From contig NZ_CP102950.1 of NCBI RefSeq assembly GCF_024741795.1, positions 1,364,001 through 1,428,000 of the forward strand: a DNA stretch of 64,000 nt, read 5' to 3'. Made by a program: the position numbers and the translations under genes. The stretch is from Arthrobacter sp. CJ23. GTDB taxonomy: Bacteria; Actinomycetota; Actinomycetes; Actinomycetales; Micrococcaceae. The notes beneath the pieces were generated by a model that was not told where the DNA came from, did no database searches, and saw only the letters and a list, made by a program, of their open reading frames with translations. Position 1 is the stretch's first letter; each line of letters starts with the position of its first letter. This document shows, piece by piece, positions 1 to 64,000 of the stretch.

Positions 1-177
1 CCCGCCCACCACCACCATGAACATGCCCACCGTGCCGAACAGCTGGCGGGTGTCCGGCGTCGGCCCGGCTCCGAGCAGCTGCAGGATAGGCCCGCCGAAC
101 GGCACCTGCACGGCGCCCGAGATGACTGTGATGACGGCGATCACCGCCAGGACGGTGCGCAGGGGATCGAATCTCAT
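1..177 (-). CDS. Small membrane protein, 3' end outside the window
   Basis: The ATG is at 177 and 59 open codons run off the left edge, so only the N-terminal part is visible. It begins MRFDPLRTVLAVIAVITV and has two hydrophobic stretches, about residues 7-22 and 47-59, so it is probably an integral membrane protein. The ATG overlaps the TGA of the upstream gene (ATGA), so it is the last visible cistron of the operon that starts at 7402 and is probably translationally coupled. I do not recognise the family. Its job can only be guessed from the flavoenzyme and hydrolase upstream. Confidence 0.7.
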   Translation of the reverse strand, partial: MRFDPLRTVLAVIAVITVISGAVQVPFGGPILQLLGAGPTPDTRQLFGTVGMFMVVVGG

Positions 178-656
178 GCGAAGGACTCCAGCAGCCGGCC
201 TCGGTCCACCAGCAGCCAGACCATGGCCAGCCAGGTCAGCGTGGAGACGTAGAAGCGGATGTCGTTGAGCACCATCCAGCGCTGCAGCAGGGAGCGGAGC
301 TCGGCGTCGTCCTTGAAGTCGCCGCCGCGGATCCGGACGTTGATGGGGATGATGATGCCCTGGCCCACCCAGGTCAGCACGATGATGCCCAGCAGGCAGA
401 TGATGGCCGGGATGACGCGGATGGTGCCCCACTCGGACCACACCAGGATGCCGCCGGAAATGAACATGATGGGCACCACCACGGTGAAGAACTTGGTGGC
501 GGCGCGGGTGGGGATGCCGAAGTGCATGTCCACGTTGTCGCGGGCCAGGGAGCGCCACGTGGGGTACAGGAACCACTTGAGCACCCACATGGTGCCGACG
601 TACATGGTGGCGCCGAAGAGGAAGTACAGCGCGTTCAGGAGCAGCAGCCAGGTCAT
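174..656 (-). CDS. Four-helix integral membrane protein of unknown function
   Basis: 160 residues starting MTWLLLLNALYFLFG. The open frame extends further upstream, but the start at 656 is chosen because it overlaps the TGA of the preceding gene (ATGA) and begins directly with a membrane helix. Four hydrophobic segments lie near residues 2-25, 58-76, 80-102 and 135-153, with a charged loop (residues about 108-130, RIRGGDFKDDAEL). The next gene starts on its stop codon in the same way. No family is recognised. It may be a membrane partner for the lipid-like substrate handled by the soluble enzymes of the operon (inference). Confidence 0.8.
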   Translation of the reverse strand: MTWLLLLNALYFLFGATMYVGTMWVLKWFLYPTWRSLARDNVDMHFGIPTRAATKFFTVVVPIMFISGGILVWSEWGTIRVIPAIICLLGIIVLTWVGQGIIIPINVRIRGGDFKDDAELRSLLQRWMVLNDIRFYVSTLTWLAMVWLLVDRGRLLESFA

Positions 657-1642
657 CGGGCACCTCCGGGAGTGGCGTCTCCCGGAGAAGAGAGCGGAAC
701 GGCGCCCGGGCCGGGGACCCGGCTGCGGTCCGGCGGCGCGAGCCATTCCTGCCCCTGGCCCAGGGCCACCACGCTGTCCATCATGTCCCCGCCGCGGATG
801 GCCCCGGCCTCGGCCTCCGTGGGTGCCGTCAGGAACCACGCCTCGTAGTGGTCATCCAGCACGCCGTGGGCCTCGGGCAGCCAGGCGGTGAAGAGGGGCT
901 TGCTCTCCACCCGCAGCTTCTTCAGGGGCGCGACGCCGGGCGCGTCGCCGAGGATGAGGCGCGCCTTGGCCTGCCCGCCAAGGGCGATGTCGCCGGTGGC
1001 TTCAAAGTAGATGTCCGATTTCCAGAGCATGCCGCGGAAAGCACAGTAGTTGGAGGCGGCGAGCTTCAGGGGCAGTCCAAGCGGGGCGGGTCGTTCGATT
1101 TCGATGTAGCAGCCCAGCACGCCGTCCTGCTCGTACTGGGCCGAGACCGTGGTGTCCGTGACCACGAAGTCCAGATTGGCCTGGTGCTTGGGCATGCCCC
1201 AGATGCCCTTGCCGCCTTTGACCGAGACCTCGGTGCTGACGGGCAGGTCCACCACGAACTGGCCCAGCTTGAAGGTCTTCTGGAAGATCAGCGGGAGGAT
1301 GGGCGGGGCGGGCCTGCTGCCGTGGGTGATGGCGATGGCCAGCGAGTATTCGATGTATTTGCCGATGTCCGTGGACTTGTAGTTGACCACCGTGACCACC
1401 AGCAGGCCCTTGCCGCCCAGGCTGAACGGGCGCATTTCCCGGCCCGGCAGGATGGCGGCCGCGGCCCGCTTGTTGATGGGGAACGCTGCCATGAGCACGG
1501 GGGAATCGTCCGAGTTCACGGGCATCAGGTATTTGATGCCGTCCACGCGGGCGTGCTGGCCGCGCAGCCGCTCCTGGCGGCGGGGGACCGGGGAGGGCAT
1601 GCGCCTGAGCAGCGGGGCAAGCAGCTGGGTGAGGTTTTTCAT
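653..1642 (-). CDS. Acetoacetate decarboxylase-like protein
   Basis: 329 residues with the beta-cone fold signature of the acetoacetate decarboxylase superfamily: a central TEVSVKGGKGIWGMPKHQA segment near residues 135-155 holds the WGxPK motif, whose lysine corresponds to the Schiff-base lysine of true decarboxylases. The second lysine of the classical GFPKK is His here, so the reaction may not be acetoacetate decarboxylation. The start at 1642 overlaps the TGA of the upstream hydrolase gene (ATGA). The C-terminal tail (about residues 295-329) is low-complexity Pro/Gly. In the operon it could act on a small keto acid or aldehyde released by the oxidoreductase and hydrolase (inference). Confidence 0.75.
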   Translation of the reverse strand: MKNLTQLLAPLLRRMPSPVPRRQERLRGQHARVDGIKYLMPVNSDDSPVLMAAFPINKRAAAAILPGREMRPFSLGGKGLLVVTVVNYKSTDIGKYIEYSLAIAITHGSRPAPPILPLIFQKTFKLGQFVVDLPVSTEVSVKGGKGIWGMPKHQANLDFVVTDTTVSAQYEQDGVLGCYIEIERPAPLGLPLKLAASNYCAFRGMLWKSDIYFEATGDIALGGQAKARLILGDAPGVAPLKKLRVESKPLFTAWLPEAHGVLDDHYEAWFLTAPTEAEAGAIRGGDMMDSVVALGQGQEWLAPPDRSRVPGPGAVPLSSPGDATPGGAR

Positions 1643-2694
1643 GAGTTCAGCTCCTGGACTCTGTTTAACTCGTCGACGATGATCGGAAAGGTGTCCTGCC
1701 AGGCCCGGGCGCCGAAGAACACGTCCAGATGGCCGTAGCCGGGGATGAGGTGCAGCGAGTCCTTGCCGGGGCGGTGCTGCTGGAAGAAGTCGAAGGTCCG
1801 CTCCTGGCTCTCGGGCAGGAAGCACAGGTTGTCCTGCCCGGCCAGGAAGGCGAACCGCGCGTCCGTCTTCGGCGCCTGCGCCACGAAGTTCTCCGGCAGT
1901 TCCGGGTGGCTCCCGGCGGCCACCATGTGCCCGGCCCGGATGCTGCGGCCCATTTCCTCGAAGAACGTCATGGGCACCTCGGCGAACTCGCCCTTCAGCC
2001 ATTCATGCGTGGCGTGGTCGAGGTTCCCGTGCGACCACAGTGCCGGCCGGCCGCTGCCGTAGGTGAAGCTCACCAGCTTGCAGACGGTGTTGTCGCATTC
2101 GTGGTGGCTGGCTTTGACGATTCCGCGGATGAATCGGGTGAAGTAGCCCTGCGACTTGTAGCCCCAGGCGGGGGACAGGTAGGGCGTGAACACCTTGACG
2201 ATGGGCGTGAGGTAGTCGATTTTCAGCCGCGAGAACGGCGGCACCACCGGATGCAGGGACACCGCGTTGGAGACGATCGTGTCCACGCGGGGCAGCAGCC
2301 CGGCCACCGCGGACATGGTGAACGAGGTGGAGCCCTGGCAGTGGATCACGGCCTTGAGCGTGTCCGCGCCGGTCGCGTCCAGGACGTGGTCGACGGCGGC
2401 CGGGTGGTCGTACACGGCGGCGTCGGCGAGCGTCCAGGACAGGGGGTCGAGGTCGATCGAGGCCCGCCAGTTCAGCATCCACACGTCCCAGCCATCGTCC
2501 AGCAGGACGTCCACGATGGTGGTTGGCACCGGTGGCCGGAACAGTTCGGCCCGCACCCCGGAACCATGGACCAGGAGCACTGGCCCCTTGGTGACCTCCG
2601 CGGGCGAGCTCACGTGCACCAGGCTCAGCGGTGTGTTGTCCCGCGCCCGGAACGGGATGACCTCGGTCCGGTGTTCGGCCCGGGTGATGGTCAT
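1639..2694 (-). CDS. Alpha/beta hydrolase with PHA-synthase-like Cys nucleophile box
   Basis: 351 residues. The oxyanion-loop motif LLVHGSG is near residue 40. The nucleophile elbow reads VIHCQGSTSF near residue 118, so Cys stands where most hydrolases have Ser, as in the G-x-C-x-G box of PhaC polyhydroxyalkanoate synthases. A later LAGQDN gives an acid residue and PGYGHLD the catalytic His, which makes a Cys-Asp-His triad plausible. No signal peptide is seen, so the protein is cytosolic. The start at 2694 lies 2 bases after the TGA of the metallophosphoesterase. An acyl transfer or thioester-type reaction is possible, but the substrate is unknown. Confidence 0.8.
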   Translation of the reverse strand: MTITRAEHRTEVIPFRARDNTPLSLVHVSSPAEVTKGPVLLVHGSGVRAELFRPPVPTTIVDVLLDDGWDVWMLNWRASIDLDPLSWTLADAAVYDHPAAVDHVLDATGADTLKAVIHCQGSTSFTMSAVAGLLPRVDTIVSNAVSLHPVVPPFSRLKIDYLTPIVKVFTPYLSPAWGYKSQGYFTRFIRGIVKASHHECDNTVCKLVSFTYGSGRPALWSHGNLDHATHEWLKGEFAEVPMTFFEEMGRSIRAGHMVAAGSHPELPENFVAQAPKTDARFAFLAGQDNLCFLPESQERTFDFFQQHRPGKDSLHLIPGYGHLDVFFGARAWQDTFPIIVDELNRVQELNS

Positions 2695-2696
2695 GG

Positions 2697-4778
2697 TCAG
2701 GCTCCCTTCCTGGCGATGGTGACCGGCTGCTCCAGCAGCCGGACGGCGGGCAGGCCGGACGCCGGCACCAGGCGGGCGCCGTCGTCGTTCTCCTGCAACT
2801 GCCAGTCGCGGCAGATGCCGTCCACGGCCAGCGGGTAGACGGTGACGGAGCCGTCCGGGGCCAGGTGCAGGCGCAGGAAGCCCTTGTGGTCCTCGATGGC
2901 CTGGCCGGACATCCGCCACGACGCCACCTCGCCGCCCGGCGTCCCCTGGATGAAGAACGCGAAGGCCTCGCTGCCCACCGCCCAGCCGCCCAGGTGCACC
3001 AGTGCGAGCGAGAGGGCGGCGATGAGGAAATGCGGCCAGGGATGGGGCCACGGGATCAGGATCACGACGGCGGCACTCACCGCGAGCGCGGACAGCTGAT
3101 ACAGGGCGCCGCGGAGGAAGACCACCAGGCCCCTCCGGGCGAGGCCCAGCCATTTTGCCAGCAGGGCCAGGACGCCCAGCAGGAGCAGCGGAGCGGCGAC
3201 CAGGAGGACGGTGAGCAGCAGGGTGTTTCCCCCGGTGAGGCTGCGCAGGCTGTCCACGAAGGACAGGCCGCGGAAGGCGCTGAACACCGTCCAGAGGGTC
3301 AGGAAGGCCACCATGTGCACGATGCCGAGCAGCACGCCGAAGCCCGGGTTGCGCACGGGCAGCCAGTACGGGGACAGCGGGTTGGCCAGCCGCCGCCCGT
3401 AGCGCTGGGAATCCGCAGGTTGCGGGTAGATGCTGGGCATGCGGGTGAACCGCCTGCCCCGTGTTTCGGCTCCGCTTGATTCCGATCCGCTGGCGGCTGC
3501 CCCGCTTGCTCCGGGCACGTTCGTTTCGGGGACAGCCGACGACGGCGGCTGGGCGGCCGATTCGCCCGGCGAGCCTGCCGGGGGAGGCAGGACAACGTTC
3601 TGCGGGAGCCAGTGCGCGTCGGACAGATAGGCGCCGCCCAGGCCGCAGGTGAAGAGCTGGGCGCGGGCGGGATCGGGCGGAAGCTCCTGCGCCTCGCCCG
3701 GGCCGCGCTGCTCGTACCGCGAGTAGTGGTGGAGGTCGCCGCTGAGCCAGAGCCGCACACCGGCCCCGGTGGCCTCGAACAGCCCGGTCTCGGGGTTGAA
3801 GCGCCGGCGCAGGTAGTCCTGCTCGAAGAAGTTGACCTGCCGGAACTCGCCGCTGCCGGGCCGGTCCGCGTAGACCCAGTACGGGGCGGCAACGCACAGG
3901 ATGATGGCATCGCCGTCCTGCAGCTGCGTGGTGACGTTGCGGTAGAAGTAGTCCAGCTGCGGTTCGTCGATGTACTGCCCCAGCTGGCTGTCCAGCCCCA
4001 GGAGCCACCAGCCGGGCGTGCCTTGGTGTCCTTCGCGCGGGGCTTCGCCGCTGAGCCGCACGGCGAAGTAGCTGCGGGTCTGGATGGTGCGCCAGGCGCC
4101 GATGCTGCGTTGCCGCGTGAACAGGCGGATGAAGGAGGTCAGGCCGTCGTACCAGTCGTGGTTGCCGGGCAGCGCCAGCATGACCGCGGCCGGGGCGGCC
4201 GGGGGCTTGGCGGGGTTGACGGGGGCAAGGTGTCCGGGGACGGGGTTCCGCGGCGCAGGGAAGGCCATCCGGTAGGGGCCCGCCATGCGGTCCTCGTAGG
4301 CTGCCGGGGAGGCCACGGGGTAGACCTCGTCGCCGCCGAGCACCAGCACCTTGCCGCGCGGCAGCACCGTGCCGCCGGCGTCGAGCGATTCCTGTGCCAG
4401 CAGCAGCGCAACCGAGTACGTGGCGTCGAAGCCGTCGCCCAGGTCCGCGGCGAAGTCGAGCCAGAGTTCCTTGCCGGCGCTGCCTGAGGCCGCCGTCGCA
4501 GCTTCCTCCTCCTCGGCGAGCTTCCCGGGCGACGGCAGGGACCTGCTGCCCACCGGTGGCTGCGCGGGCTGCCCGGGCACCGGAAGCCGGTCCAGGTCCA
4601 GCGGATCGGAGGGGAAACCGCCCTCCAGTTCGCGCTTGTCGCCGAAGTCGGCGAAGACCGTAGCGGCCATGACCTTCAGCGCGGTCCGGGCCAGCGACAT
4701 CGGCGAGAGCCAGCGGACGGCCTCCCGGGGCGTGAACCCCAGGACGGCGCGGTGCTCCGCGAGCTCCCGGCGTTTCAT
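2697..4778 (-). CDS. Metallophosphoesterase with C-terminal membrane domain
   Basis: 693 residues. The N-terminal two thirds carries calcineurin-type phosphoesterase motifs: GNHDWYDG near residue 205 and GDLHHYSRYEQ near 344 (metal-binding Asn/His/Asp). A VLGGDEVY segment near 158 replaces the usual GD-box. A Pro/Ser/Gly-rich linker (about 400-450) leads to four membrane helices (about 478-600) and a C-terminal soluble tail of about 90 residues. The start at 4778 overlaps the TGA of the GMC gene (ATGA) and gives MKRRELAEHR. A phosphoesterase tethered to the membrane beside a sterol-type oxidase fits a phospho- or pyrophospho-lipid substrate, but that is inference. Confidence 0.82.
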   Translation of the reverse strand: MKRRELAEHRAVLGFTPREAVRWLSPMSLARTALKVMAATVFADFGDKRELEGGFPSDPLDLDRLPVPGQPAQPPVGSRSLPSPGKLAEEEEAATAASGSAGKELWLDFAADLGDGFDATYSVALLLAQESLDAGGTVLPRGKVLVLGGDEVYPVASPAAYEDRMAGPYRMAFPAPRNPVPGHLAPVNPAKPPAAPAAVMLALPGNHDWYDGLTSFIRLFTRQRSIGAWRTIQTRSYFAVRLSGEAPREGHQGTPGWWLLGLDSQLGQYIDEPQLDYFYRNVTTQLQDGDAIILCVAAPYWVYADRPGSGEFRQVNFFEQDYLRRRFNPETGLFEATGAGVRLWLSGDLHHYSRYEQRGPGEAQELPPDPARAQLFTCGLGGAYLSDAHWLPQNVVLPPPAGSPGESAAQPPSSAVPETNVPGASGAAASGSESSGAETRGRRFTRMPSIYPQPADSQRYGRRLANPLSPYWLPVRNPGFGVLLGIVHMVAFLTLWTVFSAFRGLSFVDSLRSLTGGNTLLLTVLLVAAPLLLLGVLALLAKWLGLARRGLVVFLRGALYQLSALAVSAAVVILIPWPHPWPHFLIAALSLALVHLGGWAVGSEAFAFFIQGTPGGEVASWRMSGQAIEDHKGFLRLHLAPDGSVTVYPLAVDGICRDWQLQENDDGARLVPASGLPAVRLLEQPVTIARKGA

Positions 4779-7402
4779 GGCCGCGGCTTGAAGGGGAACG
4801 GAACGCGTTTGGCGGCCCGGCCGTAGACGTACCACAGCTCGCCCATGAAGAGCTTCCCGAACGCGGCCAGCCCCGCGGCCGGGGAAGGACCCACGGCACG
4901 GAAGGTGGTCAGCTGCTTGGCGAAGTCCAGCGGCCGGATGTGCAGGATCCCGGCACCGGCGATTCCGGGATCGACCGCGGGGCCAGGCTCTGCTGCCGGT
5001 TCAGGCCCGGCACCCGGTTCCGGCGGCGGCACATGGCCGCGCAGGATCGTGGCATACAGGATGGTGGTGTCCGCCCAGACGTCCAGCCCGGCGTCGTTCC
5101 GGATCTCCTTGAAGCCGGTGAACGTCAGCGGGGTGCCGCCGGGATCGCGCAGCCACAGGCGGTACAGCATGCGGCGCGAGGGGCCGCCGTCGGATCCTTC
5201 GCCGCTGCCGTCGGAAACGAACAGATTGAACCAGCCCCGCTCCACCGGCAGCCGGCCACCGAACTGGTCCACCAGCACGTAGCCCGCCGCTGTGGCCGGA
5301 TGCGAGGGGTCCGCCACGAAGGCATCGATGTCCTCGGCGGTGATGGTCAGCTCGAACATGATCCGCCGGCCGCGGTCACGGCCCAGGTTGCGGCCCTTTT
5401 CCGGATCGGCCACGCCTGGGCTGAACCAGCCGTGCATCTGCTCGGTGAAGCTGACGGACGTCGCCTGCGCGCCGGTCCCGGCCGCCGCTCCAGGCTCCAG
5501 CCCCCGGGTCCTGCGGCCGGCAGGCGGGGCAACCGGGGCGGGGCGCTCTTCGCGCCCGGACTTCCCTTTGGTGGCGTCCGGTGCCAGGGCGCGGGGAACC
5601 AGCTCTCCGGCGTCGACGACGGCGCCCGCCGCCACCGGGGCGGCCGCCGGCGGCGCTCCCGACTCCAGGCCGCCGCGGCTCCGCGCCTCTGTTGCGCCAA
5701 CAGTCCTGCCGGCGGCACCCGGCCTGCCCGCTTCGAGGATGCGCTCGCAGGCCCGCTCGGCGAAGGCCGCAATGGTCAGCGAGGGGTTGGCCCCCACCGG
5801 ACCAGGCATGGCCGCCCCGTCCACCACATACAGGCCCGGGTAGCCGAACACCTCGCCGTAGGAATCGCAGACGCCCTCGGCCGGGTTGCGCCCGGCCGGT
5901 GCGCCGCCGATCGGGTGCACCGTGATGACGTGCTTGGCCCACCAAAGCGGGTTGTCCACGAAGGTGCCGTCCAGCTCCCCGGCGATCGAGGCCATGGTGG
6001 CCCGGACCCGGTTGAAGTAGGCGGTTGAGGTGGACAGTGTCCAGCCGATGGCGAGCCTGCCGTCCTCCAGGCCCATGACGCCGTCGGGGATGTCGCGGCC
6101 CATGCCCAGCAGGGGCAGGGAACTGGCGGACAGCCTGCCGTCGCCCAGGGCAGCCGCGACGTCGGCGGAAATGTTGGAGCGCCGGGCCTCAAAGAGCCTG
6201 TCTTTGAGCAGCTGCTTGGCCACCCGGAAGGTGCGGGCGGCCACCTTGCCCAGCTGCCCGGTTTCGATCAGCCAGTTCATGAAGGCCGGGTAGCCGGCGT
6301 CCTCCACGTAGTAGCCGCGGCCGTCGCCGCCGTCGCGGCTGTCCGGTACCCGGATGGCGGTGGTGATCACGGGGCCCCGGCTCCCGGCGAGAGTGCGCAC
6401 ACCGCCGCTGGAACCGTTGCGCGTCTTGGCGTCCATGATGAAGGTCAGCAGATCCCCGTTGCCGCTGAAACGGGTGCCGAGGGCGTCGCTGAGGGCCGGG
6501 AGGGAACCACGGTTGCGCAGGAGCAGGAAGTTGGTGCCGAAGGTGCCTGCCCCCAGGATCAGCCTGCGGCAGTGGATGAGCCGTTCCGTGAGCAGGGCGC
6601 CCGGGGTCGCGGGGTCGTGGACGACGTAGCGGACCTCGTAGCCCCCGCCGTCGAGGGGGCGGATGCCGCGGACGTCGTGGAAGGTGCGGAGGTCCGCATG
6701 CCGGGCGGCAGCGGAGAGGTAGTTGTGGTCCAGGGTGTTCTTGGCGCCGGTGTTGCAGCCGATGTCGCATTCGCCGCACAGGGTGCACGTGGTCCTGACC
6801 GTGCCTTCGCCGTGGACGCTGCCGTACGAGGCGGCCGGCAGGGGCTGGTTCGTGCCGGGGGCCGCGCCGGGTGCCGTGGCGAAGGTGACGGCGATGGGCG
6901 GACGGCTGATGGACAGGCCCAGCGACGCGGCGCCGGCTTCCATGGCGTTGGTCTTGGGCGTGTCCATATATGGGTACGGGACGGGCTGGAGCATGGCCTC
7001 CGCGGCGTCGTAGTACGGGTCCAGATCTGCCCGCGAGAACGGCCAGTTCTCGTAGCCGCCGCCGGGCACGGGAGATTCCTTGACGAACCAGTTTTCGTCC
7101 TTGCGGAGCAGCACATTGGCGTAGATCAGGGAGCCCCCGCCCAGCCCGCTGGACACGAGCCCCTCCACGCCCCGGAACGTCCAGGCATCGAAGAGCCCGT
7201 AGAGTCCGCGGTCCGGGTCCCAGAAATTGCGGCCCATCTCGGCCGGCGTGCGGGCGAAGCTGCCGGGAGGGTAGGGCTTGCCCCGTTCCATGAGCACCAC
7301 GGATTGCCCGGCGGCGGACAGACGGTGGGCGGCCACTGAGCTGCCGAATCCCGATCCCACCACCACGGCATCCACGGACTCAATGGCCTCCAGCCCAACC
7401 AT
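4775..7402 (-). CDS. GMC-family FAD oxidoreductase (cholesterol-oxidase type) with extra C-terminal domain
   Basis: 875 residues and first visible gene of the operon. The FAD dinucleotide motif VVGSGFGSSVAAHRL lies at about residues 13-27. A Cys-rich CTLCGECDIGCNTGAKN segment near 205 may hold a metal or cluster. HPIGGAPAGRN near 496 and GAAMPGPVGANPSL near 530 are typical of cholesterol-oxidase-like GMC enzymes. After about residue 560 comes an Ala/Pro/Gly linker, then a separate domain of about 200 residues containing GTPLTFTGFKEI and HIRPLDFAKQL, also known from large actinobacterial GMC proteins. The start at 7402 is preferred over 7441 because AGAGGAACGGCC precedes it. The substrate is probably a sterol or long-chain alcohol (inference). 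Confidence 0.85.
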   Translation of the reverse strand: MVGLEAIESVDAVVVGSGFGSSVAAHRLSAAGQSVVLMERGKPYPPGSFARTPAEMGRNFWDPDRGLYGLFDAWTFRGVEGLVSSGLGGGSLIYANVLLRKDENWFVKESPVPGGGYENWPFSRADLDPYYDAAEAMLQPVPYPYMDTPKTNAMEAGAASLGLSISRPPIAVTFATAPGAAPGTNQPLPAASYGSVHGEGTVRTTCTLCGECDIGCNTGAKNTLDHNYLSAAARHADLRTFHDVRGIRPLDGGGYEVRYVVHDPATPGALLTERLIHCRRLILGAGTFGTNFLLLRNRGSLPALSDALGTRFSGNGDLLTFIMDAKTRNGSSGGVRTLAGSRGPVITTAIRVPDSRDGGDGRGYYVEDAGYPAFMNWLIETGQLGKVAARTFRVAKQLLKDRLFEARRSNISADVAAALGDGRLSASSLPLLGMGRDIPDGVMGLEDGRLAIGWTLSTSTAYFNRVRATMASIAGELDGTFVDNPLWWAKHVITVHPIGGAPAGRNPAEGVCDSYGEVFGYPGLYVVDGAAMPGPVGANPSLTIAAFAERACERILEAGRPGAAGRTVGATEARSRGGLESGAPPAAAPVAAGAVVDAGELVPRALAPDATKGKSGREERPAPVAPPAGRRTRGLEPGAAAGTGAQATSVSFTEQMHGWFSPGVADPEKGRNLGRDRGRRIMFELTITAEDIDAFVADPSHPATAAGYVLVDQFGGRLPVERGWFNLFVSDGSGEGSDGGPSRRMLYRLWLRDPGGTPLTFTGFKEIRNDAGLDVWADTTILYATILRGHVPPPEPGAGPEPAAEPGPAVDPGIAGAGILHIRPLDFAKQLTTFRAVGPSPAAGLAAFGKLFMGELWYVYGRAAKRVPFPFKPRP

Positions 7403-7504
7403 GGCCGTTCCTCTCGAGGAAGAGAGCAGATATGGCCCCATGTTCCCACCGGGCCCGGAATCTGTCCATGAGGTGGAGTAACCAGGTTTTGGCCGCCAGG
7501 AGGG

Positions 7505-8512
7505 TTATCGGAGGGGCGCCGTCGAGTTGCGGACCACCAACCGTGGCGTGAGGCGCTTACTGGCGACGGGCGCGTCCGGATTGTTGAGGCGCTCCAGGGC
7601 CACCATTCCGGCCAACCGCCCCAACTCGACGGCGTGGAGATCCACCGACGTCAAGTCGATCCCATGGAGCCGGGCGGTCCTTGAATCGTCGTAGCCAAGC
7701 AATGACAAGTGGCCGGGAATGGTCAGGCCCCTGGCGTAGGCAGCTTCGCGGGCCCCCAGGGCGAACTGGTCGTTGTGGGTGAAGATGGCTGTCGGTGGGT
7801 CCGCAGCATCAAGCAATTCGGCGGCGGCCCGCTGGCCGGCATCCTGCGTGAAGTCGTGTGCGGAAAGGGTCTGCGGCGCCAAGCCGGCATCGCGCATTGT
7901 TCGCTCGTAGCTTTGCCGACGCACCACATGGCCGTCATAAACAGGGCCGGCCAAATGGGCGATCCGTGTGTGGCCCAGGCTGAGGAGGTGCTCGGTGGCG
8001 GCACGGGCGCCGGCCTCGTCGTCTGAATACACGCTGTCGACCCCTTCCACTGGACGCGTGACGCTGACGATCGGAACGATCTGCGCCAGCTCGCGGACCT
8101 GCTCATCGGTGTCCAGCAGCGTTGCCGCGATGATGATCCCCACACGCGCTTCGATCAGCGACTCAAGCGCACCGTGATCCACGCCGTCGACTGATCGGGA
8201 GACGCTCAGGATGAGCCGGTTGCGGTCCTGGGGGAGCGCCATGCGGACGCCACTGAGGATGTCCGCATAGACCTCGTTGCGGATGTCCATAAGATAGAGC
8301 CCGACGGCGGAGCGGTGCTTGCGTGCCAAGTCGGCAGCCACCGCGTTGGGCCGGTAGCCGAGACGTTTGGCGGCGTCGAAGATGGCTTGCTTGGTCTCGC
8401 TGCTGACGCCGGGGGCGCCCCTGAACGCGAAAGACACGAGTGTCCGGGAAACGCCGACTTCGCGCGCAACATCGCTTTGCGTGGCGGGACGGTGCTGGCG
8501 GTCAGGAACCAT
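7505..8512 (-). CDS. LacI-family transcriptional regulator
   Basis: 335 residues. The N-terminal helix-turn-helix TQSDVAREVGVSRTLVSFAF (about residues 9-28) and hinge PNAVAADLARKHR are followed by a periplasmic-binding-protein-like sensor domain with the usual FTHNDQFALGA and LSLLGYDDS segments. The ATG at 8512 is chosen because GGGAGG sits 8 bases upstream; the longer reading from 8542 has no such site. The gene is divergent from a sugar-porter MFS gene with 135 bases between them, so it probably controls that transporter and itself in response to a sugar or polyol. The ligand cannot be told from the sequence. Confidence 0.92.
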   Translation of the reverse strand: MVPDRQHRPATQSDVAREVGVSRTLVSFAFRGAPGVSSETKQAIFDAAKRLGYRPNAVAADLARKHRSAVGLYLMDIRNEVYADILSGVRMALPQDRNRLILSVSRSVDGVDHGALESLIEARVGIIIAATLLDTDEQVRELAQIVPIVSVTRPVEGVDSVYSDDEAGARAATEHLLSLGHTRIAHLAGPVYDGHVVRRQSYERTMRDAGLAPQTLSAHDFTQDAGQRAAAELLDAADPPTAIFTHNDQFALGAREAAYARGLTIPGHLSLLGYDDSRTARLHGIDLTSVDLHAVELGRLAGMVALERLNNPDAPVASKRLTPRLVVRNSTAPLR

Positions 8513-8647
8513 GGCTTCATCCTCCCACGGTCCAGAACACACAAAGATTAATAGTTTGTTAGTTTGACCTTACATTTAAATCTTTCGCGCGTTAGTATTG
8601 CTGAGACGCGGGCCACAACGACCGCGTAACCTGACAAAGGAGTCCTG
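8513..8647. promoter_or_regulatory. Divergent lacI/MFS control region
   Basis: This AT-richer gap holds the promoters of both divergent genes. A tandem 8-base direct repeat (TAGTTTGT at 8552-8559 and TAGTTTGA at 8560-8567) and a TTGACC hexamer (8564-8569) stand out. A TAGTAT at 8593-8598 could be a -10 for the rightward gene, but its spacing from TTGACC is too long for a clean assignment. I see no perfect LacI-type palindrome here. AAAGGAG before the MFS ATG is its ribosome site. Confidence 0.4.
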
Positions 8648-10114
8648 ATGGCTACTGCAAATGTGCAAAGCGGAACGTCTAGACCGACCCCGCTCCCGCC
8701 TTTGACTGACGGGCCGCACCGCAAGCGTCTTGGCCTGGTGGCCCTGGTCGCCACGTTCGGCGGCCTGCTGTTCGGCTATGACACCGGTGTCATCAACGGT
8801 GCGCTGCGGCCGATGACCGCTGAACTGGCCCTCACGCCGATCACCGAGGGAGTCGTGACCAGTTCCCTGCTCTTCGGCGCCGCCGCGGGCGCCGTGGGAG
8901 GCGGCCGCCTCTCCGACACCTGGGGGCGGCGCAAGACGATCATCCTCCTGGCCGTGCTGTTCCTCGCCGGCGCCCTGGCCTGCGTGTTCGCGCCGGGGTT
9001 CGAGGTCATGGTCCTCGGCCGGATCATCCTCGGCCTGGCCGTCGGCGGTGCCTCCTCGGTGGTCCCGGTGTACCTCGCCGAGCTTGCCCCCTACGAGATC
9101 CGCGGCTCCCTGGCGGGCCGCAACGAGCTGATGATCGTGGTCGGCCAGCTCGCGGCGTTCGTCGTCAACGCCGTGATCGGCAATGTCTGGGGCGAACACC
9201 CCGGGGTGTGGCGGATCATGCTCGCCGTCGCCGCGCTGCCGGCCATTGCCCTGTTCCTGGGCATGCTGCGGATGCCCGAGTCCCCTCGCTGGCTCATCTC
9301 CCGGCGCCGCACCCAGGAAGCCCTGGAGGTGCTCTCCACGATCCGTTCGCCCGAGCGCGCCGCCGCGGAAATGGCCGACGTCAAGCACCTCGCCGACGAG
9401 GAAGAGCAGATGAACCTCTCCGGCTGGGGCGCGCTGAAGAACAAGTGGATCCTGCGCATCCTGCTCGTCGGGATCGGCCTGGGCGTTGCCCAGCAGCTCA
9501 CCGGCATCAACTCGATCATGTACTACGGCCAGTCCGTGCTCATCGAGGCAGGCTTCGACTCCGGCGCCGCGCTCATCGCCAACGTCGCCCCGGGCGTCAT
9601 CGCCGTCGTCGGCGGCGTCATCGGGCTCTCCCTGATGCAGCGCATCAACCGCCGCACCACCCTGATCACCGGCTTCATCCTGACCACGGCCTGCCACTTC
9701 CTCATCGGCATCGCCTCGATCGCCCTGCCGGTGGGGGACCCGGCCCGGCCGTTCGTGATCCTCGCCCTGGTGGTCGCCTTCGTGGGCTCGATGCAGACCT
9801 TTCTCAACATCGCGGTCTGGGTGATGCTCTCGGAGATCTTCCCGCTGCACATCCGCGGCTTCGCGATCGGCGTCTCCATCTTCTGCCTCTGGATCGCCAA
9901 CGCCTTCCTCGGCCTGTTCTTCCCGTCCCTGGTGGCCGCGGTCGGCATCACCGGGACGTTCTTCCTGTTCGGCGCCGTCGGCATCCTGGCGCTGGTCTTC
10001 ATCTACACCCAGGTCCCGGAAACCCGCGGCCGCACCCTCGAAGCCCTCGAAGAGGACGTCACCACAGGGGCCATCTACATCGTCCACAAGAAACAGGCAA
10101 CCACCGGGCACTGA
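8648..10114 (+). CDS. Sugar-porter MFS transporter (proton symporter type)
   Basis: 488 residues with 12 predicted membrane helices and the full sugar-porter signature: GYDTGVINGA in helix 1, GRRKT in loop 2-3, PESPRWL after helix 6, GINSIMYYGQ in helix 7 and PETRGRTLEALEED after helix 12. This places it with hexose, pentose or inositol importers such as IolT and XylE. The start has a strong AAAGGAG site 5 bases upstream. The gene is transcribed away from the LacI regulator and ends before a strong bidirectional terminator. The substrate specificity cannot be fixed from sequence; inositol or a pentose is plausible. Confidence 0.93.
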   Translation: MATANVQSGTSRPTPLPPLTDGPHRKRLGLVALVATFGGLLFGYDTGVINGALRPMTAELALTPITEGVVTSSLLFGAAAGAVGGGRLSDTWGRRKTIILLAVLFLAGALACVFAPGFEVMVLGRIILGLAVGGASSVVPVYLAELAPYEIRGSLAGRNELMIVVGQLAAFVVNAVIGNVWGEHPGVWRIMLAVAALPAIALFLGMLRMPESPRWLISRRRTQEALEVLSTIRSPERAAAEMADVKHLADEEEQMNLSGWGALKNKWILRILLVGIGLGVAQQLTGINSIMYYGQSVLIEAGFDSGAALIANVAPGVIAVVGGVIGLSLMQRINRRTTLITGFILTTACHFLIGIASIALPVGDPARPFVILALVVAFVGSMQTFLNIAVWVMLSEIFPLHIRGFAIGVSIFCLWIANAFLGLFFPSLVAAVGITGTFFLFGAVGILALVFIYTQVPETRGRTLEALEEDVTTGAIYIVHKKQATTGH

Positions 10115-10158
10115 TCCAGGGCACCCCCCACCACGCAGCCCGGCAGGCACCAAACAGC

Positions 10159-10195
10159 AGAGAACGACGGCGGGAAGTTCCCGCCGTCGTTCTCT
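10159..10195. terminator. Strong bidirectional hairpin between convergent genes
   Basis: A perfect 17-bp inverted repeat (left arm 10159-10175, right arm 10179-10195, 3-base loop) lies between the MFS stop at 10114 and the hemD stop at 10209. AGAGAA/TTCTCT at the stem base gives a short A/T tract on both strands, so it can serve both converging transcripts. Confidence 0.85.
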
Positions 10196-10208
10196 TGCGT
10201 CAAAGCAG

Positions 10209-11366
10209 TTAGACGCGGAGCCGGTACCCGCGCTTCACCACGGTTTCGACGAGCTTGCCGTCCGGCAGGGCAGAACGCAGCCTGCTGACGGTCATGTCCA
10301 GGGCATGGACGGAACCGCGGAGCTCCAGCAGATCGGACAACGACTCGCGGGACAGCACGGCACCGCCGGCTCCGAGGAGTGCGCGCAGCAGGAGCAACGG
10401 GGCCGGTGCCAGCTCCACCACTTCGCCGTCGATCCGCAGGCAGCGGCCGCGCAGTTCGATGTGGCCGGTGCTGGTCTCCAGCCGGCGCACGTGGTTCAGG
10501 GCGAGGTGTTCGGTGACGAGGCGGATGAGGGCACCCATCCGGAACCGTTCCGGGATCAGGGGCGAGAGGCCGGCGTCGATGAGCGGCTGCGCCGTCACGG
10601 GACCGACGGCGGCAACCGTCACGGGGCCCTGCAGGCTTTCGATCAGCTGCTTGTAGAGGCCCATTTCATGGGCCGTGCTCCAGACGGCGTCCACCGCGGG
10701 GGCACTGGTGAAGGTGAGCACATCCAGGTTGCCGCTGCAGGCGGCCTCGATCAGGCGCGGCAGCTTGTCCGCGCCGTCGGGCTTGACCCAGCGGTACGGG
10801 GTCACGGTCAGGACCGTGGCGCCGGACATGCGCAGCCGCTCCAGCTGGCGCACATCGGTGTAGCCGTGCAGCTGCACGGCGACGGTCTTGCCGCGGACGC
10901 CTTCGGCGAGCAGCATGTCCACCAGGGTGGCGGTGGTTTCGTCACTGCTGATCCCGACGTCGGCCAGGCCGGCCGCGCGGACCGCGCCGCGGGCCTTGGG
11001 TCCCCTGACGAACATCCGGCAGGCGGACAGCGTTTCGAGCAGCTGTTCGCCGATGCCGAAGGAGTCCGCAGCTTCGCACCAGCGGCGCATCCCGTAGGCG
11101 GTGGTGGCGATGCAGATGTCCGGGCGGGCGTCGATGATGGCACGTGTGTCCTGGATGAGTGACTCGTCCTCCTGGACCGGCGCGATCTTCAGCGCAGGGG
11201 CGTGCAGCACCGTGGCGCCGCGGCGCTCGAGGGCCTCGATGAGGTCCCGTGAGCGGCGGTGCGAGGTGACGCCGATGCGGAAGCCGTCCAGGGGTGCGTC
11301 GGACGGATCCGGCAGCCCGACGGGGTTGACGGTCTCGAGCGGTTCAAGGGTGTTCAGTGCACTCAT
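10209..11366 (-). CDS. hemD: Uroporphyrinogen-III synthase fused to a winged-helix DNA-binding domain
   Basis: 385 residues. The N-terminal about 265 residues are a HEM4 (uroporphyrinogen-III synthase) domain, which cyclises hydroxymethylbilane; segments such as GVTSHRRSRDLIEALERRGA and VAAVGPVTAQPL fit the family. The last about 95 residues (from TGHIELRGRCLRIDGEVVEL) are an OmpR-type winged helix with VHALDMTVSRLRSALPD and the RGYRLRV end. The ATG at 11366 has AAGGAA 7 bases upstream and is preferred to a TTG at 11387. It follows cobA by 10 bases, so it belongs to the nirB-cobA-hemD operon and supplies siroheme precursor for nitrite reductase. Whether the winged helix regulates transcription is unknown. 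Confidence 0.88.
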   Translation of the reverse strand: MSALNTLEPLETVNPVGLPDPSDAPLDGFRIGVTSHRRSRDLIEALERRGATVLHAPALKIAPVQEDESLIQDTRAIIDARPDICIATTAYGMRRWCEAADSFGIGEQLLETLSACRMFVRGPKARGAVRAAGLADVGISSDETTATLVDMLLAEGVRGKTVAVQLHGYTDVRQLERLRMSGATVLTVTPYRWVKPDGADKLPRLIEAACSGNLDVLTFTSAPAVDAVWSTAHEMGLYKQLIESLQGPVTVAAVGPVTAQPLIDAGLSPLIPERFRMGALIRLVTEHLALNHVRRLETSTGHIELRGRCLRIDGEVVELAPAPLLLLRALLGAGGAVLSRESLSDLLELRGSVHALDMTVSRLRSALPDGKLVETVVKRGYRLRV

Positions 11367-11376
11367 GGGGTTTCCT

Positions 11377-12411
11377 TCAGGCTTCAAGAAGCGAAGCCGC
11401 GAGCCGGCTCAGTTCAGCGGAGGCACCGGCATGATTACGGTTGGCTTCAGCCACCCGGACCACCTCGCCGATGACCAGGACGGCCGGGTTGCTGCAGCCG
11501 GAGGCTGCAGTTTCGATGGTGCCGAGCTCGGCAATAGTGGTGCGCTGGCCGGGGCAGTAGCCGCGTTCGACCACGGCCATCGGCATGTCTGCCTTCATGC
11601 CGGCGCGGCGCAGGCCGGCCGCCAGCTGGGGCAGGGTTCCGATGCCCATGAGCACCACGATGGTGCCGCCGAGGCCGGCCAGGTGGGTGTGTTCCTTCTC
11701 CGTGAGCGGCGCGTGGCCGGAGACCACGGTGAACATGTGGCTGACCTCGCGGTGCGTGACGGGGATGCCTGCCGCCGCCGGAACGGAGATGGCACTGGTG
11801 ACGCCGGAGATCACGCGGACGGGGACGCCGGCGGCCACGCAGGCCGCCACTTCCTCGCCGCCGCGGCCGAAGACGTAGGGATCGCCGCCCTTGAGCCGGA
11901 CCACGTTCTTGCCGGCCAGGGCACTGTCCACCATGAGCTGTTCGATGTCGCGCTGGCCCACCTTGTGGTGGCCCGGCTTCTTTCCGACGTCCACCAGTTC
12001 CGCCGAGCTCAGGGATGCCAGCAGCTGGTAGGGGGCCAGCCGGTCGTAGAACACGACGTCGGCATCCCGCAGGGCATTGACGGCACCCACGGTGAGCAGA
12101 TCCAGGGCGCCGGGCCCGCCGCCCACCAGGGTGACGTGTCCTTCGGGTCCCGGTGCCGGTTCGGTGCAGACGGGGATTCCGGCCTCGCGGCAGCGCTCCA
12201 GCAGCGGTTCCCAGCCGGCTTCGCCGTCGTCCACTGCCGCCACCAGGAACGGCCGCTCGGGGAGGTGGCCGTCGCCCGGGGCGCCGTCCGGGGTGCTCAG
12301 GCGGTAGACCACGGCGCCGGCGGCCTCGTAGCGGCGGACGGCCTGGCGGGCTGCCATGGCCGAACCGGTGACCAGGACTTCGCGGCCGGTGAGATCGATG
12401 GTGAGCTGCAT
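11377..12411 (-). CDS. cobA: Uroporphyrinogen-III C-methyltransferase (siroheme synthesis)
   Basis: 344 residues. A short N-terminal Rossmann-like piece (about residues 1-85, REVLVTGSAMAARQAVRRYE) resembles a reduced precorrin-2 dehydrogenase/siroheme synthase domain. The rest is a SAM-dependent methyltransferase with VTLVGGGPGALDLLT, VFYDRL, VVRLKGGDPYVFGRGGEE and GIPVTHR. It converts uroporphyrinogen III to precorrin-2 on the route to siroheme, the cofactor of NirB. The ATG at 12411 follows the nirB stop by 8 bases. The N-terminal region lacks a clear complete NAD-binding motif, so ferrochelatase/dehydrogenase steps may be done elsewhere. Confidence 0.9.
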   Translation of the reverse strand: MQLTIDLTGREVLVTGSAMAARQAVRRYEAAGAVVYRLSTPDGAPGDGHLPERPFLVAAVDDGEAGWEPLLERCREAGIPVCTEPAPGPEGHVTLVGGGPGALDLLTVGAVNALRDADVVFYDRLAPYQLLASLSSAELVDVGKKPGHHKVGQRDIEQLMVDSALAGKNVVRLKGGDPYVFGRGGEEVAACVAAGVPVRVISGVTSAISVPAAAGIPVTHREVSHMFTVVSGHAPLTEKEHTHLAGLGGTIVVLMGIGTLPQLAAGLRRAGMKADMPMAVVERGYCPGQRTTIAELGTIETAASGCSNPAVLVIGEVVRVAEANRNHAGASAELSRLAASLLEA

Positions 12412-12419
12412 GGTGGCCC

Positions 12420-15050
12420 CTAGTTCTCTACGCCGGCCGCACTGCGGACCGGGATGGTGGAGGCGATGAGCACGCCGCCCTTTTCCTCGTTGGTCGCCGG
12501 GCGCATCTGGCCGCGCTCGTCGGAAACGAAGGTGATGGAGTCGTCCTTCTGGTCGGGTGCGTTGACGAAGGAACGGAAGCGGCGCAGGCGCTCGGGGTCC
12601 TTCAGGGTGTCCGCCCATTCGTCCACGTAGGTGTCCACGTGCTTGGCCATGGCGGCTTCGAGTTCCTCGGCGATGCCCAGGGTGTCCTTGACCACCACGT
12701 CCTCGACGTGCTTGATGCCGCCGTCGAGCTCTTCCTGCCAGCGCGCGGTGCGCTGCAGGCGGTCGGCGGTGCGGATGTAGTACATGAAGTACCGGTCGAT
12801 GTACTTGATCAGCGTCTCGTCGTCCAGGTCCTTGGCGAGGAGCTGGGCGTGGGCCGGGGTGGCACCGCCGTTGCCGCCGACGTACAGGTTCCAGCCGTCG
12901 GCCGTGGCGATCACGCCGACGTCCTTGCCGCGGGCCTCGGCGCACTCACGGGCACAGCCGGACACGCCCATCTTGAGCTTGTGCGGGCTGCGCAGGCCGC
13001 GGTAGCGCAGTTCCAGGGCGATGGCCATGGCCACCGAGTCCTGGACGCCGAAGCGGCACCAGGTGGAACCGACGCAGGACTTCACCGTGCGCAGGCTCTT
13101 GCCGTAGGCCTGGCCGGATTCGAAGCCGGCGTCTACCAGCTCCTTCCAGATCTCCGGCAGCTGCTCCAGCCGGGCACCGAACATGTCGATGCGCTGGCCG
13201 CCGGTGATCTTGGTGTAGAGGTTGTACTTCTCGGCGACGGCGGCGATGACGCCAAGGCCCTTGGGAGTGATCTCGCCGCCGGCGATGCGCGGGACCACCG
13301 AGTAGGTGCCGTCCTTCTGCATGTTGGCCAGGGCGCGGTCGTTGGTGTCCTGCAGGGTGCCGCGGCCGGCGTCCAGCACGTAGGCGCTGTTCTGGCTGGC
13401 CAGGATGTTGGCGATGGTGGGCTTGCAGATGTCGCAGCCGGCCCCGGTGCCGTACTTGGCCATGATCTCCTCGAAGGAGGTCAATTCCAGGACGCGGATG
13501 GCATCGAACAGTTCCTGGCGGGAGAGTTCGATGTGCTCGCACAGGGCCTTGGAGACCTCGACGCCGGACTTCTTGAGCTCGCCTTCCAGGAGCTTCTTGA
13601 GCATCGGCACGCAGGATCCACAGCTGGTTCCGGCGCGGGTGCAGCCCTTGAGCTCGCCGAGTTCCTGCACGGGGGCGTTGCCGTCGCAGGCACCGCAGCC
13701 GTTGACGGTGTCGCGGATGGTTCCGGCGGTTACGTTGTTGCAGGAGCACAGGATGGCATCGTCCGGGAGTTCGGTGTCCGGGGCGTCGCCGCCGCCGGCC
13801 GCCGTGAGGTAGGCGCCCGGTTCCGCGGACAGCTCGCGGCCCAGGAGCGGGCGCAGGCTCATGTAGGGCGATGCGTCGCCCACGAAGATGCCGCCCAGGA
13901 GGGTCTTGGCGTCGTCGGTGGTGACGATCTTCTGGTAGACACCGCGGGCGGGGTCCGCGTAGACGATTTCGAGGGAGTGTTCGGTCTTGGCGAAGGCGTC
14001 GCCGAAGCTGGCCACGTCCACGCCGGAGAGCTTGAGCTTGGTGGCGGTGTCGAAGCCGGGGAAGGTCGCTTCCCCGCCGTGGAGACGGTCCGCCACGATC
14101 TCGGCCATGGTGTTGGCCGGAGCCACGAGGCCCAGGCACATGCCTTCGAAGTTGGCGACCTCGCCGATGGCCCAGATGCCGGGGATCTCGGTGGCGCAGG
14201 AATCGTCGATGACCACACCGCCGCGGGGGCCGAGGCCGAACAGCTGATCTTCACCCTCTGCAGCGCGGAAGAGTTCGTCGCGCGGCTTCACGCCGATGGC
14301 CACGATCACAATGTCGGCGGCGATGGTGCGGCCGTCGGCCATGAGGACGCCGGTGACCTGGCCGTCGTCGTCCGTGACAACCTCGGACGGGAAGACGCCG
14401 CCGTGCACTTCGAAGCCCTTGGCTTCGATCAGGCGGCCCAGGGCCTGGCCTGCGCCCTCGTCCAGCTGGGTGTTCATGAGCCACGGCGAGCCGTTGATGA
14501 CGATGGGGGTGGCGCCGAGCTGTTCGGTGCCGGCCGCGGACTCGAGGCCCAGGAGGCCGCCGCCGATGGTGACGGCGTTGACCTTGCGGCCCAGCTTTTC
14601 CGTCAGCTCGGCGATGGCCTTGTTGATGGCCCAGACGTCATCGAGCGTGCGGTAAACATGGGTGTGCTCGGCGCCCGGGATGGGAAGGCGGGCGGCGTCG
14701 GAACCGGTGGCGACCACCAGTTCGTCGTATTCGTAGCTGTTGCCGGCCGCGGTGGTGACCGTCTGGGAGACGGTGCAGATCTTCACGGCGCGCTCGCCGG
14801 TGCGCAGGTCCAGGGCTTCGTGATCCCACATGGACGCATTGCCCAGGGTGAGGTCCACGTCTGTTTCGGTGAGTGCCTTGCTCAGCGCCACGCGGTCGTA
14901 GGGAAGGTGTGCTTCCTCCGTCAGCACCGTGACCTGCCAGCCTTCGAGTCCACGGGTGTGCATGGCGTCAGCGAATCGGTGGGCAGCAGGGCCGCCTCCG
15001 GCGACAACGATGCGGCGCGGGTTCTCGATGCTTGAAGTGTGTCCGGTCAC
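12420..15050 (-). CDS. nirB: Assimilatory nitrite reductase [NAD(P)H], large subunit
   Basis: 876 residues with all expected modules: FAD/NAD-binding N-terminus (VVAGGGPAAHRF; AIGEVANFEGM), a BFD-type [2Fe-2S] region (CSCNNVT then CGACDG and TRAGTSCGSC, about 445-500), and the siroheme/[4Fe-4S] part with SCVGSTWCRFG and GVSGCARECAEA (about 655-705). It reduces nitrite to ammonium with six electrons from NAD(P)H. The start is GTG at 15050, with GAAAGG 7 bases upstream. It heads an operon with cobA and hemD; the small subunit nirD is divergent across 279 bases. A GlnR-like box lies 69-106 bases upstream. Confidence 0.96.
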   Translation of the reverse strand: MTGHTSSIENPRRIVVAGGGPAAHRFADAMHTRGLEGWQVTVLTEEAHLPYDRVALSKALTETDVDLTLGNASMWDHEALDLRTGERAVKICTVSQTVTTAAGNSYEYDELVVATGSDAARLPIPGAEHTHVYRTLDDVWAINKAIAELTEKLGRKVNAVTIGGGLLGLESAAGTEQLGATPIVINGSPWLMNTQLDEGAGQALGRLIEAKGFEVHGGVFPSEVVTDDDGQVTGVLMADGRTIAADIVIVAIGVKPRDELFRAAEGEDQLFGLGPRGGVVIDDSCATEIPGIWAIGEVANFEGMCLGLVAPANTMAEIVADRLHGGEATFPGFDTATKLKLSGVDVASFGDAFAKTEHSLEIVYADPARGVYQKIVTTDDAKTLLGGIFVGDASPYMSLRPLLGRELSAEPGAYLTAAGGGDAPDTELPDDAILCSCNNVTAGTIRDTVNGCGACDGNAPVQELGELKGCTRAGTSCGSCVPMLKKLLEGELKKSGVEVSKALCEHIELSRQELFDAIRVLELTSFEEIMAKYGTGAGCDICKPTIANILASQNSAYVLDAGRGTLQDTNDRALANMQKDGTYSVVPRIAGGEITPKGLGVIAAVAEKYNLYTKITGGQRIDMFGARLEQLPEIWKELVDAGFESGQAYGKSLRTVKSCVGSTWCRFGVQDSVAMAIALELRYRGLRSPHKLKMGVSGCARECAEARGKDVGVIATADGWNLYVGGNGGATPAHAQLLAKDLDDETLIKYIDRYFMYYIRTADRLQRTARWQEELDGGIKHVEDVVVKDTLGIAEELEAAMAKHVDTYVDEWADTLKDPERLRRFRSFVNAPDQKDDSITFVSDERGQMRPATNEEKGGVLIASTIPVRSAAGVEN

Positions 15051-15118
15051 GGGTGGGCCTTTCGCAAGTTGTTGCAGAAGGAGCTCTGCAACTTATGGAT
15101 CCAGCCTAGGGAGCCGCA

Positions 15119-15156
15119 GTTTCGCTTCAGTTTCCCATTTGTTTCGTGGTCTTAAC
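15119..15156. promoter_or_regulatory. Candidate GlnR box (four half-sites, 11-bp phased)
   Basis: GTTTC occurs at 15119-15123, 15130-15134 and 15141-15145, followed by TTAAC at 15152-15156, each separated by exactly 6 bases. Read on the nirB strand this is GTTAA-n6-GAAAC-n6-GAAAC-n6-GAAAC. The actinobacterial GlnR consensus is gTnAC-n6-GaAAC repeated twice, so both b-sites are perfect and one a-site is 4/5. It lies between nirB and nirD, where GlnR acts in related genera. Binding is inferred. Confidence 0.6.
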
Positions 15157-15329
15157 TTCTGCATCACGATCACATTTCCGGGTCCGTGAGGTCTCTTTTA
15201 CGCCGCCGACACAATTGGGGAGCGCCGCTGAAACACCCGGGTTTTAGCGTGGAGCTGTGGCCGTAAGCGCGGCCCGGCCTGGGAAGTACGGCGGAAGCGC
15301 CGCACCCGGGCACTGCGAGAGGGGCTGAA

Positions 15330-15710
15330 ATGACCGTAATTCTGGACCGTGTTGAAGAGCGGCGTGACGAACAGGCCGAAGCAACCGCTGCCGGCTGGCA
15401 CCGGGTATGCCCGGTGGATGAGCTCGAGCTGGCCTGGGGCGAAGCCGCGTTGATCGAGGGCCGCCAGGTGGCGTTGTTCCGCACCGCCCCGGACGAGGTG
15501 TACGCCGTGGCTCAGCAGGACCCGGCCACCCTGGCCAACGTGATGGCGCGCGGCATCATCGGTTCCCGCGGGGACCGGCCCACCATCGCTTCGCCGCTGC
15601 ACAAGGAGGTCTACGACCTCCTGACGGGCGAATGCTTCACCAACCCCGAACTGGCCCTGGCCACCTTCAACACCCGCCTGGTTGACGGGTACCTCGAAGT
15701 CGAACTCTAA
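15330..15710 (+). CDS. nirD: Nitrite reductase [NAD(P)H] small subunit
   Basis: 126 residues of the NirD family, a Rieske-like fold without the cluster-binding Cys/His residues, as is normal for NirD; PLHKEVYDLLTGECF is the family signature near residues 90-105. It partners NirB in nitrite reduction to ammonium. The ATG is preceded by GAGAGGGG 5 bases upstream. Unlike the common nirBD order it is divergent from nirB, with the shared GlnR-like box between them, so both subunits can answer the same signal. The N-terminal about 20 residues are a charged extension. Confidence 0.92.
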   Translation: MTVILDRVEERRDEQAEATAAGWHRVCPVDELELAWGEAALIEGRQVALFRTAPDEVYAVAQQDPATLANVMARGIIGSRGDRPTIASPLHKEVYDLLTGECFTNPELALATFNTRLVDGYLEVEL

Positions 15711-15737
15711 GCCGTACCTCAGCCGCGCCCGGCGCTG

Positions 15738-17501
15738 CTAGAGGCCGAGCGCTTCGCGGACGTCGTCCAGGACGTGGTCCAGTGCAGCGCGGGCCGTCTG
15801 GCGGGCCTGGGGCAGTTCGGCCGCGGAGCCCACGGCCTGGATGACCTCCAGGTAGCACTTGAGCTTGGGTTCGGTGCCGCTGGGGCGGATGATGACCCTG
15901 CTCTGGTCCCGGGTGATGTAGAGCAGCCCATCGGTGGGCGGTAGGTGCGCGCTGCCTTGGGCGAGGTCCGTGAAGGTCTCGACGGCGGAGCCGCCGAACG
16001 CTTCGGGAGGGCTCACCCGCAGCCGGTTCATCATGGCATCCAGCAGGCCCAGGTCGGCCACCCTGATGCTGAGCTGGTCGCTCGCATGCAGCCCGTGCAC
16101 CAGGTACAGCTCGTCCAGGGTGTCGAAGATGGTCTTGCCTTCGGCCTTGGCCGCGGCAGCAAGTTCGGCGATCAGGACGGCAGCGGAAATGCCGTCCTTG
16201 TCCCGCACCAGGGACGGAGCCACACAGTAGCCCAGGGCTTCCTCGTAGCCGTACATCAGTCCGGGAACCCGGGAAATCCATTTGAAGCCGGTGAGGGTTT
16301 CCTCGTGGGCGTAGCCTGCGGCGGACGCGATGCGCGCCAGCAGCCGCGAGGACACGATGGAGTTGGCGAACACGCCACCACCAGCGTCCCCGGCCGCGTG
16401 GGGTTGGTCTTCGTTGCGGGCGGCGAGCCGGGCCACCACGTGCGCCCCCAGGAGGGCGCCCACTTCGTCACCCCGCAGCATCCGCCACGCTCCGCTGTCC
16501 GGGTCCTTCGCCGCGACCGCCGCGCGGTCGGCGTCGGGGTCGTTGGCCAGCACGATGTCCGCGCCGGAGCGGTCCGCGGCGGCCAGGGCCAGATCGAGGG
16601 CTCCGGGTTCCTCGGGGTTCGGGAAGGCCACGGTGGGGAAGTCCGGGTCCGGGTAGGCCTGTTCCTCCACGAGCGTCACGTCCGTGAAACCGGCGGCGTT
16701 GAGCACGGCCACGGCCGTCGCCCCGCCCACGCCGTGCATGGGCGTGAGGATGATCTTCAGCTCCCGGGCCGGGAAATTCGCGGTGTCCGCGAGGCCGGAC
16801 ATGGCGGCTTGGTAGTCCGTGGCGATCGAGCCCGGCAGCACCGTCCAGCCATCGTTGGCCAGCGTGACCGTGTCGAGGGCTCCCACGGCGTCGATCTTCG
16901 CCGCGATCGCCGCGTCGTACGGGGCGACGATCTGCGCGCCGCGCCCGCTTTCCTCCACGGCGTGCCGGCCCAGGTAGACCTTGTAGCCGTTGTCCTGCGG
17001 CGGGTTGTGGCTGGCCGTGACCATCACGCCGCCGTCGCAGTCCAGGGCCCGCACCGCGTAGGCGAGCAGGGGCGTGGGCAGGGCCGCGGGCATCAGGAAC
17101 GTCTCGATCCCGGCAGCGGTGAAGATCGCCGCCGTTTCCAGCGCGAACACATCGGAGTTGTGCCGGGCATCGTAGCCGACGACGGCGCGCGGCCGGGCGC
17201 CCGGGGCCGCCGCAGCCACGGCGTCGTTCAGGAAAGCCGCCAGGCCGGCCGCCGCACGGCGGACCACCACGCGGTTCATCCGGTTGGGGCCCGGGCCCAG
17301 TGCCGCCCGGAGCCCGGCGGTGCCGAACTGCAGCGTTCCGCTGAAGCTGTCGGCCAGTTGCTGCCCCGCGGCAGGGTCGCCGGTGGCGGCCACATCGGCA
17401 AGTTCCTCAAGGGCAGCCGCGGTGCCCGGATCCGGGTCCTGGGAAGCCCACTCGCGGGCTTCGATGATCAGTTGCTCGAATTCGGCACCGTTCGACGTCA
17501 T
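15738..17501 (-). CDS. Phosphoglucomutase/phosphomannomutase
   Basis: 587 residues of the alpha-D-phosphohexomutase superfamily, interconverting hexose 1- and 6-phosphates. Active-site motifs are present in order: phosphoserine loop VMVTASHNPPQDNGYK (about 140-155), metal loop NDPDADR (about 310), sugar loop GYEEALGY (about 415) and phosphate-binding RPSGTEPK (about 547). The length fits the longer PGM2/ManB-like actinobacterial group. The ATG at 17501 has no clear Shine-Dalgarno, so a leaderless message is possible. It is convergent with nirD with only 27 bases between, and downstream of the levan genes, where it could handle hexose phosphates from sucrose (inference). Confidence 0.93.
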   Translation of the reverse strand: MTSNGAEFEQLIIEAREWASQDPDPGTAAALEELADVAATGDPAAGQQLADSFSGTLQFGTAGLRAALGPGPNRMNRVVVRRAAAGLAAFLNDAVAAAAPGARPRAVVGYDARHNSDVFALETAAIFTAAGIETFLMPAALPTPLLAYAVRALDCDGGVMVTASHNPPQDNGYKVYLGRHAVEESGRGAQIVAPYDAAIAAKIDAVGALDTVTLANDGWTVLPGSIATDYQAAMSGLADTANFPARELKIILTPMHGVGGATAVAVLNAAGFTDVTLVEEQAYPDPDFPTVAFPNPEEPGALDLALAAADRSGADIVLANDPDADRAAVAAKDPDSGAWRMLRGDEVGALLGAHVVARLAARNEDQPHAAGDAGGGVFANSIVSSRLLARIASAAGYAHEETLTGFKWISRVPGLMYGYEEALGYCVAPSLVRDKDGISAAVLIAELAAAAKAEGKTIFDTLDELYLVHGLHASDQLSIRVADLGLLDAMMNRLRVSPPEAFGGSAVETFTDLAQGSAHLPPTDGLLYITRDQSRVIIRPSGTEPKLKCYLEVIQAVGSAAELPQARQTARAALDHVLDDVREALGL

Positions 17502-17522
17502 AGGGATAAAGCTATCGTCAAA

Positions 17523-17583
17523 GCGGCCGGAAGCGCAGACCGTCCGTACATCGGACTGATTGCGGTCGTGTCCTTCCGGCCGC
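17523..17583 (-). terminator. Three-tier hairpin downstream of GH32 gene
   Basis: Nested perfect arms pair 17523-17533 with 17573-17583 (11 bp), 17538-17542 with 17563-17567, and TCCG/CGGA at 17543-17546/17552-17555. On the minus strand the outer arm is followed by TTTGACG, a weak U-tract. It lies between the GH32 stop (17601) and the phosphohexomutase start (17501), so it probably ends the GH32 transcript or sets its 3' end. Confidence 0.55.
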
Positions 17584-17600
17584 CTGATTCGTGCCCCGTG

Positions 17601-19259
17601 CTAGTCCAGGGTTGTGCTGGAAACCGTGAACGTGGTGGTGCCCCCGGTGCTGAAGACCGAGGATACTGTGTCTTCCCACGCGGGGAAGAAGGTATCCGTG
17701 ATGACCACGGAGCCGTCCCCGGCGAAGACTTCCACGGAGGACGCGTCCAGCAGGATCCGCAACCGGAGCTTGCCTTCAATGGGCGCCACCGGGGCCTGGT
17801 GGTAGGGGCTGAATTTCTCCGAGAAGTTCGAGGTTCCGGCCTTCGAACGGTCCACCTTGAGGGTCTGCGTGGACGTGTTGTAAGAGATCCGCAGGCCGCT
17901 GCCAGTGCTGCCGTTCCCCGTGCTGCTGCCTGCCGGGCCGCGCAGCACCAGGCCCGCTTCGGCGGCACCCGAGGCATCGAGTTCGACGTCGAGAAGCTGG
18001 CTGCGGCCCCCGAATCCTTCGCCGAGGGACTGGGCGGAGTCGGCCACCGTGAGGTTCTTGCCGTGGACCTCACCGCTGCGGGAGCCGGTGAGGGCCGTCG
18101 CAGCGGCCCCGGCAATGGCGGAACGGAGCTCCAGGCGCTGTCCGCCGTCCACCAGGGTCAGCTCGCGCGGGATGGCCATGGCCCCGCGCCACGGCGTGGT
18201 GGGGACGGACTGGGCGTAGTCCCAGTTCCCCATCCACCCCAGCAGAACGGGCTTGCCGCCGGGGGCTCCGCTGATGGAATTGGCGGCATAGTAATCTGCC
18301 CCGCGGTCCAGCCACTGGGAATCCGTGAGCGGGGCGCCGGGTGCCGTTGCGTTCTCGGCCGTGAACCGGGTGCCGTCGAACTCGCCCACAAAGTACTGCA
18401 TGCCGGAGCCCCCGGCGATGCCGCCGGGGTTGATGCTCAGCAGCATGACCCATTTGCGGAGCCCGCCGGAGCCCTCGACGTCCATGTGGACCAGCTCCGG
18501 GACCTCCCAGAGGCCGCCCTGGGCGCCCACACCCGAGAAATCGCTCAGGAAATCCCAGTGCAGCAGGTCGGTGGACTTGAACAGTTTGATCACTTGGGCG
18601 TCCGCCACCACGGTGGTCATGACCCAGTAGCCGCCTGGTTCATACCAGGTGATCTTGGGGTCGCGGAAGTTCTTCGACGCCGGATTGAGGCTGAGCACCG
18701 GGTTGCCCTGGTACTTGGACCAGGTGGTCCCATGGTCCAGGCTGTAGGCCACGGACTGGGCCTGCGAGCCCTCCGGGAGGGCGCCGCCCTTGCCATAGGC
18801 GCTCGTGTACAGGGCGACCATCGGCGGGTTGTCCTTGGTGCCCAGGCCCGAGGCGTTCCCCGTATCCATGACCATGGCGCCGGAGAAGATTTCCTCGCCG
18901 GCGCCGGCCTCGAGCGCCACGGGCTGCTGGGTCCAGTGGACCAGATCGGTGCTGGTGGAGTGGCCCCAGGACATGTTGCCCCAGGAATTGCCGCGGGGGT
19001 TGTACTGGTAGAAGGCGTGGTACGTCCCGCCGTCGTAGACCAGGCCGTTGGGGTCGTTGAGCCAGTTCTGCTCCGCGGTCAGGTGCACGGCAGGGCGCCA
19101 GGGATCGCCGGCCGAGGGGCCGTGCGCCGCGGCAGCGGCGCTTGGTGAGGGAGCCGGCGTCGGGCCTTGGGTGCAGGCAGCAGCGGTGAGGGCGAGGGCG
19201 ACGGCGGCCACGCCGGAAAGCGCGCGGTGGAGGATGGTCCGGGGGAGAGAGAAAGTCAT
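17601..19259 (-). CDS. Secreted GH32 fructan hydrolase (levanase type), lipoprotein
   Basis: 552 residues. The N-terminus has a lipoprotein signal ending LALTAAAC (lipobox near residue 27), then a Pro/Ala linker. GH32 motifs follow: WLNDPNG near residue 64 (nucleophile Asp), FRDPK near 193 (transition-state Asp) and WEVPEL near 249 (acid/base Glu). A C-terminal beta-sandwich of about 180 residues ends ...TTTFTVSSTTLD. The ATG at 19259 has AGGA 7 bases upstream; a longer reading to 19343 lacks a signal peptide at its start. It probably releases fructose from levan or sucrose outside the cell. It lies downstream of the levansucrase on the same strand, separated by a strong hairpin. Confidence 0.92.
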   Translation of the reverse strand: MTFSLPRTILHRALSGVAAVALALTAAACTQGPTPAPSPSAAAAAHGPSAGDPWRPAVHLTAEQNWLNDPNGLVYDGGTYHAFYQYNPRGNSWGNMSWGHSTSTDLVHWTQQPVALEAGAGEEIFSGAMVMDTGNASGLGTKDNPPMVALYTSAYGKGGALPEGSQAQSVAYSLDHGTTWSKYQGNPVLSLNPASKNFRDPKITWYEPGGYWVMTTVVADAQVIKLFKSTDLLHWDFLSDFSGVGAQGGLWEVPELVHMDVEGSGGLRKWVMLLSINPGGIAGGSGMQYFVGEFDGTRFTAENATAPGAPLTDSQWLDRGADYYAANSISGAPGGKPVLLGWMGNWDYAQSVPTTPWRGAMAIPRELTLVDGGQRLELRSAIAGAAATALTGSRSGEVHGKNLTVADSAQSLGEGFGGRSQLLDVELDASGAAEAGLVLRGPAGSSTGNGSTGSGLRISYNTSTQTLKVDRSKAGTSNFSEKFSPYHQAPVAPIEGKLRLRILLDASSVEVFAGDGSVVITDTFFPAWEDTVSSVFSTGGTTTFTVSSTTLD

Positions 19260-19280
19260 TGTGGATCCTGGGGTTGGGGA

Positions 19281-19312
19281 GCGGGGGCATCCGCTGGTGC
19301 GGACGCCCCCGC
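19281..19312 (-). other. Stable intercistronic hairpin between levansucrase and GH32 genes
   Basis: Arms 19281-19294 and 19299-19312 pair over 14 positions with a single A.C mismatch and a TGGT loop. It ends 22 bases before the GH32 ATG and is not followed by a U-tract on the transcribed strand. It looks more like an mRNA-processing or stability element, or a translational brake, than a classical terminator. Confidence 0.5.
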
Positions 19313-19377
19313 CGTTGCCGGCGGCCGGCCTGAAGGCGGCCATGCCGACTGGGTAGTGCGTTCAGGAACGGGTGTTC

Positions 19378-20979
19378 CTACTTGTAGAGGCCCTCGCCAC
19401 CGACGCGGAGGTTGGTGGGCAGGTAGCCGAACGGGCCGAGGCCGTTCTTCCCGAAGCTGCGGTCAACCTGGGTCACGCCGCCCTGGAAGTTCATCTTCAC
19501 GGTGGGGGAGAGGGAGCCGCCGCGGACGCCTTCAACGTTGTCGATGAAGGACTGCACCAGGCCGCCGGGCTGCACGTAGTGCGAGTAGGCCTGGAACTGG
19601 CGCCCGTTCTGGCGGGGGTCCGGACCTTCCGGCGCGTTGGCCCGCATGTTCAGGTCCGTCGGCGAGCCGAGGGCAAGGCCGCTGTTGTTCACCGGCTGGA
19701 AGTCCGAGCGGACGCCGTTTCCGACGAAGCCGTAGACGCCGTCAGGACCGCGCATGCCGTCCGCGTAGGTGAACTGGTGGCTGATGGTGAACAGGTAGTA
19801 CTTGTTCTGGCCGTTCTCGTTCTGGATGAAGATCTGCGGACGCTCGGTCTGGTCGTTGACGCAGTTGGCGGACAGGATCGGCGGCAGGAAGGACCACTTG
19901 GTGAGGTCCTTGTTGTCCGCCACGGCCAGGCCCACATTGGCGGTCTGGAACCAGGAACCGGTGGTGGTGTTCACCGTGTTGGTGTCTTCCGCGTGGGGAT
20001 CGCCCGCACGGTAGCCGAGGTCTTCGTCCTTGCACTTGTACTCGCCGCGGTTGCCGCCGGTGTTGCCTTCGAAGACCATGAAGGTCTTGCCCGGGTGGGC
20101 CGGGTCGGCGAACGTGTACGGGTCGCGGAAGGCGAAGCCGGGGTTCTGGGCCTTGTTCTGGTACATGACGCCGTCCGGCTCCAGGAGCTTGGTGTGCTCG
20201 AAGCCGTCGAAGGTCACGCCGTTCTGGTCGGCGTGGATGTTGCCCAGGGCCTTGGCGATCACGGCATCGGGGGCGATGCCGCCGCCACCTGCGTTGCGTT
20301 CGGCAACGTCGTAGAACGTGGTGGCCGTGTAGAACACGTTGACGTGGTTGCCCTGCATCAGGCGGGCGGAACCGGACCATTCGGTGTTGCCGATGGAGGT
20401 GTTGTCCAGGAACAGGTGGCCGCCGTAGTTCCACTTGTCCGTGGCCGGATCGGCGTTGGTCTTGCGGAAGAAGTACCCGATGCGGGCGTTCCAGTGGCGC
20501 TGGTCGAAGCCGTAGCCTGCGTGGCGGTCGGCAACCAGGGAGAAGATGACGTCCCAGCCCTTGTAGCTGATCTGGTTCGCGTTCTCATCGGTCAGGGACC
20601 AGGTGTCCCACACCCAGACGTCGTCGTTCATGGCCGGGAAGTCCTTGGGGATTTCCGGCATGGTGACGTTGGGGCTCATGGAGTTCTGGCCGGTTGCAAC
20701 GGTGGCGTCGCTCTGGGCCATGATCTGCTTGGCATCCGCGCGGGTCCACTTGGACGTGAAGTTGGCCGCGGGGTCATAGGCCTCCTGCGTGTGCAGGGTG
20801 GGCAGCGGGAATCCCGGCGTGGGGGCCGGCATTTCGGTGGAGGGCTGGTCGGCCGGCAGGTTTGCCTGCGCAGCAGGGGAAACCAGCAGAACGCCGGCGG
20901 CCACGCTGGCGGCGGCTGCGAAAGCCGCAACCGAGCGCAGACGGCGGCGTGGCCGTGTGGGGGTTGAGTGAGTGTTCAT
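19378..20979 (-). CDS. sacB: Secreted levansucrase (GH68)
   Basis: 533 residues. It has a signal peptide with a basic start (RPRRRLRSVAAF) and cleavage near SPAAQA, and the three GH68 catalytic motifs: VWDTWSL near 123 (nucleophile Asp), FRDPY near 283 (stabilising Asp) and TERPQ near 378 (acid/base Glu). It transfers fructose from sucrose to build levan and also hydrolyses sucrose. The ATG at 20979 is chosen for the signal peptide; the open frame extends to 21123 without one. The paired GH32 gene downstream makes this a make-and-recycle fructan unit. A perfect LacI-type operator lies about 255 bases upstream. Confidence 0.95.
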   Translation of the reverse strand: MNTHSTPTRPRRRLRSVAAFAAAASVAAGVLLVSPAAQANLPADQPSTEMPAPTPGFPLPTLHTQEAYDPAANFTSKWTRADAKQIMAQSDATVATGQNSMSPNVTMPEIPKDFPAMNDDVWVWDTWSLTDENANQISYKGWDVIFSLVADRHAGYGFDQRHWNARIGYFFRKTNADPATDKWNYGGHLFLDNTSIGNTEWSGSARLMQGNHVNVFYTATTFYDVAERNAGGGGIAPDAVIAKALGNIHADQNGVTFDGFEHTKLLEPDGVMYQNKAQNPGFAFRDPYTFADPAHPGKTFMVFEGNTGGNRGEYKCKDEDLGYRAGDPHAEDTNTVNTTTGSWFQTANVGLAVADNKDLTKWSFLPPILSANCVNDQTERPQIFIQNENGQNKYYLFTISHQFTYADGMRGPDGVYGFVGNGVRSDFQPVNNSGLALGSPTDLNMRANAPEGPDPRQNGRQFQAYSHYVQPGGLVQSFIDNVEGVRGGSLSPTVKMNFQGGVTQVDRSFGKNGLGPFGYLPTNLRVGGEGLYK

Positions 20980-21233
20980 GCTTGCTCTTCTCGCGGAGTG
21001 TTGGACTACGTGGAGTGGGGCGCATGCCCTGGCTCTTAACTCCGGCGGCTCCCGATGCGCTGGTGGCGTCATCGAGGGACGCCATCGTGTCGAGGGGCGG
21101 TGAGGCCCTTGTGGGGCGCTCACTGCAGTGGTTCCGGCACGTCGACTTGCCGGAACGGTTCAAACATTTGCACGCCCGGGCCAGTGGATCAAACCGCGTT
21201 TCCTGGCCCGTTTCCAGATGTCAGACAAATTAG

Positions 21234-21247
21234 TGCAAGCGCTTACA
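21234..21247. promoter_or_regulatory. Perfect LacI-family operator
   Basis: TGCAAGCGCTTACA matches the LacI/CcpA-type palindrome TGNAANCGNTTNCA at every fixed position. It directly adjoins a leftward -10-like TATGAT, so a bound repressor would block initiation towards the levansucrase gene. A sucrose- or fructose-responsive LacI regulator encoded outside this window is the likeliest partner. Confidence 0.7.
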
Positions 21248-21431
21248 TCATATTCATGCGCGCGTGCCATGTATTGCGCGGAGCGTCAAATATTTCGGTC
21301 TGGAGCGGACTTATTCTGAGAATTCACTGTGTGTTTACTCGGGCAGCATTTGACTTGACGAGGCGCACGTTCTGGCCTATCTGGGCGGTGTTCCGGCGGT
21401 CCGGCCTGCACCTTTGGAAGCCCCGGACTTC

Positions 21432-21460
21432 TTCAAAAGTCCAATCGATGGACGTAAAAT
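21432..21460 (+). promoter_or_regulatory. Probable housekeeping-type promoter of the sigma-like gene
   Basis: TTCAAA (21432-21437) and TAAAAT (21455-21460) are separated by exactly 17 bases; matches to TTGACA/TATAAT are 4/6 and 5/6. Transcription would start near 21467, which rules out the in-frame ATG at 21448 and supports the ATG at 21520 as the start of the next gene. Confidence 0.45.
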
Positions 21461-21519
21461 GTAGTAGCGAATCGGACCTGCAACGAACCGGGCCCCGCCA
21501 CATTGTGAGCTGGTGCAGT

Positions 21520-22197
21520 ATGTGCGAATTGCCGAAGCGGCGCCTCCGCTCCTCCCTCAATCCAGTGCGCCTCGTGGTGGGTGTCCTGGCGCTCGCTGCC
21601 GTAGCCGCCGGCTGGCTCCTTCCCGAGCTCACGTCGGCCATCCCGATTGGTGCCGGGCTTCTGACGCTCGTCGCCGCGGTGCTCCTCCCCGCGGTCCGGG
21701 AAATCGAGTTCGGCCTGTCGCCAAGTTTCAAGCTCTCTCCGGCCATCAAAGACCGTGAGGCCGAGCTCCGCAGCGTCTTCGAACGGCAAAAGGGCGATCT
21801 GGAGTATTGTGCGCACCTGCTGTGCGATGACCCGGAGACCGCCCGGCAGCTGCTCGAAGCCGCCTGGTCCCAAGCCGCGTCGGCCTGGAAGGGCCCCGTC
21901 ACTCCGCAGTTGCGCGTCTACACGCTGTGCGTCTTTGTCCACATGCTCCAGAAACACGAGCGCTGGCTGCAGCCACATGGCGCGGAGTCGAAGAAAAAGA
22001 AAAGAAGCCCTGCCACCAGCCCGCTCGCGGCGCTGCCGCCCAGCGAGCGGATGGTCACCGTACTGCACGAATTCGCAGGGCTGACCATTGGCGAGATCGC
22101 CGGCATGACGGAGCGGACGACGCCGGAAGTGACCAGATCACTGGCCCTCGCCTCGTCTGTGACAGGCCGCTTGCCGCTTGAAGAAGGCCGGCCATGA
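21520..22197 (+). CDS. Membrane-anchored ECF-sigma-like protein
   Basis: 225 residues. Two adjacent membrane helices (about 16-34 and 39-60) come first. A cytosolic part follows, with a sigma region 2-like helix pair (about 78-145; CAHLLCDDPETARQLLEAAW then RVYTLCVFVHMLQKHERW), a basic KKKKRSP stretch, and a region 4-like helix-turn-helix (about 170-215; LPPSERMVTVLHEFAGLTI, GEIAGMTERTTPEVTRSLAL). ECF sigma factors are normally soluble, so N-terminal anchoring is odd. It may be a membrane-held sigma factor or a sigma-derived signalling protein that no longer initiates transcription. Its TGA overlaps the next ATG (ATGA), so the two proteins are probably made together. The start is uncertain (see the promoter at 21432). 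Confidence 0.7.
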   Translation: MCELPKRRLRSSLNPVRLVVGVLALAAVAAGWLLPELTSAIPIGAGLLTLVAAVLLPAVREIEFGLSPSFKLSPAIKDREAELRSVFERQKGDLEYCAHLLCDDPETARQLLEAAWSQAASAWKGPVTPQLRVYTLCVFVHMLQKHERWLQPHGAESKKKKRSPATSPLAALPPSERMVTVLHEFAGLTIGEIAGMTERTTPEVTRSLALASSVTGRLPLEEGRP

Positions 22198-23507
22198 ACC
22201 AGGAGCTGCGGCAACGGCTTCTCGCCGACGCAGCCGTCCAGGTGCGCAAACATCCCGCGGACCTTGAGTCCGCCGTCGTCGAGGGTCTTGCCCGCGCGCG
22301 ACGGCGGTTCCTCATCACCTGTGCCGTCGCCCTCGCAGCCGCGTTGCTTGTGACGGCCGGGTTGGTTGCATTGCGACTGCTCCTTGCACCCCTGGCGCCG
22401 GTCACCCTCGCCTCGATCGCCGTCGCAGGGCCCCCGCAGGCCCAGGCGCAGGCCCTGCGGCCGGAGGCGAGCATTGCATTGACCGCAACCGGGACGTACA
22501 GCGACGGCTCCAGCCGGCGCCTGGACTCAGGGGTGTCATGGGCCTCAAGCAACCAGGACGTTGCCAAGATCAGCCCGGCCGGCGTGGTCACTGCTGTGGC
22601 TCCTGGAGACGCGAGCCTCACGGCCACTCTGGGCGGTGTGTCCGGAAGCCTCGTGCTGGCGGTGCTGGCACCGGACGGCGGGCAGTTGGCCGCCTTGCAG
22701 GTCAATCCCGGCGAAGCTTCCATGGACTCCGGAGGGCGACTGCAGCTCCTGGCCGAGGGCACCTTCAGCGACGGTTCACTCGGCACCCTCAACGCCTCGG
22801 CCCTGTGGGCCTCCAGCAACCCCGGGATTGCGGCAGTTGACGGCAATGGGCTGGTCACGGCGGCCACGCCGGGCACCGCCACCATCTCCGCCGCCCAGGC
22901 CGGCCTGCAGGGAGTCTCGGTGATCACCGTGACCGTTCCGCCTGCGGCCAAGCCCACCGCGCTGTCCATTGACCCCGGAAAGCTCACGCTCAAGGAAAAG
23001 CAATCCGCGCAGCTCACGGCGGTGGCTACGTACTCGGACGGTACCAGCGGCACCGTCACGAACGTCACCTGGGGCACGGTCCCGGTGCAGAGCAAAGTGG
23101 CCACCGTGGATGCCTCCGGACTGCTCACCGCGCACAGCCTTGGCACCGTGACCATGACGGCCGCTATGGCAGGTGCCGACGGCCAGCAGCTTCGGGCCCA
23201 GGCCTCGCTCACGGTGGAGCATTCCGTCAAGAGCATCGTCGTCTCGCCGGCGGGACCGCTCCAGCTCGAGCCCGGAGCCAGCGTCCAATTGACCGCAACC
23301 GTCTTCTACAGCGACGGCACAAAGGGGACATCCGTCACCTGGGCGTCCAGCCGGCCGATCTTTGCCTCGGTCAGCCAGTCGGGGGTCGTAAAGGGCTCGT
23401 TCCAGGGCTCGACGACGGTCACGGCGTCAGCGGACGGTGTATCCAGCAACCCAGTGGGCGTCGCCGTCGGGAACGTGGCACCGGACCCCGGACCAGTGAA
23501 GCAATAG
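22194..23507 (+). CDS. Single-pass membrane protein with four extracellular Big_2-like domains
   Basis: 437 residues. A short cytosolic segment (1-38, MNQELRQRLLADAAVQ) leads to one membrane helix (about 39-66), then four tandem bacterial Ig-like (Big_2) repeats of about 85 residues. Their repeating marks are YSDGSS/FSDGSL/YSDGTS/YSDGTK, WASSN and the GLVTA turn. The topology matches type II sensors or anti-sigma factors, with the small cytosolic tail available to bind the sigma-like partner. GAAGAAGG precedes the ATG and the gene overlaps the upstream stop by 4 bases. No catalytic site is seen. The job is inferred: surface sensing or adhesion coupled to the sigma-like protein. Confidence 0.8.
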   Translation: MNQELRQRLLADAAVQVRKHPADLESAVVEGLARARRRFLITCAVALAAALLVTAGLVALRLLLAPLAPVTLASIAVAGPPQAQAQALRPEASIALTATGTYSDGSSRRLDSGVSWASSNQDVAKISPAGVVTAVAPGDASLTATLGGVSGSLVLAVLAPDGGQLAALQVNPGEASMDSGGRLQLLAEGTFSDGSLGTLNASALWASSNPGIAAVDGNGLVTAATPGTATISAAQAGLQGVSVITVTVPPAAKPTALSIDPGKLTLKEKQSAQLTAVATYSDGTSGTVTNVTWGTVPVQSKVATVDASGLLTAHSLGTVTMTAAMAGADGQQLRAQASLTVEHSVKSIVVSPAGPLQLEPGASVQLTATVFYSDGTKGTSVTWASSRPIFASVSQSGVVKGSFQGSTTVTASADGVSSNPVGVAVGNVAPDPGPVKQ

Positions 23508-23539
23508 TGGTCCAGGCACGCAGACCTGGCCAGGAGAGC

Positions 23540-24358
23540 CTAGAGTTTGGCGATGATGTCGGCGAGGAGTTTGGAGATCCGTTTGCCCGCGGCCTGGCCT
23601 GCTTCGATGACTTCCTGGTGGCTCAGCGGGACGGGGCTGATGCCGGCGGCGAGGTTGGTCACCAGCGAGATGCCGAAGACCTCCATTCCCGCGTGGCGTG
23701 CGGCGATGGATTCCAGGGCCGTGGACATGCCCACCAGCTCCGCGCCGATCCGCTTGGCGTACTGGACCTCGGCGGGCGTTTCGTAGTGCGGGCCGGTGAA
23801 CTGGGCGTAGACGCCCTCCTCCAGGGACGGGTCCACCTCGCGGGCCAAGGCGCGGATGCGCGGGGAGTACAGGTCCGTGAGGTCCACGAACGTGGCGCCT
23901 TCCAGCGGGGACGCGGCCGTGAGGTTGATGTGGTCGCTGATCAGCACCGGGGTGCCTGGCGTCCAGTTCTCGTTGAGCCCGCCGCAGCCGTTGGTGACCA
24001 CGAAGGTCTTGCAGCCGGCGGCGGCGGCCGTGCGCACGCCGTGGACCACGGCACGGACCCCCTTGCCTTCGTAGTAGTGCGTGCGGGCGCCCAGGACCAG
24101 GGCGCGCTTGCCTTCCTTGGTCAGCACCGAACGGATGGTGCCCACATGGCCCTCCACGGCGGGGGCATGGAAGCCCGGAACCTCGGAGGCCGTCAGGGTG
24201 GCGGTGGTCTCGCCGATGAGCTCGGCGGCCTCGCCCCAGCCCGAGCCCAGCACCAGTGCGACGTCATGGGAAGCGACGCCGGTCTGCTCGGCAATGTAGG
24301 CGGCGGCGGCCTGTGCGGCCTCGAACGGGTCTGTGCTGCTCAGCTCTGCGTTACTCAC
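23540..24358 (-). CDS. Purine nucleoside phosphorylase (trimeric type)
   Basis: 272 residues of the PNP/MTAP family. GSGWGEAAE near residue 38, GRTHYYEG-like GARTHYYEG near 96, TNGCGGLNENW near 122, and the GPHYETPAE and MSTALESIAARHAGMEV segments near 195-225 hold the phosphate, ribose and base sites. It splits inosine and guanosine into base and ribose 1-phosphate for purine salvage, in the cytosol. The start is GTG at 24358 with no strong Shine-Dalgarno. It is divergent from the flavoprotein gene (133 bases) and convergent with the Big_2 gene (32 bases). Confidence 0.95.
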   Translation of the reverse strand: MSNAELSSTDPFEAAQAAAAYIAEQTGVASHDVALVLGSGWGEAAELIGETTATLTASEVPGFHAPAVEGHVGTIRSVLTKEGKRALVLGARTHYYEGKGVRAVVHGVRTAAAAGCKTFVVTNGCGGLNENWTPGTPVLISDHINLTAASPLEGATFVDLTDLYSPRIRALAREVDPSLEEGVYAQFTGPHYETPAEVQYAKRIGAELVGMSTALESIAARHAGMEVFGISLVTNLAAGISPVPLSHQEVIEAGQAAGKRISKLLADIIAKL

Positions 24359-24491
24359 TGGTACAAGCTACCTTGCTGCCGGGCGGATTGGGTAGTGATC
24401 GGGCAGCGGCCGGGATGCCCGCCACAGAGGCCCTGCTCCTGAGGTACAGCTGAGTGGCAGCAATGGGATCGATACGCAAGAATTGACCTTT

Positions 24492-25901
24492 GTGACCACC
24501 CAACTTGACTTCAGCTCCCCTCGAATCGCAATCCTGGGCGGTGGTCCCGGAGGATACGAAGCCGCCATGGTGGCCGCCTCCCTCGGTGCCCGCGTGACCA
24601 TCATCGAACGCGCAGGCCTCGGCGGCTCCGCCGTTCTCACCGACGTCGTCCCGTCCAAGACCCTGATCGCCACCGCAGACCTCATGACCCGCGTGGGCGA
24701 GGCGGACGAGCTGGGAGTCAAGTTCGACGTCGACGGCGGCGTGTTCAAGCCGCGCGCCGATCTGGGCCACATCAACGATCGTGTCCTGGACCTGGCCCGC
24801 GAGCAGTCGGACGATATCCGCGTCGGTCTGGAGCACCTGGGCGTCGAGATCATGATCGGCTCCGGCAAGCTGGTGGACAACAACACCATCGAGGTCCTCA
24901 CCTCCGAGGGGACCAAGACTGTCGAGGCGGACGCCATCCTCCTGGCCGTCGGCGCGCACCCGCGCGAACTGCCCACGGCGAAGCCCGACGGCGATCGCAT
25001 CCTCAACTGGGCCCAGATCTACAACCTCGAGGAACTGCCCGAGGAACTGATCGTGGTGGGGTCCGGCGTCACCGGCGCCGAGTTCGCCTCCGCCTACAAC
25101 GGCCTGGGTTCAAAAGTCACCCTGATTTCCAGCCGCGACCAGGTGCTCCCGGGCGAGGACACGGATGCCGCCAAGGTGCTGGAAGGCGTTTTTGCGCGCC
25201 GCGGCGTCCGCGTGCTGTCCCGCTCCCGTGCCGAGGCCGTGGAGCGCACCGACGACGGCGTGAAGGTCACCCTGGGCGACGGTTCCGTAGTCACCGGATC
25301 GCACTGCCTGGTGTGCGTGGGCTCCATCCCCAACACGGCGGGGCTTGGACTTGAGGAAGCCGGCGTGGCCGTGACCGAATCCGGCCACATCAAGGTGGAC
25401 GGCGTATCCCGCACCACGGCCTCCAACATCTACGCCGCCGGCGACTGCACCGGCGTCTTCGCCTTGGCTTCCGTGGCGGCCATGCAGGGCCGCATCGCCA
25501 TCGCGCACTTCCTGGGCGACGCCGTGAAGCCGCTCAAGCTCAACCAGGTGGCATCCAACATCTTCACCTCGCCGGAAATCGCCTCCGTGGGCGTCTCCGA
25601 GCACGACCTCGAATCCGGCAAGTACCAGGGCGACGTGGTGATGCTGTCGCTGCTGAGCAACGCCCGCGCCAAGATGCGCAACACCAAGGACGGCTTCGTC
25701 AAGATCATCGCGCGCAAGGGTTCCGGCACCGTGATCGGCGGCGTCGTGGTCGGCCCGAACGCCTCGGAACTGATCTTCCCGATCTCCGTGGCGGTCACGC
25801 AGAAACTGCACGTGGACGACGTCGCGAGTACCTTCACGGTCTACCCGTCGCTCACGGGATCCATCTCGGAAGCCGCACGCCGCCTGCACGTGCACATGTA
25901 A
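24492..25901 (+). CDS. lpdA: NAD(P)H-quinone reductase of the LpdA type (disulfide-less lipoamide dehydrogenase homologue)
   Basis: 469 residues with pyridine-nucleotide disulfide oxidoreductase folds: FAD motif ILGGGPGGYEAAMVA near residue 11, NAD motif VVGSGVTGAEFA near 185, and IYAAGDCTG near 312. The redox CxxxxC of true lipoamide dehydrogenases is missing: the site reads GGSAVLTDVVPSK. This is the hallmark of mycobacterial LpdA (Rv3303c type), which reduces quinones rather than lipoamide. The GTG at 24492 gives the usual TTQLDFSSPRIAI start; a TTG at 24483 is also open. It faces purine nucleoside phosphorylase across a short divergent gap. An antioxidant quinone-reductase role is inferred from the family. 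Confidence 0.88.
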   Translation: MTTQLDFSSPRIAILGGGPGGYEAAMVAASLGARVTIIERAGLGGSAVLTDVVPSKTLIATADLMTRVGEADELGVKFDVDGGVFKPRADLGHINDRVLDLAREQSDDIRVGLEHLGVEIMIGSGKLVDNNTIEVLTSEGTKTVEADAILLAVGAHPRELPTAKPDGDRILNWAQIYNLEELPEELIVVGSGVTGAEFASAYNGLGSKVTLISSRDQVLPGEDTDAAKVLEGVFARRGVRVLSRSRAEAVERTDDGVKVTLGDGSVVTGSHCLVCVGSIPNTAGLGLEEAGVAVTESGHIKVDGVSRTTASNIYAAGDCTGVFALASVAAMQGRIAIAHFLGDAVKPLKLNQVASNIFTSPEIASVGVSEHDLESGKYQGDVVMLSLLSNARAKMRNTKDGFVKIIARKGSGTVIGGVVVGPNASELIFPISVAVTQKLHVDDVASTFTVYPSLTGSISEAARRLHVHM

Positions 25902-25925
25902 CTCCACGGGCACCCAACGCCCGGC

Positions 25926-28900
25926 TCAGCTGGCGGGTTTGAGGGCGGTCATCCAGACTGCGACGGCTTTGGGGGTGCTGAAGGTCCAGGTGGCGGTGCC
26001 GCTGGCGCCGGCGGCCGGCTGTGTCTTGTCGGCCTGCTCGGCGATTTGGCCGGCTGCTGCTTGCCAGCGTTCGGTCCATCCGCCGGGCGGGAAAGCACCG
26101 GGCGTCGCGGCGTCAAAGCCGATGCCGCCGATCAGCATCGCGCCGTTGCTGGCTGTGGTGATGCTGGGGGCGGTGATGCTGGTGGCCGAGTAGCTGATGT
26201 TGACGGCGGTGGTGACGGTGCTGTCCAGGGGGGTGGTGTTGTTGACGCCCCGGTAGGCGGTGACGCCGGCGCCCCATTTCACGGCCCTGCTCAGGGTCCA
26301 GGTGTAGCTTGCCGGGTCGGCCGGGCCTACGACGTGGTAGTAGGCGAACGCGCGTGCGCCGGAGGTTGATGCGCTGTTGATGCCGAGGGCGTTGACGATG
26401 GGGGTCCAGCCGCTCGGGATGGTGGCCATCGTGGGATTCAGGTCGGCGGTGATCGCTGCGACCAGCACGTCGCCGGCCGCGGTACCGGCCGGCGCGTTGA
26501 CGGACGGCGTGGTGGTGGCCGCCGTCGAATGCGTGGTGGTTGAGCCGACGGCGGCTATTCCGGTTGGCGGGGCTTGGCTGACAGTGATCGTGGTGCTGGC
26601 CGTGGTGGAGCCGCCGCCGTTGGTGGCGGTCAGTTGGGCGGTGTAGCTGCCGGGTGCTGTGTAGCTGTGGCTCGGGTTTTGTTCCGTGGAGGTGCCGCCG
26701 TCCCCGAAGGTCCAGGACCAGGAGCTCGCGCCGGTGGACGTGTCGGTGAAGCTCACCGGCAGCGGGGCCGCGCCTGTGGTGGGGGTGGCGGTGAACGCCG
26801 CGACCGCCGGGGGCGGATCGACGGTGATCGTCGAGGCTACGCTGGGCACCCCGTTGCCGTCCACTGCAAAGAGCAGGTAAGTGCCCGGTACCAGCACGCC
26901 GTGGTCCGCCGGTAGCGTCAGAGTCGCAGTGTTGCCCGACACCGATGTCGCGGTCAGCGGGATCCGCCGCTGATCGGTGTTGACCGTGTGGGTTACTGTA
27001 CTCATCCGCATCAGGGAGAAGTCGGTGACCGGCGCACCGGTGGTTACCGCAATCGTGCTGCCGGCCGCTGCGGTGGTCGGTGCGGTCACAATCTCGGGCC
27101 TGGTTCGCGGGCTGCCGTCTGCGTTCAGCAGGTAGGGCGGCGTGAAAATCTCTCCGTCGAGATGGTTGGTCGTGCAGTCGCCCGGGCACAGCCCGCCACC
27201 GCCGACGAATACCCTGGCATCCGGGAGCAGCACGGCGACGCTGTGGTACGTCCGGGGAATTGCCATCGGGGCCAGCAGGGTCCACTGTCCGGTGGCCGGG
27301 TTCCAGAGTTCCGGAGCCATCCTGGCATTGTTGTCGGTGAACGGTGCAGGGATGGCCTGGCCGCCGACCACCAGCACCTGGCCATCGGGTAGCGCGACCC
27401 CGTTCGCGAACGACCGGCTGACGGCCATGTCTGAGGTCCGGGCCACGGTGGCTCCGTCATTGATGTCGATCGTGTACGCGCCTGCCGTGGCGGGGCCGCT
27501 CGAGTAGGCGGCCGCCCCGCCCATGGTGAGGATCTTTCCGATGTCGTACATCACGGCGTCGCCGTTCATCGCGTCCGGGCTATCGGACCGCAGACCGGCC
27601 GAGGTGATGCTGCCATTGCCTGTGGTGGAGATCCAGTTCATCTGGCGGCTCGGCCCGGCGTGGAACACCCGGCCGTTGGGTGCGGCAAACAACCAGGCAT
27701 GATTGTCGGCACGGTATTCGCCTTGGGGATCATTGGTCAGGATGCTGTCGACCAGCACATCCGGCAGCGTTCGCCAGCCGCCGGCGGCGGACCACACCTC
27801 GCCATGCTTGTCGCCGACACCGCCCGACCATGACCCGCCGATGGTGAACACCTCACCGGTGGACGTGGTCACGTTGGACTGGTAGCCCCTGGCGATCTGC
27901 ATGTCCGGCCCCGAGGTCCAGATGTTCGTCCCAGGGTTGTACAGGGTGGTTTTCGCGCTGTTGGCGCCGCCCGTGATCATGATCTGCCCGTCCGATAGCA
28001 GCGAGGTCCCGGGGCAGAACATGTCGTGACCCGTGTTGAACACCTGGGCCTGGCTCACCGAGCCGGTGGTGAGGTCCAGGATGGACGTCTGGGTGACGCC
28101 CTTGCTGCCACCAAACGTGGTGGGGGAGTAGGCGGCCCAGGTCAGTAGCCGGTTGCCAGGCAGCAGCGCCGCCGCCACCGGGACAAGCGGGAAGTTGATC
28201 GTGGGACCCCAGGATCCCAGCGACCCACTCGCCACTTGCCGGGGCGTTGACCAGCTCGCCAGCTGCGCCTCCGCCAGGGTGCCTCCGCCTGTGCCGAGCA
28301 GATTGATTTCCGCGGCGCTGCTCCAGGGTCCGCGGTTGCCGGCTTCGGTGAGGGTTTGCAGCCGCACATAGCGCGCTGATACTTCCGTGAACGTCACATT
28401 TTTCTCGGCACTGTTGTCCGCCCAGGTGCCGCGGGCCACCGGTGCGCTCCACGTAGTGCCGTCGGTGCTCACCATGATCTCGAAGCTTCCGACGCGCCCG
28501 TTCGGGACGTCGGAACGGGGTAGGTAGCGGAACCCCGAGATGCTTCGCGTCATCTTGGTGTCGATCGTGATGGTGTGCGGCAATGGGACGGCAGGCGCGG
28601 TCGCCGCGCTGTGCCAGAACGTAGCGTCGTTCCCGTCGAGTACGTTGGCGGCCTGGCCATTCCTGCCGGAGATCTCTTCGTCGCTGGCCGAAGCCGTCCA
28701 TCCTGTCCGGAGCAACGGAGGTGGAGCAGCCTCCGCTGCGGCGGCCGGAAGCTCCTGGATGTGAACATGTGATCCCAGGACATGTGATCCGCTCGCGCTC
28801 GGGGAGTGGCGCGGTGCCACCGCCACGTACACGAATAATGCGAGCAGCAGGGAAGCCGTCAGCGCTGAAGTGACCAGCCCCGCCAGCGCCCGCTTGCTGC

Positions 28901-29036
28901 GGCGCCACGTCCGGACGCCCGGCACCCTCTCCGCACGAAGGGGGAGTGCGGCTGCCGTCACCGGCCTGTTTGTGGACAGCTCATCGAAGCTGATCATCCT
29001 GGAGACAGTGGACCGAAAACGGCTCGCAACAGACAT
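25926..29036 (-). CDS. Secreted galactose-oxidase-like copper radical oxidase with F5/8 and PKD domains
   Basis: 1036 residues. A basic N-terminus and one membrane segment (about 51-75) act as signal anchor. A discoidin/CBM32 (F5/8-type C) domain follows (about 108-250, NVLDGNDATFWHS). The kelch catalytic part (about 260-680) retains galactose oxidase residues: FCPGTS (crosslinking Cys), RGYQSNV (radical Tyr), GGSWSGG (stacking Trp) and RTYHSVAVLLPD (copper Tyr/His). The DUF1929 domain follows with THTVNTDQRRIPL (last copper His). A PKD domain (WSWTFGDGG) and an unassigned C-terminal domain of about 190 residues end the protein. GAGGAG precedes the ATG. It probably oxidises cell-wall or plant-polymer sugar alcohols outside the cell. 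Confidence 0.9.
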   Translation of the reverse strand: MSVASRFRSTVSRMISFDELSTNRPVTAAALPLRAERVPGVRTWRRSKRALAGLVTSALTASLLLALFVYVAVAPRHSPSASGSHVLGSHVHIQELPAAAAEAAPPPLLRTGWTASASDEEISGRNGQAANVLDGNDATFWHSAATAPAVPLPHTITIDTKMTRSISGFRYLPRSDVPNGRVGSFEIMVSTDGTTWSAPVARGTWADNSAEKNVTFTEVSARYVRLQTLTEAGNRGPWSSAAEINLLGTGGGTLAEAQLASWSTPRQVASGSLGSWGPTINFPLVPVAAALLPGNRLLTWAAYSPTTFGGSKGVTQTSILDLTTGSVSQAQVFNTGHDMFCPGTSLLSDGQIMITGGANSAKTTLYNPGTNIWTSGPDMQIARGYQSNVTTSTGEVFTIGGSWSGGVGDKHGEVWSAAGGWRTLPDVLVDSILTNDPQGEYRADNHAWLFAAPNGRVFHAGPSRQMNWISTTGNGSITSAGLRSDSPDAMNGDAVMYDIGKILTMGGAAAYSSGPATAGAYTIDINDGATVARTSDMAVSRSFANGVALPDGQVLVVGGQAIPAPFTDNNARMAPELWNPATGQWTLLAPMAIPRTYHSVAVLLPDARVFVGGGGLCPGDCTTNHLDGEIFTPPYLLNADGSPRTRPEIVTAPTTAAAGSTIAVTTGAPVTDFSLMRMSTVTHTVNTDQRRIPLTATSVSGNTATLTLPADHGVLVPGTYLLFAVDGNGVPSVASTITVDPPPAVAAFTATPTTGAAPLPVSFTDTSTGASSWSWTFGDGGTSTEQNPSHSYTAPGSYTAQLTATNGGGSTTASTTITVSQAPPTGIAAVGSTTTHSTAATTTPSVNAPAGTAAGDVLVAAITADLNPTMATIPSGWTPIVNALGINSASTSGARAFAYYHVVGPADPASYTWTLSRAVKWGAGVTAYRGVNNTTPLDSTVTTAVNISYSATSITAPSITTASNGAMLIGGIGFDAATPGAFPPGGWTERWQAAAGQIAEQADKTQPAAGASGTATWTFSTPKAVAVWMTALKPAS

Positions 29037-29171
29037 AGTCGCTTCTCCTCAAGCGGCCGGCAACACCGGACCGCACAGGCCTGTCTTCCCAGCGCAGACT
29101 TGATGGATCGAAGCTTACAGACCCCACAGGACACCGGCCAGAGCAATCAGTACCTGTTTTCGCTCCGCAGG

Positions 29172-29260
29172 CTACTCGCTGGACAGTGCTTGGTACTTGT
29201 CTTCCTCCACGAGCTTCCCGTCGATCAACGTCCCGTGTTCAACAGGCCCAATCACCGGCA
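29172..29260 (-). pseudogene. Possible remnant coding segment
   Basis: Between the flavoprotein stop (29264) and the galactose-oxidase start (29036), the minus strand encodes a short in-frame peptide with natural codon choice, VIGPVEHGTLIDGKLVEEDK followed by YQALSSE and TAG at 29174-29172. A LIDGKLV start is reminiscent of aldehyde-dehydrogenase-like N-termini, but the frame ends after 27 codons. It could be the leftover of a gene displaced by the galactose-oxidase insertion, or chance. There is no ribosome site for its GTG. Confidence 0.25.
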
Positions 29261-29263
29261 GTC

Positions 29264-30832
29264 TCAGGCGGCCGCGGCCGCTTGGAAATGTTTTTCGATG
29301 ATCCCCTTGATGTCCTCGTGGCAGCCACCGCAGCCGGTGCCGGCGCGTGTGGCCTTGGAGACGTCCGGGACGGAGCTGCAGCCGTCCAGGACGGCCTCCT
29401 CGATCCTGGCCCCGCTGACGCCGGCGCAGCGGCACACCGTGCGCTCGGGGTCGTTGTTGTTGCCGCCTCCGGCGTCCAGCTGGTCGGGACCGTCGAGCCG
29501 GAGCAGCAGCGAGCGGTCCGCGGGCAGTTCGGCGGCGCGTTCGAACAGCACCACCAGTTCGGCGGCCGTACGGGGCATGCCCACCGAGACCAGCCCTTCG
29601 AGGACGCCGCCGCGCGTGGTCATCTTGACGTAGCGTCCGTGCTCGGGATCGGCCCACTGGGAGATCTGGCGGCGCGGCCGTCCGTTGGCCGAGCCGGCCT
29701 CCAGCAGTTCTTCGTCCCATGGATCGGCCAGGTTGTCGCCGGCCACGGCGAGGTTGATGCCGCGGGCCTTCAAGACCACGACACCGGGCTGTTCCTTGGG
29801 CAGTGGGGCCAGGGCATCCGCCGCTTCCTGCCCGTCACTGGCCAGCAGGACCAGGTATTCGGCGAGCCATTCGGCCTGCCGCCAGCCCGGTCCCACCAGT
29901 CCTGAGGGGCCGGTGGCCCCGCGGCAATCAAGGCACGTGGCGTCGGGGCAGCGCACCTCGGCGCAGTCGCCGATCGCGAACATGTGCGGCTCGTGGTACG
30001 TCCGCAGATGGTGGTCCACCAGGATCCCGGAGCCTGTGGGCAGCCCGCAGCCTTCGGCCAGCTCGATCCGGGGGCGCACGCCGCAGGAGAGGACCAGCAG
30101 ATCGCCGTCGATCGCTGAACCGTCCTCGAGGAGCAGTGCTGAAAAGCTGCCGCCGGGGCCCGCCGTCTCCACGCCTGTGGACCGGGCGTTGCCGGCCATG
30201 CGGACGCCGCCGGCACGCAGGCTGGCGGTGAGGACCGAGCCGCCGCCGCGGTCGATGTTGCGGCCGAGCGGGAAGGGGCCGTTGTGGACCACGGTGGTCT
30301 GGGCGCCTTCCTCGGCGGCCGCCAGCGCGGTTTCCAGCCCCAGGACACCGCCGCCCAGGATCACCACGCGCTTGCGTCCGGCCACGGCCTCGCGGAGCAC
30401 GGCGGCATCGCGGAGGTCCCGGAGCGCGGTCACGCCCGCAGGAAGGACCGGGCCGGAGGGATCCGGGTTGAGGCCCGTGAGGTTGGGGATGACCGGCCGG
30501 GAGCCAGTGGCGAAGACGAGTCGGTCGTAGCCGGGCGTGGTGCCGTCGGAGAGGACAAGCTGTTGCCGGGCGCGGTCGATGCGCCGGACCGTGACGCCCA
30601 GGCGGACCTCGACGCCGTCGGACGCCAGATCGGCGGCGTCGGCCATGGCGAGGGCCTCCGGCGTGGTCCGCCCGACGCCGAGCTCGGCCACCATGACGCG
30701 GTTGTAGGCGGCCTCGGCCTCCTGCCCGACCACGAGCAGCTGCGCCAGCCCGCTGCGCACGGCGGGGAGCAGCTCCTCCACCAGCCGGGCCGCGACGGGA
30801 CCGAATCCGACAACGACAATACGCTCGCTCAT
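29264..30832 (-). CDS. FAD/[2Fe-2S] electron-transfer subunit of assimilatory nitrate reductase
   Basis: 522 residues. It is an NirB-N-terminus-like FAD/NAD(P)H oxidoreductase: VVVGFGPVAARLVEELL at the start, NAD motif ILGGGVLGLETALAA near 160, and MFAIGDCAEV near 285. It ends in a BFD-type [2Fe-2S] domain with CRCAGVS and AGTGCGGC (about 470-510). It lacks siroheme domains, so it is not a nitrite reductase; it would feed electrons from NAD(P)H to the adjacent molybdenum enzyme (NasB type). The ATG at 30832 overlaps the TGA of the nitrate reductase gene (ATGA), with AAGGAGG 4 bases upstream, so synthesis is coupled. Confidence 0.88.
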   Translation of the reverse strand: MSERIVVVGFGPVAARLVEELLPAVRSGLAQLLVVGQEAEAAYNRVMVAELGVGRTTPEALAMADAADLASDGVEVRLGVTVRRIDRARQQLVLSDGTTPGYDRLVFATGSRPVIPNLTGLNPDPSGPVLPAGVTALRDLRDAAVLREAVAGRKRVVILGGGVLGLETALAAAEEGAQTTVVHNGPFPLGRNIDRGGGSVLTASLRAGGVRMAGNARSTGVETAGPGGSFSALLLEDGSAIDGDLLVLSCGVRPRIELAEGCGLPTGSGILVDHHLRTYHEPHMFAIGDCAEVRCPDATCLDCRGATGPSGLVGPGWRQAEWLAEYLVLLASDGQEAADALAPLPKEQPGVVVLKARGINLAVAGDNLADPWDEELLEAGSANGRPRRQISQWADPEHGRYVKMTTRGGVLEGLVSVGMPRTAAELVVLFERAAELPADRSLLLRLDGPDQLDAGGGNNNDPERTVCRCAGVSGARIEEAVLDGCSSVPDVSKATRAGTGCGGCHEDIKGIIEKHFQAAAAA

Positions 30833-33039
30833 GATGCCTCCTTGACGTGCAGCGGCAGCCCCGCGCCGGCCGGTACAGAAGCCGGCAGTGCTGCCTGCCG
30901 GACCCAGACCCGGCTGGTTTTGAACTCCGGCATGCCGGAAATGGGATCGGTGGCCGCCTCGGTGAGGCGGTTGGCGTTTTCCTGGCCCGGGAAGTGGAAG
31001 GGCAGGAAGACGGTGTCCGTGCGGACCGCGTTGCTCAGCTCTGCCCGGCAGGTGACCTCGCCGCGCTCGTTACTGACGGCCACGAACTCGCCGTCGGCGA
31101 TGTTCCGGGCGGCGGCGGTGGCGGGGTGGATCAGGAGCCTGGCCTCGGGCTGGCTGGCGGCAAGTTCGGCCACGCGGCGGGTCTGGGAGCCGGACTGGTA
31201 GTGCTCCAGGAGCCGGCCCGTGGCCAGGGCCAACGATTCCGGCTCGGATGCGTCGGCGAAGTGCCGGCGGGCACGCTTGGACGGGGTCACGGGCACCAGC
31301 ACGGCCCGGCCATCGGCGTGGGCGAAACCGTCCGCGAAGAGGCGGGGCGTGCCCTGGCTGCCGGCGGGGTAGGGCCAGTAGGCGGCCTCGCCGCGGTCCA
31401 GCATGGCATAGTCGATGCCCGAGTAGTCTGCCAGGCCGCCGGCGGAGGCCAGCCGCAGTTCCTCGAAGACCGTTTCGGGGTCGTCGCTGAAGGTGGACGG
31501 CGCGTCCAGGAGTTCAGCGAGGCGGGCCATGAGCCAGAGTTCGCTGCGGACCCCGGGCGGCGGCGTCAGGGCCTTCCGACGGCGGAGCACGCGGCCTTCG
31601 AGGTTGGTCAGCGTGCCTTCCTCCTCGGCCCACTGCGTCACAGGCAGGACCAGATCGGCCTCGACGGCGGTCTCGGACATGAAGAAGTCGCACACCACCA
31701 GGAAGTCGAGGCTGCGGAGCCCATCGATGACGGCGTTGGTGTCGGGCGCGGAGACCGCCACATTGGCGCCGTGCACGAAAAGGCAGCGGACGCCGTCGGG
31801 CTGTCCCAGGGACTGGAGCAGCTGCACGGCCGGCAGTCCCGGGCCGGGGATGAGGGACTCGTCGACGCCCCACACTTTGGCCATGTGGGCGCGGGCGGCG
31901 GGGTCGGTGATCTTGCGGTAGCCGGGGAGCTGGTCGGCCTTCTGGCCGTGCTCGCGGCCGCCCTGGCCGTTGCCCTGGCCGGTGAGGGTGCCGTAGCCGC
32001 TGCGGGCCGAGCCGGGCAGGCCAAGCAGCAGGCTGAGGTTGATGGCGGCGGTGGCGGTGTCCGTACCGTCCACGTGTTGCTCCACGCCGCGGCCGCTGAG
32101 GATGTAGCTGCCGCCGGTGCGGGCGCCGTGGGCGAGCCGGCGGGCGGTTTCGCGGATCAGGGTGGCGGGGACGCCGGTGATTGACTGGACGCGCTCGGGC
32201 CAGAAGGCGTTGAGGCTGCGGACCAGGGCGTCGTAGCCGGAGGTGCGGGCCTTAAGGAATTCGGTGTCGGCGAGGCCCTCGTGGACTACCACGTGGGAGA
32301 TGCCGAGCAGCAGGGCGAGGTCGGTGCCGGGGGTGGGCTGCAGGTGGAAGCCGCCGCCGTCGGCCGTGAACGCGGCCGTCGCGGAACGGCGGGGGTCCAC
32401 CACAATCAGCCCGCCGGCGTCGCGGGCGCCCTGCAGGTGCTGGACGAACGGGGGCATGGTTTCGGCAACGTTGGAGCCGAGCATGAGGATGACCGACGCG
32501 GAGTCGAGATCCGTCACGGGGAAGGGCAGCCCGCGGTCCACGCCGAACGCGCGGTTTCCGGCGGCTGCCGCGGAGGACATGCAGAAACGGCCGTTATAGT
32601 CGATGCGTGAGGTCCGCAGCGCCAGGCGGGCGAACTTGCCCAGCAGGTAGGCCTTCTCGTTGGTGAGGCCGCCGCCGCCGAAGACCCCGACGGCGTCCGG
32701 GCCGTACTGCTTCTGCGTGTCCTTCACGGCCGCGGTGATAAGCAATAGGGCCTGGTCCCAGCTGATGGGCTGGTGGACGCCGTCGGAACCCTTGAGCATC
32801 GGCTCGGTGACCCGGCCGTTGTGGCGCAACAACGACGCCGACGTCCAGCCCTTGCGGCACAGCCCGCCCCTGTTGGTGGGGAACTCGCGCCCCGAAACTT
32901 CCAGGGGCGCTGCGGCTGCAGCAAGGCTTGCCGGTGCTGCGGTGGGCGCGGGCGCCGACCCCGGCTGGGCGGCCGGGGTCAGCGTCATGGCGCATTGGAG
33001 CGCGCAGTACGGGCAGTGGGTATCGGCGCCGTTGGGCAT
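30829..33039 (-). CDS. Assimilatory nitrate reductase, catalytic molybdopterin subunit
   Basis: 736 residues of the molybdopterin oxidoreductase family. The N-terminal [4Fe-4S] ligands are in CPYCALQC (9-16) and GGLCRKGW (about 60). DYNGRFCMSSAAAA (about 148) holds the probable Mo-ligand Cys. VILMLGSNVAETMP, VDPRRSATA and GQGNGQGGREHGQKADQLPG are cofactor-binding segments, and a molydop-binding C-terminal domain ends the chain. The spacer between the third and fourth Cys carries an unusual Ala/Pro-rich insert (about residues 22-48). No Tat signal, so cytosolic assimilation. It starts one base after narK ends and overlaps the flavoprotein downstream: a narK-nas operon. Confidence 0.93.
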   Translation of the reverse strand: MPNGADTHCPYCALQCAMTLTPAAQPGSAPAPTAAPASLAAAAAPLEVSGREFPTNRGGLCRKGWTSASLLRHNGRVTEPMLKGSDGVHQPISWDQALLLITAAVKDTQKQYGPDAVGVFGGGGLTNEKAYLLGKFARLALRTSRIDYNGRFCMSSAAAAGNRAFGVDRGLPFPVTDLDSASVILMLGSNVAETMPPFVQHLQGARDAGGLIVVDPRRSATAAFTADGGGFHLQPTPGTDLALLLGISHVVVHEGLADTEFLKARTSGYDALVRSLNAFWPERVQSITGVPATLIRETARRLAHGARTGGSYILSGRGVEQHVDGTDTATAAINLSLLLGLPGSARSGYGTLTGQGNGQGGREHGQKADQLPGYRKITDPAARAHMAKVWGVDESLIPGPGLPAVQLLQSLGQPDGVRCLFVHGANVAVSAPDTNAVIDGLRSLDFLVVCDFFMSETAVEADLVLPVTQWAEEEGTLTNLEGRVLRRRKALTPPPGVRSELWLMARLAELLDAPSTFSDDPETVFEELRLASAGGLADYSGIDYAMLDRGEAAYWPYPAGSQGTPRLFADGFAHADGRAVLVPVTPSKRARRHFADASEPESLALATGRLLEHYQSGSQTRRVAELAASQPEARLLIHPATAAARNIADGEFVAVSNERGEVTCRAELSNAVRTDTVFLPFHFPGQENANRLTEAATDPISGMPEFKTSRVWVRQAALPASVPAGAGLPLHVKEAS

Positions 33040-34452
33040 CTAGATGTGTCCGATCGTGTTGCGCTTCTGGGCGGGGCGGATGTAGCAGGCCCAGCAGACG
33101 ATGAGCATCAGGACGTAGGTTCCGACGAATCCGTAGAACGCCGGGGTGTACGAACCGGTGCTCGAGTTGGAGGCGTTGAGCACCTGGGGGATGACGAATC
33201 CGCCGTAGGCGCCGATCGCGGAGATCAGGCCGAGGGAGGAGGAAGCCAGCCGTCCGGTGACGGCGCTGTCGGCTCCGGAGCGGGCAGCGCGGCTGGAGGT
33301 CGCGAAGATCACCGGGATCATGCGGTAAGTGGCGCCGTTTCCGAATCCGCTGGCCACGAAGAGGAAGAGGAACAGGACCAGGAAGAGCCAGAAGTTCTTC
33401 AACGGCAGGGTCGCGATCATGGTCAGCGTGATAACGGCCATGGAGGCGAACGAGACGATGGTCATGCGGGCGCCGCCCATGCGGTCCGCCATGCGTCCGC
33501 CGTAGGGACGGGCCAGCGAGCCGACCAGAGGGCCCAGGAAGGCGAGCGACAGGGCTACCGCGCCGACGTGGATGGAGGAGAAGTCCGGGAAGTAGTCCTT
33601 GATGAGCTTGGGGAAGACACCGGCGAAACCGATGAAGGAGCCGAACGTTCCGATGTAGAGGAACGCCATGATCCATAGGTGCGGTTCCTTGAGGGCCGCC
33701 ACGGATCCGGCCACGTCACCCTTGGCGCTGGTGAGGTTGTTCATGTACTTCCAGGCGCCGAAGGAGGCCACGAGGATCAACGGGATCCAGATGAGGCCGG
33801 CCATGGGCAGGTTGACGGTGCCGGCAGCCAGGAGCGTCACGGCGATCGGAACAACAAGCTGTGCGACGGCGGCACCGAGGTTGCCGCCGGCAGCGTTCAG
33901 GCCCAGCGCCCAGCCCTTTTCGCGGGCCGGGTAGAAGAAGGTGATGTTGGCCATGGAGCTGGCAAAGTTGCCGCCACCGAAGCCGGCCAGGCCCGCCACG
34001 AGCAGCATGACGCCGAACGGAGTGCCGGGGTTGGACACACACATCGCGAGGCCCACGGACGGAATCAGCAGGAGCAAGGCGGAGACGATGGTCCAGTTGC
34101 GGCCACCGAACTTCGGGATCATGAACGTGTAGGGGATGCGGAGCGTTGCGCCGACCAGGCTGGGAATGGAGATGAGCCAGAAGATCTGGTTGGTGTCGAA
34201 CTTGAAGCCGGCAGCGGGGAGCTGGACGACCACGATCGACCAGAGCTGCCATACGACGAAGCCGAGGAATTCGGCGAAGATCGACCAGTACAGATTGCGC
34301 TTGGCGATGGACCGGCCTTCGGCTTCCCACTGGCCCTTGTCTTCGGCATCCCAGTTGGCAATCCAGCGGCCAGGGCGGTGTTCAAGGACGGGGGTGGCGG
34401 TGGCAGTGGACTGGAGGGGGGCCAGTTCATCTGCAGTGCGGTCAACAGTCAC
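33040..34452 (-). CDS. narK: Nitrate/nitrite MFS transporter
   Basis: 470 residues and 12 predicted helices of the nitrate/nitrite porter family. Signatures are GFGGGNFASSMANITFFYP (nitrate signature in helix 5) and GNGATYRMIPVIFA (helix 11), with conserved arginines in helices 2 and 8 (LRIPYTF; LARPYGGR). A hydrophilic N-terminal tail of about 60 residues precedes helix 1. The GTG at 34452 is chosen because AAGGAGG stands 6 bases upstream, while the longer reading to 34503 has no such site. It is first gene of the operon with nitrate reductase and its flavoprotein, and supplies nitrate. Confidence 0.94.
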   Translation of the reverse strand: MTVDRTADELAPLQSTATATPVLEHRPGRWIANWDAEDKGQWEAEGRSIAKRNLYWSIFAEFLGFVVWQLWSIVVVQLPAAGFKFDTNQIFWLISIPSLVGATLRIPYTFMIPKFGGRNWTIVSALLLLIPSVGLAMCVSNPGTPFGVMLLVAGLAGFGGGNFASSMANITFFYPAREKGWALGLNAAGGNLGAAVAQLVVPIAVTLLAAGTVNLPMAGLIWIPLILVASFGAWKYMNNLTSAKGDVAGSVAALKEPHLWIMAFLYIGTFGSFIGFAGVFPKLIKDYFPDFSSIHVGAVALSLAFLGPLVGSLARPYGGRMADRMGGARMTIVSFASMAVITLTMIATLPLKNFWLFLVLFLFLFVASGFGNGATYRMIPVIFATSSRAARSGADSAVTGRLASSSLGLISAIGAYGGFVIPQVLNASNSSTGSYTPAFYGFVGTYVLMLIVCWACYIRPAQKRNTIGHI

Positions 34453-34745
34453 GGAGTGCCTCCTTGGTGGGGACGTTGTCCTTCTAAGGTAGGTACGGCG
34501 CATTTCACGGACCGGCGCCGTTTGTAAACGTGCTGTGACATTTGCCTATCTGGGGCATCACGAACGCGTGAGGCGAAGGTGAGGACTTTCCCCATGACCA
34601 GAGGATGAGATTCCACGGGGCGTCCGCATGGTGGACTTAGTTGTCCGGTCAATGGACTGTGGGAACTATTATTGAACTCTCGAATAATCCTTCGCCGGAC
34701 AGGCTCCACGGGGCAGCGGCCGGTGCGAACGAAAGCAACCATTAC
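34453..34745. promoter_or_regulatory. Divergent narK/MFS control region
   Basis: 293 bases with no gene. About 72-87 bases upstream of the narK GTG is a weak GlnR-like pair, GTAAA (34524-34528) and GTGAC (34535-34539) with 6 bases between; it is much poorer than the nirB box. Nearer the rightward gene is an inverted repeat ATTATT (34668-34673) / AATAAT (34683-34688) with a 9-base spacer, a possible operator for the symporter. Confidence 0.35.
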
Positions 34746-36158
34746 ATGTCTTCCATAGCGACATCCAAGGAAAGCGGGACCGCCAAACCGGCGAACTCGC
34801 GGGGACGGGTGATCTTCGCCAGCCTGATCGGCACGACGATCGAGTTCTACGACTTCTATGCGTATGCCACCGCGTCGGTCCTGGTCTTCCCGAAACTCTT
34901 CTTCCCCAACGCCACCGACATCAACGCGCTGCTGAGCGCATTTGCGATCTTCGGCGTCGCCTTCGTCGCCCGCCCCGTGGGCGCGATCGTGTTCGGCCAC
35001 TTTGGTGACAAGTTCGGCCGGAAGGGCACCCTGGTGGCCTCGCTGCTGACCATGGGCATCGCCACGTTCCTCATCGGACTCCTGCCGACGGCGTCGATGC
35101 CGGGCTGGGCAGTCCTGGCCCCGCTCCTGCTCGTCGTCCTGCGCTTCTGCCAGGGCCTGGCCCTCGGCGGCGAATGGTCCGGCGCTGCCCTGCTGGCCAC
35201 GGAGAACGCTCCGGAGGGCAAGCGGGCCATTTTCGGCACGTTCCCGCAGCTGGGTGCGCCGATCGGCTTCATCGTCGCCAACCTGATCTTCATCTGGATG
35301 AATGTGGCCTTGACCCCGCAGCAGTTCCTGGACTGGGGCTGGCGCGTTCCGTTCATCCTCAGCGCCGTCCTGGTGCTGGTGGGCCTGTACGTCCGCCTGA
35401 AGCTTGTGGAGAGCGCCTCGTTCACCAAGGTCGTCGAACAGGACAAGGTCCAGAAGCTGCCGCTGGCGGCCACCATGAAGAGCCACTGGCGGCCCGTCGT
35501 CGCCGGCACGTTCATCATGTTCGCCACGTACGTGCTGTTCTACATCATGACGTCCTTCACCCTGAGCTACGGGACGGCCCCGGCCTCCGTCGAAACCGCC
35601 AAGGCCGCGGCCGAGAAGGCCGGCAAGCCCATGCCGGCCGAACAGATCGCGGCCTTCGTCCCGGGCCTGGGCATCAGCCGCGGCGACTTCCTTTGGATGC
35701 TGATCATCGGCGTCGTCTTCTTCGGCATCTTCACGCTGGTCTCCGGGCCCCTGGCCGAGAAGTGGGGCCGCCGCAAGTTCCTGCTGGGCGTCACAGCCGG
35801 CATCTTCGTCTTCGGCGGAGTGTGGTTCACCATGTTCGGTCCCGGCCAGGCTGCCGCCATGGTGGGCCTGATCATTGGCTTCACACTCATGGGCCTGACC
35901 TTCGGCCCGATGGCTTCCATCCTGCCTGAACTCTTCCCTGCCAACGTCCGCTACACGGGCTCCGCGGTGGCCTACAACCTGTCCTCGGTGATCGGCGCGG
36001 CCCCGGCCTCCTTCGTCGCCATCGCCCTGTGGCAGGCCGGCTCGGGCAGCACCTGGCTGATCGGCCTCTACATGGCCCTCGCCGCCGTGGCAACGTTCGT
36101 GGCTCTCTGGATGACCCGCGAAACCAAGGACATGGACTACGAGAACAACGTGGCCTGA
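34746..36158 (+). CDS. MFS metabolite:proton symporter (organic-acid type)
   Basis: 470 residues and 12 predicted helices. Marks of the metabolite:H+ symporter family (MHS, as in ShiA, KgtP and ProP) are TTIEFYDFYAYATA in helix 1, GHFGDKFGRKGTL in loop 2-3, RFCQGLALGGEWSGAALLA in helix 4, and PELFPANVRYTGSAVAYN. The substrate may be a carboxylate or compatible solute; the sequence does not decide. The ATG at 34746 has only a weak ribosome site, but it starts the natural cytosolic tail MSSIATSKES. The upstream-extended frame to 34641 is rejected for lack of hydrophobic or coding character. A strong hairpin follows the stop. Confidence 0.9.
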   Translation: MSSIATSKESGTAKPANSRGRVIFASLIGTTIEFYDFYAYATASVLVFPKLFFPNATDINALLSAFAIFGVAFVARPVGAIVFGHFGDKFGRKGTLVASLLTMGIATFLIGLLPTASMPGWAVLAPLLLVVLRFCQGLALGGEWSGAALLATENAPEGKRAIFGTFPQLGAPIGFIVANLIFIWMNVALTPQQFLDWGWRVPFILSAVLVLVGLYVRLKLVESASFTKVVEQDKVQKLPLAATMKSHWRPVVAGTFIMFATYVLFYIMTSFTLSYGTAPASVETAKAAAEKAGKPMPAEQIAAFVPGLGISRGDFLWMLIIGVVFFGIFTLVSGPLAEKWGRRKFLLGVTAGIFVFGGVWFTMFGPGQAAAMVGLIIGFTLMGLTFGPMASILPELFPANVRYTGSAVAYNLSSVIGAAPASFVAIALWQAGSGSTWLIGLYMALAAVATFVALWMTRETKDMDYENNVA

Positions 36159-36174
36159 TTCCTTCCTGAACACC

Positions 36175-36213
36175 AGAATGCCCGGCGAGTCATGGACTTG
36201 CCGGGCATTCTGC
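36175..36213. terminator. Terminator hairpin between convergent genes
   Basis: A 13-bp perfect stem (36175-36187 with 36201-36213) is extended inside by AGTC/GACT (36189-36192/36196-36199). It sits between the symporter stop (36158) and the methyltransferase stop (36217) and can act on both strands. Confidence 0.75.
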
Positions 36214-36216
36214 TGT

Positions 36217-36822
36217 TCAGGCCCTTTTGGTCATGAGGTAGGCCGCCCATCCCTTGGGCCAGCCCGTGAGCCCGGTTTCGCCCGCAATCCGCTGCACGTC
36301 GAAAGCCCCCGAAAAAGTGGCTTCGACGTAGCCGGGTGCAAGCGTGAGGTTTCCGAAGGGAATCAGCCGTGCCGCCAGCCTTTCCCACAAGCTGGTCTCC
36401 CACTCGAAGTTCCACATGAGGAACTTCGCACCAGGCCTGGCCAGGGGAACCACCTGGGTGCAGTAGGCGGCGCGCTGCGCGGCTGTCAGGTCATCAAAGG
36501 TACCGTAGTCCACCAGGACGTCGAACTGGCCGTCCACGTGCTGAAGACGGCTCAGGTCATCCACCAAGAACGTGACGTCCGCCCCGGCCACGGATGCCTT
36601 GGCCTCCGCCTTCCGGATGGCGGCAGGCGCGAAGTCCACAGCCGTGACCTCGAAGCCGTGGAGGGCCAGAAAAATGGCGTTGTCGCCCTCGCCGCAGCCC
36701 AGGTCCAAGGCGCGCCCAGGCAGCAGGCTGCCCTGCTCCACCAGCCGGACGAGTTCCCTGCGCGCGCCGCCCACCCATGGCGGTGTGCCAAATCTGTACC
36801 AAAGGTTGTACATGAGCTTCAT
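36217..36822 (-). CDS. Class I SAM-dependent methyltransferase
   Basis: 201 residues. The SAM-binding motif I is RALDLGCGEGDNAIFLAL (about 36-53), acidic motif II is VTAVDFA near 60, and motif III region is FDVLVDYGTFDDL near 103. This compact type resembles small-molecule methyltransferases of the TPMT/TehB-like group; the substrate is unknown. The start at 36822 gives MKLMYNLWYRFGTPPW. A second ATG at 36813 is equally placed relative to GAAGG. It stands alone: terminator hairpins lie on both sides (36175-36213 and 36901-36950). Confidence 0.85.
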   Translation of the reverse strand: MKLMYNLWYRFGTPPWVGGARRELVRLVEQGSLLPGRALDLGCGEGDNAIFLALHGFEVTAVDFAPAAIRKAEAKASVAGADVTFLVDDLSRLQHVDGQFDVLVDYGTFDDLTAAQRAAYCTQVVPLARPGAKFLMWNFEWETSLWERLAARLIPFGNLTLAPGYVEATFSGAFDVQRIAGETGLTGWPKGWAAYLMTKRA

Positions 36823-36859
36823 GCCTTCAGTGTGGCGTGCTGCGGCCTCGCCGGCCACC

Positions 36860-36887
36860 GCCTTCCGGGCCGTGCCTTCCGGGCCGT
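36860..36887. repeat. Two tandem copies of a 14-bp unit
   Basis: GCCTTCCGGGCCGT occurs at 36860-36873 and again at 36874-36887, directly upstream of the methyltransferase start region. No coding role is apparent. It may be a recent slippage product. Confidence 0.6.
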
Positions 36888-36900
36888 GCCTGGGGAACGC

Positions 36901-36950
36901 GAAAGGTCCCGCCTGGACGGCCGTGGTGGCCGATCCGGGCGGGACCTTTC
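36901..36950 (-). terminator. Terminator hairpin after the carboxylase alpha gene
   Basis: A 13-bp perfect outer stem (36901-36913 with 36938-36950) continues inward with a second arm set around CGGCC/GGCCG (36918-36922/36928-36932) and one bulged base. It lies 12 bases beyond the stop of the accA3 gene (36963) in its direction of transcription. Confidence 0.7.
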
Positions 36951-36962
36951 CTCGCTGAGTGG

Positions 36963-38774
<1,812 letters not shown>

Positions 38775-38863
38775 GTTGACTCCTTCTGTCCTCCAAGGAG
38801 ACTAGCGCGGTTTTGAGGGTTCCGCCCATATTGATGGGGGATTCCGTGTGTGAAGGGGCGATG

Positions 38864-38884
38864 CTTTGTAGGGTTGCTACAAAG
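38864..38884. promoter_or_regulatory. Inverted repeat, candidate operator of accA3
   Basis: CTTTGTAG (38864-38871) and CTACAAAG (38877-38884) form a perfect 8-bp inverted repeat around GGTTG. The core TGTAGGGTTGCTACA differs at one base from TGTAGGGTTTCTACA upstream of accD (minus strand of 56382-56396). There is no U-tract, so a protein-binding site is likelier than a terminator. FasR control of accBC and accD1 in corynebacteria makes a FasR-type regulator the first guess. Confidence 0.6.
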
Positions 38885-39341
38885 AGGGGTGTGCGGGCCG
38901 CAGAAGCAAGGAAAGAAATACCTCCCCTGCCTTCTCCACCTCGAAACCCTTCCGTTGGTAGAGGGCCAGAGCTGCGGGATTCCCGCGTGCAACCGTCAGG
39001 CGGACGTCCAGCCAAGCAGTGCCCGCAGCCTCGCAGAGATTGTCGAGGAGCCGCCCGCCCAGGCCGGCGCCGCGGAATTCCGGCAACAAGGCGAAATCCA
39101 CCAGCCGTACCTCGCGCGTGCTCCAGGCAGTCCACATCCTGCCGGCCGGAACGCCGTCGAACTCCACAATGGCGTTTCCGTATCCGCCCCACAGGCCCGA
39201 CCATTGCTGGTCCTGCGTTCGCTGCTGCATCTGCTGCAGCGCCGGAGGGAGGAACTCGCGCCCCGGCGCCGCGGAAATGAAGAGGCGGAGCAGGAAGGCG
39301 GCATCGCTTCCCTCGGGCGAACGGAAGCGAAGCTTGCCCAG
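38877..39341 (-). CDS. GNAT-family N-acetyltransferase with non-standard start
   Basis: About 154 residues if read from a CTG at 39341. The acetyl-CoA loop LPEFRGAGLGGRLLD and the C-terminal ALYQRKGFEVEK are typical. The first ATG in frame (39230) would cut off the conserved N-terminus (GKLRFRSPEGSDAAFLLRLF, then LPPALQQ), yet no ATG, GTG or TTG exists upstream in this frame. Either CTG is used, or a frameshift joins it to the GTG at 39355, or the gene is damaged. It follows the tail-collar gene with about 17 bases between. Such GNATs often neighbour tail-collar (MdpB-like) genes. The substrate is unknown. Confidence 0.65.
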   Translation of the reverse strand: MGKLRFRSPEGSDAAFLLRLFISAAPGREFLPPALQQMQQRTQDQQWSGLWGGYGNAIVEFDGVPAGRMWTAWSTREVRLVDFALLPEFRGAGLGGRLLDNLCEAAGTAWLDVRLTVARGNPAALALYQRKGFEVEKAGEVFLSLLLRPAHPSL

Positions 39342-39358
39342 CGCCGGGGCGGCACCGC

Positions 39359-39865
39359 CTAGTTCCGCGATGGGAAGATGCCTTCCAGAGCAATCACGTA
39401 GTTGAGCACCAGGGAAGGTTGGATGTTCTCGAACGGTAGCCCTGAACCGGCAGCCTGCGTCGGCGCCAGGCTCACGCCCGAGTCCGGGGGGCCGTATGAG
39501 CCGCCCGGAGCAGGTGCCATTCCCGCTGCGGGACGGTCCGTTGTTTCAGCCGTGGAAGCGAATGCTCCGCCATGGGTGTGCGGCGGCAGGTTTGAGGCCA
39601 ACAGCTGAGTGGTTTCCTGTCCCAAGGTCTCGCCTTGCACATAACTGGACAGCCCGGGACCCTGACCGGAATGCAACGCCGCACGGCCCCGCAAGTCGGG
39701 GAGGGCAAAAGTGGATTGCCCGTTCCCGCCGTACATAGTACCGAGCAGGGAAAAGAGCGCCGTGTTCTGTGAGATCGACAGGAGTTGGCCATTGCAGTAC
39801 GCCCAGCCGCGCGGCTCGAAGTTGAATCCAACAAGCCGGATTTCTCCGATGAACGGTTCACTCAT
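39359..39865 (-). CDS. Tail-collar (microcystin-dependent-protein-like) domain protein
   Basis: 168 residues. It starts with the family signature MSEPFIGEIRLVGFNFEPRG and the WAYCNGQLLSISQNTALFSL segment, then FALPDLRGRAALHSGQG and LPPHTHGG, all typical of phage tail-collar and MdpB proteins. The C-terminus ends ...LVLNYVIALEGIFPSRN, the usual oligomerisation tip. There is no signal peptide. Its ATG overlaps the stop of the upstream Tat-protein gene by 8 bases. Chromosomal copies outside prophages are widespread and of unclear function; they are proposed to form fibre-like trimers. No other phage genes are near. Confidence 0.85.
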   Translation of the reverse strand: MSEPFIGEIRLVGFNFEPRGWAYCNGQLLSISQNTALFSLLGTMYGGNGQSTFALPDLRGRAALHSGQGPGLSSYVQGETLGQETTQLLASNLPPHTHGGAFASTAETTDRPAAGMAPAPGGSYGPPDSGVSLAPTQAAGSGLPFENIQPSLVLNYVIALEGIFPSRN

Positions 39866-40283
39866 GGGTCTGGTCCTTTGCTACTGGGGGCGTGAGATTG
39901 GCGCCCCGCCTGTCGATGACAGCGGTGGCTTTCGCGCCGCTGTGGGTGATGAAGAGTTGCACGGCACCGCTGCGAGGGTGGCTGATCTCCAGGGACTCAG
40001 TGGGAAGCTGGCCTCGAACCAGTCCAAAAGCCAGCCTGTACCGCTCGGCTGAATCCTCGAGCTCGCCAAGTCGTGCGTCCTGCCGAAGATCCGTCACATT
40101 CTCCAGCACGACGACGGCGGGACCGGCCTGCAGCTCTTGGCCCACCAGCGGCGTCCAGTTGGACATCGCGAAGACGTCCGGTTCGGAAGCCTGGGTCACC
40201 AGCGGATACGCGGCAGCGAAGACCACCGCGGCCGTGCCGCCCGTCAGCAGCGTCCTGCGGCTGAGTTTGTAGTTGCCCTTCAT
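39858..40283 (-). CDS. Tat-exported protein of unknown function
   Basis: 141 residues. The N-terminus KLSRRTLLTGGTAAVVFAAA is a twin-arginine signal with an Ala-rich cleavage region near YPLVTQASEP (about 26-34). The mature part (about 108 residues) has no recognised motif or Cys; it looks beta-rich with VVVLENVTDLR and LEISHPRSGAVQLFITHSG. It lies 3 bases after the collagen-like gene and overlaps the tail-collar gene, so all three are one transcript. A small domain of similar look accompanies tail-collar genes elsewhere, possibly as a structural partner, but the function is unknown. Confidence 0.75.
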   Translation of the reverse strand: MKGNYKLSRRTLLTGGTAAVVFAAAYPLVTQASEPDVFAMSNWTPLVGQELQAGPAVVVLENVTDLRQDARLGELEDSAERYRLAFGLVRGQLPTESLEISHPRSGAVQLFITHSGAKATAVIDRRGANLTPPVAKDQTHE

Positions 40284-40286
40284 CGA

Positions 40287-41726
<1,440 letters not shown>

Positions 41727-41812
41727 GCTGCAATTCCTCCAAGTCCAGTCCAGGATGAACGTTAGCCGCGAGGCGCCGGAGGAACAAGGTTAAACGATAG
41801 TTTGCCCCGGCG

Positions 41813-42499
41813 TTACCCGGCGGCCGCTGCGGAACCGTTTGCGGCCCACAGCTCCGTGATGCTGACGTTCGCATGGCTGAGCAGTTCGCGGAGGGTGGAG
41901 ATGGAGAGCCCGACGACGGCGTGCGGGTCGCCGTCCACCTTGCGGATGAAGGCCCCGCCCAGGCCGTCGATCGTGAACGAGCCGGCGCAGTGCAGCGGTT
42001 CGCCCGTGGCGATGTAGGCATCGATGTCGCCTTCGCTCATCTCGGCGAAATGGACGTCTGCGCTGGAGACCGCCCCCAGTGTGGCGCCGGTTCCCTCGGC
42101 CGTTTCTTCGGCGTCGTCCGTCTCGTCAAAGTCGGCTTCCGTGTCGCGGCAGTCCACAAGCCAGTGACCCGTGTGGAGGGTGCCCTTGGAGCCGCTCATG
42201 CGCAGCATCCGTTCCCGGGCCACCTCAGCCGTGTAGGGCTTGCCGTGGGATTCGCCGTCGAACTCGAAGACGGAATCGCAACCGATCACCAGGGCGCCCT
42301 CGGCCTCCGGCAGGGCGGCGACCGCCTCCGCCTTGGCCCGGGCCAGCAGCAGCGCGGTGTCGTGCGGGTCAGTAACGCCGTACCGCGCCTGGACTGCGTC
42401 CTCGTCCACATCGGACACCAGGACTTCGTGGTGGATGCCTGCCTCCGTGAGGAGCTTGGTGCGGGCGGGGGACTGGGAGGCCAGGATCAATCGGGTCAC
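41813..42499 (-). CDS. maf: Maf-family nucleotide pyrophosphatase
   Basis: 228 residues. The N-terminus LILASQSPARTKLLTEAGI holds the conserved SxxR phosphate-binding motif, followed by VIGCDSVFEFDGE with the catalytic Asp and GKPYTAEVARERMLRMSGS. An insert of about 20 acidic residues (DTEADFDETDDAEETAEGTG, about 118-137) is longer than usual. Maf proteins hydrolyse non-canonical or modified nucleoside triphosphates. The start is GTG at 42499. In mycobacteria maf sits between accE5 and accA3; here it keeps that relative position although other genes separate it from both. Confidence 0.93.
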   Translation of the reverse strand: MTRLILASQSPARTKLLTEAGIHHEVLVSDVDEDAVQARYGVTDPHDTALLLARAKAEAVAALPEAEGALVIGCDSVFEFDGESHGKPYTAEVARERMLRMSGSKGTLHTGHWLVDCRDTEADFDETDDAEETAEGTGATLGAVSSADVHFAEMSEGDIDAYIATGEPLHCAGSFTIDGLGGAFIRKVDGDPHAVVGLSISTLRELLSHANVSITELWAANGSAAAAG

Positions 42500-42502
42500 C
42501 GC

Positions 42503-42955
42503 TCAAGAATAGTATGCGCGCTGCCTGGGCTCCGGATTCCCTTCCGGCGGGAGCTCGAGCCGGAACCCGCAGCGGCAACGGAGGACCTTCGAGGGGCCGA
42601 GGTTTCCCGGTGGGTCCTGGAGCCGGGTGGCGGCATAGACTGCCGGCAGTTCGGGGGCCGACATTTTCATCGGCTCCCCGCAATGGAAGTAGTCCCCGTC
42701 GAAGTGGAGGACTCCGGAAACGATGCCCCGGTGGTCCATGATCGCTGCGGCCAGGTCGACCGCGACAGGGTGGGCGTAGAAGGAGTCGCACTCCAAGCAC
42801 GTGTAGGACAGGTCCACCGCCTCGTGGCTCAATGGCCTGACCGGCGCGATGCCGTCCACCATGAGATGGGCGTCGCTTCGGCAGCCGGAGCACCAAGGCC
42901 GGCCCCGCGAACGATCGGCGTTGTCAGCGGCAGGGGTTGCGGAGATAGTCGTCAT
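42503..42955 (-). CDS. Small zinc-ribbon protein of unknown function
   Basis: 150 residues. Four Cys clusters, WCSGCRSD (22-26), TCLECDSF (52-58), HCGEPM (91-96) and RCRCGFR (127-132), suggest two zinc-binding ribbons around a conserved core with FYAHPVAVDLAAAIMD and VLHFDGDYFHCGEP. The start at 42955 is ATG. The gene ends 3 bases before maf and follows the next small zinc-ribbon gene by 65 bases, so they may be cotranscribed. I do not recognise the family. Confidence 0.65.
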   Translation of the reverse strand: MTTISATPAADNADRSRGRPWCSGCRSDAHLMVDGIAPVRPLSHEAVDLSYTCLECDSFYAHPVAVDLAAAIMDHRGIVSGVLHFDGDYFHCGEPMKMSAPELPAVYAATRLQDPPGNLGPSKVLRCRCGFRLELPPEGNPEPRQRAYYS

Positions 42956-43020
42956 TCGCCATATTCCTCTTCATCGAGTGAATTGCGCGTTCAATGGCGC
43001 GGTGAGTGCCGAACTGTCGC

Positions 43021-43278
43021 TCAGGAGTACCAGTGCCACCCGGGCGGTGCCCAGCCGGTGGGGACCCGGTGACTGCCGGTTTCCCCGCACCTGACGCAGG
43101 TGTAGCTGGCTGACGGCGGCAGGAGCCCGCTTCCGTCCGTGGCGTAGACCTCCGGAATGTAGTCAAGGAAACTCAGTGAGGTGCCGGGGCCGCAGCGCCC
43201 GCAGGCCGGCGCCTTGGGCTGTCCCTCGGGCATGCGGTCATGGTCGGAAGGCCGGCGTCCGGCGTCTGCAAGAGTCAT
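43021..43278 (-). CDS. Small zinc-ribbon protein, probable partner of the 42503 gene
   Basis: 85 residues. Two CxxC pairs, ACGRCGPG and TCVRCGETGSHRVP, sit on either side of LSFLDYIPEVYATDGSGLLPP, giving a single zinc ribbon. The ATG at 43278 is preceded by GAGGGACACAG (AGGG at 6 bases); a longer reading to 43317 is less likely. It lies 65 bases upstream of the larger zinc-ribbon gene on the same strand. Its end motif GWAPPGWHWYS is distinctive. No function is recognised. Confidence 0.6.
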   Translation of the reverse strand: MTLADAGRRPSDHDRMPEGQPKAPACGRCGPGTSLSFLDYIPEVYATDGSGLLPPSASYTCVRCGETGSHRVPTGWAPPGWHWYS

Positions 43279-43487
43279 CTGTGTCCCTCGTATCCTCATC
43301 GCTCCCAGGCCACGCAACCGGCTCTGCCAGATCCCTGAGCCCCCGGATCTGAACGGATCCGGCGCCCTGCGACGAAGCAGCAGGCTCGCTGCGCTCCGAC
43401 GGACAGGGCGGTTGGCGTGTGGTGGATCTCACCTTATGTCACGATTTGGTAAAGCGACACGCCCGAAGGAAAAGAGATAGTTAGCTA

Positions 43488-46037
43488 TCAATTGCCTCGG
43501 GTGCTGTTCCCGCCCTGGGACACTAGCTCCTTCTCGGGGGTCTTGGTTCCCGTCCGGCTCAGGCTCGCACCCTCCACATCGACGTCGGGCAGGGTCCGGT
43601 CCAGCCAGCGCGGCAGCCACCAGGCCTTCTCGCCCAGCAGGTACATCACAGCCGGGACGATGGTCATGCGCACTACGAAGGCATCCACCAGCACGCCGAA
43701 CGCCATGGCGAAGCCGAGCGGGCGGACCATGGTCAGGTGGCTGAAGATGAAGCCCGCGAACACGCTGACCATGATGATCGCGGCGGCCGTCACCACGGCG
43801 GCAGCGTGGCTGAAGCCGCTCCGGACGGCGTGCTTGGCGCTTTCACCGTGCATGAACGATTCGCGCATGCCGGAGGTGATGAAGACCTGGTAGTCCATGG
43901 CCAGGCCGAACAGGACGCCGATCAGGATGATCGGCAGGAAGCTCAGCACGGCGCCCGGGTTGGCGACGTCGAACACGGCGCCCAGCCAGCCCCACTGATA
44001 CACGGCCACCACGGCACCGAACGCCGCGGCGAGCGAGAGCAAGAAGCCGCCCGTGGCGAGCAGCGGCACCACGATGGAGCGGAACACCAGCAGGAGCAGG
44101 ATCAGTGACAGCCCGACGACGATCGCCAGGTAAGGGGGCAGCGCGGCGCCCAGCTTGGCTGAGACGTCGATGTTGCCGGCGGTCTGGCCCGTGAGCCCGA
44201 TCGTGGCGCCCGTGGTGCCACGGATCTCCGCTCCCTTGGCGCGGAGCTCGGAGACAACCTGGACGGTGCTGGCGCTGGCGGGGCCTTCCTTGGGGATGAC
44301 CTGGAACACGGCCGTGCGGCGGTCATCGCTGAGGGCGAGTGGAATGGCGGCAATGACGTTGTCCACGCTGCGGAGCTCGTCCGCGACGTCGAACTGCTTG
44401 TTCCTGGCCTCGTCTTCACTGAGGCCGGCGGGGAACTCGCCCACCACTACGATGGGGCCTGTCATGCCCTCGCCGAAGCTCCGGCGGGTGAGGTCGTAGG
44501 CCTTGAAGGCCTGCGAATCGACCGGTTCGGAGCCGCCGTCGGGCAGGGCGAGCCGCAGCTGCGCCGCCGGAAGCGCCAGGACGCCCAGCAAAACGACGCC
44601 GGCCAGCAGTGCGGTCCACGGGTGGCGAGTCACCAGCCCGCCCCAGCCACCGCTGCTGCGCTTCTCGTCGCGTTCCAGGTCCGCGGCCGCATGGCCGGGT
44701 TCGGCGTTGTGGCGTTCAGCCTTGGCCCAGGCCCGCTTGGAGATCAGCCTGCGGCCGATAAGTGAGAGGACGGCGGGGGTCAAGGTCAAGGACACGACGA
44801 CGGCGACTGCCACCGTTGCGGCGGCGGACAGGCCCATGACGGCCAGGAACGGGAGTCCGGGCACCACGAGCGCGGCGAGCGCGATGACCACGGTGAGGCC
44901 GGCGAAGAGCACGGCGTTGCCTGAGGTGCCGGTGGCGAGGGCCGCCGATTCCTCGGGGTCCATGCCGGCGAGCAGCTGCCCTCGGTGGCGGTTGACGATG
45001 AAGAGTGAGTAGTCGATCCCGACGGCCAGGCCCAGCATGAGGGCCAGCATGGGCGAGATGGAGCTCATGTCCACCACGCCCGTCAGGGCGAAGGTCCCGC
45101 CGACGCCCACGGCGACGCCGATGAGGGCCATTAGCAGCGGCAGTCCGGCGGCAATGAGTGTTCCCAGCATGACGATAAGGGCCAGGGCCGCGACGGCGAT
45201 GCCGACGATTTCCGAGACGCCGAACAACTGCGAGACGTCCTCGGTGATTTCCTTGCTGGCCAGCGCCGTGACGCCTTCGGAGGAGACGCCGTGCACGATG
45301 TCCTGGACCTGCTGGCGCACGGCCGGGGTCAGGCCGTTGATGGAGGTCTTGAACTGGACCTGGGCGATGGCGGCCTTGCCGTCGGCGGAGACGAAGCGCA
45401 TGCCTTCGGATGCGGTGAGCTGCCGCTTGCCGAGCGCCAGGGCGGCGGCGCCGTCCGCCGCTTCCTTGGCTCCGGCGTCGAGCTTTGCCTGGCCTTCCGC
45501 GAGCTGCGCGCGCTGGGGCGCCAGCTGCGCCTGGATGGCCTCTGCCGGCAGTCCGGCCGCAGCCATCTGCTGCTCCGCGGCCGCCAGCTGGGCCTGGCCG
45601 CCGGCAAGCTGCGTGCGCGCGGCCTCCAGTTCGGCCTGGCCTGCTGCGAGCTTGGCCTCTGCTGCGGAGATTTCCGCCGGGGCCGCGTCCAGCTGTGCCT
45701 GCGTTTCAAAGGGGTCTACCGTGCCCTGGACGTCGGGCAGCGTTCGGAGTTCCTTCAGGGCGGCCCCGACGGCGGCCTTTCCTGCCGGAGTAAAGCCTGC
45801 CTCGCCGGCCTCGAAGACGATGCCGGCGGAGCCGCCTGACGACTCCGGCAGCTCCTTTTTGAGCTTGTCCAGCATCTGCTGGGTCTCGGTGCCGGGGATC
45901 TGGAAGTTGTTGGACATGGTGCCGTGGAAGGCCGCGGCCGCGCCGCCAACGCCCAGGAGGACAGCAAGCCACAGGGAGATCACCAGCCAGCGGTGCCGGT
46001 AGGAGAATGTGCCGAGCCGGTACAGGAGAAGTGCCAT
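43488..46037 (-). CDS. MMPL-family (RND) membrane transporter
   Basis: 849 residues and about 12 predicted helices in the typical 1+5+1+5 arrangement. ISLWLAVLLGVGGAAAAFHG opens the protein. MLGLAVGIDYSLFIVNRHR (about 365) and GVLFGLAMDYQVFITSGMRE (about 715) are the paired GxxxDY proton-relay motifs. The first extracellular loop contains a long Ala/Gln/Glu heptad-like stretch (about 130-220; SAAEAKLAAGQAELEAARTQ), probably a coiled-coil hairpin reaching beyond the membrane. MMPL proteins export lipids or drugs. The start lies 1 base after the TetR stop (TGACATG), so the regulator and pump are one operon. Confidence 0.92.
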   Translation of the reverse strand: MALLLYRLGTFSYRHRWLVISLWLAVLLGVGGAAAAFHGTMSNNFQIPGTETQQMLDKLKKELPESSGGSAGIVFEAGEAGFTPAGKAAVGAALKELRTLPDVQGTVDPFETQAQLDAAPAEISAAEAKLAAGQAELEAARTQLAGGQAQLAAAEQQMAAAGLPAEAIQAQLAPQRAQLAEGQAKLDAGAKEAADGAAALALGKRQLTASEGMRFVSADGKAAIAQVQFKTSINGLTPAVRQQVQDIVHGVSSEGVTALASKEITEDVSQLFGVSEIVGIAVAALALIVMLGTLIAAGLPLLMALIGVAVGVGGTFALTGVVDMSSISPMLALMLGLAVGIDYSLFIVNRHRGQLLAGMDPEESAALATGTSGNAVLFAGLTVVIALAALVVPGLPFLAVMGLSAAATVAVAVVVSLTLTPAVLSLIGRRLISKRAWAKAERHNAEPGHAAADLERDEKRSSGGWGGLVTRHPWTALLAGVVLLGVLALPAAQLRLALPDGGSEPVDSQAFKAYDLTRRSFGEGMTGPIVVVGEFPAGLSEDEARNKQFDVADELRSVDNVIAAIPLALSDDRRTAVFQVIPKEGPASASTVQVVSELRAKGAEIRGTTGATIGLTGQTAGNIDVSAKLGAALPPYLAIVVGLSLILLLLVFRSIVVPLLATGGFLLSLAAAFGAVVAVYQWGWLGAVFDVANPGAVLSFLPIILIGVLFGLAMDYQVFITSGMRESFMHGESAKHAVRSGFSHAAAVVTAAAIIMVSVFAGFIFSHLTMVRPLGFAMAFGVLVDAFVVRMTIVPAVMYLLGEKAWWLPRWLDRTLPDVDVEGASLSRTGTKTPEKELVSQGGNSTRGN

Positions 46038-46038
46038 G

Positions 46039-46737
46039 TCAGAACCGTTCTGTGGTGGAGGACGTGGAAGGTCGGGCGGCGGGCGCGTCCTGCGCCGCGA
46101 AGCCTGAGCCGAGCAGGCCCATGGCGTCAATGAGGTATTGGCGGAGCCGTGTCAAGGAAGCGGCGGAGAGGTCGGAACCGCTTTCCTCGAACCAGACGGT
46201 CATGGCCGCCTTGCCGCAGGAGATCACGGAACCGGCCAGCGCCCGGAGGTAGAGCTCGTTGGCATGGGGGCCGAACCGCTCACGCGCGGCGTCGATGATC
46301 TGGCTGGTGCAGTGGTCCCAGGCCTCCAGCTCGGAGCGGGCCAGGGAGGCGTTTTCCTGCGTGAGACTGAAGAACTCGGCCATGGGGGCGATGGTCGCGG
46401 GATCGGCCAGGGCCATGAGTGCGGCCTGTGCCGACTCCAGGACGGGCTCGCTGGCGGGTCGCAGCCGGAACTGTTCGAGGGCGCGGTCCAGGAAGCCATC
46501 GGCGACGGAGGCCATGGCGGCTTCGAAGCTCGAGTAGTAGTTGAAGAAGGTGCGGCGGGAAATGCCGGCGGCGGCCGCGATGTCCTCCACCGTGAACTGG
46601 CCAACGCCCTTTTCGCGGAGCAGGCCCAGCGCGGCCATGGAGATGGCGCGCCGCGTGGCCGCTTTGTTGAGTTCGCGGCGTGACGGGGCAGCGGGGTCGC
46701 TGCCGTCAAGGACGTCGAGGCTGCTTGGAGGATTCAC
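46039..46737 (-). CDS. TetR-family regulator of the MMPL operon
   Basis: 232 residues. The N-terminal helix-turn-helix FTVEDIAAAAGISRRTFFNY (about 48-67) is typical of TetR; the ligand domain contains FSLTQENASLARSELEAWDH. The start is GTG at 46737 with essentially no leader (TTAGTGTAAGTAT precedes it), and a perfect palindrome lies 13-28 bases upstream. Autoregulation together with the downstream MMPL pump is the obvious reading: ligand binding would relieve repression. The inducer is unknown. Confidence 0.92.
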   Translation of the reverse strand: MNPPSSLDVLDGSDPAAPSRRELNKAATRRAISMAALGLLREKGVGQFTVEDIAAAAGISRRTFFNYYSSFEAAMASVADGFLDRALEQFRLRPASEPVLESAQAALMALADPATIAPMAEFFSLTQENASLARSELEAWDHCTSQIIDAARERFGPHANELYLRALAGSVISCGKAAMTVWFEESGSDLSAASLTRLRQYLIDAMGLLGSGFAAQDAPAARPSTSSTTERF

Positions 46738-46749
46738 ATACTTACACTA

Positions 46750-46765
46750 AGTGCAATTTTGCACT
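46750..46765. promoter_or_regulatory. Palindromic operator of the TetR/MMPL operon
   Basis: AGTGCA (46750-46755) and TGCACT (46760-46765) form a perfect inverted repeat with a 4-base AT spacer. On the minus strand a TTGCGC and a TAGTGT lie 18 bases apart on either side, so the palindrome would sit inside the promoter spacer, a classic repressor position. The GTG start follows the -10 closely, consistent with a leaderless transcript. Confidence 0.55.
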
Positions 46766-47126
46766 CTGCGCAAGTTGATCTCCTCTGCTTCCGTTCCGGC
46801 TACTTACGGAAGCGGTTCTTTAAGGTGACTAAGGCTGGGTTGGGGGCTTTGTATGTTCTTGACCGACACAGGGGTGCACGGCATGGCCACCGCCTCCGCG
46901 ATTGGGCGCTCACAACAACTCACTTTCGAAGATGTTCAGCGCCGTACCGACGGCGAGCCAATCAGCCTGCTTGTCTCCGATATTGAAGGACCTCAAGGGG
47001 CATCGAAAGGTCGCAGCCCACTATGGAAAGGCTGTGACGGGGAAGCAGACGCGGAGCGGGTGATCGACCCCTTGAAGTCTGCAATACCATGGGACCATTG
47101 ATGCAGTATCTCTCTGGAGAGCCACG
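46766..47126. other. Gap of about 360 bases without a convincing gene
   Basis: Composition shifts towards lower GC than the flanks. An 8-bp inverted repeat GCTTCCGT (46787-46794) / ACGGAAGC (46806-46813) may be a terminator remnant. A short open frame at 46853-47101 has no family match and no ribosome site. GGAGAG just before 47127 serves the next gene. This looks like the left edge of an inserted segment. Confidence 0.4.
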
Positions 47127-48506
47127 ATGAGCATCACCGATTATCTCGTTATTGGGGCGGGTGCGAGCGGTCTCGCATTCGCGGACGCTCTGCTCCACGA
47201 ATCAGACGCCGAGGTCCTGCTTGTCGATCGGCGGGCGGAGGTCGGCGGCCACTGGCGCGATGCCTATTCCTTTGTGCTGCTCCACACGCCGTCGGCTTAC
47301 TACGGCGTCAACTCGTTGCGGCTCGGCCGAAACCGAATCATCGAGTCTGGCCGCAACGCGGGCTTCTACGAGCAGGCCACCGGTGCCGAGGTCTGCGCAT
47401 ACTTCGAGACCGTGCTGGCCCGTCAGCTGCAGTCATCCGGACGAGCGCAATTCCTCGGCCGGACCGGGTTCCTAGACCACCACGACGGCATCGCCCGTAT
47501 CCGCCACCTGGAGACCGGCGAAGTCGAGGAGGTCGTTGTACGCCGCCGCATCGTGGACGCCCGATACCAAGAGGCATCCGTACCGGCCACTCACACGCCG
47601 TCGTATACCGTCGATCCGGACGCTGCTTTCGCGCCGGTCGGAATGCTGCCCGAGCGCGCCGGTGACTATCGCGAGTTCATCGTCATCGGCGCCGGCAAGA
47701 CCGCGGCTGATGCATGCCTGTGGCTGCTCGACGCCGGGACCGACCCCGACCGGATCCGCTGGGTAAGGCCGCGAGAAATGTGGTTCACCAATCGAGCGGG
47801 TATGCAGCCTCTCGAACAGGTCGCGTCGATCCTGAACGGCCTGGCCGACGACGCCGAGGCGGGCGCCCACGCGCGAGACGTCGTCGACATGTGCCACCGG
47901 CTGGAGGATGTCGGCAGGCTTATGCGACTCGACCCCAGTGTCGAGCCCACGATGTACCGGGGCACCATGCTGAGCAGGCCGGAGCTGACGGCGCTGCAGC
48001 AGATCGGCAACGTGATCCGCCTTGGACATGTTGAGGCCGTCGGCGTGGACCGCCTGCGGCTGACGGCAGGCGGCGTGACCGCCGCCCGGCACACGCTGGT
48101 CGTCGACTGCTCGGCGCGCGGGCTGTCCGCATCCCCGCCGGTGCCGATCTTCGTCGACAACACCATCCGGCTTCAGCAGTTACGGCACAACTCGCCGACG
48201 TTCAACGCGGCGCTCCTCGGCTTCATCGAGGCCCATCGAGACGACGCTGCGGAGAAGAACCGCCTGGCTCCGCCGAACCCCTACGCCAACACGCCCCGCG
48301 ACATGGCCTCGATGTTCACCCGAACCTGGGTCACCGAGCGACTTTGGCAGGGCGAAGCCGATATCCGCCACTGGATCGAACAAAGTCGGCTGAACCTGCT
48401 GTGCGGCCTGGCGGAAAGGACGGGAGACGTTGCGGCCAAAGCGGCCGCCGGGCGCTTCACGAACCACGTTGCCGACGCGATCGCGCGACTGCCACAGCTT
48501 GCCTGA
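47127..48506 (+). CDS. FAD/NAD(P)-binding protein (flavin monooxygenase-like)
   Basis: 459 residues. An N-terminal FAD Rossmann motif YLVIGAGASGLAFADAL (6-22), DRRAEVGGHWRDAY and a second dinucleotide motif FIVIGAGKTAADACLWLL (about 188-205) match flavin-containing monooxygenase-like proteins. The rest, including MWFTNRAGMQPLEQV and TMYRGTMLSRPELTAL, belongs to an unnamed actinobacterial group, so the substrate is unknown. GGAGAG stands 5 bases before the ATG. Codon use is slightly different from the neighbours (more CGA, TAT and ATC-rich tracts). A resolvase remnant lies 37 bases downstream, suggesting that this gene arrived with a mobile element. Confidence 0.75.
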   Translation: MSITDYLVIGAGASGLAFADALLHESDAEVLLVDRRAEVGGHWRDAYSFVLLHTPSAYYGVNSLRLGRNRIIESGRNAGFYEQATGAEVCAYFETVLARQLQSSGRAQFLGRTGFLDHHDGIARIRHLETGEVEEVVVRRRIVDARYQEASVPATHTPSYTVDPDAAFAPVGMLPERAGDYREFIVIGAGKTAADACLWLLDAGTDPDRIRWVRPREMWFTNRAGMQPLEQVASILNGLADDAEAGAHARDVVDMCHRLEDVGRLMRLDPSVEPTMYRGTMLSRPELTALQQIGNVIRLGHVEAVGVDRLRLTAGGVTAARHTLVVDCSARGLSASPPVPIFVDNTIRLQQLRHNSPTFNAALLGFIEAHRDDAAEKNRLAPPNPYANTPRDMASMFTRTWVTERLWQGEADIRHWIEQSRLNLLCGLAERTGDVAAKAAAGRFTNHVADAIARLPQLA

Positions 48507-48543
48507 TGGGCCAGCGAACTCACGCGTCGCGAAGTCAGGCTAA

Positions 48544-48696
48544 GCAATCGGGGGGGGCTCCATCCACGACCCCACCGATCCCGTGGGCCAGCTCCTCTTC
48601 AGCGTCCTGGCCATGGTCGCCGAATTCGAAGCCGGCCTGATCCGGGCACGGACCAGGGAAATGCAGGCCGCTACGACGCACGGCAAAACCCCATGA
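48544..48696 (+). pseudogene. Serine recombinase (resolvase) fragment
   Basis: After a stop at 48541-48543 an open frame encodes SIHDPTDPVGQLLFSVLAMV, then AEFEAGLIRARTREMQAATT and HGKTP before TGA at 48694-48696. The LLFxVLAMVAEFEAxLIRxRTRE block is the C-terminal part of the resolvase/invertase catalytic domain, with its long helix E. The active-site Ser domain and the helix-turn-helix are absent, so only about 50 codons remain. It marks a decayed mobile element next to the FAD gene. Confidence 0.75.
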
Positions 48697-48855
48697 AACC
48701 ACGGCCGGCCATAACCAGCCGAGAATCAAAACACTGACGAATACAGACCACTTGAACAACGGCCGCTACAGTAAGCCACCCCGACTGCCCCGATTTTCCG
48801 GGCCTCGGCGAGCATCCGGGCCAATAATGTCGGTGCCTGCTGGGAGAGTGTGGAC

Positions 48856-50430
48856 ATGGACGGGATTCAGGAAGTGCGGACCACTCCGGGAGTGGCGCCT
48901 GCACGTTCCCGTGTTCCGGAGACACCTGCCCCGGAGACTCCTCGGCACGGGGACTGCATGCAGCATCTCATCACCGCGGTGGGCTCACTCCGCACGGGCA
49001 CCAGCAGCGGCGAACTGGTCGATCAGCTGCGTGGGCTGGAGGACCTGAAGTCAGCGATTGCAGCCCTCCAGGCCAAGGTTGCTGTCGCTTTTGACCTCGC
49101 GCAGCGCCGCGAGCAGGCCCAGGCCGGCGTACCAACGTCTGAGCAGGGCCAGGGCGTGGCGGCGCAGATTGCGCTCGCCCGGCGGGAATCCCCCAGCCGT
49201 GGATCCCGGCTCCTCGGCCTCGCCAAGGCTCTTGTCACCGAAATGCCACGCACCATGGCTGCCCTGGAAACGGGGCAATTGAACGAGTGGCGGGCAACTT
49301 TGTTGGTCAAGGAGACAGCTTGCCTCAGCGCTGTGGATCGTTGCGCCGTGGACGAGGAACTCGCGGCCGACGCCGGGACATTCTCAGGCGCTGGAGACCG
49401 GGCTATCATCGCTGCCGCGAGGGCCGCTGCCTACCGCAAGGACCCACGCTCCGTGACCGAACGGGCCAGTCGCGCTGCGGCCGAACGGCACGTCAGCCTG
49501 CGCCCGGCACCTGACACCATGACCTACCTGACCGCGCTGCTCCCGGTGGCCGAGGGCGTGGCCGTGCACTCTGCGCTCAGCCACCAGGCAGACTCGCTCC
49601 GCTCGGACGGTGACCCCCGCAGCCGCGGCCAGGTCATGGCGGACACCCTTGTTGAACGGCTCACCGGCACGCTCGGGGGTGTCTCCAGCATCGAGATCCA
49701 GCTGGTCATGACGGACCGCACGCTGTTCCAGGGCGACAGCGAGCCGGCACGCCTGAGGGGCTACGGAGTTGTTCCGGCCGGATGGGCGAGGTCCGTCCTG
49801 GCTGAAAGAACCGCCGGGCCGGATCAGGACTTCGAGGTGTGGGTGAGGCGTCTCTACACGGCACCGGGCAACAGCGAGCTTCTTGCCACTGATTCCAAGG
49901 CGCGCCTCTTCCCACGCAGGATGCGACGCTTCATCGAAGCGCGGGATGACACCTGCCGCACCCCGTACTGCGACGCGCCCATCAGGCATATCGATCACAT
50001 CGTCCCCTGGCGTTCCGGTGGGACCACAGCGCTGCAGAACGGCGCCGGACTGTGCGAACAGTGCAACCACACCAAGGAAGTCAGCGGGTGGACAGTGAAG
50101 CCGCTGACCGGGAACCGGCACTCACTGGAAATCAGCACGCCCACCGGACACAGCTACCAATCGACAGCACCGCCCTTACCCGGGCACCGGCATGCCGCAA
50201 CGTCATTACCCGCAGCCTCAGCGGCTACACTGACGTTGCCCACAGCGTCGGGCGCCGCAACGCCGCCGCTCAAGACGTCGCCGCCCACAGCGTCGGGCGC
50301 CGCAACGCCGTCGCTCAAGACGTCGCCGCCCACAACGGCGATACCGCAGTCACGAAGCCACCGGCGCCGGCACCGCAAGCGTGCCAAGGCGCTCAAGTAC
50401 GCCCGCCGCACCAGACCGTTGGCCGCCTAA
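48856..50430 (+). CDS. DUF222 / HNH endonuclease domain protein
   Basis: 524 residues. A DUF222 domain (about 30-330) is followed by an HNH nuclease domain: [49 protein letters not shown] (about 353-410), with the expected Cys and His ligands. A disordered Pro/Thr/Ser tail contains two copies of a 15-residue repeat ([15 protein letters not shown]) and ends in a strongly basic [11 protein letters not shown]. This family occurs in many copies in actinobacterial genomes and may be a homing or mobile-element nuclease; its biological role is unsettled. ATG at 48856 is chosen; a GTG two codons earlier is also possible. Confidence 0.9.
50239..50335 (+). repeat. 45-bp tandem repeat in the HNH tail
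   Basis: Two 45-base units (50239-50283 and 50284-50328, differing at a few positions) and the start of a third encode the [15 protein letters not shown] tail repeat. The repeat is in frame, so copy number can change without disrupting the gene. Confidence 0.8.
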
Positions 50431-50438
50431 TACTTGAA

Positions 50439-50473
50439 GGAACGAGGAACGAGGAACGAGGAACGAGGAACGA
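50439..50473 (+). repeat. Five perfect copies of a 7-bp repeat (GGAACGA)
   Basis: GGAACGA repeats five times without error from 50439, followed by a degenerate sixth copy (GGTACGG). It begins 9 bases after the HNH gene stop and lies outside any gene. Heptamer arrays are prone to slippage. Confidence 0.85.
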
Positions 50474-50521
50474 GGTACGGGGAGGGAAGGTCCGTGGAGG
50501 GGGCAAGTTACGCAGCAGGGC

Positions 50522-50959
50522 CTAGAACTGCTGCGGGGGAGCCGGCGGGGCGGGCTGGGCGGGCTGAACTGGCGGCGTCGGCTGGGCTGCGGCTTTGCTC
50601 AGGTAGACCGACTGGCCAGTGGCGCCGGGTTCGCCCTCACCCAGCGGGATCGCAAACACCGCCGTGCCGTAGGCACACACCTCGGTCCAGTTGGTGCCCA
50701 TCTCGGACGTGTCGAAGCGCATGGCGAGGATGGCGTTGGCGCCGCGCTGCTGCGCCTCGGCCACCATGCGGGACATGACTTCCTGGCGGCTTTCATACAG
50801 TGCCTTGGTCATCTCGGGCAGCTCGCCGCCGCCCAGGGAGCGGAAGCCCGCGAGCATCTGTGAGCCGATGTCCCGCGAGCGGACGGTGAGGCCCATGACC
50901 TCGCCGAAGACGGCGTCGATCCTGTGGCCCGGGATCTCATTGGAAGTGACGATCAACAT
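50522..50959 (-). CDS. YbjQ/UPF0145-family protein
   Basis: 145 residues. The family core runs from MLIVTSNEIPGHRIDAVFGE through VRSRDIGSQMLAGFRSLGGG and AQQRGANAILAMRFDTSEM (about 1-105), a fold often described as a heavy-metal-binding or pentameric domain of unknown role. The C-terminal about 35 residues are a Pro/Ala/Gln-rich tail ending PPAPPQQF, which most YbjQ proteins lack. The ATG at 50959 begins the conserved MLIVT. It is a single gene whose transcription runs towards the HNH gene. Confidence 0.85.
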   Translation of the reverse strand: MLIVTSNEIPGHRIDAVFGEVMGLTVRSRDIGSQMLAGFRSLGGGELPEMTKALYESRQEVMSRMVAEAQQRGANAILAMRFDTSEMGTNWTEVCAYGTAVFAIPLGEGEPGATGQSVYLSKAAAQPTPPVQPAQPAPPAPPQQF

Positions 50960-50993
50960 GCTCCCGAGCCTACCCAGAAACCGCCCGTTAACG

Positions 50994-51028
50994 GACGAAT
51001 CACCCGGGCATGGCCCGGGTGATTCGTC
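50994..51028 (-). terminator. Strong terminator after the dicarboxylate symporter
   Basis: A perfect 16-bp stem (50994-51009 with 51013-51028) has a 3-base loop (ATG). It lies 20 bases beyond the symporter stop at 51049 on the minus strand, before the YbjQ gene. Confidence 0.8.
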
Positions 51029-51048
51029 GTCCAGCGGTGAGCTTCCGC

Positions 51049-52533
51049 CTATGCCTTGCTGTCGGCGAGCTCGCGGGCCCCGCCGTCGTTCGTTCCGCCG
51101 TCGTTCGTTCCGGCGTCGGAGTCACCGGGCGCTGCCTCCACGGAGGAATCGGCGTCGGACGTGTCGTCGATGAACGGCGTGCCGTTGCGCGGCGCGTTGT
51201 ACAGCGACTCGTCCAGGATGCCCTGGCGCTTGGCCACGATGGCCGGGACCAGTGCCTGGCCAGCGACGTTGACCGCCGTGCGGCCCATGTCCAGGATCGG
51301 GTCAATCGCCAGCAGGAGGCCGACGCCGGCCAGCGGCAGTCCCAGCGTGGAGAGGGTCAGCGTCAGCATGACGACGGCGCCGGTGGTGCCTGCCGTTGCT
51401 GCGGAGCCCAGGACGGAGACCAGCACGATCAGCAGGTACTGGCTGAAGTCCAGGTTGATCCCGAAGAACTGGGCCACGAAGATCGCGGCGACGGCCGGGT
51501 AGATGGCCGCGCAGCCGTCCATCTTGGTGGTGGCGCCCAGCGGCACCGCGAAGGAGGCGTAGCCGCGGGGGACGCCCAGGCTGCGTTCGGTGACGCGCTG
51601 CGTGAGCGGCAGCGTGCCGATCGAGGAGCGGGAGACGAAGGCCAGCTGCACAGCAGGCCACACCCCGGAGAAGTACTGCTTGACGGACAGGCCGTGGGCG
51701 CGGACCAGCACCGGGTAGAGGCCGAAGAGCACCAGGGCCAGGCCCACATAGATGGCCACGGTGAACTTGCCCAGGGCGCCGATGGTGTCCCAGCCGTAGA
51801 TGGCCACGGCGTTTCCGATCAGGCCGATGGTGCCGATCGGGGCAACGCGGATGATCCACCACAGCACCTTCTGGATGACGGCCAGGGCGGAAGCGTTGAG
51901 GTTCAGGAACGGTTCTGCCTGCTTGCCCACCTTCAGCGCGGCGATGCCGACGGCGATGGCGATCACCAGGATCTGCAGCACGTTGAAGCTGACGGAGGTG
52001 CTGACCGTGGTGGCGGCGGAGGCGCTTTCGGTCACCGTGGAGCTGGCGCCGAGACCGAGGAAGTTCTTGGGGAACAGGCCGATGAGGAAGGACCACCAGT
52101 CACCGGTCTTGCCGGCGTACTTGGCTTCCTGCGTAATGCCGGTGTTGGCGCCGGGCTGCAGCAGCACGCCCAGGCCGATGCCGATGAGCACCGAAACGAG
52201 GGAGGTGATGGCGAACCAGAGCAGGGTGTTCCACGCCAGCTTGGCGGCGTTGGAGACCTGGCGCAGGTTGGCGATGGAGCTGACCACCGCGGTGAAGATG
52301 AGGGGGACGACGGCGGTCTGCAGCAGCGAGACGTAGCTCGAGCCGATGGTCTGCAAGGTGGCACCGAGGCCGTTGGGGGCAGTCTTGGTGCTGCCGGTGT
52401 ACTTGGCGATCAGGCCGAGGGCCAGGCCGATGACCAGGGCCGCGACGATCTGGACGCCGAAGGATCCTGCCCATTTGGGGAGCCGGGGCGCGGTCTTACC
52501 GGCGGCTGGGGTGGTGTTGGTTGATGTGCTCAC
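51049..52533 (-). CDS. Dicarboxylate/amino acid:cation symporter (DctA/GltP family)
   Basis: 494 residues with the DAACS pattern of eight helices and two re-entrant loops: VPLIFTAVVSSIANL (helix 3-4), SRSSIGTLPLTQ (HP1, the Ser-rich loop), ATTKMDGCAAIYPAVAAIFVAQ (helix 7, replacing NMDGT) and GTTGAVVMLTLTLSTLGLP (HP2). KMDGC instead of NMDGT suggests altered substrate or cation choice. The C-terminus carries an acidic tail with a duplicated GTNDG (encoded by a 15-bp tandem repeat at 51082-51111). The start is GTG at 52533 with no Shine-Dalgarno. A strong terminator follows. Confidence 0.92.
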   Translation of the reverse strand: MSTSTNTTPAAGKTAPRLPKWAGSFGVQIVAALVIGLALGLIAKYTGSTKTAPNGLGATLQTIGSSYVSLLQTAVVPLIFTAVVSSIANLRQVSNAAKLAWNTLLWFAITSLVSVLIGIGLGVLLQPGANTGITQEAKYAGKTGDWWSFLIGLFPKNFLGLGASSTVTESASAATTVSTSVSFNVLQILVIAIAVGIAALKVGKQAEPFLNLNASALAVIQKVLWWIIRVAPIGTIGLIGNAVAIYGWDTIGALGKFTVAIYVGLALVLFGLYPVLVRAHGLSVKQYFSGVWPAVQLAFVSRSSIGTLPLTQRVTERSLGVPRGYASFAVPLGATTKMDGCAAIYPAVAAIFVAQFFGINLDFSQYLLIVLVSVLGSAATAGTTGAVVMLTLTLSTLGLPLAGVGLLLAIDPILDMGRTAVNVAGQALVPAIVAKRQGILDESLYNAPRNGTPFIDDTSDADSSVEAAPGDSDAGTNDGGTNDGGARELADSKA

Positions 52534-52708
52534 GGGAACACGCTAGGTGCACGCCAAATAACAGAGCGAACGGACGTTTAGAAATATGACGCGCCACATG
52601 AAGGGGCGGCCGCCCCGGGCATCCCGGAACGACCGCCAAATCAATGAAACTTCAAGTTATTCCATGGCTCCCTGTGGCATTTGTCTCAGGGGCCAGTGTC
52701 CAAAAGGC

Positions 52709-54394
52709 TCAGCCCAGCAGCGCCCGCCGCAGCGTATCGAGGCCAACGGAGCCGATGTTCAGGGCCTTGCTGTGGAAGGACTTCAGCTCGAAGCCGTCGC
52801 GGGTCTCCAACTCGGCACGGATCTGCTCCCAGAGGCGCTGGCCCACCTTGTAGGACGGGGCCTGGCCCGGCCAGCCGAGGTAACGGGTGAACTCGAACTG
52901 CAGCTGGCCTTCACTGATGTCCAGGTTGGCCTTGAGGAACTCGAAGCCCTTCTCCGGGGTCCAGGTGCCGGATCCCCAGCGTTCCGGCACGGGCAGTTCC
53001 AGGTGCACGCCGATGTCGAAGACCACGCGGGCCGCCCGCATGCGCTGGCCGTCCAGCATGCCCATGTGGTCGCCCGGATCCTTCAGGTATCCCAGCTCCA
53101 GCATGAGCTGCTCCGCGTACAGGGCCCAGCCTTCGCCGTGGCCGGACACCCAGCAGACGTTCCGGCGCCAGTTGTTCAGCAGCTCGCGCCGGTATGTGGC
53201 GGTGGCCACCTGCAGGTGGTGCCCCGGCACGCCTTCGTGGAAGACGGTGGTGGTTTCGGACCAGGTGGTGAAGGTGTCCTCGCCAGCCGGCACGGACCAC
53301 CACATGCGTCCGGGCCGGGAGAAATCGTCCGAGGGGCCGGTGTAGTAGATGCCGCCCTCGTCGGTGGGGGCGATCATGCACTCGAGGGTCTTCATGACCT
53401 CCGGGATGTCGAAGTGGACGTCGGCCAGTTCGGAGATGGCGCGGTCCGAGAGGTCCTGCATCCAGGCCTTGAGCTTGTCGGTGCCCTTGATCTGCCGTGC
53501 AGGATCGTTGTTGAGGATGGCCTTGGCTTCCTCGATGGTGGCCCCCGGCTTGATCTGCCCGGCCACGCGCTCCTGTTCGGTGATGAGCCGTTCGAGCTCC
53601 TGCACGCCCCAGGCATAGGTCTCTTCCAGGTCCACCGTGGCGCCGAGGAACGAGCGCGAGGCCCGGGCATAGCGTTCGCGGCCCACTGCGTCCTTCTCCG
53701 GGGCCGCGGGCAGGAGCTCGTCCGCGAGGAAGGCGGCAAGGGCGGTGTAGGCCGCGCGCGCGGCGGAAGTTCCGGCGTCGAGCCTTTCCTGCAGGTCCGC
53801 AGGCAGCGGGGCGCCGTCCAGACGGGCGTCCCTTGCAAGTTTGGCGAAGAAGCCGTCCGCGGCGGCGTAGCGGCCGCACTGCTCGATGACGATGCGCACC
53901 TGCCGGGCGGCGGCCACCTTGCCTGCGTCCCTGGCGGAGCGCAGCGAGGCGATGTAGCCCTCCAGCGCGGCAGGGACGTTGGCCGCACGGCCGGCGATGT
54001 GGCCCCACTGCTCGGCGGTGTCCGTCGGCATGAGGTCGAAGATGGCCCGGATGTCCTGGGCGGCAGAGGCGATGTTGTTCAGCTCGGCGGCATGCCAGCC
54101 GGAGGCGTGGATTTCCAGGTCCAGGCCCAGGCGTTCGCGCATCGCGTCCAGCGTGACGACGTCGGATTCGTCGGCCGGCTCAAGTGCCGCGAGCTTGTCC
54201 AGGGTTTCCCTGGCCGCGGCAGCCAGGGCCTCGGCCCCGGCGGGGGAGTAGTCGGGATATTCGGTCTCGTGTCCAGGCAGGCCGAGGATGGTGGCGAAGC
54301 TTGGATTGAGCGCCAGGAGCGTGTCTGTATACGCGTCGGCGACGGCATCGATGTCTGTCTTCGGGCGCACGGGAGCTGTGTTTGCAGTAGTCAC
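52709..54394 (-). CDS. DUF885-family putative metallo-carboxypeptidase
   Basis: 561 residues spanning the whole DUF885 family. A probable zinc site is formed by FHEGVPGHHLQVA (about 386-398, HExxxGHH) with a downstream Glu in GHGEGWALYAEQLM (about 421-434), like M32 carboxypeptidases. The N-terminal half is helical (NIASAAQDIRAIFDLMPTDT). There is no signal peptide, so cytosolic. The start is GTG at 54394. Members are often annotated as peptidases, but few have been tested. It lies between the symporter and accE, outside the acyl-CoA carboxylase set. Confidence 0.85.
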   Translation of the reverse strand: MTTANTAPVRPKTDIDAVADAYTDTLLALNPSFATILGLPGHETEYPDYSPAGAEALAAAARETLDKLAALEPADESDVVTLDAMRERLGLDLEIHASGWHAAELNNIASAAQDIRAIFDLMPTDTAEQWGHIAGRAANVPAALEGYIASLRSARDAGKVAAARQVRIVIEQCGRYAAADGFFAKLARDARLDGAPLPADLQERLDAGTSAARAAYTALAAFLADELLPAAPEKDAVGRERYARASRSFLGATVDLEETYAWGVQELERLITEQERVAGQIKPGATIEEAKAILNNDPARQIKGTDKLKAWMQDLSDRAISELADVHFDIPEVMKTLECMIAPTDEGGIYYTGPSDDFSRPGRMWWSVPAGEDTFTTWSETTTVFHEGVPGHHLQVATATYRRELLNNWRRNVCWVSGHGEGWALYAEQLMLELGYLKDPGDHMGMLDGQRMRAARVVFDIGVHLELPVPERWGSGTWTPEKGFEFLKANLDISEGQLQFEFTRYLGWPGQAPSYKVGQRLWEQIRAELETRDGFELKSFHSKALNIGSVGLDTLRRALLG

Positions 54395-54455
54395 CCGAAG
54401 AGCCTAACGGCGCGGCCTGCCCGGTCAAAGGGTTTCGAGGCGGCGATTCGGGCGG

Positions 54456-54680
54456 CTAGCCGCGGCTGCGCTTCCAGGCGCCCGGCCCCGGCGTGGGGGA
54501 CAGGCGGAGCTGCTGCCGGCGCACCCAGTGCCGGGTGCTCGGCTGCCGGGGAGCCGCCGACGCCGGAGAAGACAGAGAGGCGACGACGGCGGCCAGCGCC
54601 GCCAGTTCCTCGGGCGTCGGTTCGCCCTTGACCACCGAAAGGAACGTGGTGGCTTGCTGTGTGCTGGCGTCCGGGCTCAC
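54456..54680 (-). CDS. accE: Acyl-CoA carboxylase epsilon subunit
   Basis: 74 residues. The region [20 protein letters not shown] (about 13-32) is the signature of small AccE proteins that bind and stabilise the beta subunit; the C-terminal half is basic with [13 protein letters not shown] and GAWKRSRG. The start is GTG at 54680, overlapping the accD TGA (GTGA), so the two are translationally coupled. It is the non-catalytic bridge subunit of the long-chain or propionyl-CoA carboxylase in actinobacteria. Small genes of this size are easily missed. Confidence 0.88.
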
Positions 54681-56260
54681 AGGGGGATGTTCCCGTGCTT
54701 CTTGGTAGGCAGGCTGGCGCGCTTGTCGCGCAGTGCGCGCAGGCCCTTGATGATCTGCAGCCGGGTGTCCGACGGTGCGATCACCGCGTCCACGTAGCCC
54801 AGTTCTGCCGCCTGGTACGGGTTGAGGAGCTCTTCCTCGTACTGTCGCACCACGTCGGCACGCTTGGCCTCGACGTCGCCGCCGGCCTCGGCAACCGCGG
54901 CGAGATCGCGGCGGTACAGGATGTTGACGGCACCCTGGGCGCCCATGACGCCGATCTGGGCCGTGGGCCAGGCGAGGTTGAGGTCCGCGCCGAGCTTCTT
55001 GGAGCCCATCACGATGTACGCGCCACCGTAGGCCTTGCGGGTGATGACGGTCAGCTTCGGCACGGTGGCCTCGGCGAAGGCGTAGAGCAGCTTGGCGCCG
55101 CGGCGGATGATGCCCTGGAATTCCTGGTCCTTGCCGGGCAGGAAGCCGGGGACGTCCACCAGGGTGATGATGGGGATGTTGAAAGCGTCGCAGTGGCGGA
55201 CAAAGCGCGCGGCCTTTTCGGAGGCCGCGATGTCCAGCGTGCCGGCGAACTGCATGGGCTGGTTGGCCACGATGCCTACCGTGTGGCCTTCCACGCGGCC
55301 GTAGCCGATGATGACGTTGGGCGCGTAGAGGGACTGCATCTCCAGGAAGTGCGCGTCGTCCACGATCTGCTCGATGACCTTGCGTATGTCGTAGGGCTGG
55401 TTGGCCGAGTCCGGGATGAGGGCATCGAGGGCGAGGTCGTCGTCGTTGAGCTCAAGCTCCTGCTCGTGCTCCACCACGGGGGCCTCGGAGAGGTTGTTGG
55501 ACGGCAGGAAGTCCAACAGCTCGCGGACGAACTCGATGGCATCCGCTTCGTCGCTGGCCAGGTACGTTGACGTACCCGTGGTGGCATTGTGCTGGCGAGC
55601 GCCGCCGAGGGTCTCCATGTCCACGTCCTCACCGGTGACGGTCTTGATGACGTCCGGGCCCGTGATGAACATGTGGGAGGTCTTGTCCACCATGACCACG
55701 TAATCGGTCAGGGCCGGGGAGTACGCGGCGCCGCCGGCACACGGGCCCATGATGAGGGAAATCTGCGGGACCACACCGGAAGCGTGGACGTTGTTGCGGA
55801 AGATGTCCGCGAACATGGCCAGCGAGGCGACGCCTTCCTGGATGCGCGCGCCGCCGCCGTCGTTGATGCCCACCACGGGGCAGCCGTTGCGGAGGGCGAA
55901 TTCCTGGACCTTGACGATCTTTTCGCCGTTGACCTGGCTCAGCGAGCCGCCGTACACGCTGAAGTCCTGGCTGTAGATGGCGATGAGGCGGCCGTCAACG
56001 GTGCCGTAGCCGGACACGACGCCGTCGCCGAGGGGCTTCTTCTTCTCCATGCCGAAGGCCGTGGAGCGGTGCACCGCGAGGGCGTCGAATTCAACGAAGG
56101 AGCCTTCGTCGAGCAGGAGGTCGATGCGCTCGCGGGCGGTGTTCTTTCCGCGGGCGTGCTGCTTCTCAATCGCCTCCGGGCCGGAAGGCTGCTCTGCACG
56201 GGCCTGGCGGTCGCGGAAGTCGGCAATCTTTCCCGCTGTCGTTGTCAGATCGTGGCTCAT
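54677..56260 (-). CDS. accD5: Acyl-CoA carboxylase beta chain (carboxyltransferase)
   Basis: 527 residues. Carboxyltransferase signatures are present: GGGARIQEG and [13 protein letters not shown] (N-terminal oxyanion region), [13 protein letters not shown], and C-terminal [12 protein letters not shown] and [20 protein letters not shown]. It transfers carboxyl from carboxybiotin of AccA3 to acetyl- or propionyl-CoA, making malonyl- or methylmalonyl-CoA. ATG at 56260 has GGAG about 8 bases upstream; a TTG codon directly before it is also possible. It shares with accA3 an upstream inverted repeat (56382-56396). accE overlaps its stop. The name accD5 rests on the maf/accE/birA neighbourhood. Confidence 0.94.
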
Positions 56261-56381
56261 CAAGTGTCTCCGGCTCTGTAGCTGATTTACGCTGGCTGCA
56301 ATTCGCGGACGGCTTTAAGTAGCATCCGTACAAAAAACAGGCCCTGTTGGCCAGTCTAATGACGCCTTTGCCGCGAACCGC

Positions 56382-56396
56382 TGTAGAAACCCTACA
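56382..56396. promoter_or_regulatory. Inverted repeat, second copy of the accA3 operator motif
   Basis: TGTAG (56382-56386), AAACC, CTACA (56392-56396). Read on the minus strand it is TGTAGGGTTTCTACA, identical but for one base to the repeat upstream of accA3. It lies 122-136 bases upstream of accD and about 70-85 before the SDR gene on the other side. A U-rich potential attenuator (AACAGGGCCTGTTTTTT on the minus strand, 56333-56349) lies between it and accD, but its stem is short. Confidence 0.6.
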
Positions 56397-56428
56397 ATTT
56401 TCAGCCTCCAAGCCAAACACTTCGCTAA

Positions 56429-56444
56429 GTTACCCGCCGGTAAC
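56429..56444. promoter_or_regulatory. Perfect palindrome upstream of SDR gene
   Basis: GTTACC (56429-56434), CGCC, GGTAAC (56439-56444) is a perfect 6-bp inverted repeat with a 4-base spacer. It lies 23-38 bases before the SDR start and probably overlaps its promoter (TAGAGT at 56455-56460). The TTACC-n4-GGTAA form is typical of TetR-type regulators of lipid genes in actinobacteria. It is distinct from the TGTAG repeat nearby. Confidence 0.55.
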
Positions 56445-56466
56445 ATAAGTGCGTTAGAGTGTCCCC

Positions 56467-57354
56467 ATGACTCCAAGCAACGACGCTTCAGCCACGCCGT
56501 ACCGGGCCACAGGCTCGCTCAAGGGCCGCACTATCCTCTTGTCCGGCGGAAGCCGCGGCATCGGGCTGGCCATAGCCACCCGCGCCGCCCGCGACGGCGC
56601 CAACATCGTGCTCATGGCCAAGACCGGCGAACCCCATCCGAAACTGGAGGGGACGGTCTACACTGCGGCCGAGCAACTGGTCGCCGCGGGCGGCCAGGCC
56701 CTGCCCCTCGTGGGCGATGTCCGCAACGACGGCGACGTCGCCGCGGCGGTGGCCGCCGCCGTCGAGCACTTCGGCGGGATCGACGCCGTCATCAACAACG
56801 CCTCGGCGATCGACCTCTCTCCCACGGACGCCGTGGACATGAAGCGGTACGACCTCATGCAGGACATCAACGTCCGCGGCACGTTCCTGCTGTCCAAGCT
56901 GGCGCTGCCCGCGCTCCGCGCGTCCGGCCACGGGCACATCCTCACCCTCTCTCCGCCGCTGAACCTGGACCCGAAGTGGGCCGGAATGCACCTGGCCTAC
57001 ACCATGGCCAAGTACGGCATGAGCCTCACCACCCTGGGCCTTGCCGAGGAACTGAAGAACGACGGCGTGGCGGTCAACTCGCTCTGGCCCTGCACGCTCA
57101 TTGACACCGCGGCCATCCGGAACATGCCCGGAGGCCAGCAGATTGTCCAGGCGGCCCGCGGCCCGGAAATCATGGCCGACGCCGCCCATGCCGTGCTGAC
57201 GGGCGCCAATCTGGCCGCCGGCGCCAACCCGGGCAGCGCCTCCGGCAACTTCTACACGGACGAAGAGGTGCTCCGCGCCGCCGGCGTGACCGACTTCAGC
57301 CCCTACAGCCTCGGCGCCCCCGAAGACAGGCTCGTCCCGGACATCTTCCTCTGA
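56467..57354 (+). CDS. SDR oxidoreductase (HSDL2-like)
   Basis: 295 residues. An N-terminal NADP motif ILLSGGSRGIGLAIATRAA (about 24-42) is followed by VINNASAIDL (about 107), the catalytic region where LAYTMAKYGMSL carries the Tyr-x-x-x-Lys pair, and VNSLWPCTLIDTAAI. The order and length match the HSDL2 (hydroxysteroid dehydrogenase-like 2) group, found near fatty-acid metabolism genes. The short leader suggests a leaderless message. It is divergent from accD, and an exact GTTACC-n4-GGTAAC palindrome lies in its promoter. It may share regulation with the carboxylase genes (inference). Confidence 0.9.
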   Translation: MTPSNDASATPYRATGSLKGRTILLSGGSRGIGLAIATRAARDGANIVLMAKTGEPHPKLEGTVYTAAEQLVAAGGQALPLVGDVRNDGDVAAAVAAAVEHFGGIDAVINNASAIDLSPTDAVDMKRYDLMQDINVRGTFLLSKLALPALRASGHGHILTLSPPLNLDPKWAGMHLAYTMAKYGMSLTTLGLAEELKNDGVAVNSLWPCTLIDTAAIRNMPGGQQIVQAARGPEIMADAAHAVLTGANLAAGANPGSASGNFYTDEEVLRAAGVTDFSPYSLGAPEDRLVPDIFL

Positions 57355-57429
57355 ACCGGTCTTGTTCCGCCTGCAGGGCCGCTTCGGCGCCTAGGGACAC
57401 TGCGGAGCCCGACTCGATAGGATTCAGAC

Positions 57430-58368
57430 ATGGATGCCGAACAGCCCGCCAGCAGCGAACCACGCACGCCCCGTCCCGGCTTGGCCCGTGCCGACTTGGC
57501 CCGTCCCGACTTGGACAGGGACGCACTGCTCAACGCCGATTTCCTGTCGGCCACCGGCATTTCCCGGCTGGACGTCGTGGAGTCCACAGGGTCCACCAAC
57601 GCGGATCTGGTCCTGGCTGTGAGGGTGGAGCCCAAGAAATGGGCGGACCTTGCCGTGCTGACGGCCGAGCACCAGACCGCCGGCCGCGGCCGGCTGGACC
57701 GCCATTGGGAGTCGCCGGCCCGTTCGGCGGTTTCCGTGTCCGTGGTGCTGCGCCCGGTGAACGGGGACGGCCTTCCGGTCCCCACCCAGAGCTACTCCTG
57801 GCTGTCCTTGCTGGCCGCCGTGGCGCTGCGTGACGCCCTGCTGGAAACCGCCGGCCTTCCCGCCGAGATCAAATGGCCCAACGACGTCCTGGTCCGCGGC
57901 AAGAAAATTGCAGGCATCCTGGCCCAGATGACGCCGCTGGGCGACGGATCGGTGCCTGCCGTGATTCTGGGCGTTGGCCTGAACGTGACACTTGCCGAAG
58001 ACGAACTGCCCGTCCCCACGGCCACGTCGGTGCTCCTGGAGGGTGCCGCCACCACGGACCGCACGGCGATCCTGAAGAGCTATCTGTCCCGCTTTGCGGC
58101 GCTGTACCGCAGTTTCTGCAACGCCGACGGCGATCCCGCGGCCGGGCTGGCCGGCGGGGCCTCCCTGCACAAGCGGGTGGAGTCGGCCATGGTGACCCTC
58201 GGCCGCGAAGTGCGGGCGCACCTGCCCGGTGACCACGAGCTGGTGGGCCACGCCTCGCGTCTGGACGAGCATGGTTCCCTCCTGGTGGTGGACCACGGCG
58301 GCCGTGAGCACGTGGTGACCGCCGGGGACGTCGTCCACCTCCGGGCCACCGACACCGGCTATGCGTAG
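57430..58368 (+). CDS. birA: Biotin-[acetyl-CoA carboxylase] ligase
   Basis: 312 residues. STGSTNADL (about 52-60), EHQTAGRGRLDRHWESP (biotin-AMP loop, about 80-96), IKWPNDVLVRGKKIAGIL (about 142-159) and the GVGLNV turn place it firmly in the BirA family. There is no N-terminal helix-turn-helix, so it is monofunctional. A short Pro/Ala/Arg-rich repeat (RADLARPDLDRDALLNADF) precedes the domain. It biotinylates the Lys of EAMKM in AccA3. The ATG has AGGA 7 bases upstream. It overlaps the next gene by 8 bases. It stands near accD/accE as in mycobacteria. Confidence 0.95.
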   Translation: MDAEQPASSEPRTPRPGLARADLARPDLDRDALLNADFLSATGISRLDVVESTGSTNADLVLAVRVEPKKWADLAVLTAEHQTAGRGRLDRHWESPARSAVSVSVVLRPVNGDGLPVPTQSYSWLSLLAAVALRDALLETAGLPAEIKWPNDVLVRGKKIAGILAQMTPLGDGSVPAVILGVGLNVTLAEDELPVPTATSVLLEGAATTDRTAILKSYLSRFAALYRSFCNADGDPAAGLAGGASLHKRVESAMVTLGREVRAHLPGDHELVGHASRLDEHGSLLVVDHGGREHVVTAGDVVHLRATDTGYA

Positions 58369-58963
58369 AGACCTGCTTCCAGGGGAACAGGTGATCGTTG
58401 AGACGAGGCAACAGGCGCGCATGCTGGTGCTGCCCGCGCTGGCCTTCATCCTGTTGCCTGCCCTGGCCGCCTACGCCTGCGCCTGGATCGTGAGGGGCGG
58501 CCCGCAACGGCTGCTCCCCGCGGTGGTCACCGGCGCCTGGACACCCTGGCTGCTGGGCGTGTGCCTGGCCATCGCGGCCGTGGTCCTCAGCGGCTACAGC
58601 CTCCGCCGCGCCCTCAAATGGCGGTCCATCAGGTACACGCTGACCAGCCGCCGGATAATTGCCCGCTTCGGCATGCTTCGGCGCGGAGACTGGCAGGTCT
58701 CGCTGGCCGCCGTGCGCAGCGTGGGGGTGCGCCAGGGCCTGCTCCAACGAATGTTGCGCTCGGGGAATATATCCTTGGATACCGGGCACCCCGGCGAAAC
58801 CGTCCTGAAGGACGTGCCGGAGGTCCGAAAGTTCCGGAGCTTCATTCTTGACGCGATGGACGATCTCCCCGACGGCGAGATTTTCGAGGCCGATGTGCTG
58901 ACAGACTTCAGCGATGACGCTTTGCCCTGGGAACTGAGAGAAGGTGGAAGAGATGAGCGTTGA
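58361..58963 (+). CDS. PH-domain (bPH2/YdbS-like) membrane protein
   Basis: 200 residues. Two membrane segments (about 22-44 and 55-80) precede a bacterial PH domain starting SIRYTLTSRRIIARFGMLRR and ending FRSFILDAMDD. The start overlaps the end of birA (ATG at 58361; birA stop at 58366-58368), so translation is coupled. A counterpart next to birA is known in mycobacteria. The role of such proteins is unknown; membrane stress or lipid binding is suggested. The acidic C-terminal tail leads into the next gene, whose start it overlaps. Confidence 0.87.
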   Translation: MRRDLLPGEQVIVETRQQARMLVLPALAFILLPALAAYACAWIVRGGPQRLLPAVVTGAWTPWLLGVCLAIAAVVLSGYSLRRALKWRSIRYTLTSRRIIARFGMLRRGDWQVSLAAVRSVGVRQGLLQRMLRSGNISLDTGHPGETVLKDVPEVRKFRSFILDAMDDLPDGEIFEADVLTDFSDDALPWELREGGRDER

Positions 58964-60119
58964 GGACCAGCAGTCCGGCAAGGACCTGGATGAGGAGTTC
59001 GACGCCGTACCCGAACCTTCCGTGGACGACGAGCCGGCCGTGCCGGCAACGAATGCTTCCCCGCCCACCGGGGTGATGTCCGCCGAGCGCCTCGCCATCA
59101 AGGCCCTCGAGGCCCGGCTCCTCGGCGGCGAACGCAAGCTCCGCCGTCGTGAAGTCGCCGCCGGTGCCGGAGTGTCGTTGCTGTCCGCCCGGAAACTGTG
59201 GCGCGCCCTCGGCTTCCCCAACCTCGGCGACGACGACGTGGCGTTCACCGAACGCGACAAGGCCGCGCTGTCCACCATCCTGGACCTGGTGCGTGCCGGG
59301 ATACTGACCGAAGACGCCGCGATCTCCGTCACCCGCTCCATCGGCCAGATGACGGACCGCATGGTCGTCTGGCAGATCGAGGCGCTGGTGGAGGACATGG
59401 TCTCGGAGCAGGGCATTCCGGACGCCGTGGCCCGCAAGCGGCTGGTCACCCAGCTGCCCACCCTCATCGACGCCCTTGAGGAAATCCTCGTCTACTCCTG
59501 GCACCGCCAGCTGAACGCCGGCGTGCAGCGGCTCGCCGTGCGCGCCGAAGCCGGGCTGCAGGCCAGCGAAGAGGGCCGGGAAGGCGACGAGGACGATGCT
59601 CCGCTGCCCCTGGCGCGCGCCGTGGGCTTCGCCGACCTCGTCTCCTATACCAGCCTGTCGCGCCGGATGAACGAGAAGACCCTCGCCCAGCTGGTGCAGC
59701 GCTTCGAAAACAAGTGCGCCGAAATCATCTCGGTGGGTGGTGGCCGCCTGGTCAAGACCGTGGGCGATGAAGTCCTCTACATCGCCGAAACCCCGGCAGC
59801 GGGCGCGGAGATCTCGCTCGCCCTGGCGCAGGCCTTCACCGAGGACGAGATCCTGCCCCAGTGCCGCGTGTCCATGGTGTGGGGGCGCATCCTGTCCCGG
59901 CTTGGCGACATCTACGGGCCCACCGTGAACCTGGCCGCCCGCCTCACCACGCTGGCCCAGCCCGGGACCGTCCTGGTGGACGCCATGACGGCGGCGGCAC
60001 TTGGCCAGGACGAACGCTTCGTGCTGGTGCCGCAGAAGTCCGAGAACGTGCGCGGCTTCGGCGAAATCCACCCCGTCATGCTGGCCCGCGGCCGCGGCAG
60101 GGGCCTGGTCCTGGACTGA
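58953..60119 (+). CDS. Class III adenylate/guanylate cyclase with regulatory N-terminal domain
   Basis: 388 residues. A helical N-terminal module (about 40-205, with REVAAGAGVSLLSARKLWR and LPTLIDALEEILVYSWHRQL) resembles the pH-sensing autoinhibitory domain of mycobacterial Rv1264. The catalytic domain has GFADLVSYTSLSRR (metal-binding Asp), VKTVGDEVLYIAE (second metal Asp and base-selecting Lys) and VNLAARLTTLA (transition-state Asn/Arg). It should make cAMP in the cytosol. ATG at 58953 is preferred to a GTG at 58944 because of AAGG spacing. It overlaps the PH gene, completing a birA-PH-cyclase unit. Confidence 0.92.
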   Translation: MSVEDQQSGKDLDEEFDAVPEPSVDDEPAVPATNASPPTGVMSAERLAIKALEARLLGGERKLRRREVAAGAGVSLLSARKLWRALGFPNLGDDDVAFTERDKAALSTILDLVRAGILTEDAAISVTRSIGQMTDRMVVWQIEALVEDMVSEQGIPDAVARKRLVTQLPTLIDALEEILVYSWHRQLNAGVQRLAVRAEAGLQASEEGREGDEDDAPLPLARAVGFADLVSYTSLSRRMNEKTLAQLVQRFENKCAEIISVGGGRLVKTVGDEVLYIAETPAAGAEISLALAQAFTEDEILPQCRVSMVWGRILSRLGDIYGPTVNLAARLTTLAQPGTVLVDAMTAAALGQDERFVLVPQKSENVRGFGEIHPVMLARGRGRGLVLD

Positions 60120-60286
60120 TCCCCGGCCTGAGCGGCGTTGGAGTTGCGTCTGCGGCCATGGCATAGTCGTGTCCGCAGACTTGTTTCGCCGCCGCATGGG
60201 GGACGGCGGAATGTCTTGGCCGCTGGGATCCAGCCGGCCCGGAGGGTCGCCCACAGTGCGCGGCCGTAATTGGGGGATTCGACGCC

Positions 60287-63200
60287 GTGATTTCTTGGCT
60301 GAAGCGTGTGTCCGGACTGAACCGTGTGTCTTGGCTGAACAACGACCCTAGGCGAAACAGCGTGCCCGCGCGCAGGACCCGGAAACGGCTCCTGGCGGGC
60401 GCCGCCGGGGTGACCGCGGCCACCGTGCTGGTCACCACCGCCGTGCTGTACCCCGGCATCAAGACCAGCGAGGTCGATCTCAACGACGGCGCCGTCTGGG
60501 TCACCAGCAAGTCGCGGAACGCCGCAGCCCGGCTCAACTATCCTTCCAAGGTGCTCGACGGAGCTGTCACCCCCGCCAGCGTTGACTTCGACATCCTGCA
60601 GCAGGCCGGCACCATCTTCGTCGACGATCAAGGCAGCAGGAACCTCAACCCCGTCAGTGCGGCCAACATGCGGCTGGGCGGGGACCGCAGGCTCCCGGCC
60701 ACGGCGAAGGTGAGCCTCGGCACGCAGATGCTGGCCATCACGGACCCGGCGCAGGGCAAAGCCTGGGCCCTCCCGGCAGCGAACCTGGACAGTTTCGACC
60801 CCGGGGCTTCCACGCCGCTGCGTGACTCCAGCCGCGGCATCATCGCCGTGGTGGGCACCGACGACACCATCCACACCGTGGAGCCCGAAAGCGGCCGCAT
60901 CACCAGCGGCACCGTCGACGCCGAAGGCAACGCCAAGGACACCCGCACCAGCACCATCGACCCCCTCAAGGACGCCGGCGAGCTGTCGGTCACGGTGGTG
61001 GGCGAACAGCCGGTGGTGCTGGACACGGCGTCGGGCACTGTTTTCCTGCCCGGCGGCCGGACCGTCCACCTGGCCGACGCCCGTGACGCCCGCCTGCAGC
61101 AGAGCAGTGGGGCGGCAGACGCCGTCGCGATCGCGACCCCAACAGCCCTGCTGCTCCAGCCGCTCGACGGCGGCACCGCCAAAACGGTGCAGGCAGGCGG
61201 CCGGGGCGTACCGGCCGCGCCCGTGCAGCTGGGCAACTGCGTGTACGGTGCATGGTCCGGCAGCAACACCTACGTCCGGGACTGCGCCAACGACGCCGAT
61301 GACCGCCGTGCGGACGTGCCCAAGGCCAGCGCCTCGCCCAGCTACATTTTCCGCGTCAACCGGGACCTTGTGGTGCTGAACGATGTGAATTCCGGGAATG
61401 TGTGGCTCGTCAACCAGAACATGCAGCTCGTGAACAACTGGGAAGACGTGATCCCCCCGCAACAGACCTCCGACGACGCCGACAAGGACTCCGCGGACGA
61501 GGTCCAGCAGACTGTGCTCCCGGACCGGAGCAAACCCAACAGCGCACCGGTCGCCAAACCGGACACGTTCGGTGTACGCGCAGGAAGGACCGTCATCCTG
61601 CCTGTCCTGGACAACGACGCGGACCCCGACGGCGACATCCTGACCGTCCGTGCCCCGGATCCGATCAAATCCGGGCTCCTCGCCCCGATCTACGGCTCCA
61701 CCGGCTTCCAGGTCAGCGTTCCCGCCGACAAATCCGGCTCCGAGACCTTCAAATACACCGTCGACGACGGCCGCGGACTCACAGCCTCTTCCGACATCAC
61801 GCTCAACATCATCCCGCCCGGGGAGAACTCCGCCCCGCGGCAGAAGCCAAACCGGAACACCACCCTCGTGGTCCAGGCCGGCAAAATCGTCAGCCAGAAC
61901 ATCCTCACGGACTGGACCGACCCCGACGGCGACGATCTTTACGTAGTCAGCGCAACCGGAAGCGACCCCCGCGACCAGGTCAAGGTCCGTCCGGACGGAT
62001 TGCTCACCTTCCAGGACGCCGGCACGGAGCCCGGCCGCAAAGTGGTTACCCTGACGGTCTCCGACGGCCAGTCGACTGCCGAGGGCAAAGTCACAGTGGA
62101 CGTGCGCGCCCCGGGCGCCCTGCCGCCCATCGCCAACGCAGACCACGTGGTCGCCGTCGCCGGGGTGGACACTGTCATCGCACCGCTGAAGAACGACTCC
62201 GATCCGCAGGGCGGTGCCCTCCGCCTCGCCCAGGTCACTCCCGACGGCAACTCCACGGCCACCATGGGGGCGGACCAACAGACCTTCACCTTCAACTCAA
62301 CGGCCGAGGGTGCCCACTACATGTCCTATTTGGTGACCAACGGCCCGGCCAGCGCCCAGCAGCTGGTACGCGTGGATGTAGTGCGGGGCGCCGGAGACGG
62401 CGTCCCCGTTGCCGTGCGGGACACGGCCCTGCTGCCCAGCGGGGGCAGTGTGGTGGTGGACGTCCTCGGCAATGACTCGGACCCCTCCGGCGGCGTGCTG
62501 GTGGTCCAGTCCGTCACGGCTGCCGACGGCTTGCCGGCCAGCGTCTCAGTGCTGGACCACGCCGTTGTCCGGATCACCGACATCCGGGCGCAGGGCCAGC
62601 TCAACGTCAAATACACGATCTCCAACGGCAAGTCTTCGGCCAGCGGTGACATCGCCATCCTGGTGGTGCCAGCGCCGGCCAAGCTTCAGGCACCCCAGGC
62701 CAAGCCCGACGAGGCCTCCGTCCGGGTGGGCGACGTCGTCACGATACCGGTCCTGGACAATGACACCGATCCCAACGGCGGAAACCTCTTCCTGGACGCG
62801 GAACTGGCGCAGCGGCCCGACGACGGCGATGGCCGCATCTTCCGGGCCGGCAACACGCTGCGTTTCATTGCCGGGGACGTGCCCAAGACCGTCTACGCGA
62901 TCTACAAGGTCACCAACGACACCGGCCAGTCGGACTCCCAGCAGCTCACCATCCGCATCCGCGCCCGGGACGACGAACGGAACACCCGTCCCGAGCCGAA
63001 GAACCTCACCGCCCGTGTGGTGTCCGGCATGGTGGTACGGATCCCCGTGCCCCTGGACGGCATTGACTCCGACGGCGACTCCGTCCAGCTGGTCAGCGTC
63101 GACAAGGCTCCGGCCATGGGAACAGCGGTGGTCAAGGACGGCTACCTCGAGTTCACGGCCGCCGGGACGGCCTCGGGGACCGACACGTTCAGCTACCGGG

Positions 63201-64000
63201 TCAGGGACCGGATCGGCGCCGAGAACACCGGCACCGTGATTGTGGGCATTGCGCCGCCGGAAGCCAACAACCAGAAGCCCATCGCCGTCGACGATTCCGT
63301 CGACGTCCGCCCCGGACGCAAAATCGCGGTGGACGCCCTCGGCAACGATTCGGACCCGGACGGGGATCCGATCGGGCTGGTCTCCAACGCATTCGAAGCC
63401 CCGGCCGAACTCCGCGTCGAAACGGCCGACGGCGGCAAAGTACAGCTCACAGCGCCGGGTATCGCCGGCAGCGAGAGCATCAGCTACAAGGTCCAGGACG
63501 ACAAGAAGGCCCAGGGCAGTGCCGTGATCCGGGTCAGGGTCAGTCCCGACGCCACCCTCAAGGCCCCCGTTGCCAAGGACGATGTCATCACTCCGGCGGA
63601 GACGCTGGGCAAGTCCGCCGTCGACGTGCCGGTCCTGAAGAACGACTCCGATCCCGACGGGGTGGCCTCCGAACTCAAGATCAGCCTTCCCGACGGCAAC
63701 CCGAACGCGCGCGCCGGAGGCAACGGCAATGTCATGGTCAGCCTGGCACCGACAGACCAGCTGGTGCCGTACACCGTCACCGACATGGATGGCCAGACCG
63801 CCACGGCGGTCATCTGGGTGCCCGGGCAGGGGGAGCAGCACCCAACACTGGCCCGGGCCGACGTCGTGGAAGTCATGGCCGGCAAGGAAATCACGCTGAA
63901 CCTCAGCGAGTACGTCCGGGTCCGGGAGGGCCGCGTACCGCAGATCACCCAGGCGGACAGAATCCGGGTGCAGGGCGCGGACCCCCGGGACGTCATTCTT
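60287..64000 (+). CDS. Giant Ig-like repeat surface protein, 3' end outside the window
   Basis: 1238 open codons run to the right edge from GTG at 60287 (GGGGGA upstream). The protein begins with a basic segment and one membrane helix (about 42-58, GVTAATVLVTTAVLYPG), then a beta-propeller-like region (about 60-400). At least seven tandem cadherin/Ig-like repeats follow, recognisable by VLDNDADPDGD, LKNDSDPQGG, LGNDSDPSGG, LDNDTDPNGG and LGNDSDPDGD, calcium-type Asp-rich loops about 95 residues apart. Such proteins are widespread in actinobacteria beside MoxR/DUF58/transglutaminase genes. A type II anchored adhesive or cell-wall protein is likely. The true 3' end and other domains cannot be seen. 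Confidence 0.85.
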   Translation, partial: MISWLKRVSGLNRVSWLNNDPRRNSVPARRTRKRLLAGAAGVTAATVLVTTAVLYPGIKTSEVDLNDGAVWVTSKSRNAAARLNYPSKVLDGAVTPASVDFDILQQAGTIFVDDQGSRNLNPVSAANMRLGGDRRLPATAKVSLGTQMLAITDPAQGKAWALPAANLDSFDPGASTPLRDSSRGIIAVVGTDDTIHTVEPESGRITSGTVDAEGNAKDTRTSTIDPLKDAGELSVTVVGEQPVVLDTASGTVFLPGGRTVHLADARDARLQQSSGAADAVAIATPTALLLQPLDGGTAKTVQAGGRGVPAAPVQLGNCVYGAWSGSNTYVRDCANDADDRRADVPKASASPSYIFRVNRDLVVLNDVNSGNVWLVNQNMQLVNNWEDVIPPQQTSDDADKDSADEVQQTVLPDRSKPNSAPVAKPDTFGVRAGRTVILPVLDNDADPDGDILTVRAPDPIKSGLLAPIYGSTGFQVSVPADKSGSETFKYTVDDGRGLTASSDITLNIIPPGENSAPRQKPNRNTTLVVQAGKIVSQNILTDWTDPDGDDLYVVSATGSDPRDQVKVRPDGLLTFQDAGTEPGRKVVTLTVSDGQSTAEGKVTVDVRAPGALPPIANADHVVAVAGVDTVIAPLKNDSDPQGGALRLAQVTPDGNSTATMGADQQTFTFNSTAEGAHYMSYLVTNGPASAQQLVRVDVVRGAGDGVPVAVRDTALLPSGGSVVVDVLGNDSDPSGGVLVVQSVTAADGLPASVSVLDHAVVRITDIRAQGQLNVKYTISNGKSSASGDIAILVVPAPAKLQAPQAKPDEASVRVGDVVTIPVLDNDTDPNGGNLFLDAELAQRPDDGDGRIFRAGNTLRFIAGDVPKTVYAIYKVTNDTGQSDSQQLTIRIRARDDERNTRPEPKNLTARVVSGMVVRIPVPLDGIDSDGDSVQLVSVDKAPAMGTAVVKDGYLEFTAAGTASGTDTFSYRVRDRIGAENTGTVIVGIAPPEANNQKPIAVDDSVDVRPGRKIAVDALGNDSDPDGDPIGLVSNAFEAPAELRVETADGGKVQLTAPGIAGSESISYKVQDDKKAQGSAVIRVRVSPDATLKAPVAKDDVITPAETLGKSAVDVPVLKNDSDPDGVASELKISLPDGNPNARAGGNGNVMVSLAPTDQLVPYTVTDMDGQTATAVIWVPGQGEQHPTLARADVVEVMAGKEITLNLSEYVRVREGRVPQITQADRIRVQGADPRDVIL

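Follow-up and report, generated by a model that had tools for sequence, protein, structure and literature searches.

ECF systems are a main route by which envelope signals reach bacterial transcription, and in some of them the sigma domain is physically tied to the membrane. According to parts of PMC8999054 and PMC5826349, ECF48, ECF52 and ECF53 have C-terminal transmembrane (TM) helices and a zinc-finger domain, some ECF36 members have three to four N-terminal TM helices and a DUF2275 domain, and in IutY (ECF243) the sigma domain is fused at its C terminus to a TM part. Meanwhile, PhyR is described in part of PMC4598750 as a sigma mimic and anti-anti-sigma factor with a receiver domain. Membrane-fused ECFs, class II anti-sigmas and PhyR or sigma mimics are each known separately. 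The combination of a TM-anchored sigma mimic with an anti-sigma-like envelope partner was not found in the literature searched, which consisted of abstracts and parts of PMC8999054, PMC8103513, PMC5826349, PMC7406223, PMC4598750, PMC6713349 and PMC6411747, and which excluded subscription papers, preprints and the class-wide ECF classification.

Architecture of the two-gene module

Here, we analysed a pair of overlapping genes, ORF1 and ORF2, in the window (the whole stretch of DNA, 64,000 nucleotides). The features of the module are as follows.

21440..21460, + strand: promoter/operator-like element conserved in aligned upstream regions, with the inverted repeat TCCA-N5-TGGA followed after 2 nt by the -10-like TAAAAT
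21520..22197, + strand: ORF1, predicted membrane-anchored sigma-like protein of 225 aa, from the reading frame, profile matches and a structure model
21565..21621, + strand: predicted ORF1 TM helix 1 (residues 16-34), from hydropathy and the model
21640..21696, + strand: predicted ORF1 TM helix 2 (residues 41-59), from hydropathy and the model
21742..21969, + strand: ORF1 sigma2-like domain (residues 75-150); the core is retained, while E113, A114, L136 and C137 replace the usual residues of region 2.2/2.3
22012..22167, + strand: ORF1 sigma4-like domain (residues 165-216), in which most residues for -35 contact have gone (H183, positions 202-212)
22194..22197, + strand: ATGA overlap, containing the ORF2 start and the ORF1 stop
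22194..23507, + strand: ORF2, predicted type II membrane protein of 437 aa with four Big_2 domains
22194..22307, + strand: putative ORF2 cytosolic tail (residues 1-38), predicted helix-break-helix
22311..22367, + strand: predicted ORF2 TM helix (residues 40-58)
22407..23468, + strand: predicted extracytoplasmic Big_2 repeats of ORF2 (four; residues about 72-425), from Pfam stretches and modelled beta strands

The coordinates and reading frames of both genes agreed exactly with an initial annotation of this DNA. Its proposal that two N-terminal helices tether the sigma-like domains is supported by hydrophobic stretches at residues 16-34 and 41-59 and by a helical hairpin predicted in the structure model (15-33/37-63). 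Its wider suggestion of a new form of trans-membrane signalling does not hold as stated, since membrane-fused ECFs were already known (ECF48/52/53, some ECF36 and IutY; part of PMC8999054). Like these proteins, ORF1 has a sigma domain tied to the membrane. However, its predicted TM helices are N-terminal, whereas the zinc-finger/TM extension of ECF48/52/53 is C-terminal, and no zinc-finger match was found for ORF1 in Pfam and NCBIfam. Similarly, ORF1 has two predicted TM helices instead of the three to four of ECF36, and a search of Pfam gave no DUF2275 match. Furthermore, loss of DNA contacts in membrane-fused ECFs is not described in the parts of PMC8999054 and PMC5826349 consulted, whereas most of these contacts are lost in the ORF1 family.

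Both genes were present in all 22 loci that were found via ORF1 and examined (22 genomes after removal of duplicates, from Micrococcaceae and one Cellulomonas). The dN/dS of ORF1 was 0.08-0.28 in 10 of 11 locus pairs, as expected under purifying selection, and the eleventh pair was saturated. Because of this low dN/dS and the presence of both genes in every locus, ORF1 and ORF2 are not chance ORFs. The database start of ORF1 for the genome of the window (P0003) lies three codons downstream of 21520. However, the start MC-[ED] is conserved, and Cys2 is kept in 58 of 58 rows in which that position is aligned (13 of 71 rows are gapped there), which favours 21520 as the start. In addition, three to six K/R residues precede the first hydrophobic segment in 21 of the 22 loci (the count of L006 was taken from a truncated ORF1 start), and the loop between the two segments has no K/R in 21 of 22. 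Thus, both ends of ORF1 most likely face the cytosol.

The 4-nt overlap of the two genes was found in 18 of the 22 loci. Among 27 ordinary SigE-type ECFs, the next gene overlaps by 4 nt in 21 and its product has a predicted TM in 24, while the ECF itself has a predicted TM helix in none (0/27). Since such an overlap and a TM partner are usual for ordinary ECFs, the ORF1/ORF2 layout can be read as a sigma/partner operon whose sigma is now anchored.

The sigma-derived body of ORF1

In Pfam, ORF1 matched Sigma70_r4_2 with E = 8e-4, under the cut-off of that family, and no receiver domain was found in its 225 aa. In NCBIfam, residues 78-197 matched the SigE family (TIGR02983) with E = 3.9e-7, although the score of 30.1 bits lies below the cut-off of 141.55. 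Profile-profile comparison of 22 ORF1s with the 27 ordinary SigE-type ECFs gave a probability of 98.6-99.1% and covered both domains; these 27 controls were picked by their match to the ORF1 family profile, and independent support comes from the SigE-family hit and the fold. Ordinary ECFs from other actinobacterial families also matched the profile at about residues 68-218, with a best E of 5e-11 in the order sample and 3.7e-14 in the class sample. In a tree of 60 rows, all members of the ORF1 family fell into a single clade (100/100) whose stem is long, at 2.4 changes per column, and the SigE-type rows were nearest (midpoint root). The body of ORF1 is, by these sequence comparisons, a divergent clade related to the SigE-family ECF sigma factors.

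The structure model of ORF1 contains the sigma2 and sigma4 folds. Foldseek by itself gave no match to the model below E = 0.001 (best 1.4e-3). When the Foldseek candidates were aligned with VIA, the predicted closed sigma2-sigma4 arrangement resembled anti-sigma-bound ECFs and PhyR rather than RNAP-bound sigma. The initial annotation related the helix-turn-helix of ORF1 to sigma region 4, and the profile-profile match, the alignment and the predicted fold all bear this out. That ORF1 is a membrane protein of other origin with a helix-turn-helix likeness by chance, for which the sub-threshold Pfam region 4 score might be cited, is contradicted by these results and is hardly credible. The SigE-family ECFs with their single-TM partner genes are like the module in their homologous sigma2-sigma4 body, their gene overlap and their TM partner, and unlike it in having intact RNAP and DNA residues and no TM of their own. 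The parental SigE family was above cut-off in only one of the 21 module-bearing genomes searched (out of 22), the Cellulomonas, and other ECFs were abundant.

Residues were then counted in 71 rows of the ORF1 family and in the 27 ordinary ECFs. In region 2.2, D110 is present in 1/71 against 23/27 and Q113 in 1/71 against 26/27. We take these positions to be those of sigma70 D403 and Q406, which contact the beta' coiled coil, so ORF1 appears to be without these presumed contacts. Residues that contact beta' are conserved in ECFs (part of PMC6411747). In addition, R136 (0/71 against 26/27), R/K137 (0/71 against 21/27) and R/K183 (5/71 against 25/27) have been lost, and about 10-12 residues that follow region 2.4 are absent from the family.

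The recognition helix has changed as well. G202 was found in 1/71 against 27/27, T/S203 in 6/71 against 26/27, and R/K205 in 11/71 against 27/27, so most members of the family lack the -35-reading residues expected in this helix of a functional ECF. Escherichia coli sigma-E contacts the -35 element through R149, T169, R171, S172, R173, F175, R176 and R178 (part of PMC6713349), which align with ORF1 positions 183, 203, 205, 206, 207, 209, 210 and 212. At all eight positions, the sigma-E-type residue is kept by just 3 to 12 of the 71 members, but four of them discriminate little, since the SigE-type controls themselves have R173 in 0/27, R178 in 2/27, and S172 and R176 in 15/27. Positions 183, 205, 206, 207, 210 and 212 hold three K/R in 27/27 ordinary ECFs, whereas they hold none in 22 and one in 37 of the 71 members (59/71 together), and the mean charge of the recognition helix is +0.1 in the family against +2.3. 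The sigma-like domains of the initial annotation are thus sigma-derived, but most members lack residues usual in ordinary ECFs (D110, Q113, R136, R/K183, G202, T/S203 and R/K205: 0-11/71 against 23-27/27).

Meanwhile, other residues have become conserved: E113 (66/71), A114 (66/71), L136 (67/71), C137 (71/71) and H183 (66/71), so that the RR-like pair 136-137 of ordinary ECFs is now L and C. W123 and G125 occur in 71/71. Because the new conserved residues stand where the old ones were lost, the pattern looks like remodelling, not decay. ORF1 is probably not a working sigma.

Could ORF1 nevertheless be a functional tethered sigma? ORF2 would then sense the envelope, and a protease would free the cytosolic part of ORF1 to take RNAP to promoters, as in IutY or the model for ECF52. 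The fold is predicted to be kept in both sigma domains, Y134 and a W-x-G-P loop are conserved, and tethered ECFs that are activated by proteolysis, or expected to be so, exist (part of PMC8999054). Furthermore, Y134 and a hydrophobic residue 138 are kept and were placed by eye at the -10-pocket positions of sigma-H (part of PMC6411747), and no loss of net charge was seen in region 2.3-2.4 relative to ordinary ECFs. Against this stand the missing sigma-E-type residues at the -35 contacts, the loss of both presumed beta' contacts and the scarcity of basic residues at the six DNA positions. In addition, no protease gene that is conserved in all loci was found beside the module (ORFs of 120 aa or longer). 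The initial annotation had raised a protease that cuts the sigma part free; since ORF1 has probably lost its function as a sigma, we do not favour the release of an active sigma, and we consider the reading unlikely.

The four predicted-cytosolic cysteines of ORF1 (2, 97, 102 and 137; 21520-22197) occur together in 51 of the 58 rows in which the N terminus is aligned. They might form a redox or metal site on the cytosolic side that tunes the grip of ORF1 on ORF2, as the invariance of Cys2 and C137 would fit. However, Cys102 is also frequent in ordinary ECFs (13/27), and Cys2 precedes TM helix 1 and may be distant from the others. We regard such a thiol or metal sensor as quite improbable.

ORF2 and the proposed switch

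The initial annotation described the overlapping gene as a type II protein with four Ig-like domains, and this was confirmed by the ATGA overlap, one clear TM segment (residues 40-58) and four Big_2 stretches in Pfam (E = 1.1e-37). In the protein of the window, a weaker hydrophobic stretch (59-77) abuts the TM segment; despite this, the beta strands of the model begin at residue 72. Of 21 ORF2 proteins scanned, 20 contain Big_2, in one to four stretches; the exception is that of L080 (173 aa). The relative in L074 (L074:6196-7635) has Big_2 domains and a C-terminal PASTA domain (E = 9.8e-15). PASTA domains bind cell-wall precursors.

The charge distribution of ORF2 suggests that its 38-aa tail is cytosolic. 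M1, A13 and G31 are conserved in 18 of 18 aligned tails, which agrees with the small cytosolic tail that, according to the initial annotation, could contact the sigma part. The tail is predicted to be a helix-break-helix with moderate confidence (pLDDT 61-78). The predicted architecture is like that of the class II anti-sigmas CnrY and NepR, but no sequence similarity to them was seen. Used as a query, residues 1-75 of ORF2 matched just three proteins, one of them the query itself. Homology of the tail to the partners of ordinary SigE-type ECFs was also considered: the 38-aa tail alone gave a best E of 0.37 among 441 ORFs. A 66-aa profile that included the TM placed several SigE-partner genes among its first hits in the same ORFs (best E = 1.7e-4), and since the tail alone matched nothing, this signal is probably due to TM and Arg composition.

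These results suggest that an ordinary switch has been remodelled into a signalling pair in some soil bacteria. We tentatively propose, at somewhat less than an even chance, that the module arose by remodelling of an ECF sigma/anti-sigma operon, with ORF1 as a membrane-resident mimic and an ORF2 tail that switches to a true ECF. By analogy with CnrY-CnrH and NepR-PhyR, the tail would clasp ORF1 over sigma2 and sigma4 at the membrane. The Big_2 domains, once with PASTA, might contact the cell wall, and a change in the wall might make the tail leave ORF1 for a true ECF elsewhere, or the reverse. Instead of serving as a sigma, ORF1 would then be an anti-anti-sigma bound to the membrane. The predicted closed arrangement of ORF1 is PhyR-like, but where PhyR has a receiver domain, ORF1 has a predicted TM hairpin, and its membrane partner is encoded by an overlapping gene; CnrH, unlike what we propose for ORF1, is a working sigma. 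More doubtful is the complete course of events, in which an ECF acquired a TM hairpin, lost its contacts with DNA and polymerase, and was paired for good with an anti-sigma-like Ig protein that senses the envelope, the two forming an in-membrane switch that reaches other ECF pathways.

On the other hand, the sigma fold may serve only as an adaptor on the cytosolic side of a complex in the envelope, for wall anchoring or assembly, with no link to transcription. The loss of DNA and RNAP contacts while other ORF1 positions are conserved, including the change of pair 136-137 to L and C, would fit such an adaptor, as would wall binding by Big_2 and the one PASTA domain. Moreover, no conserved regulator was found nearby among ORFs of at least 120 aa in the 22 loci. 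However, the predicted sigma2-sigma4 arrangement is closed as in anti-sigma-bound sigma and PhyR, and the layout of a sigma operon has been retained. A purely structural role is somewhat unlikely.

If ORF1 is membrane-bound and no longer a sigma, sigma mimicry would extend beyond the alphaproteobacterial PhyR to another phylum and to a membrane setting. Proteins named sigma factors may not be such; for example, the Kocuria relative of ORF1 is labelled 'RNA polymerase sigma factor'.

Distribution and surroundings

A protein search with ORF1 found at least 57 proteins, that of the window among them (the 7998 candidates sharing most words were scored). The named hosts among the matches listed were Arthrobacter, Paenarthrobacter, Pseudarthrobacter, Sinomonas, Kocuria and 'Micrococcaceae bacterium'. 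Full-length ORF1 (E <= 7e-67) was found in at least 20 of 395 genomes of the family (7 candidates scored per genome), in at least 3 of 297 across the order (10 candidates per genome), of which one belongs to a different family, and in at least 1 of 394 across the class, which was the window's own (7 candidates per genome); the three samples overlap. A contig search gave eight loci, with a Cellulomonas among them. The tail and TM of ORF2, searched against 149 genomes (41 candidates scored per genome), matched at least eight places with E <= 3e-20, each of them adjoining ORF1; the match that followed had E = 1.6e-4.

In the window, the minus strand upstream of the module (15738-21123) carries what we take to be phosphomannomutase-like, GH32 levanase-like and levansucrase-like genes. 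A levansucrase-PNP neighbourhood is common to six Arthrobacter-type loci, the window included, and the other loci have different neighbours. PNP matched in 41 genomes; of 30 loci fetched, 28 had no ORF1/ORF2 pair within the flank, and in 5 of these 28 levansucrase and PNP were adjacent. Because the neighbours vary and the two genes adjoin without the pair in these five relatives, ORF1 and ORF2 appear to be gained and lost together. When neighbouring ORFs of at least 120 aa were clustered (E 1e-15), only ORF1 and ORF2 were present in every one of the 22 loci; the clusters that ranked after them, with 17 and 15 loci, were mechanical antisense ORFs, and no conserved regulator or protease was seen at this setting, which smaller or fast-changing genes may escape (the upstream flank of L007 is 747 bases). 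In L006 (L006:8640-8710), the ORF2 start region (GTGAACAGGGAGCTGCG) is tandemly repeated, and the ORF2 start used lies 47 nt past the ORF1 stop.

The element upstream of ORF1 is kept in Arthrobacter-type loci and more loosely in Sinomonas-type loci. Six zero-mismatch copies of it were found in 12 genomes searched, all upstream of the module. The 21440-21460 element looks like the site of a dimeric regulator over a housekeeping-type promoter, not like an ECF promoter. A second copy of the repeat, with one mismatch, precedes a 1008-aa gene by about 95 nt in four Arthrobacter-type genomes (L159, which is the window's own genome, C1:961229-961249; L160; L161; L162), two of which gave no ORF1 match. 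This gene is presumably alpha-mannosidase-like, and the module and this gene are perhaps under a shared sugar regulator.
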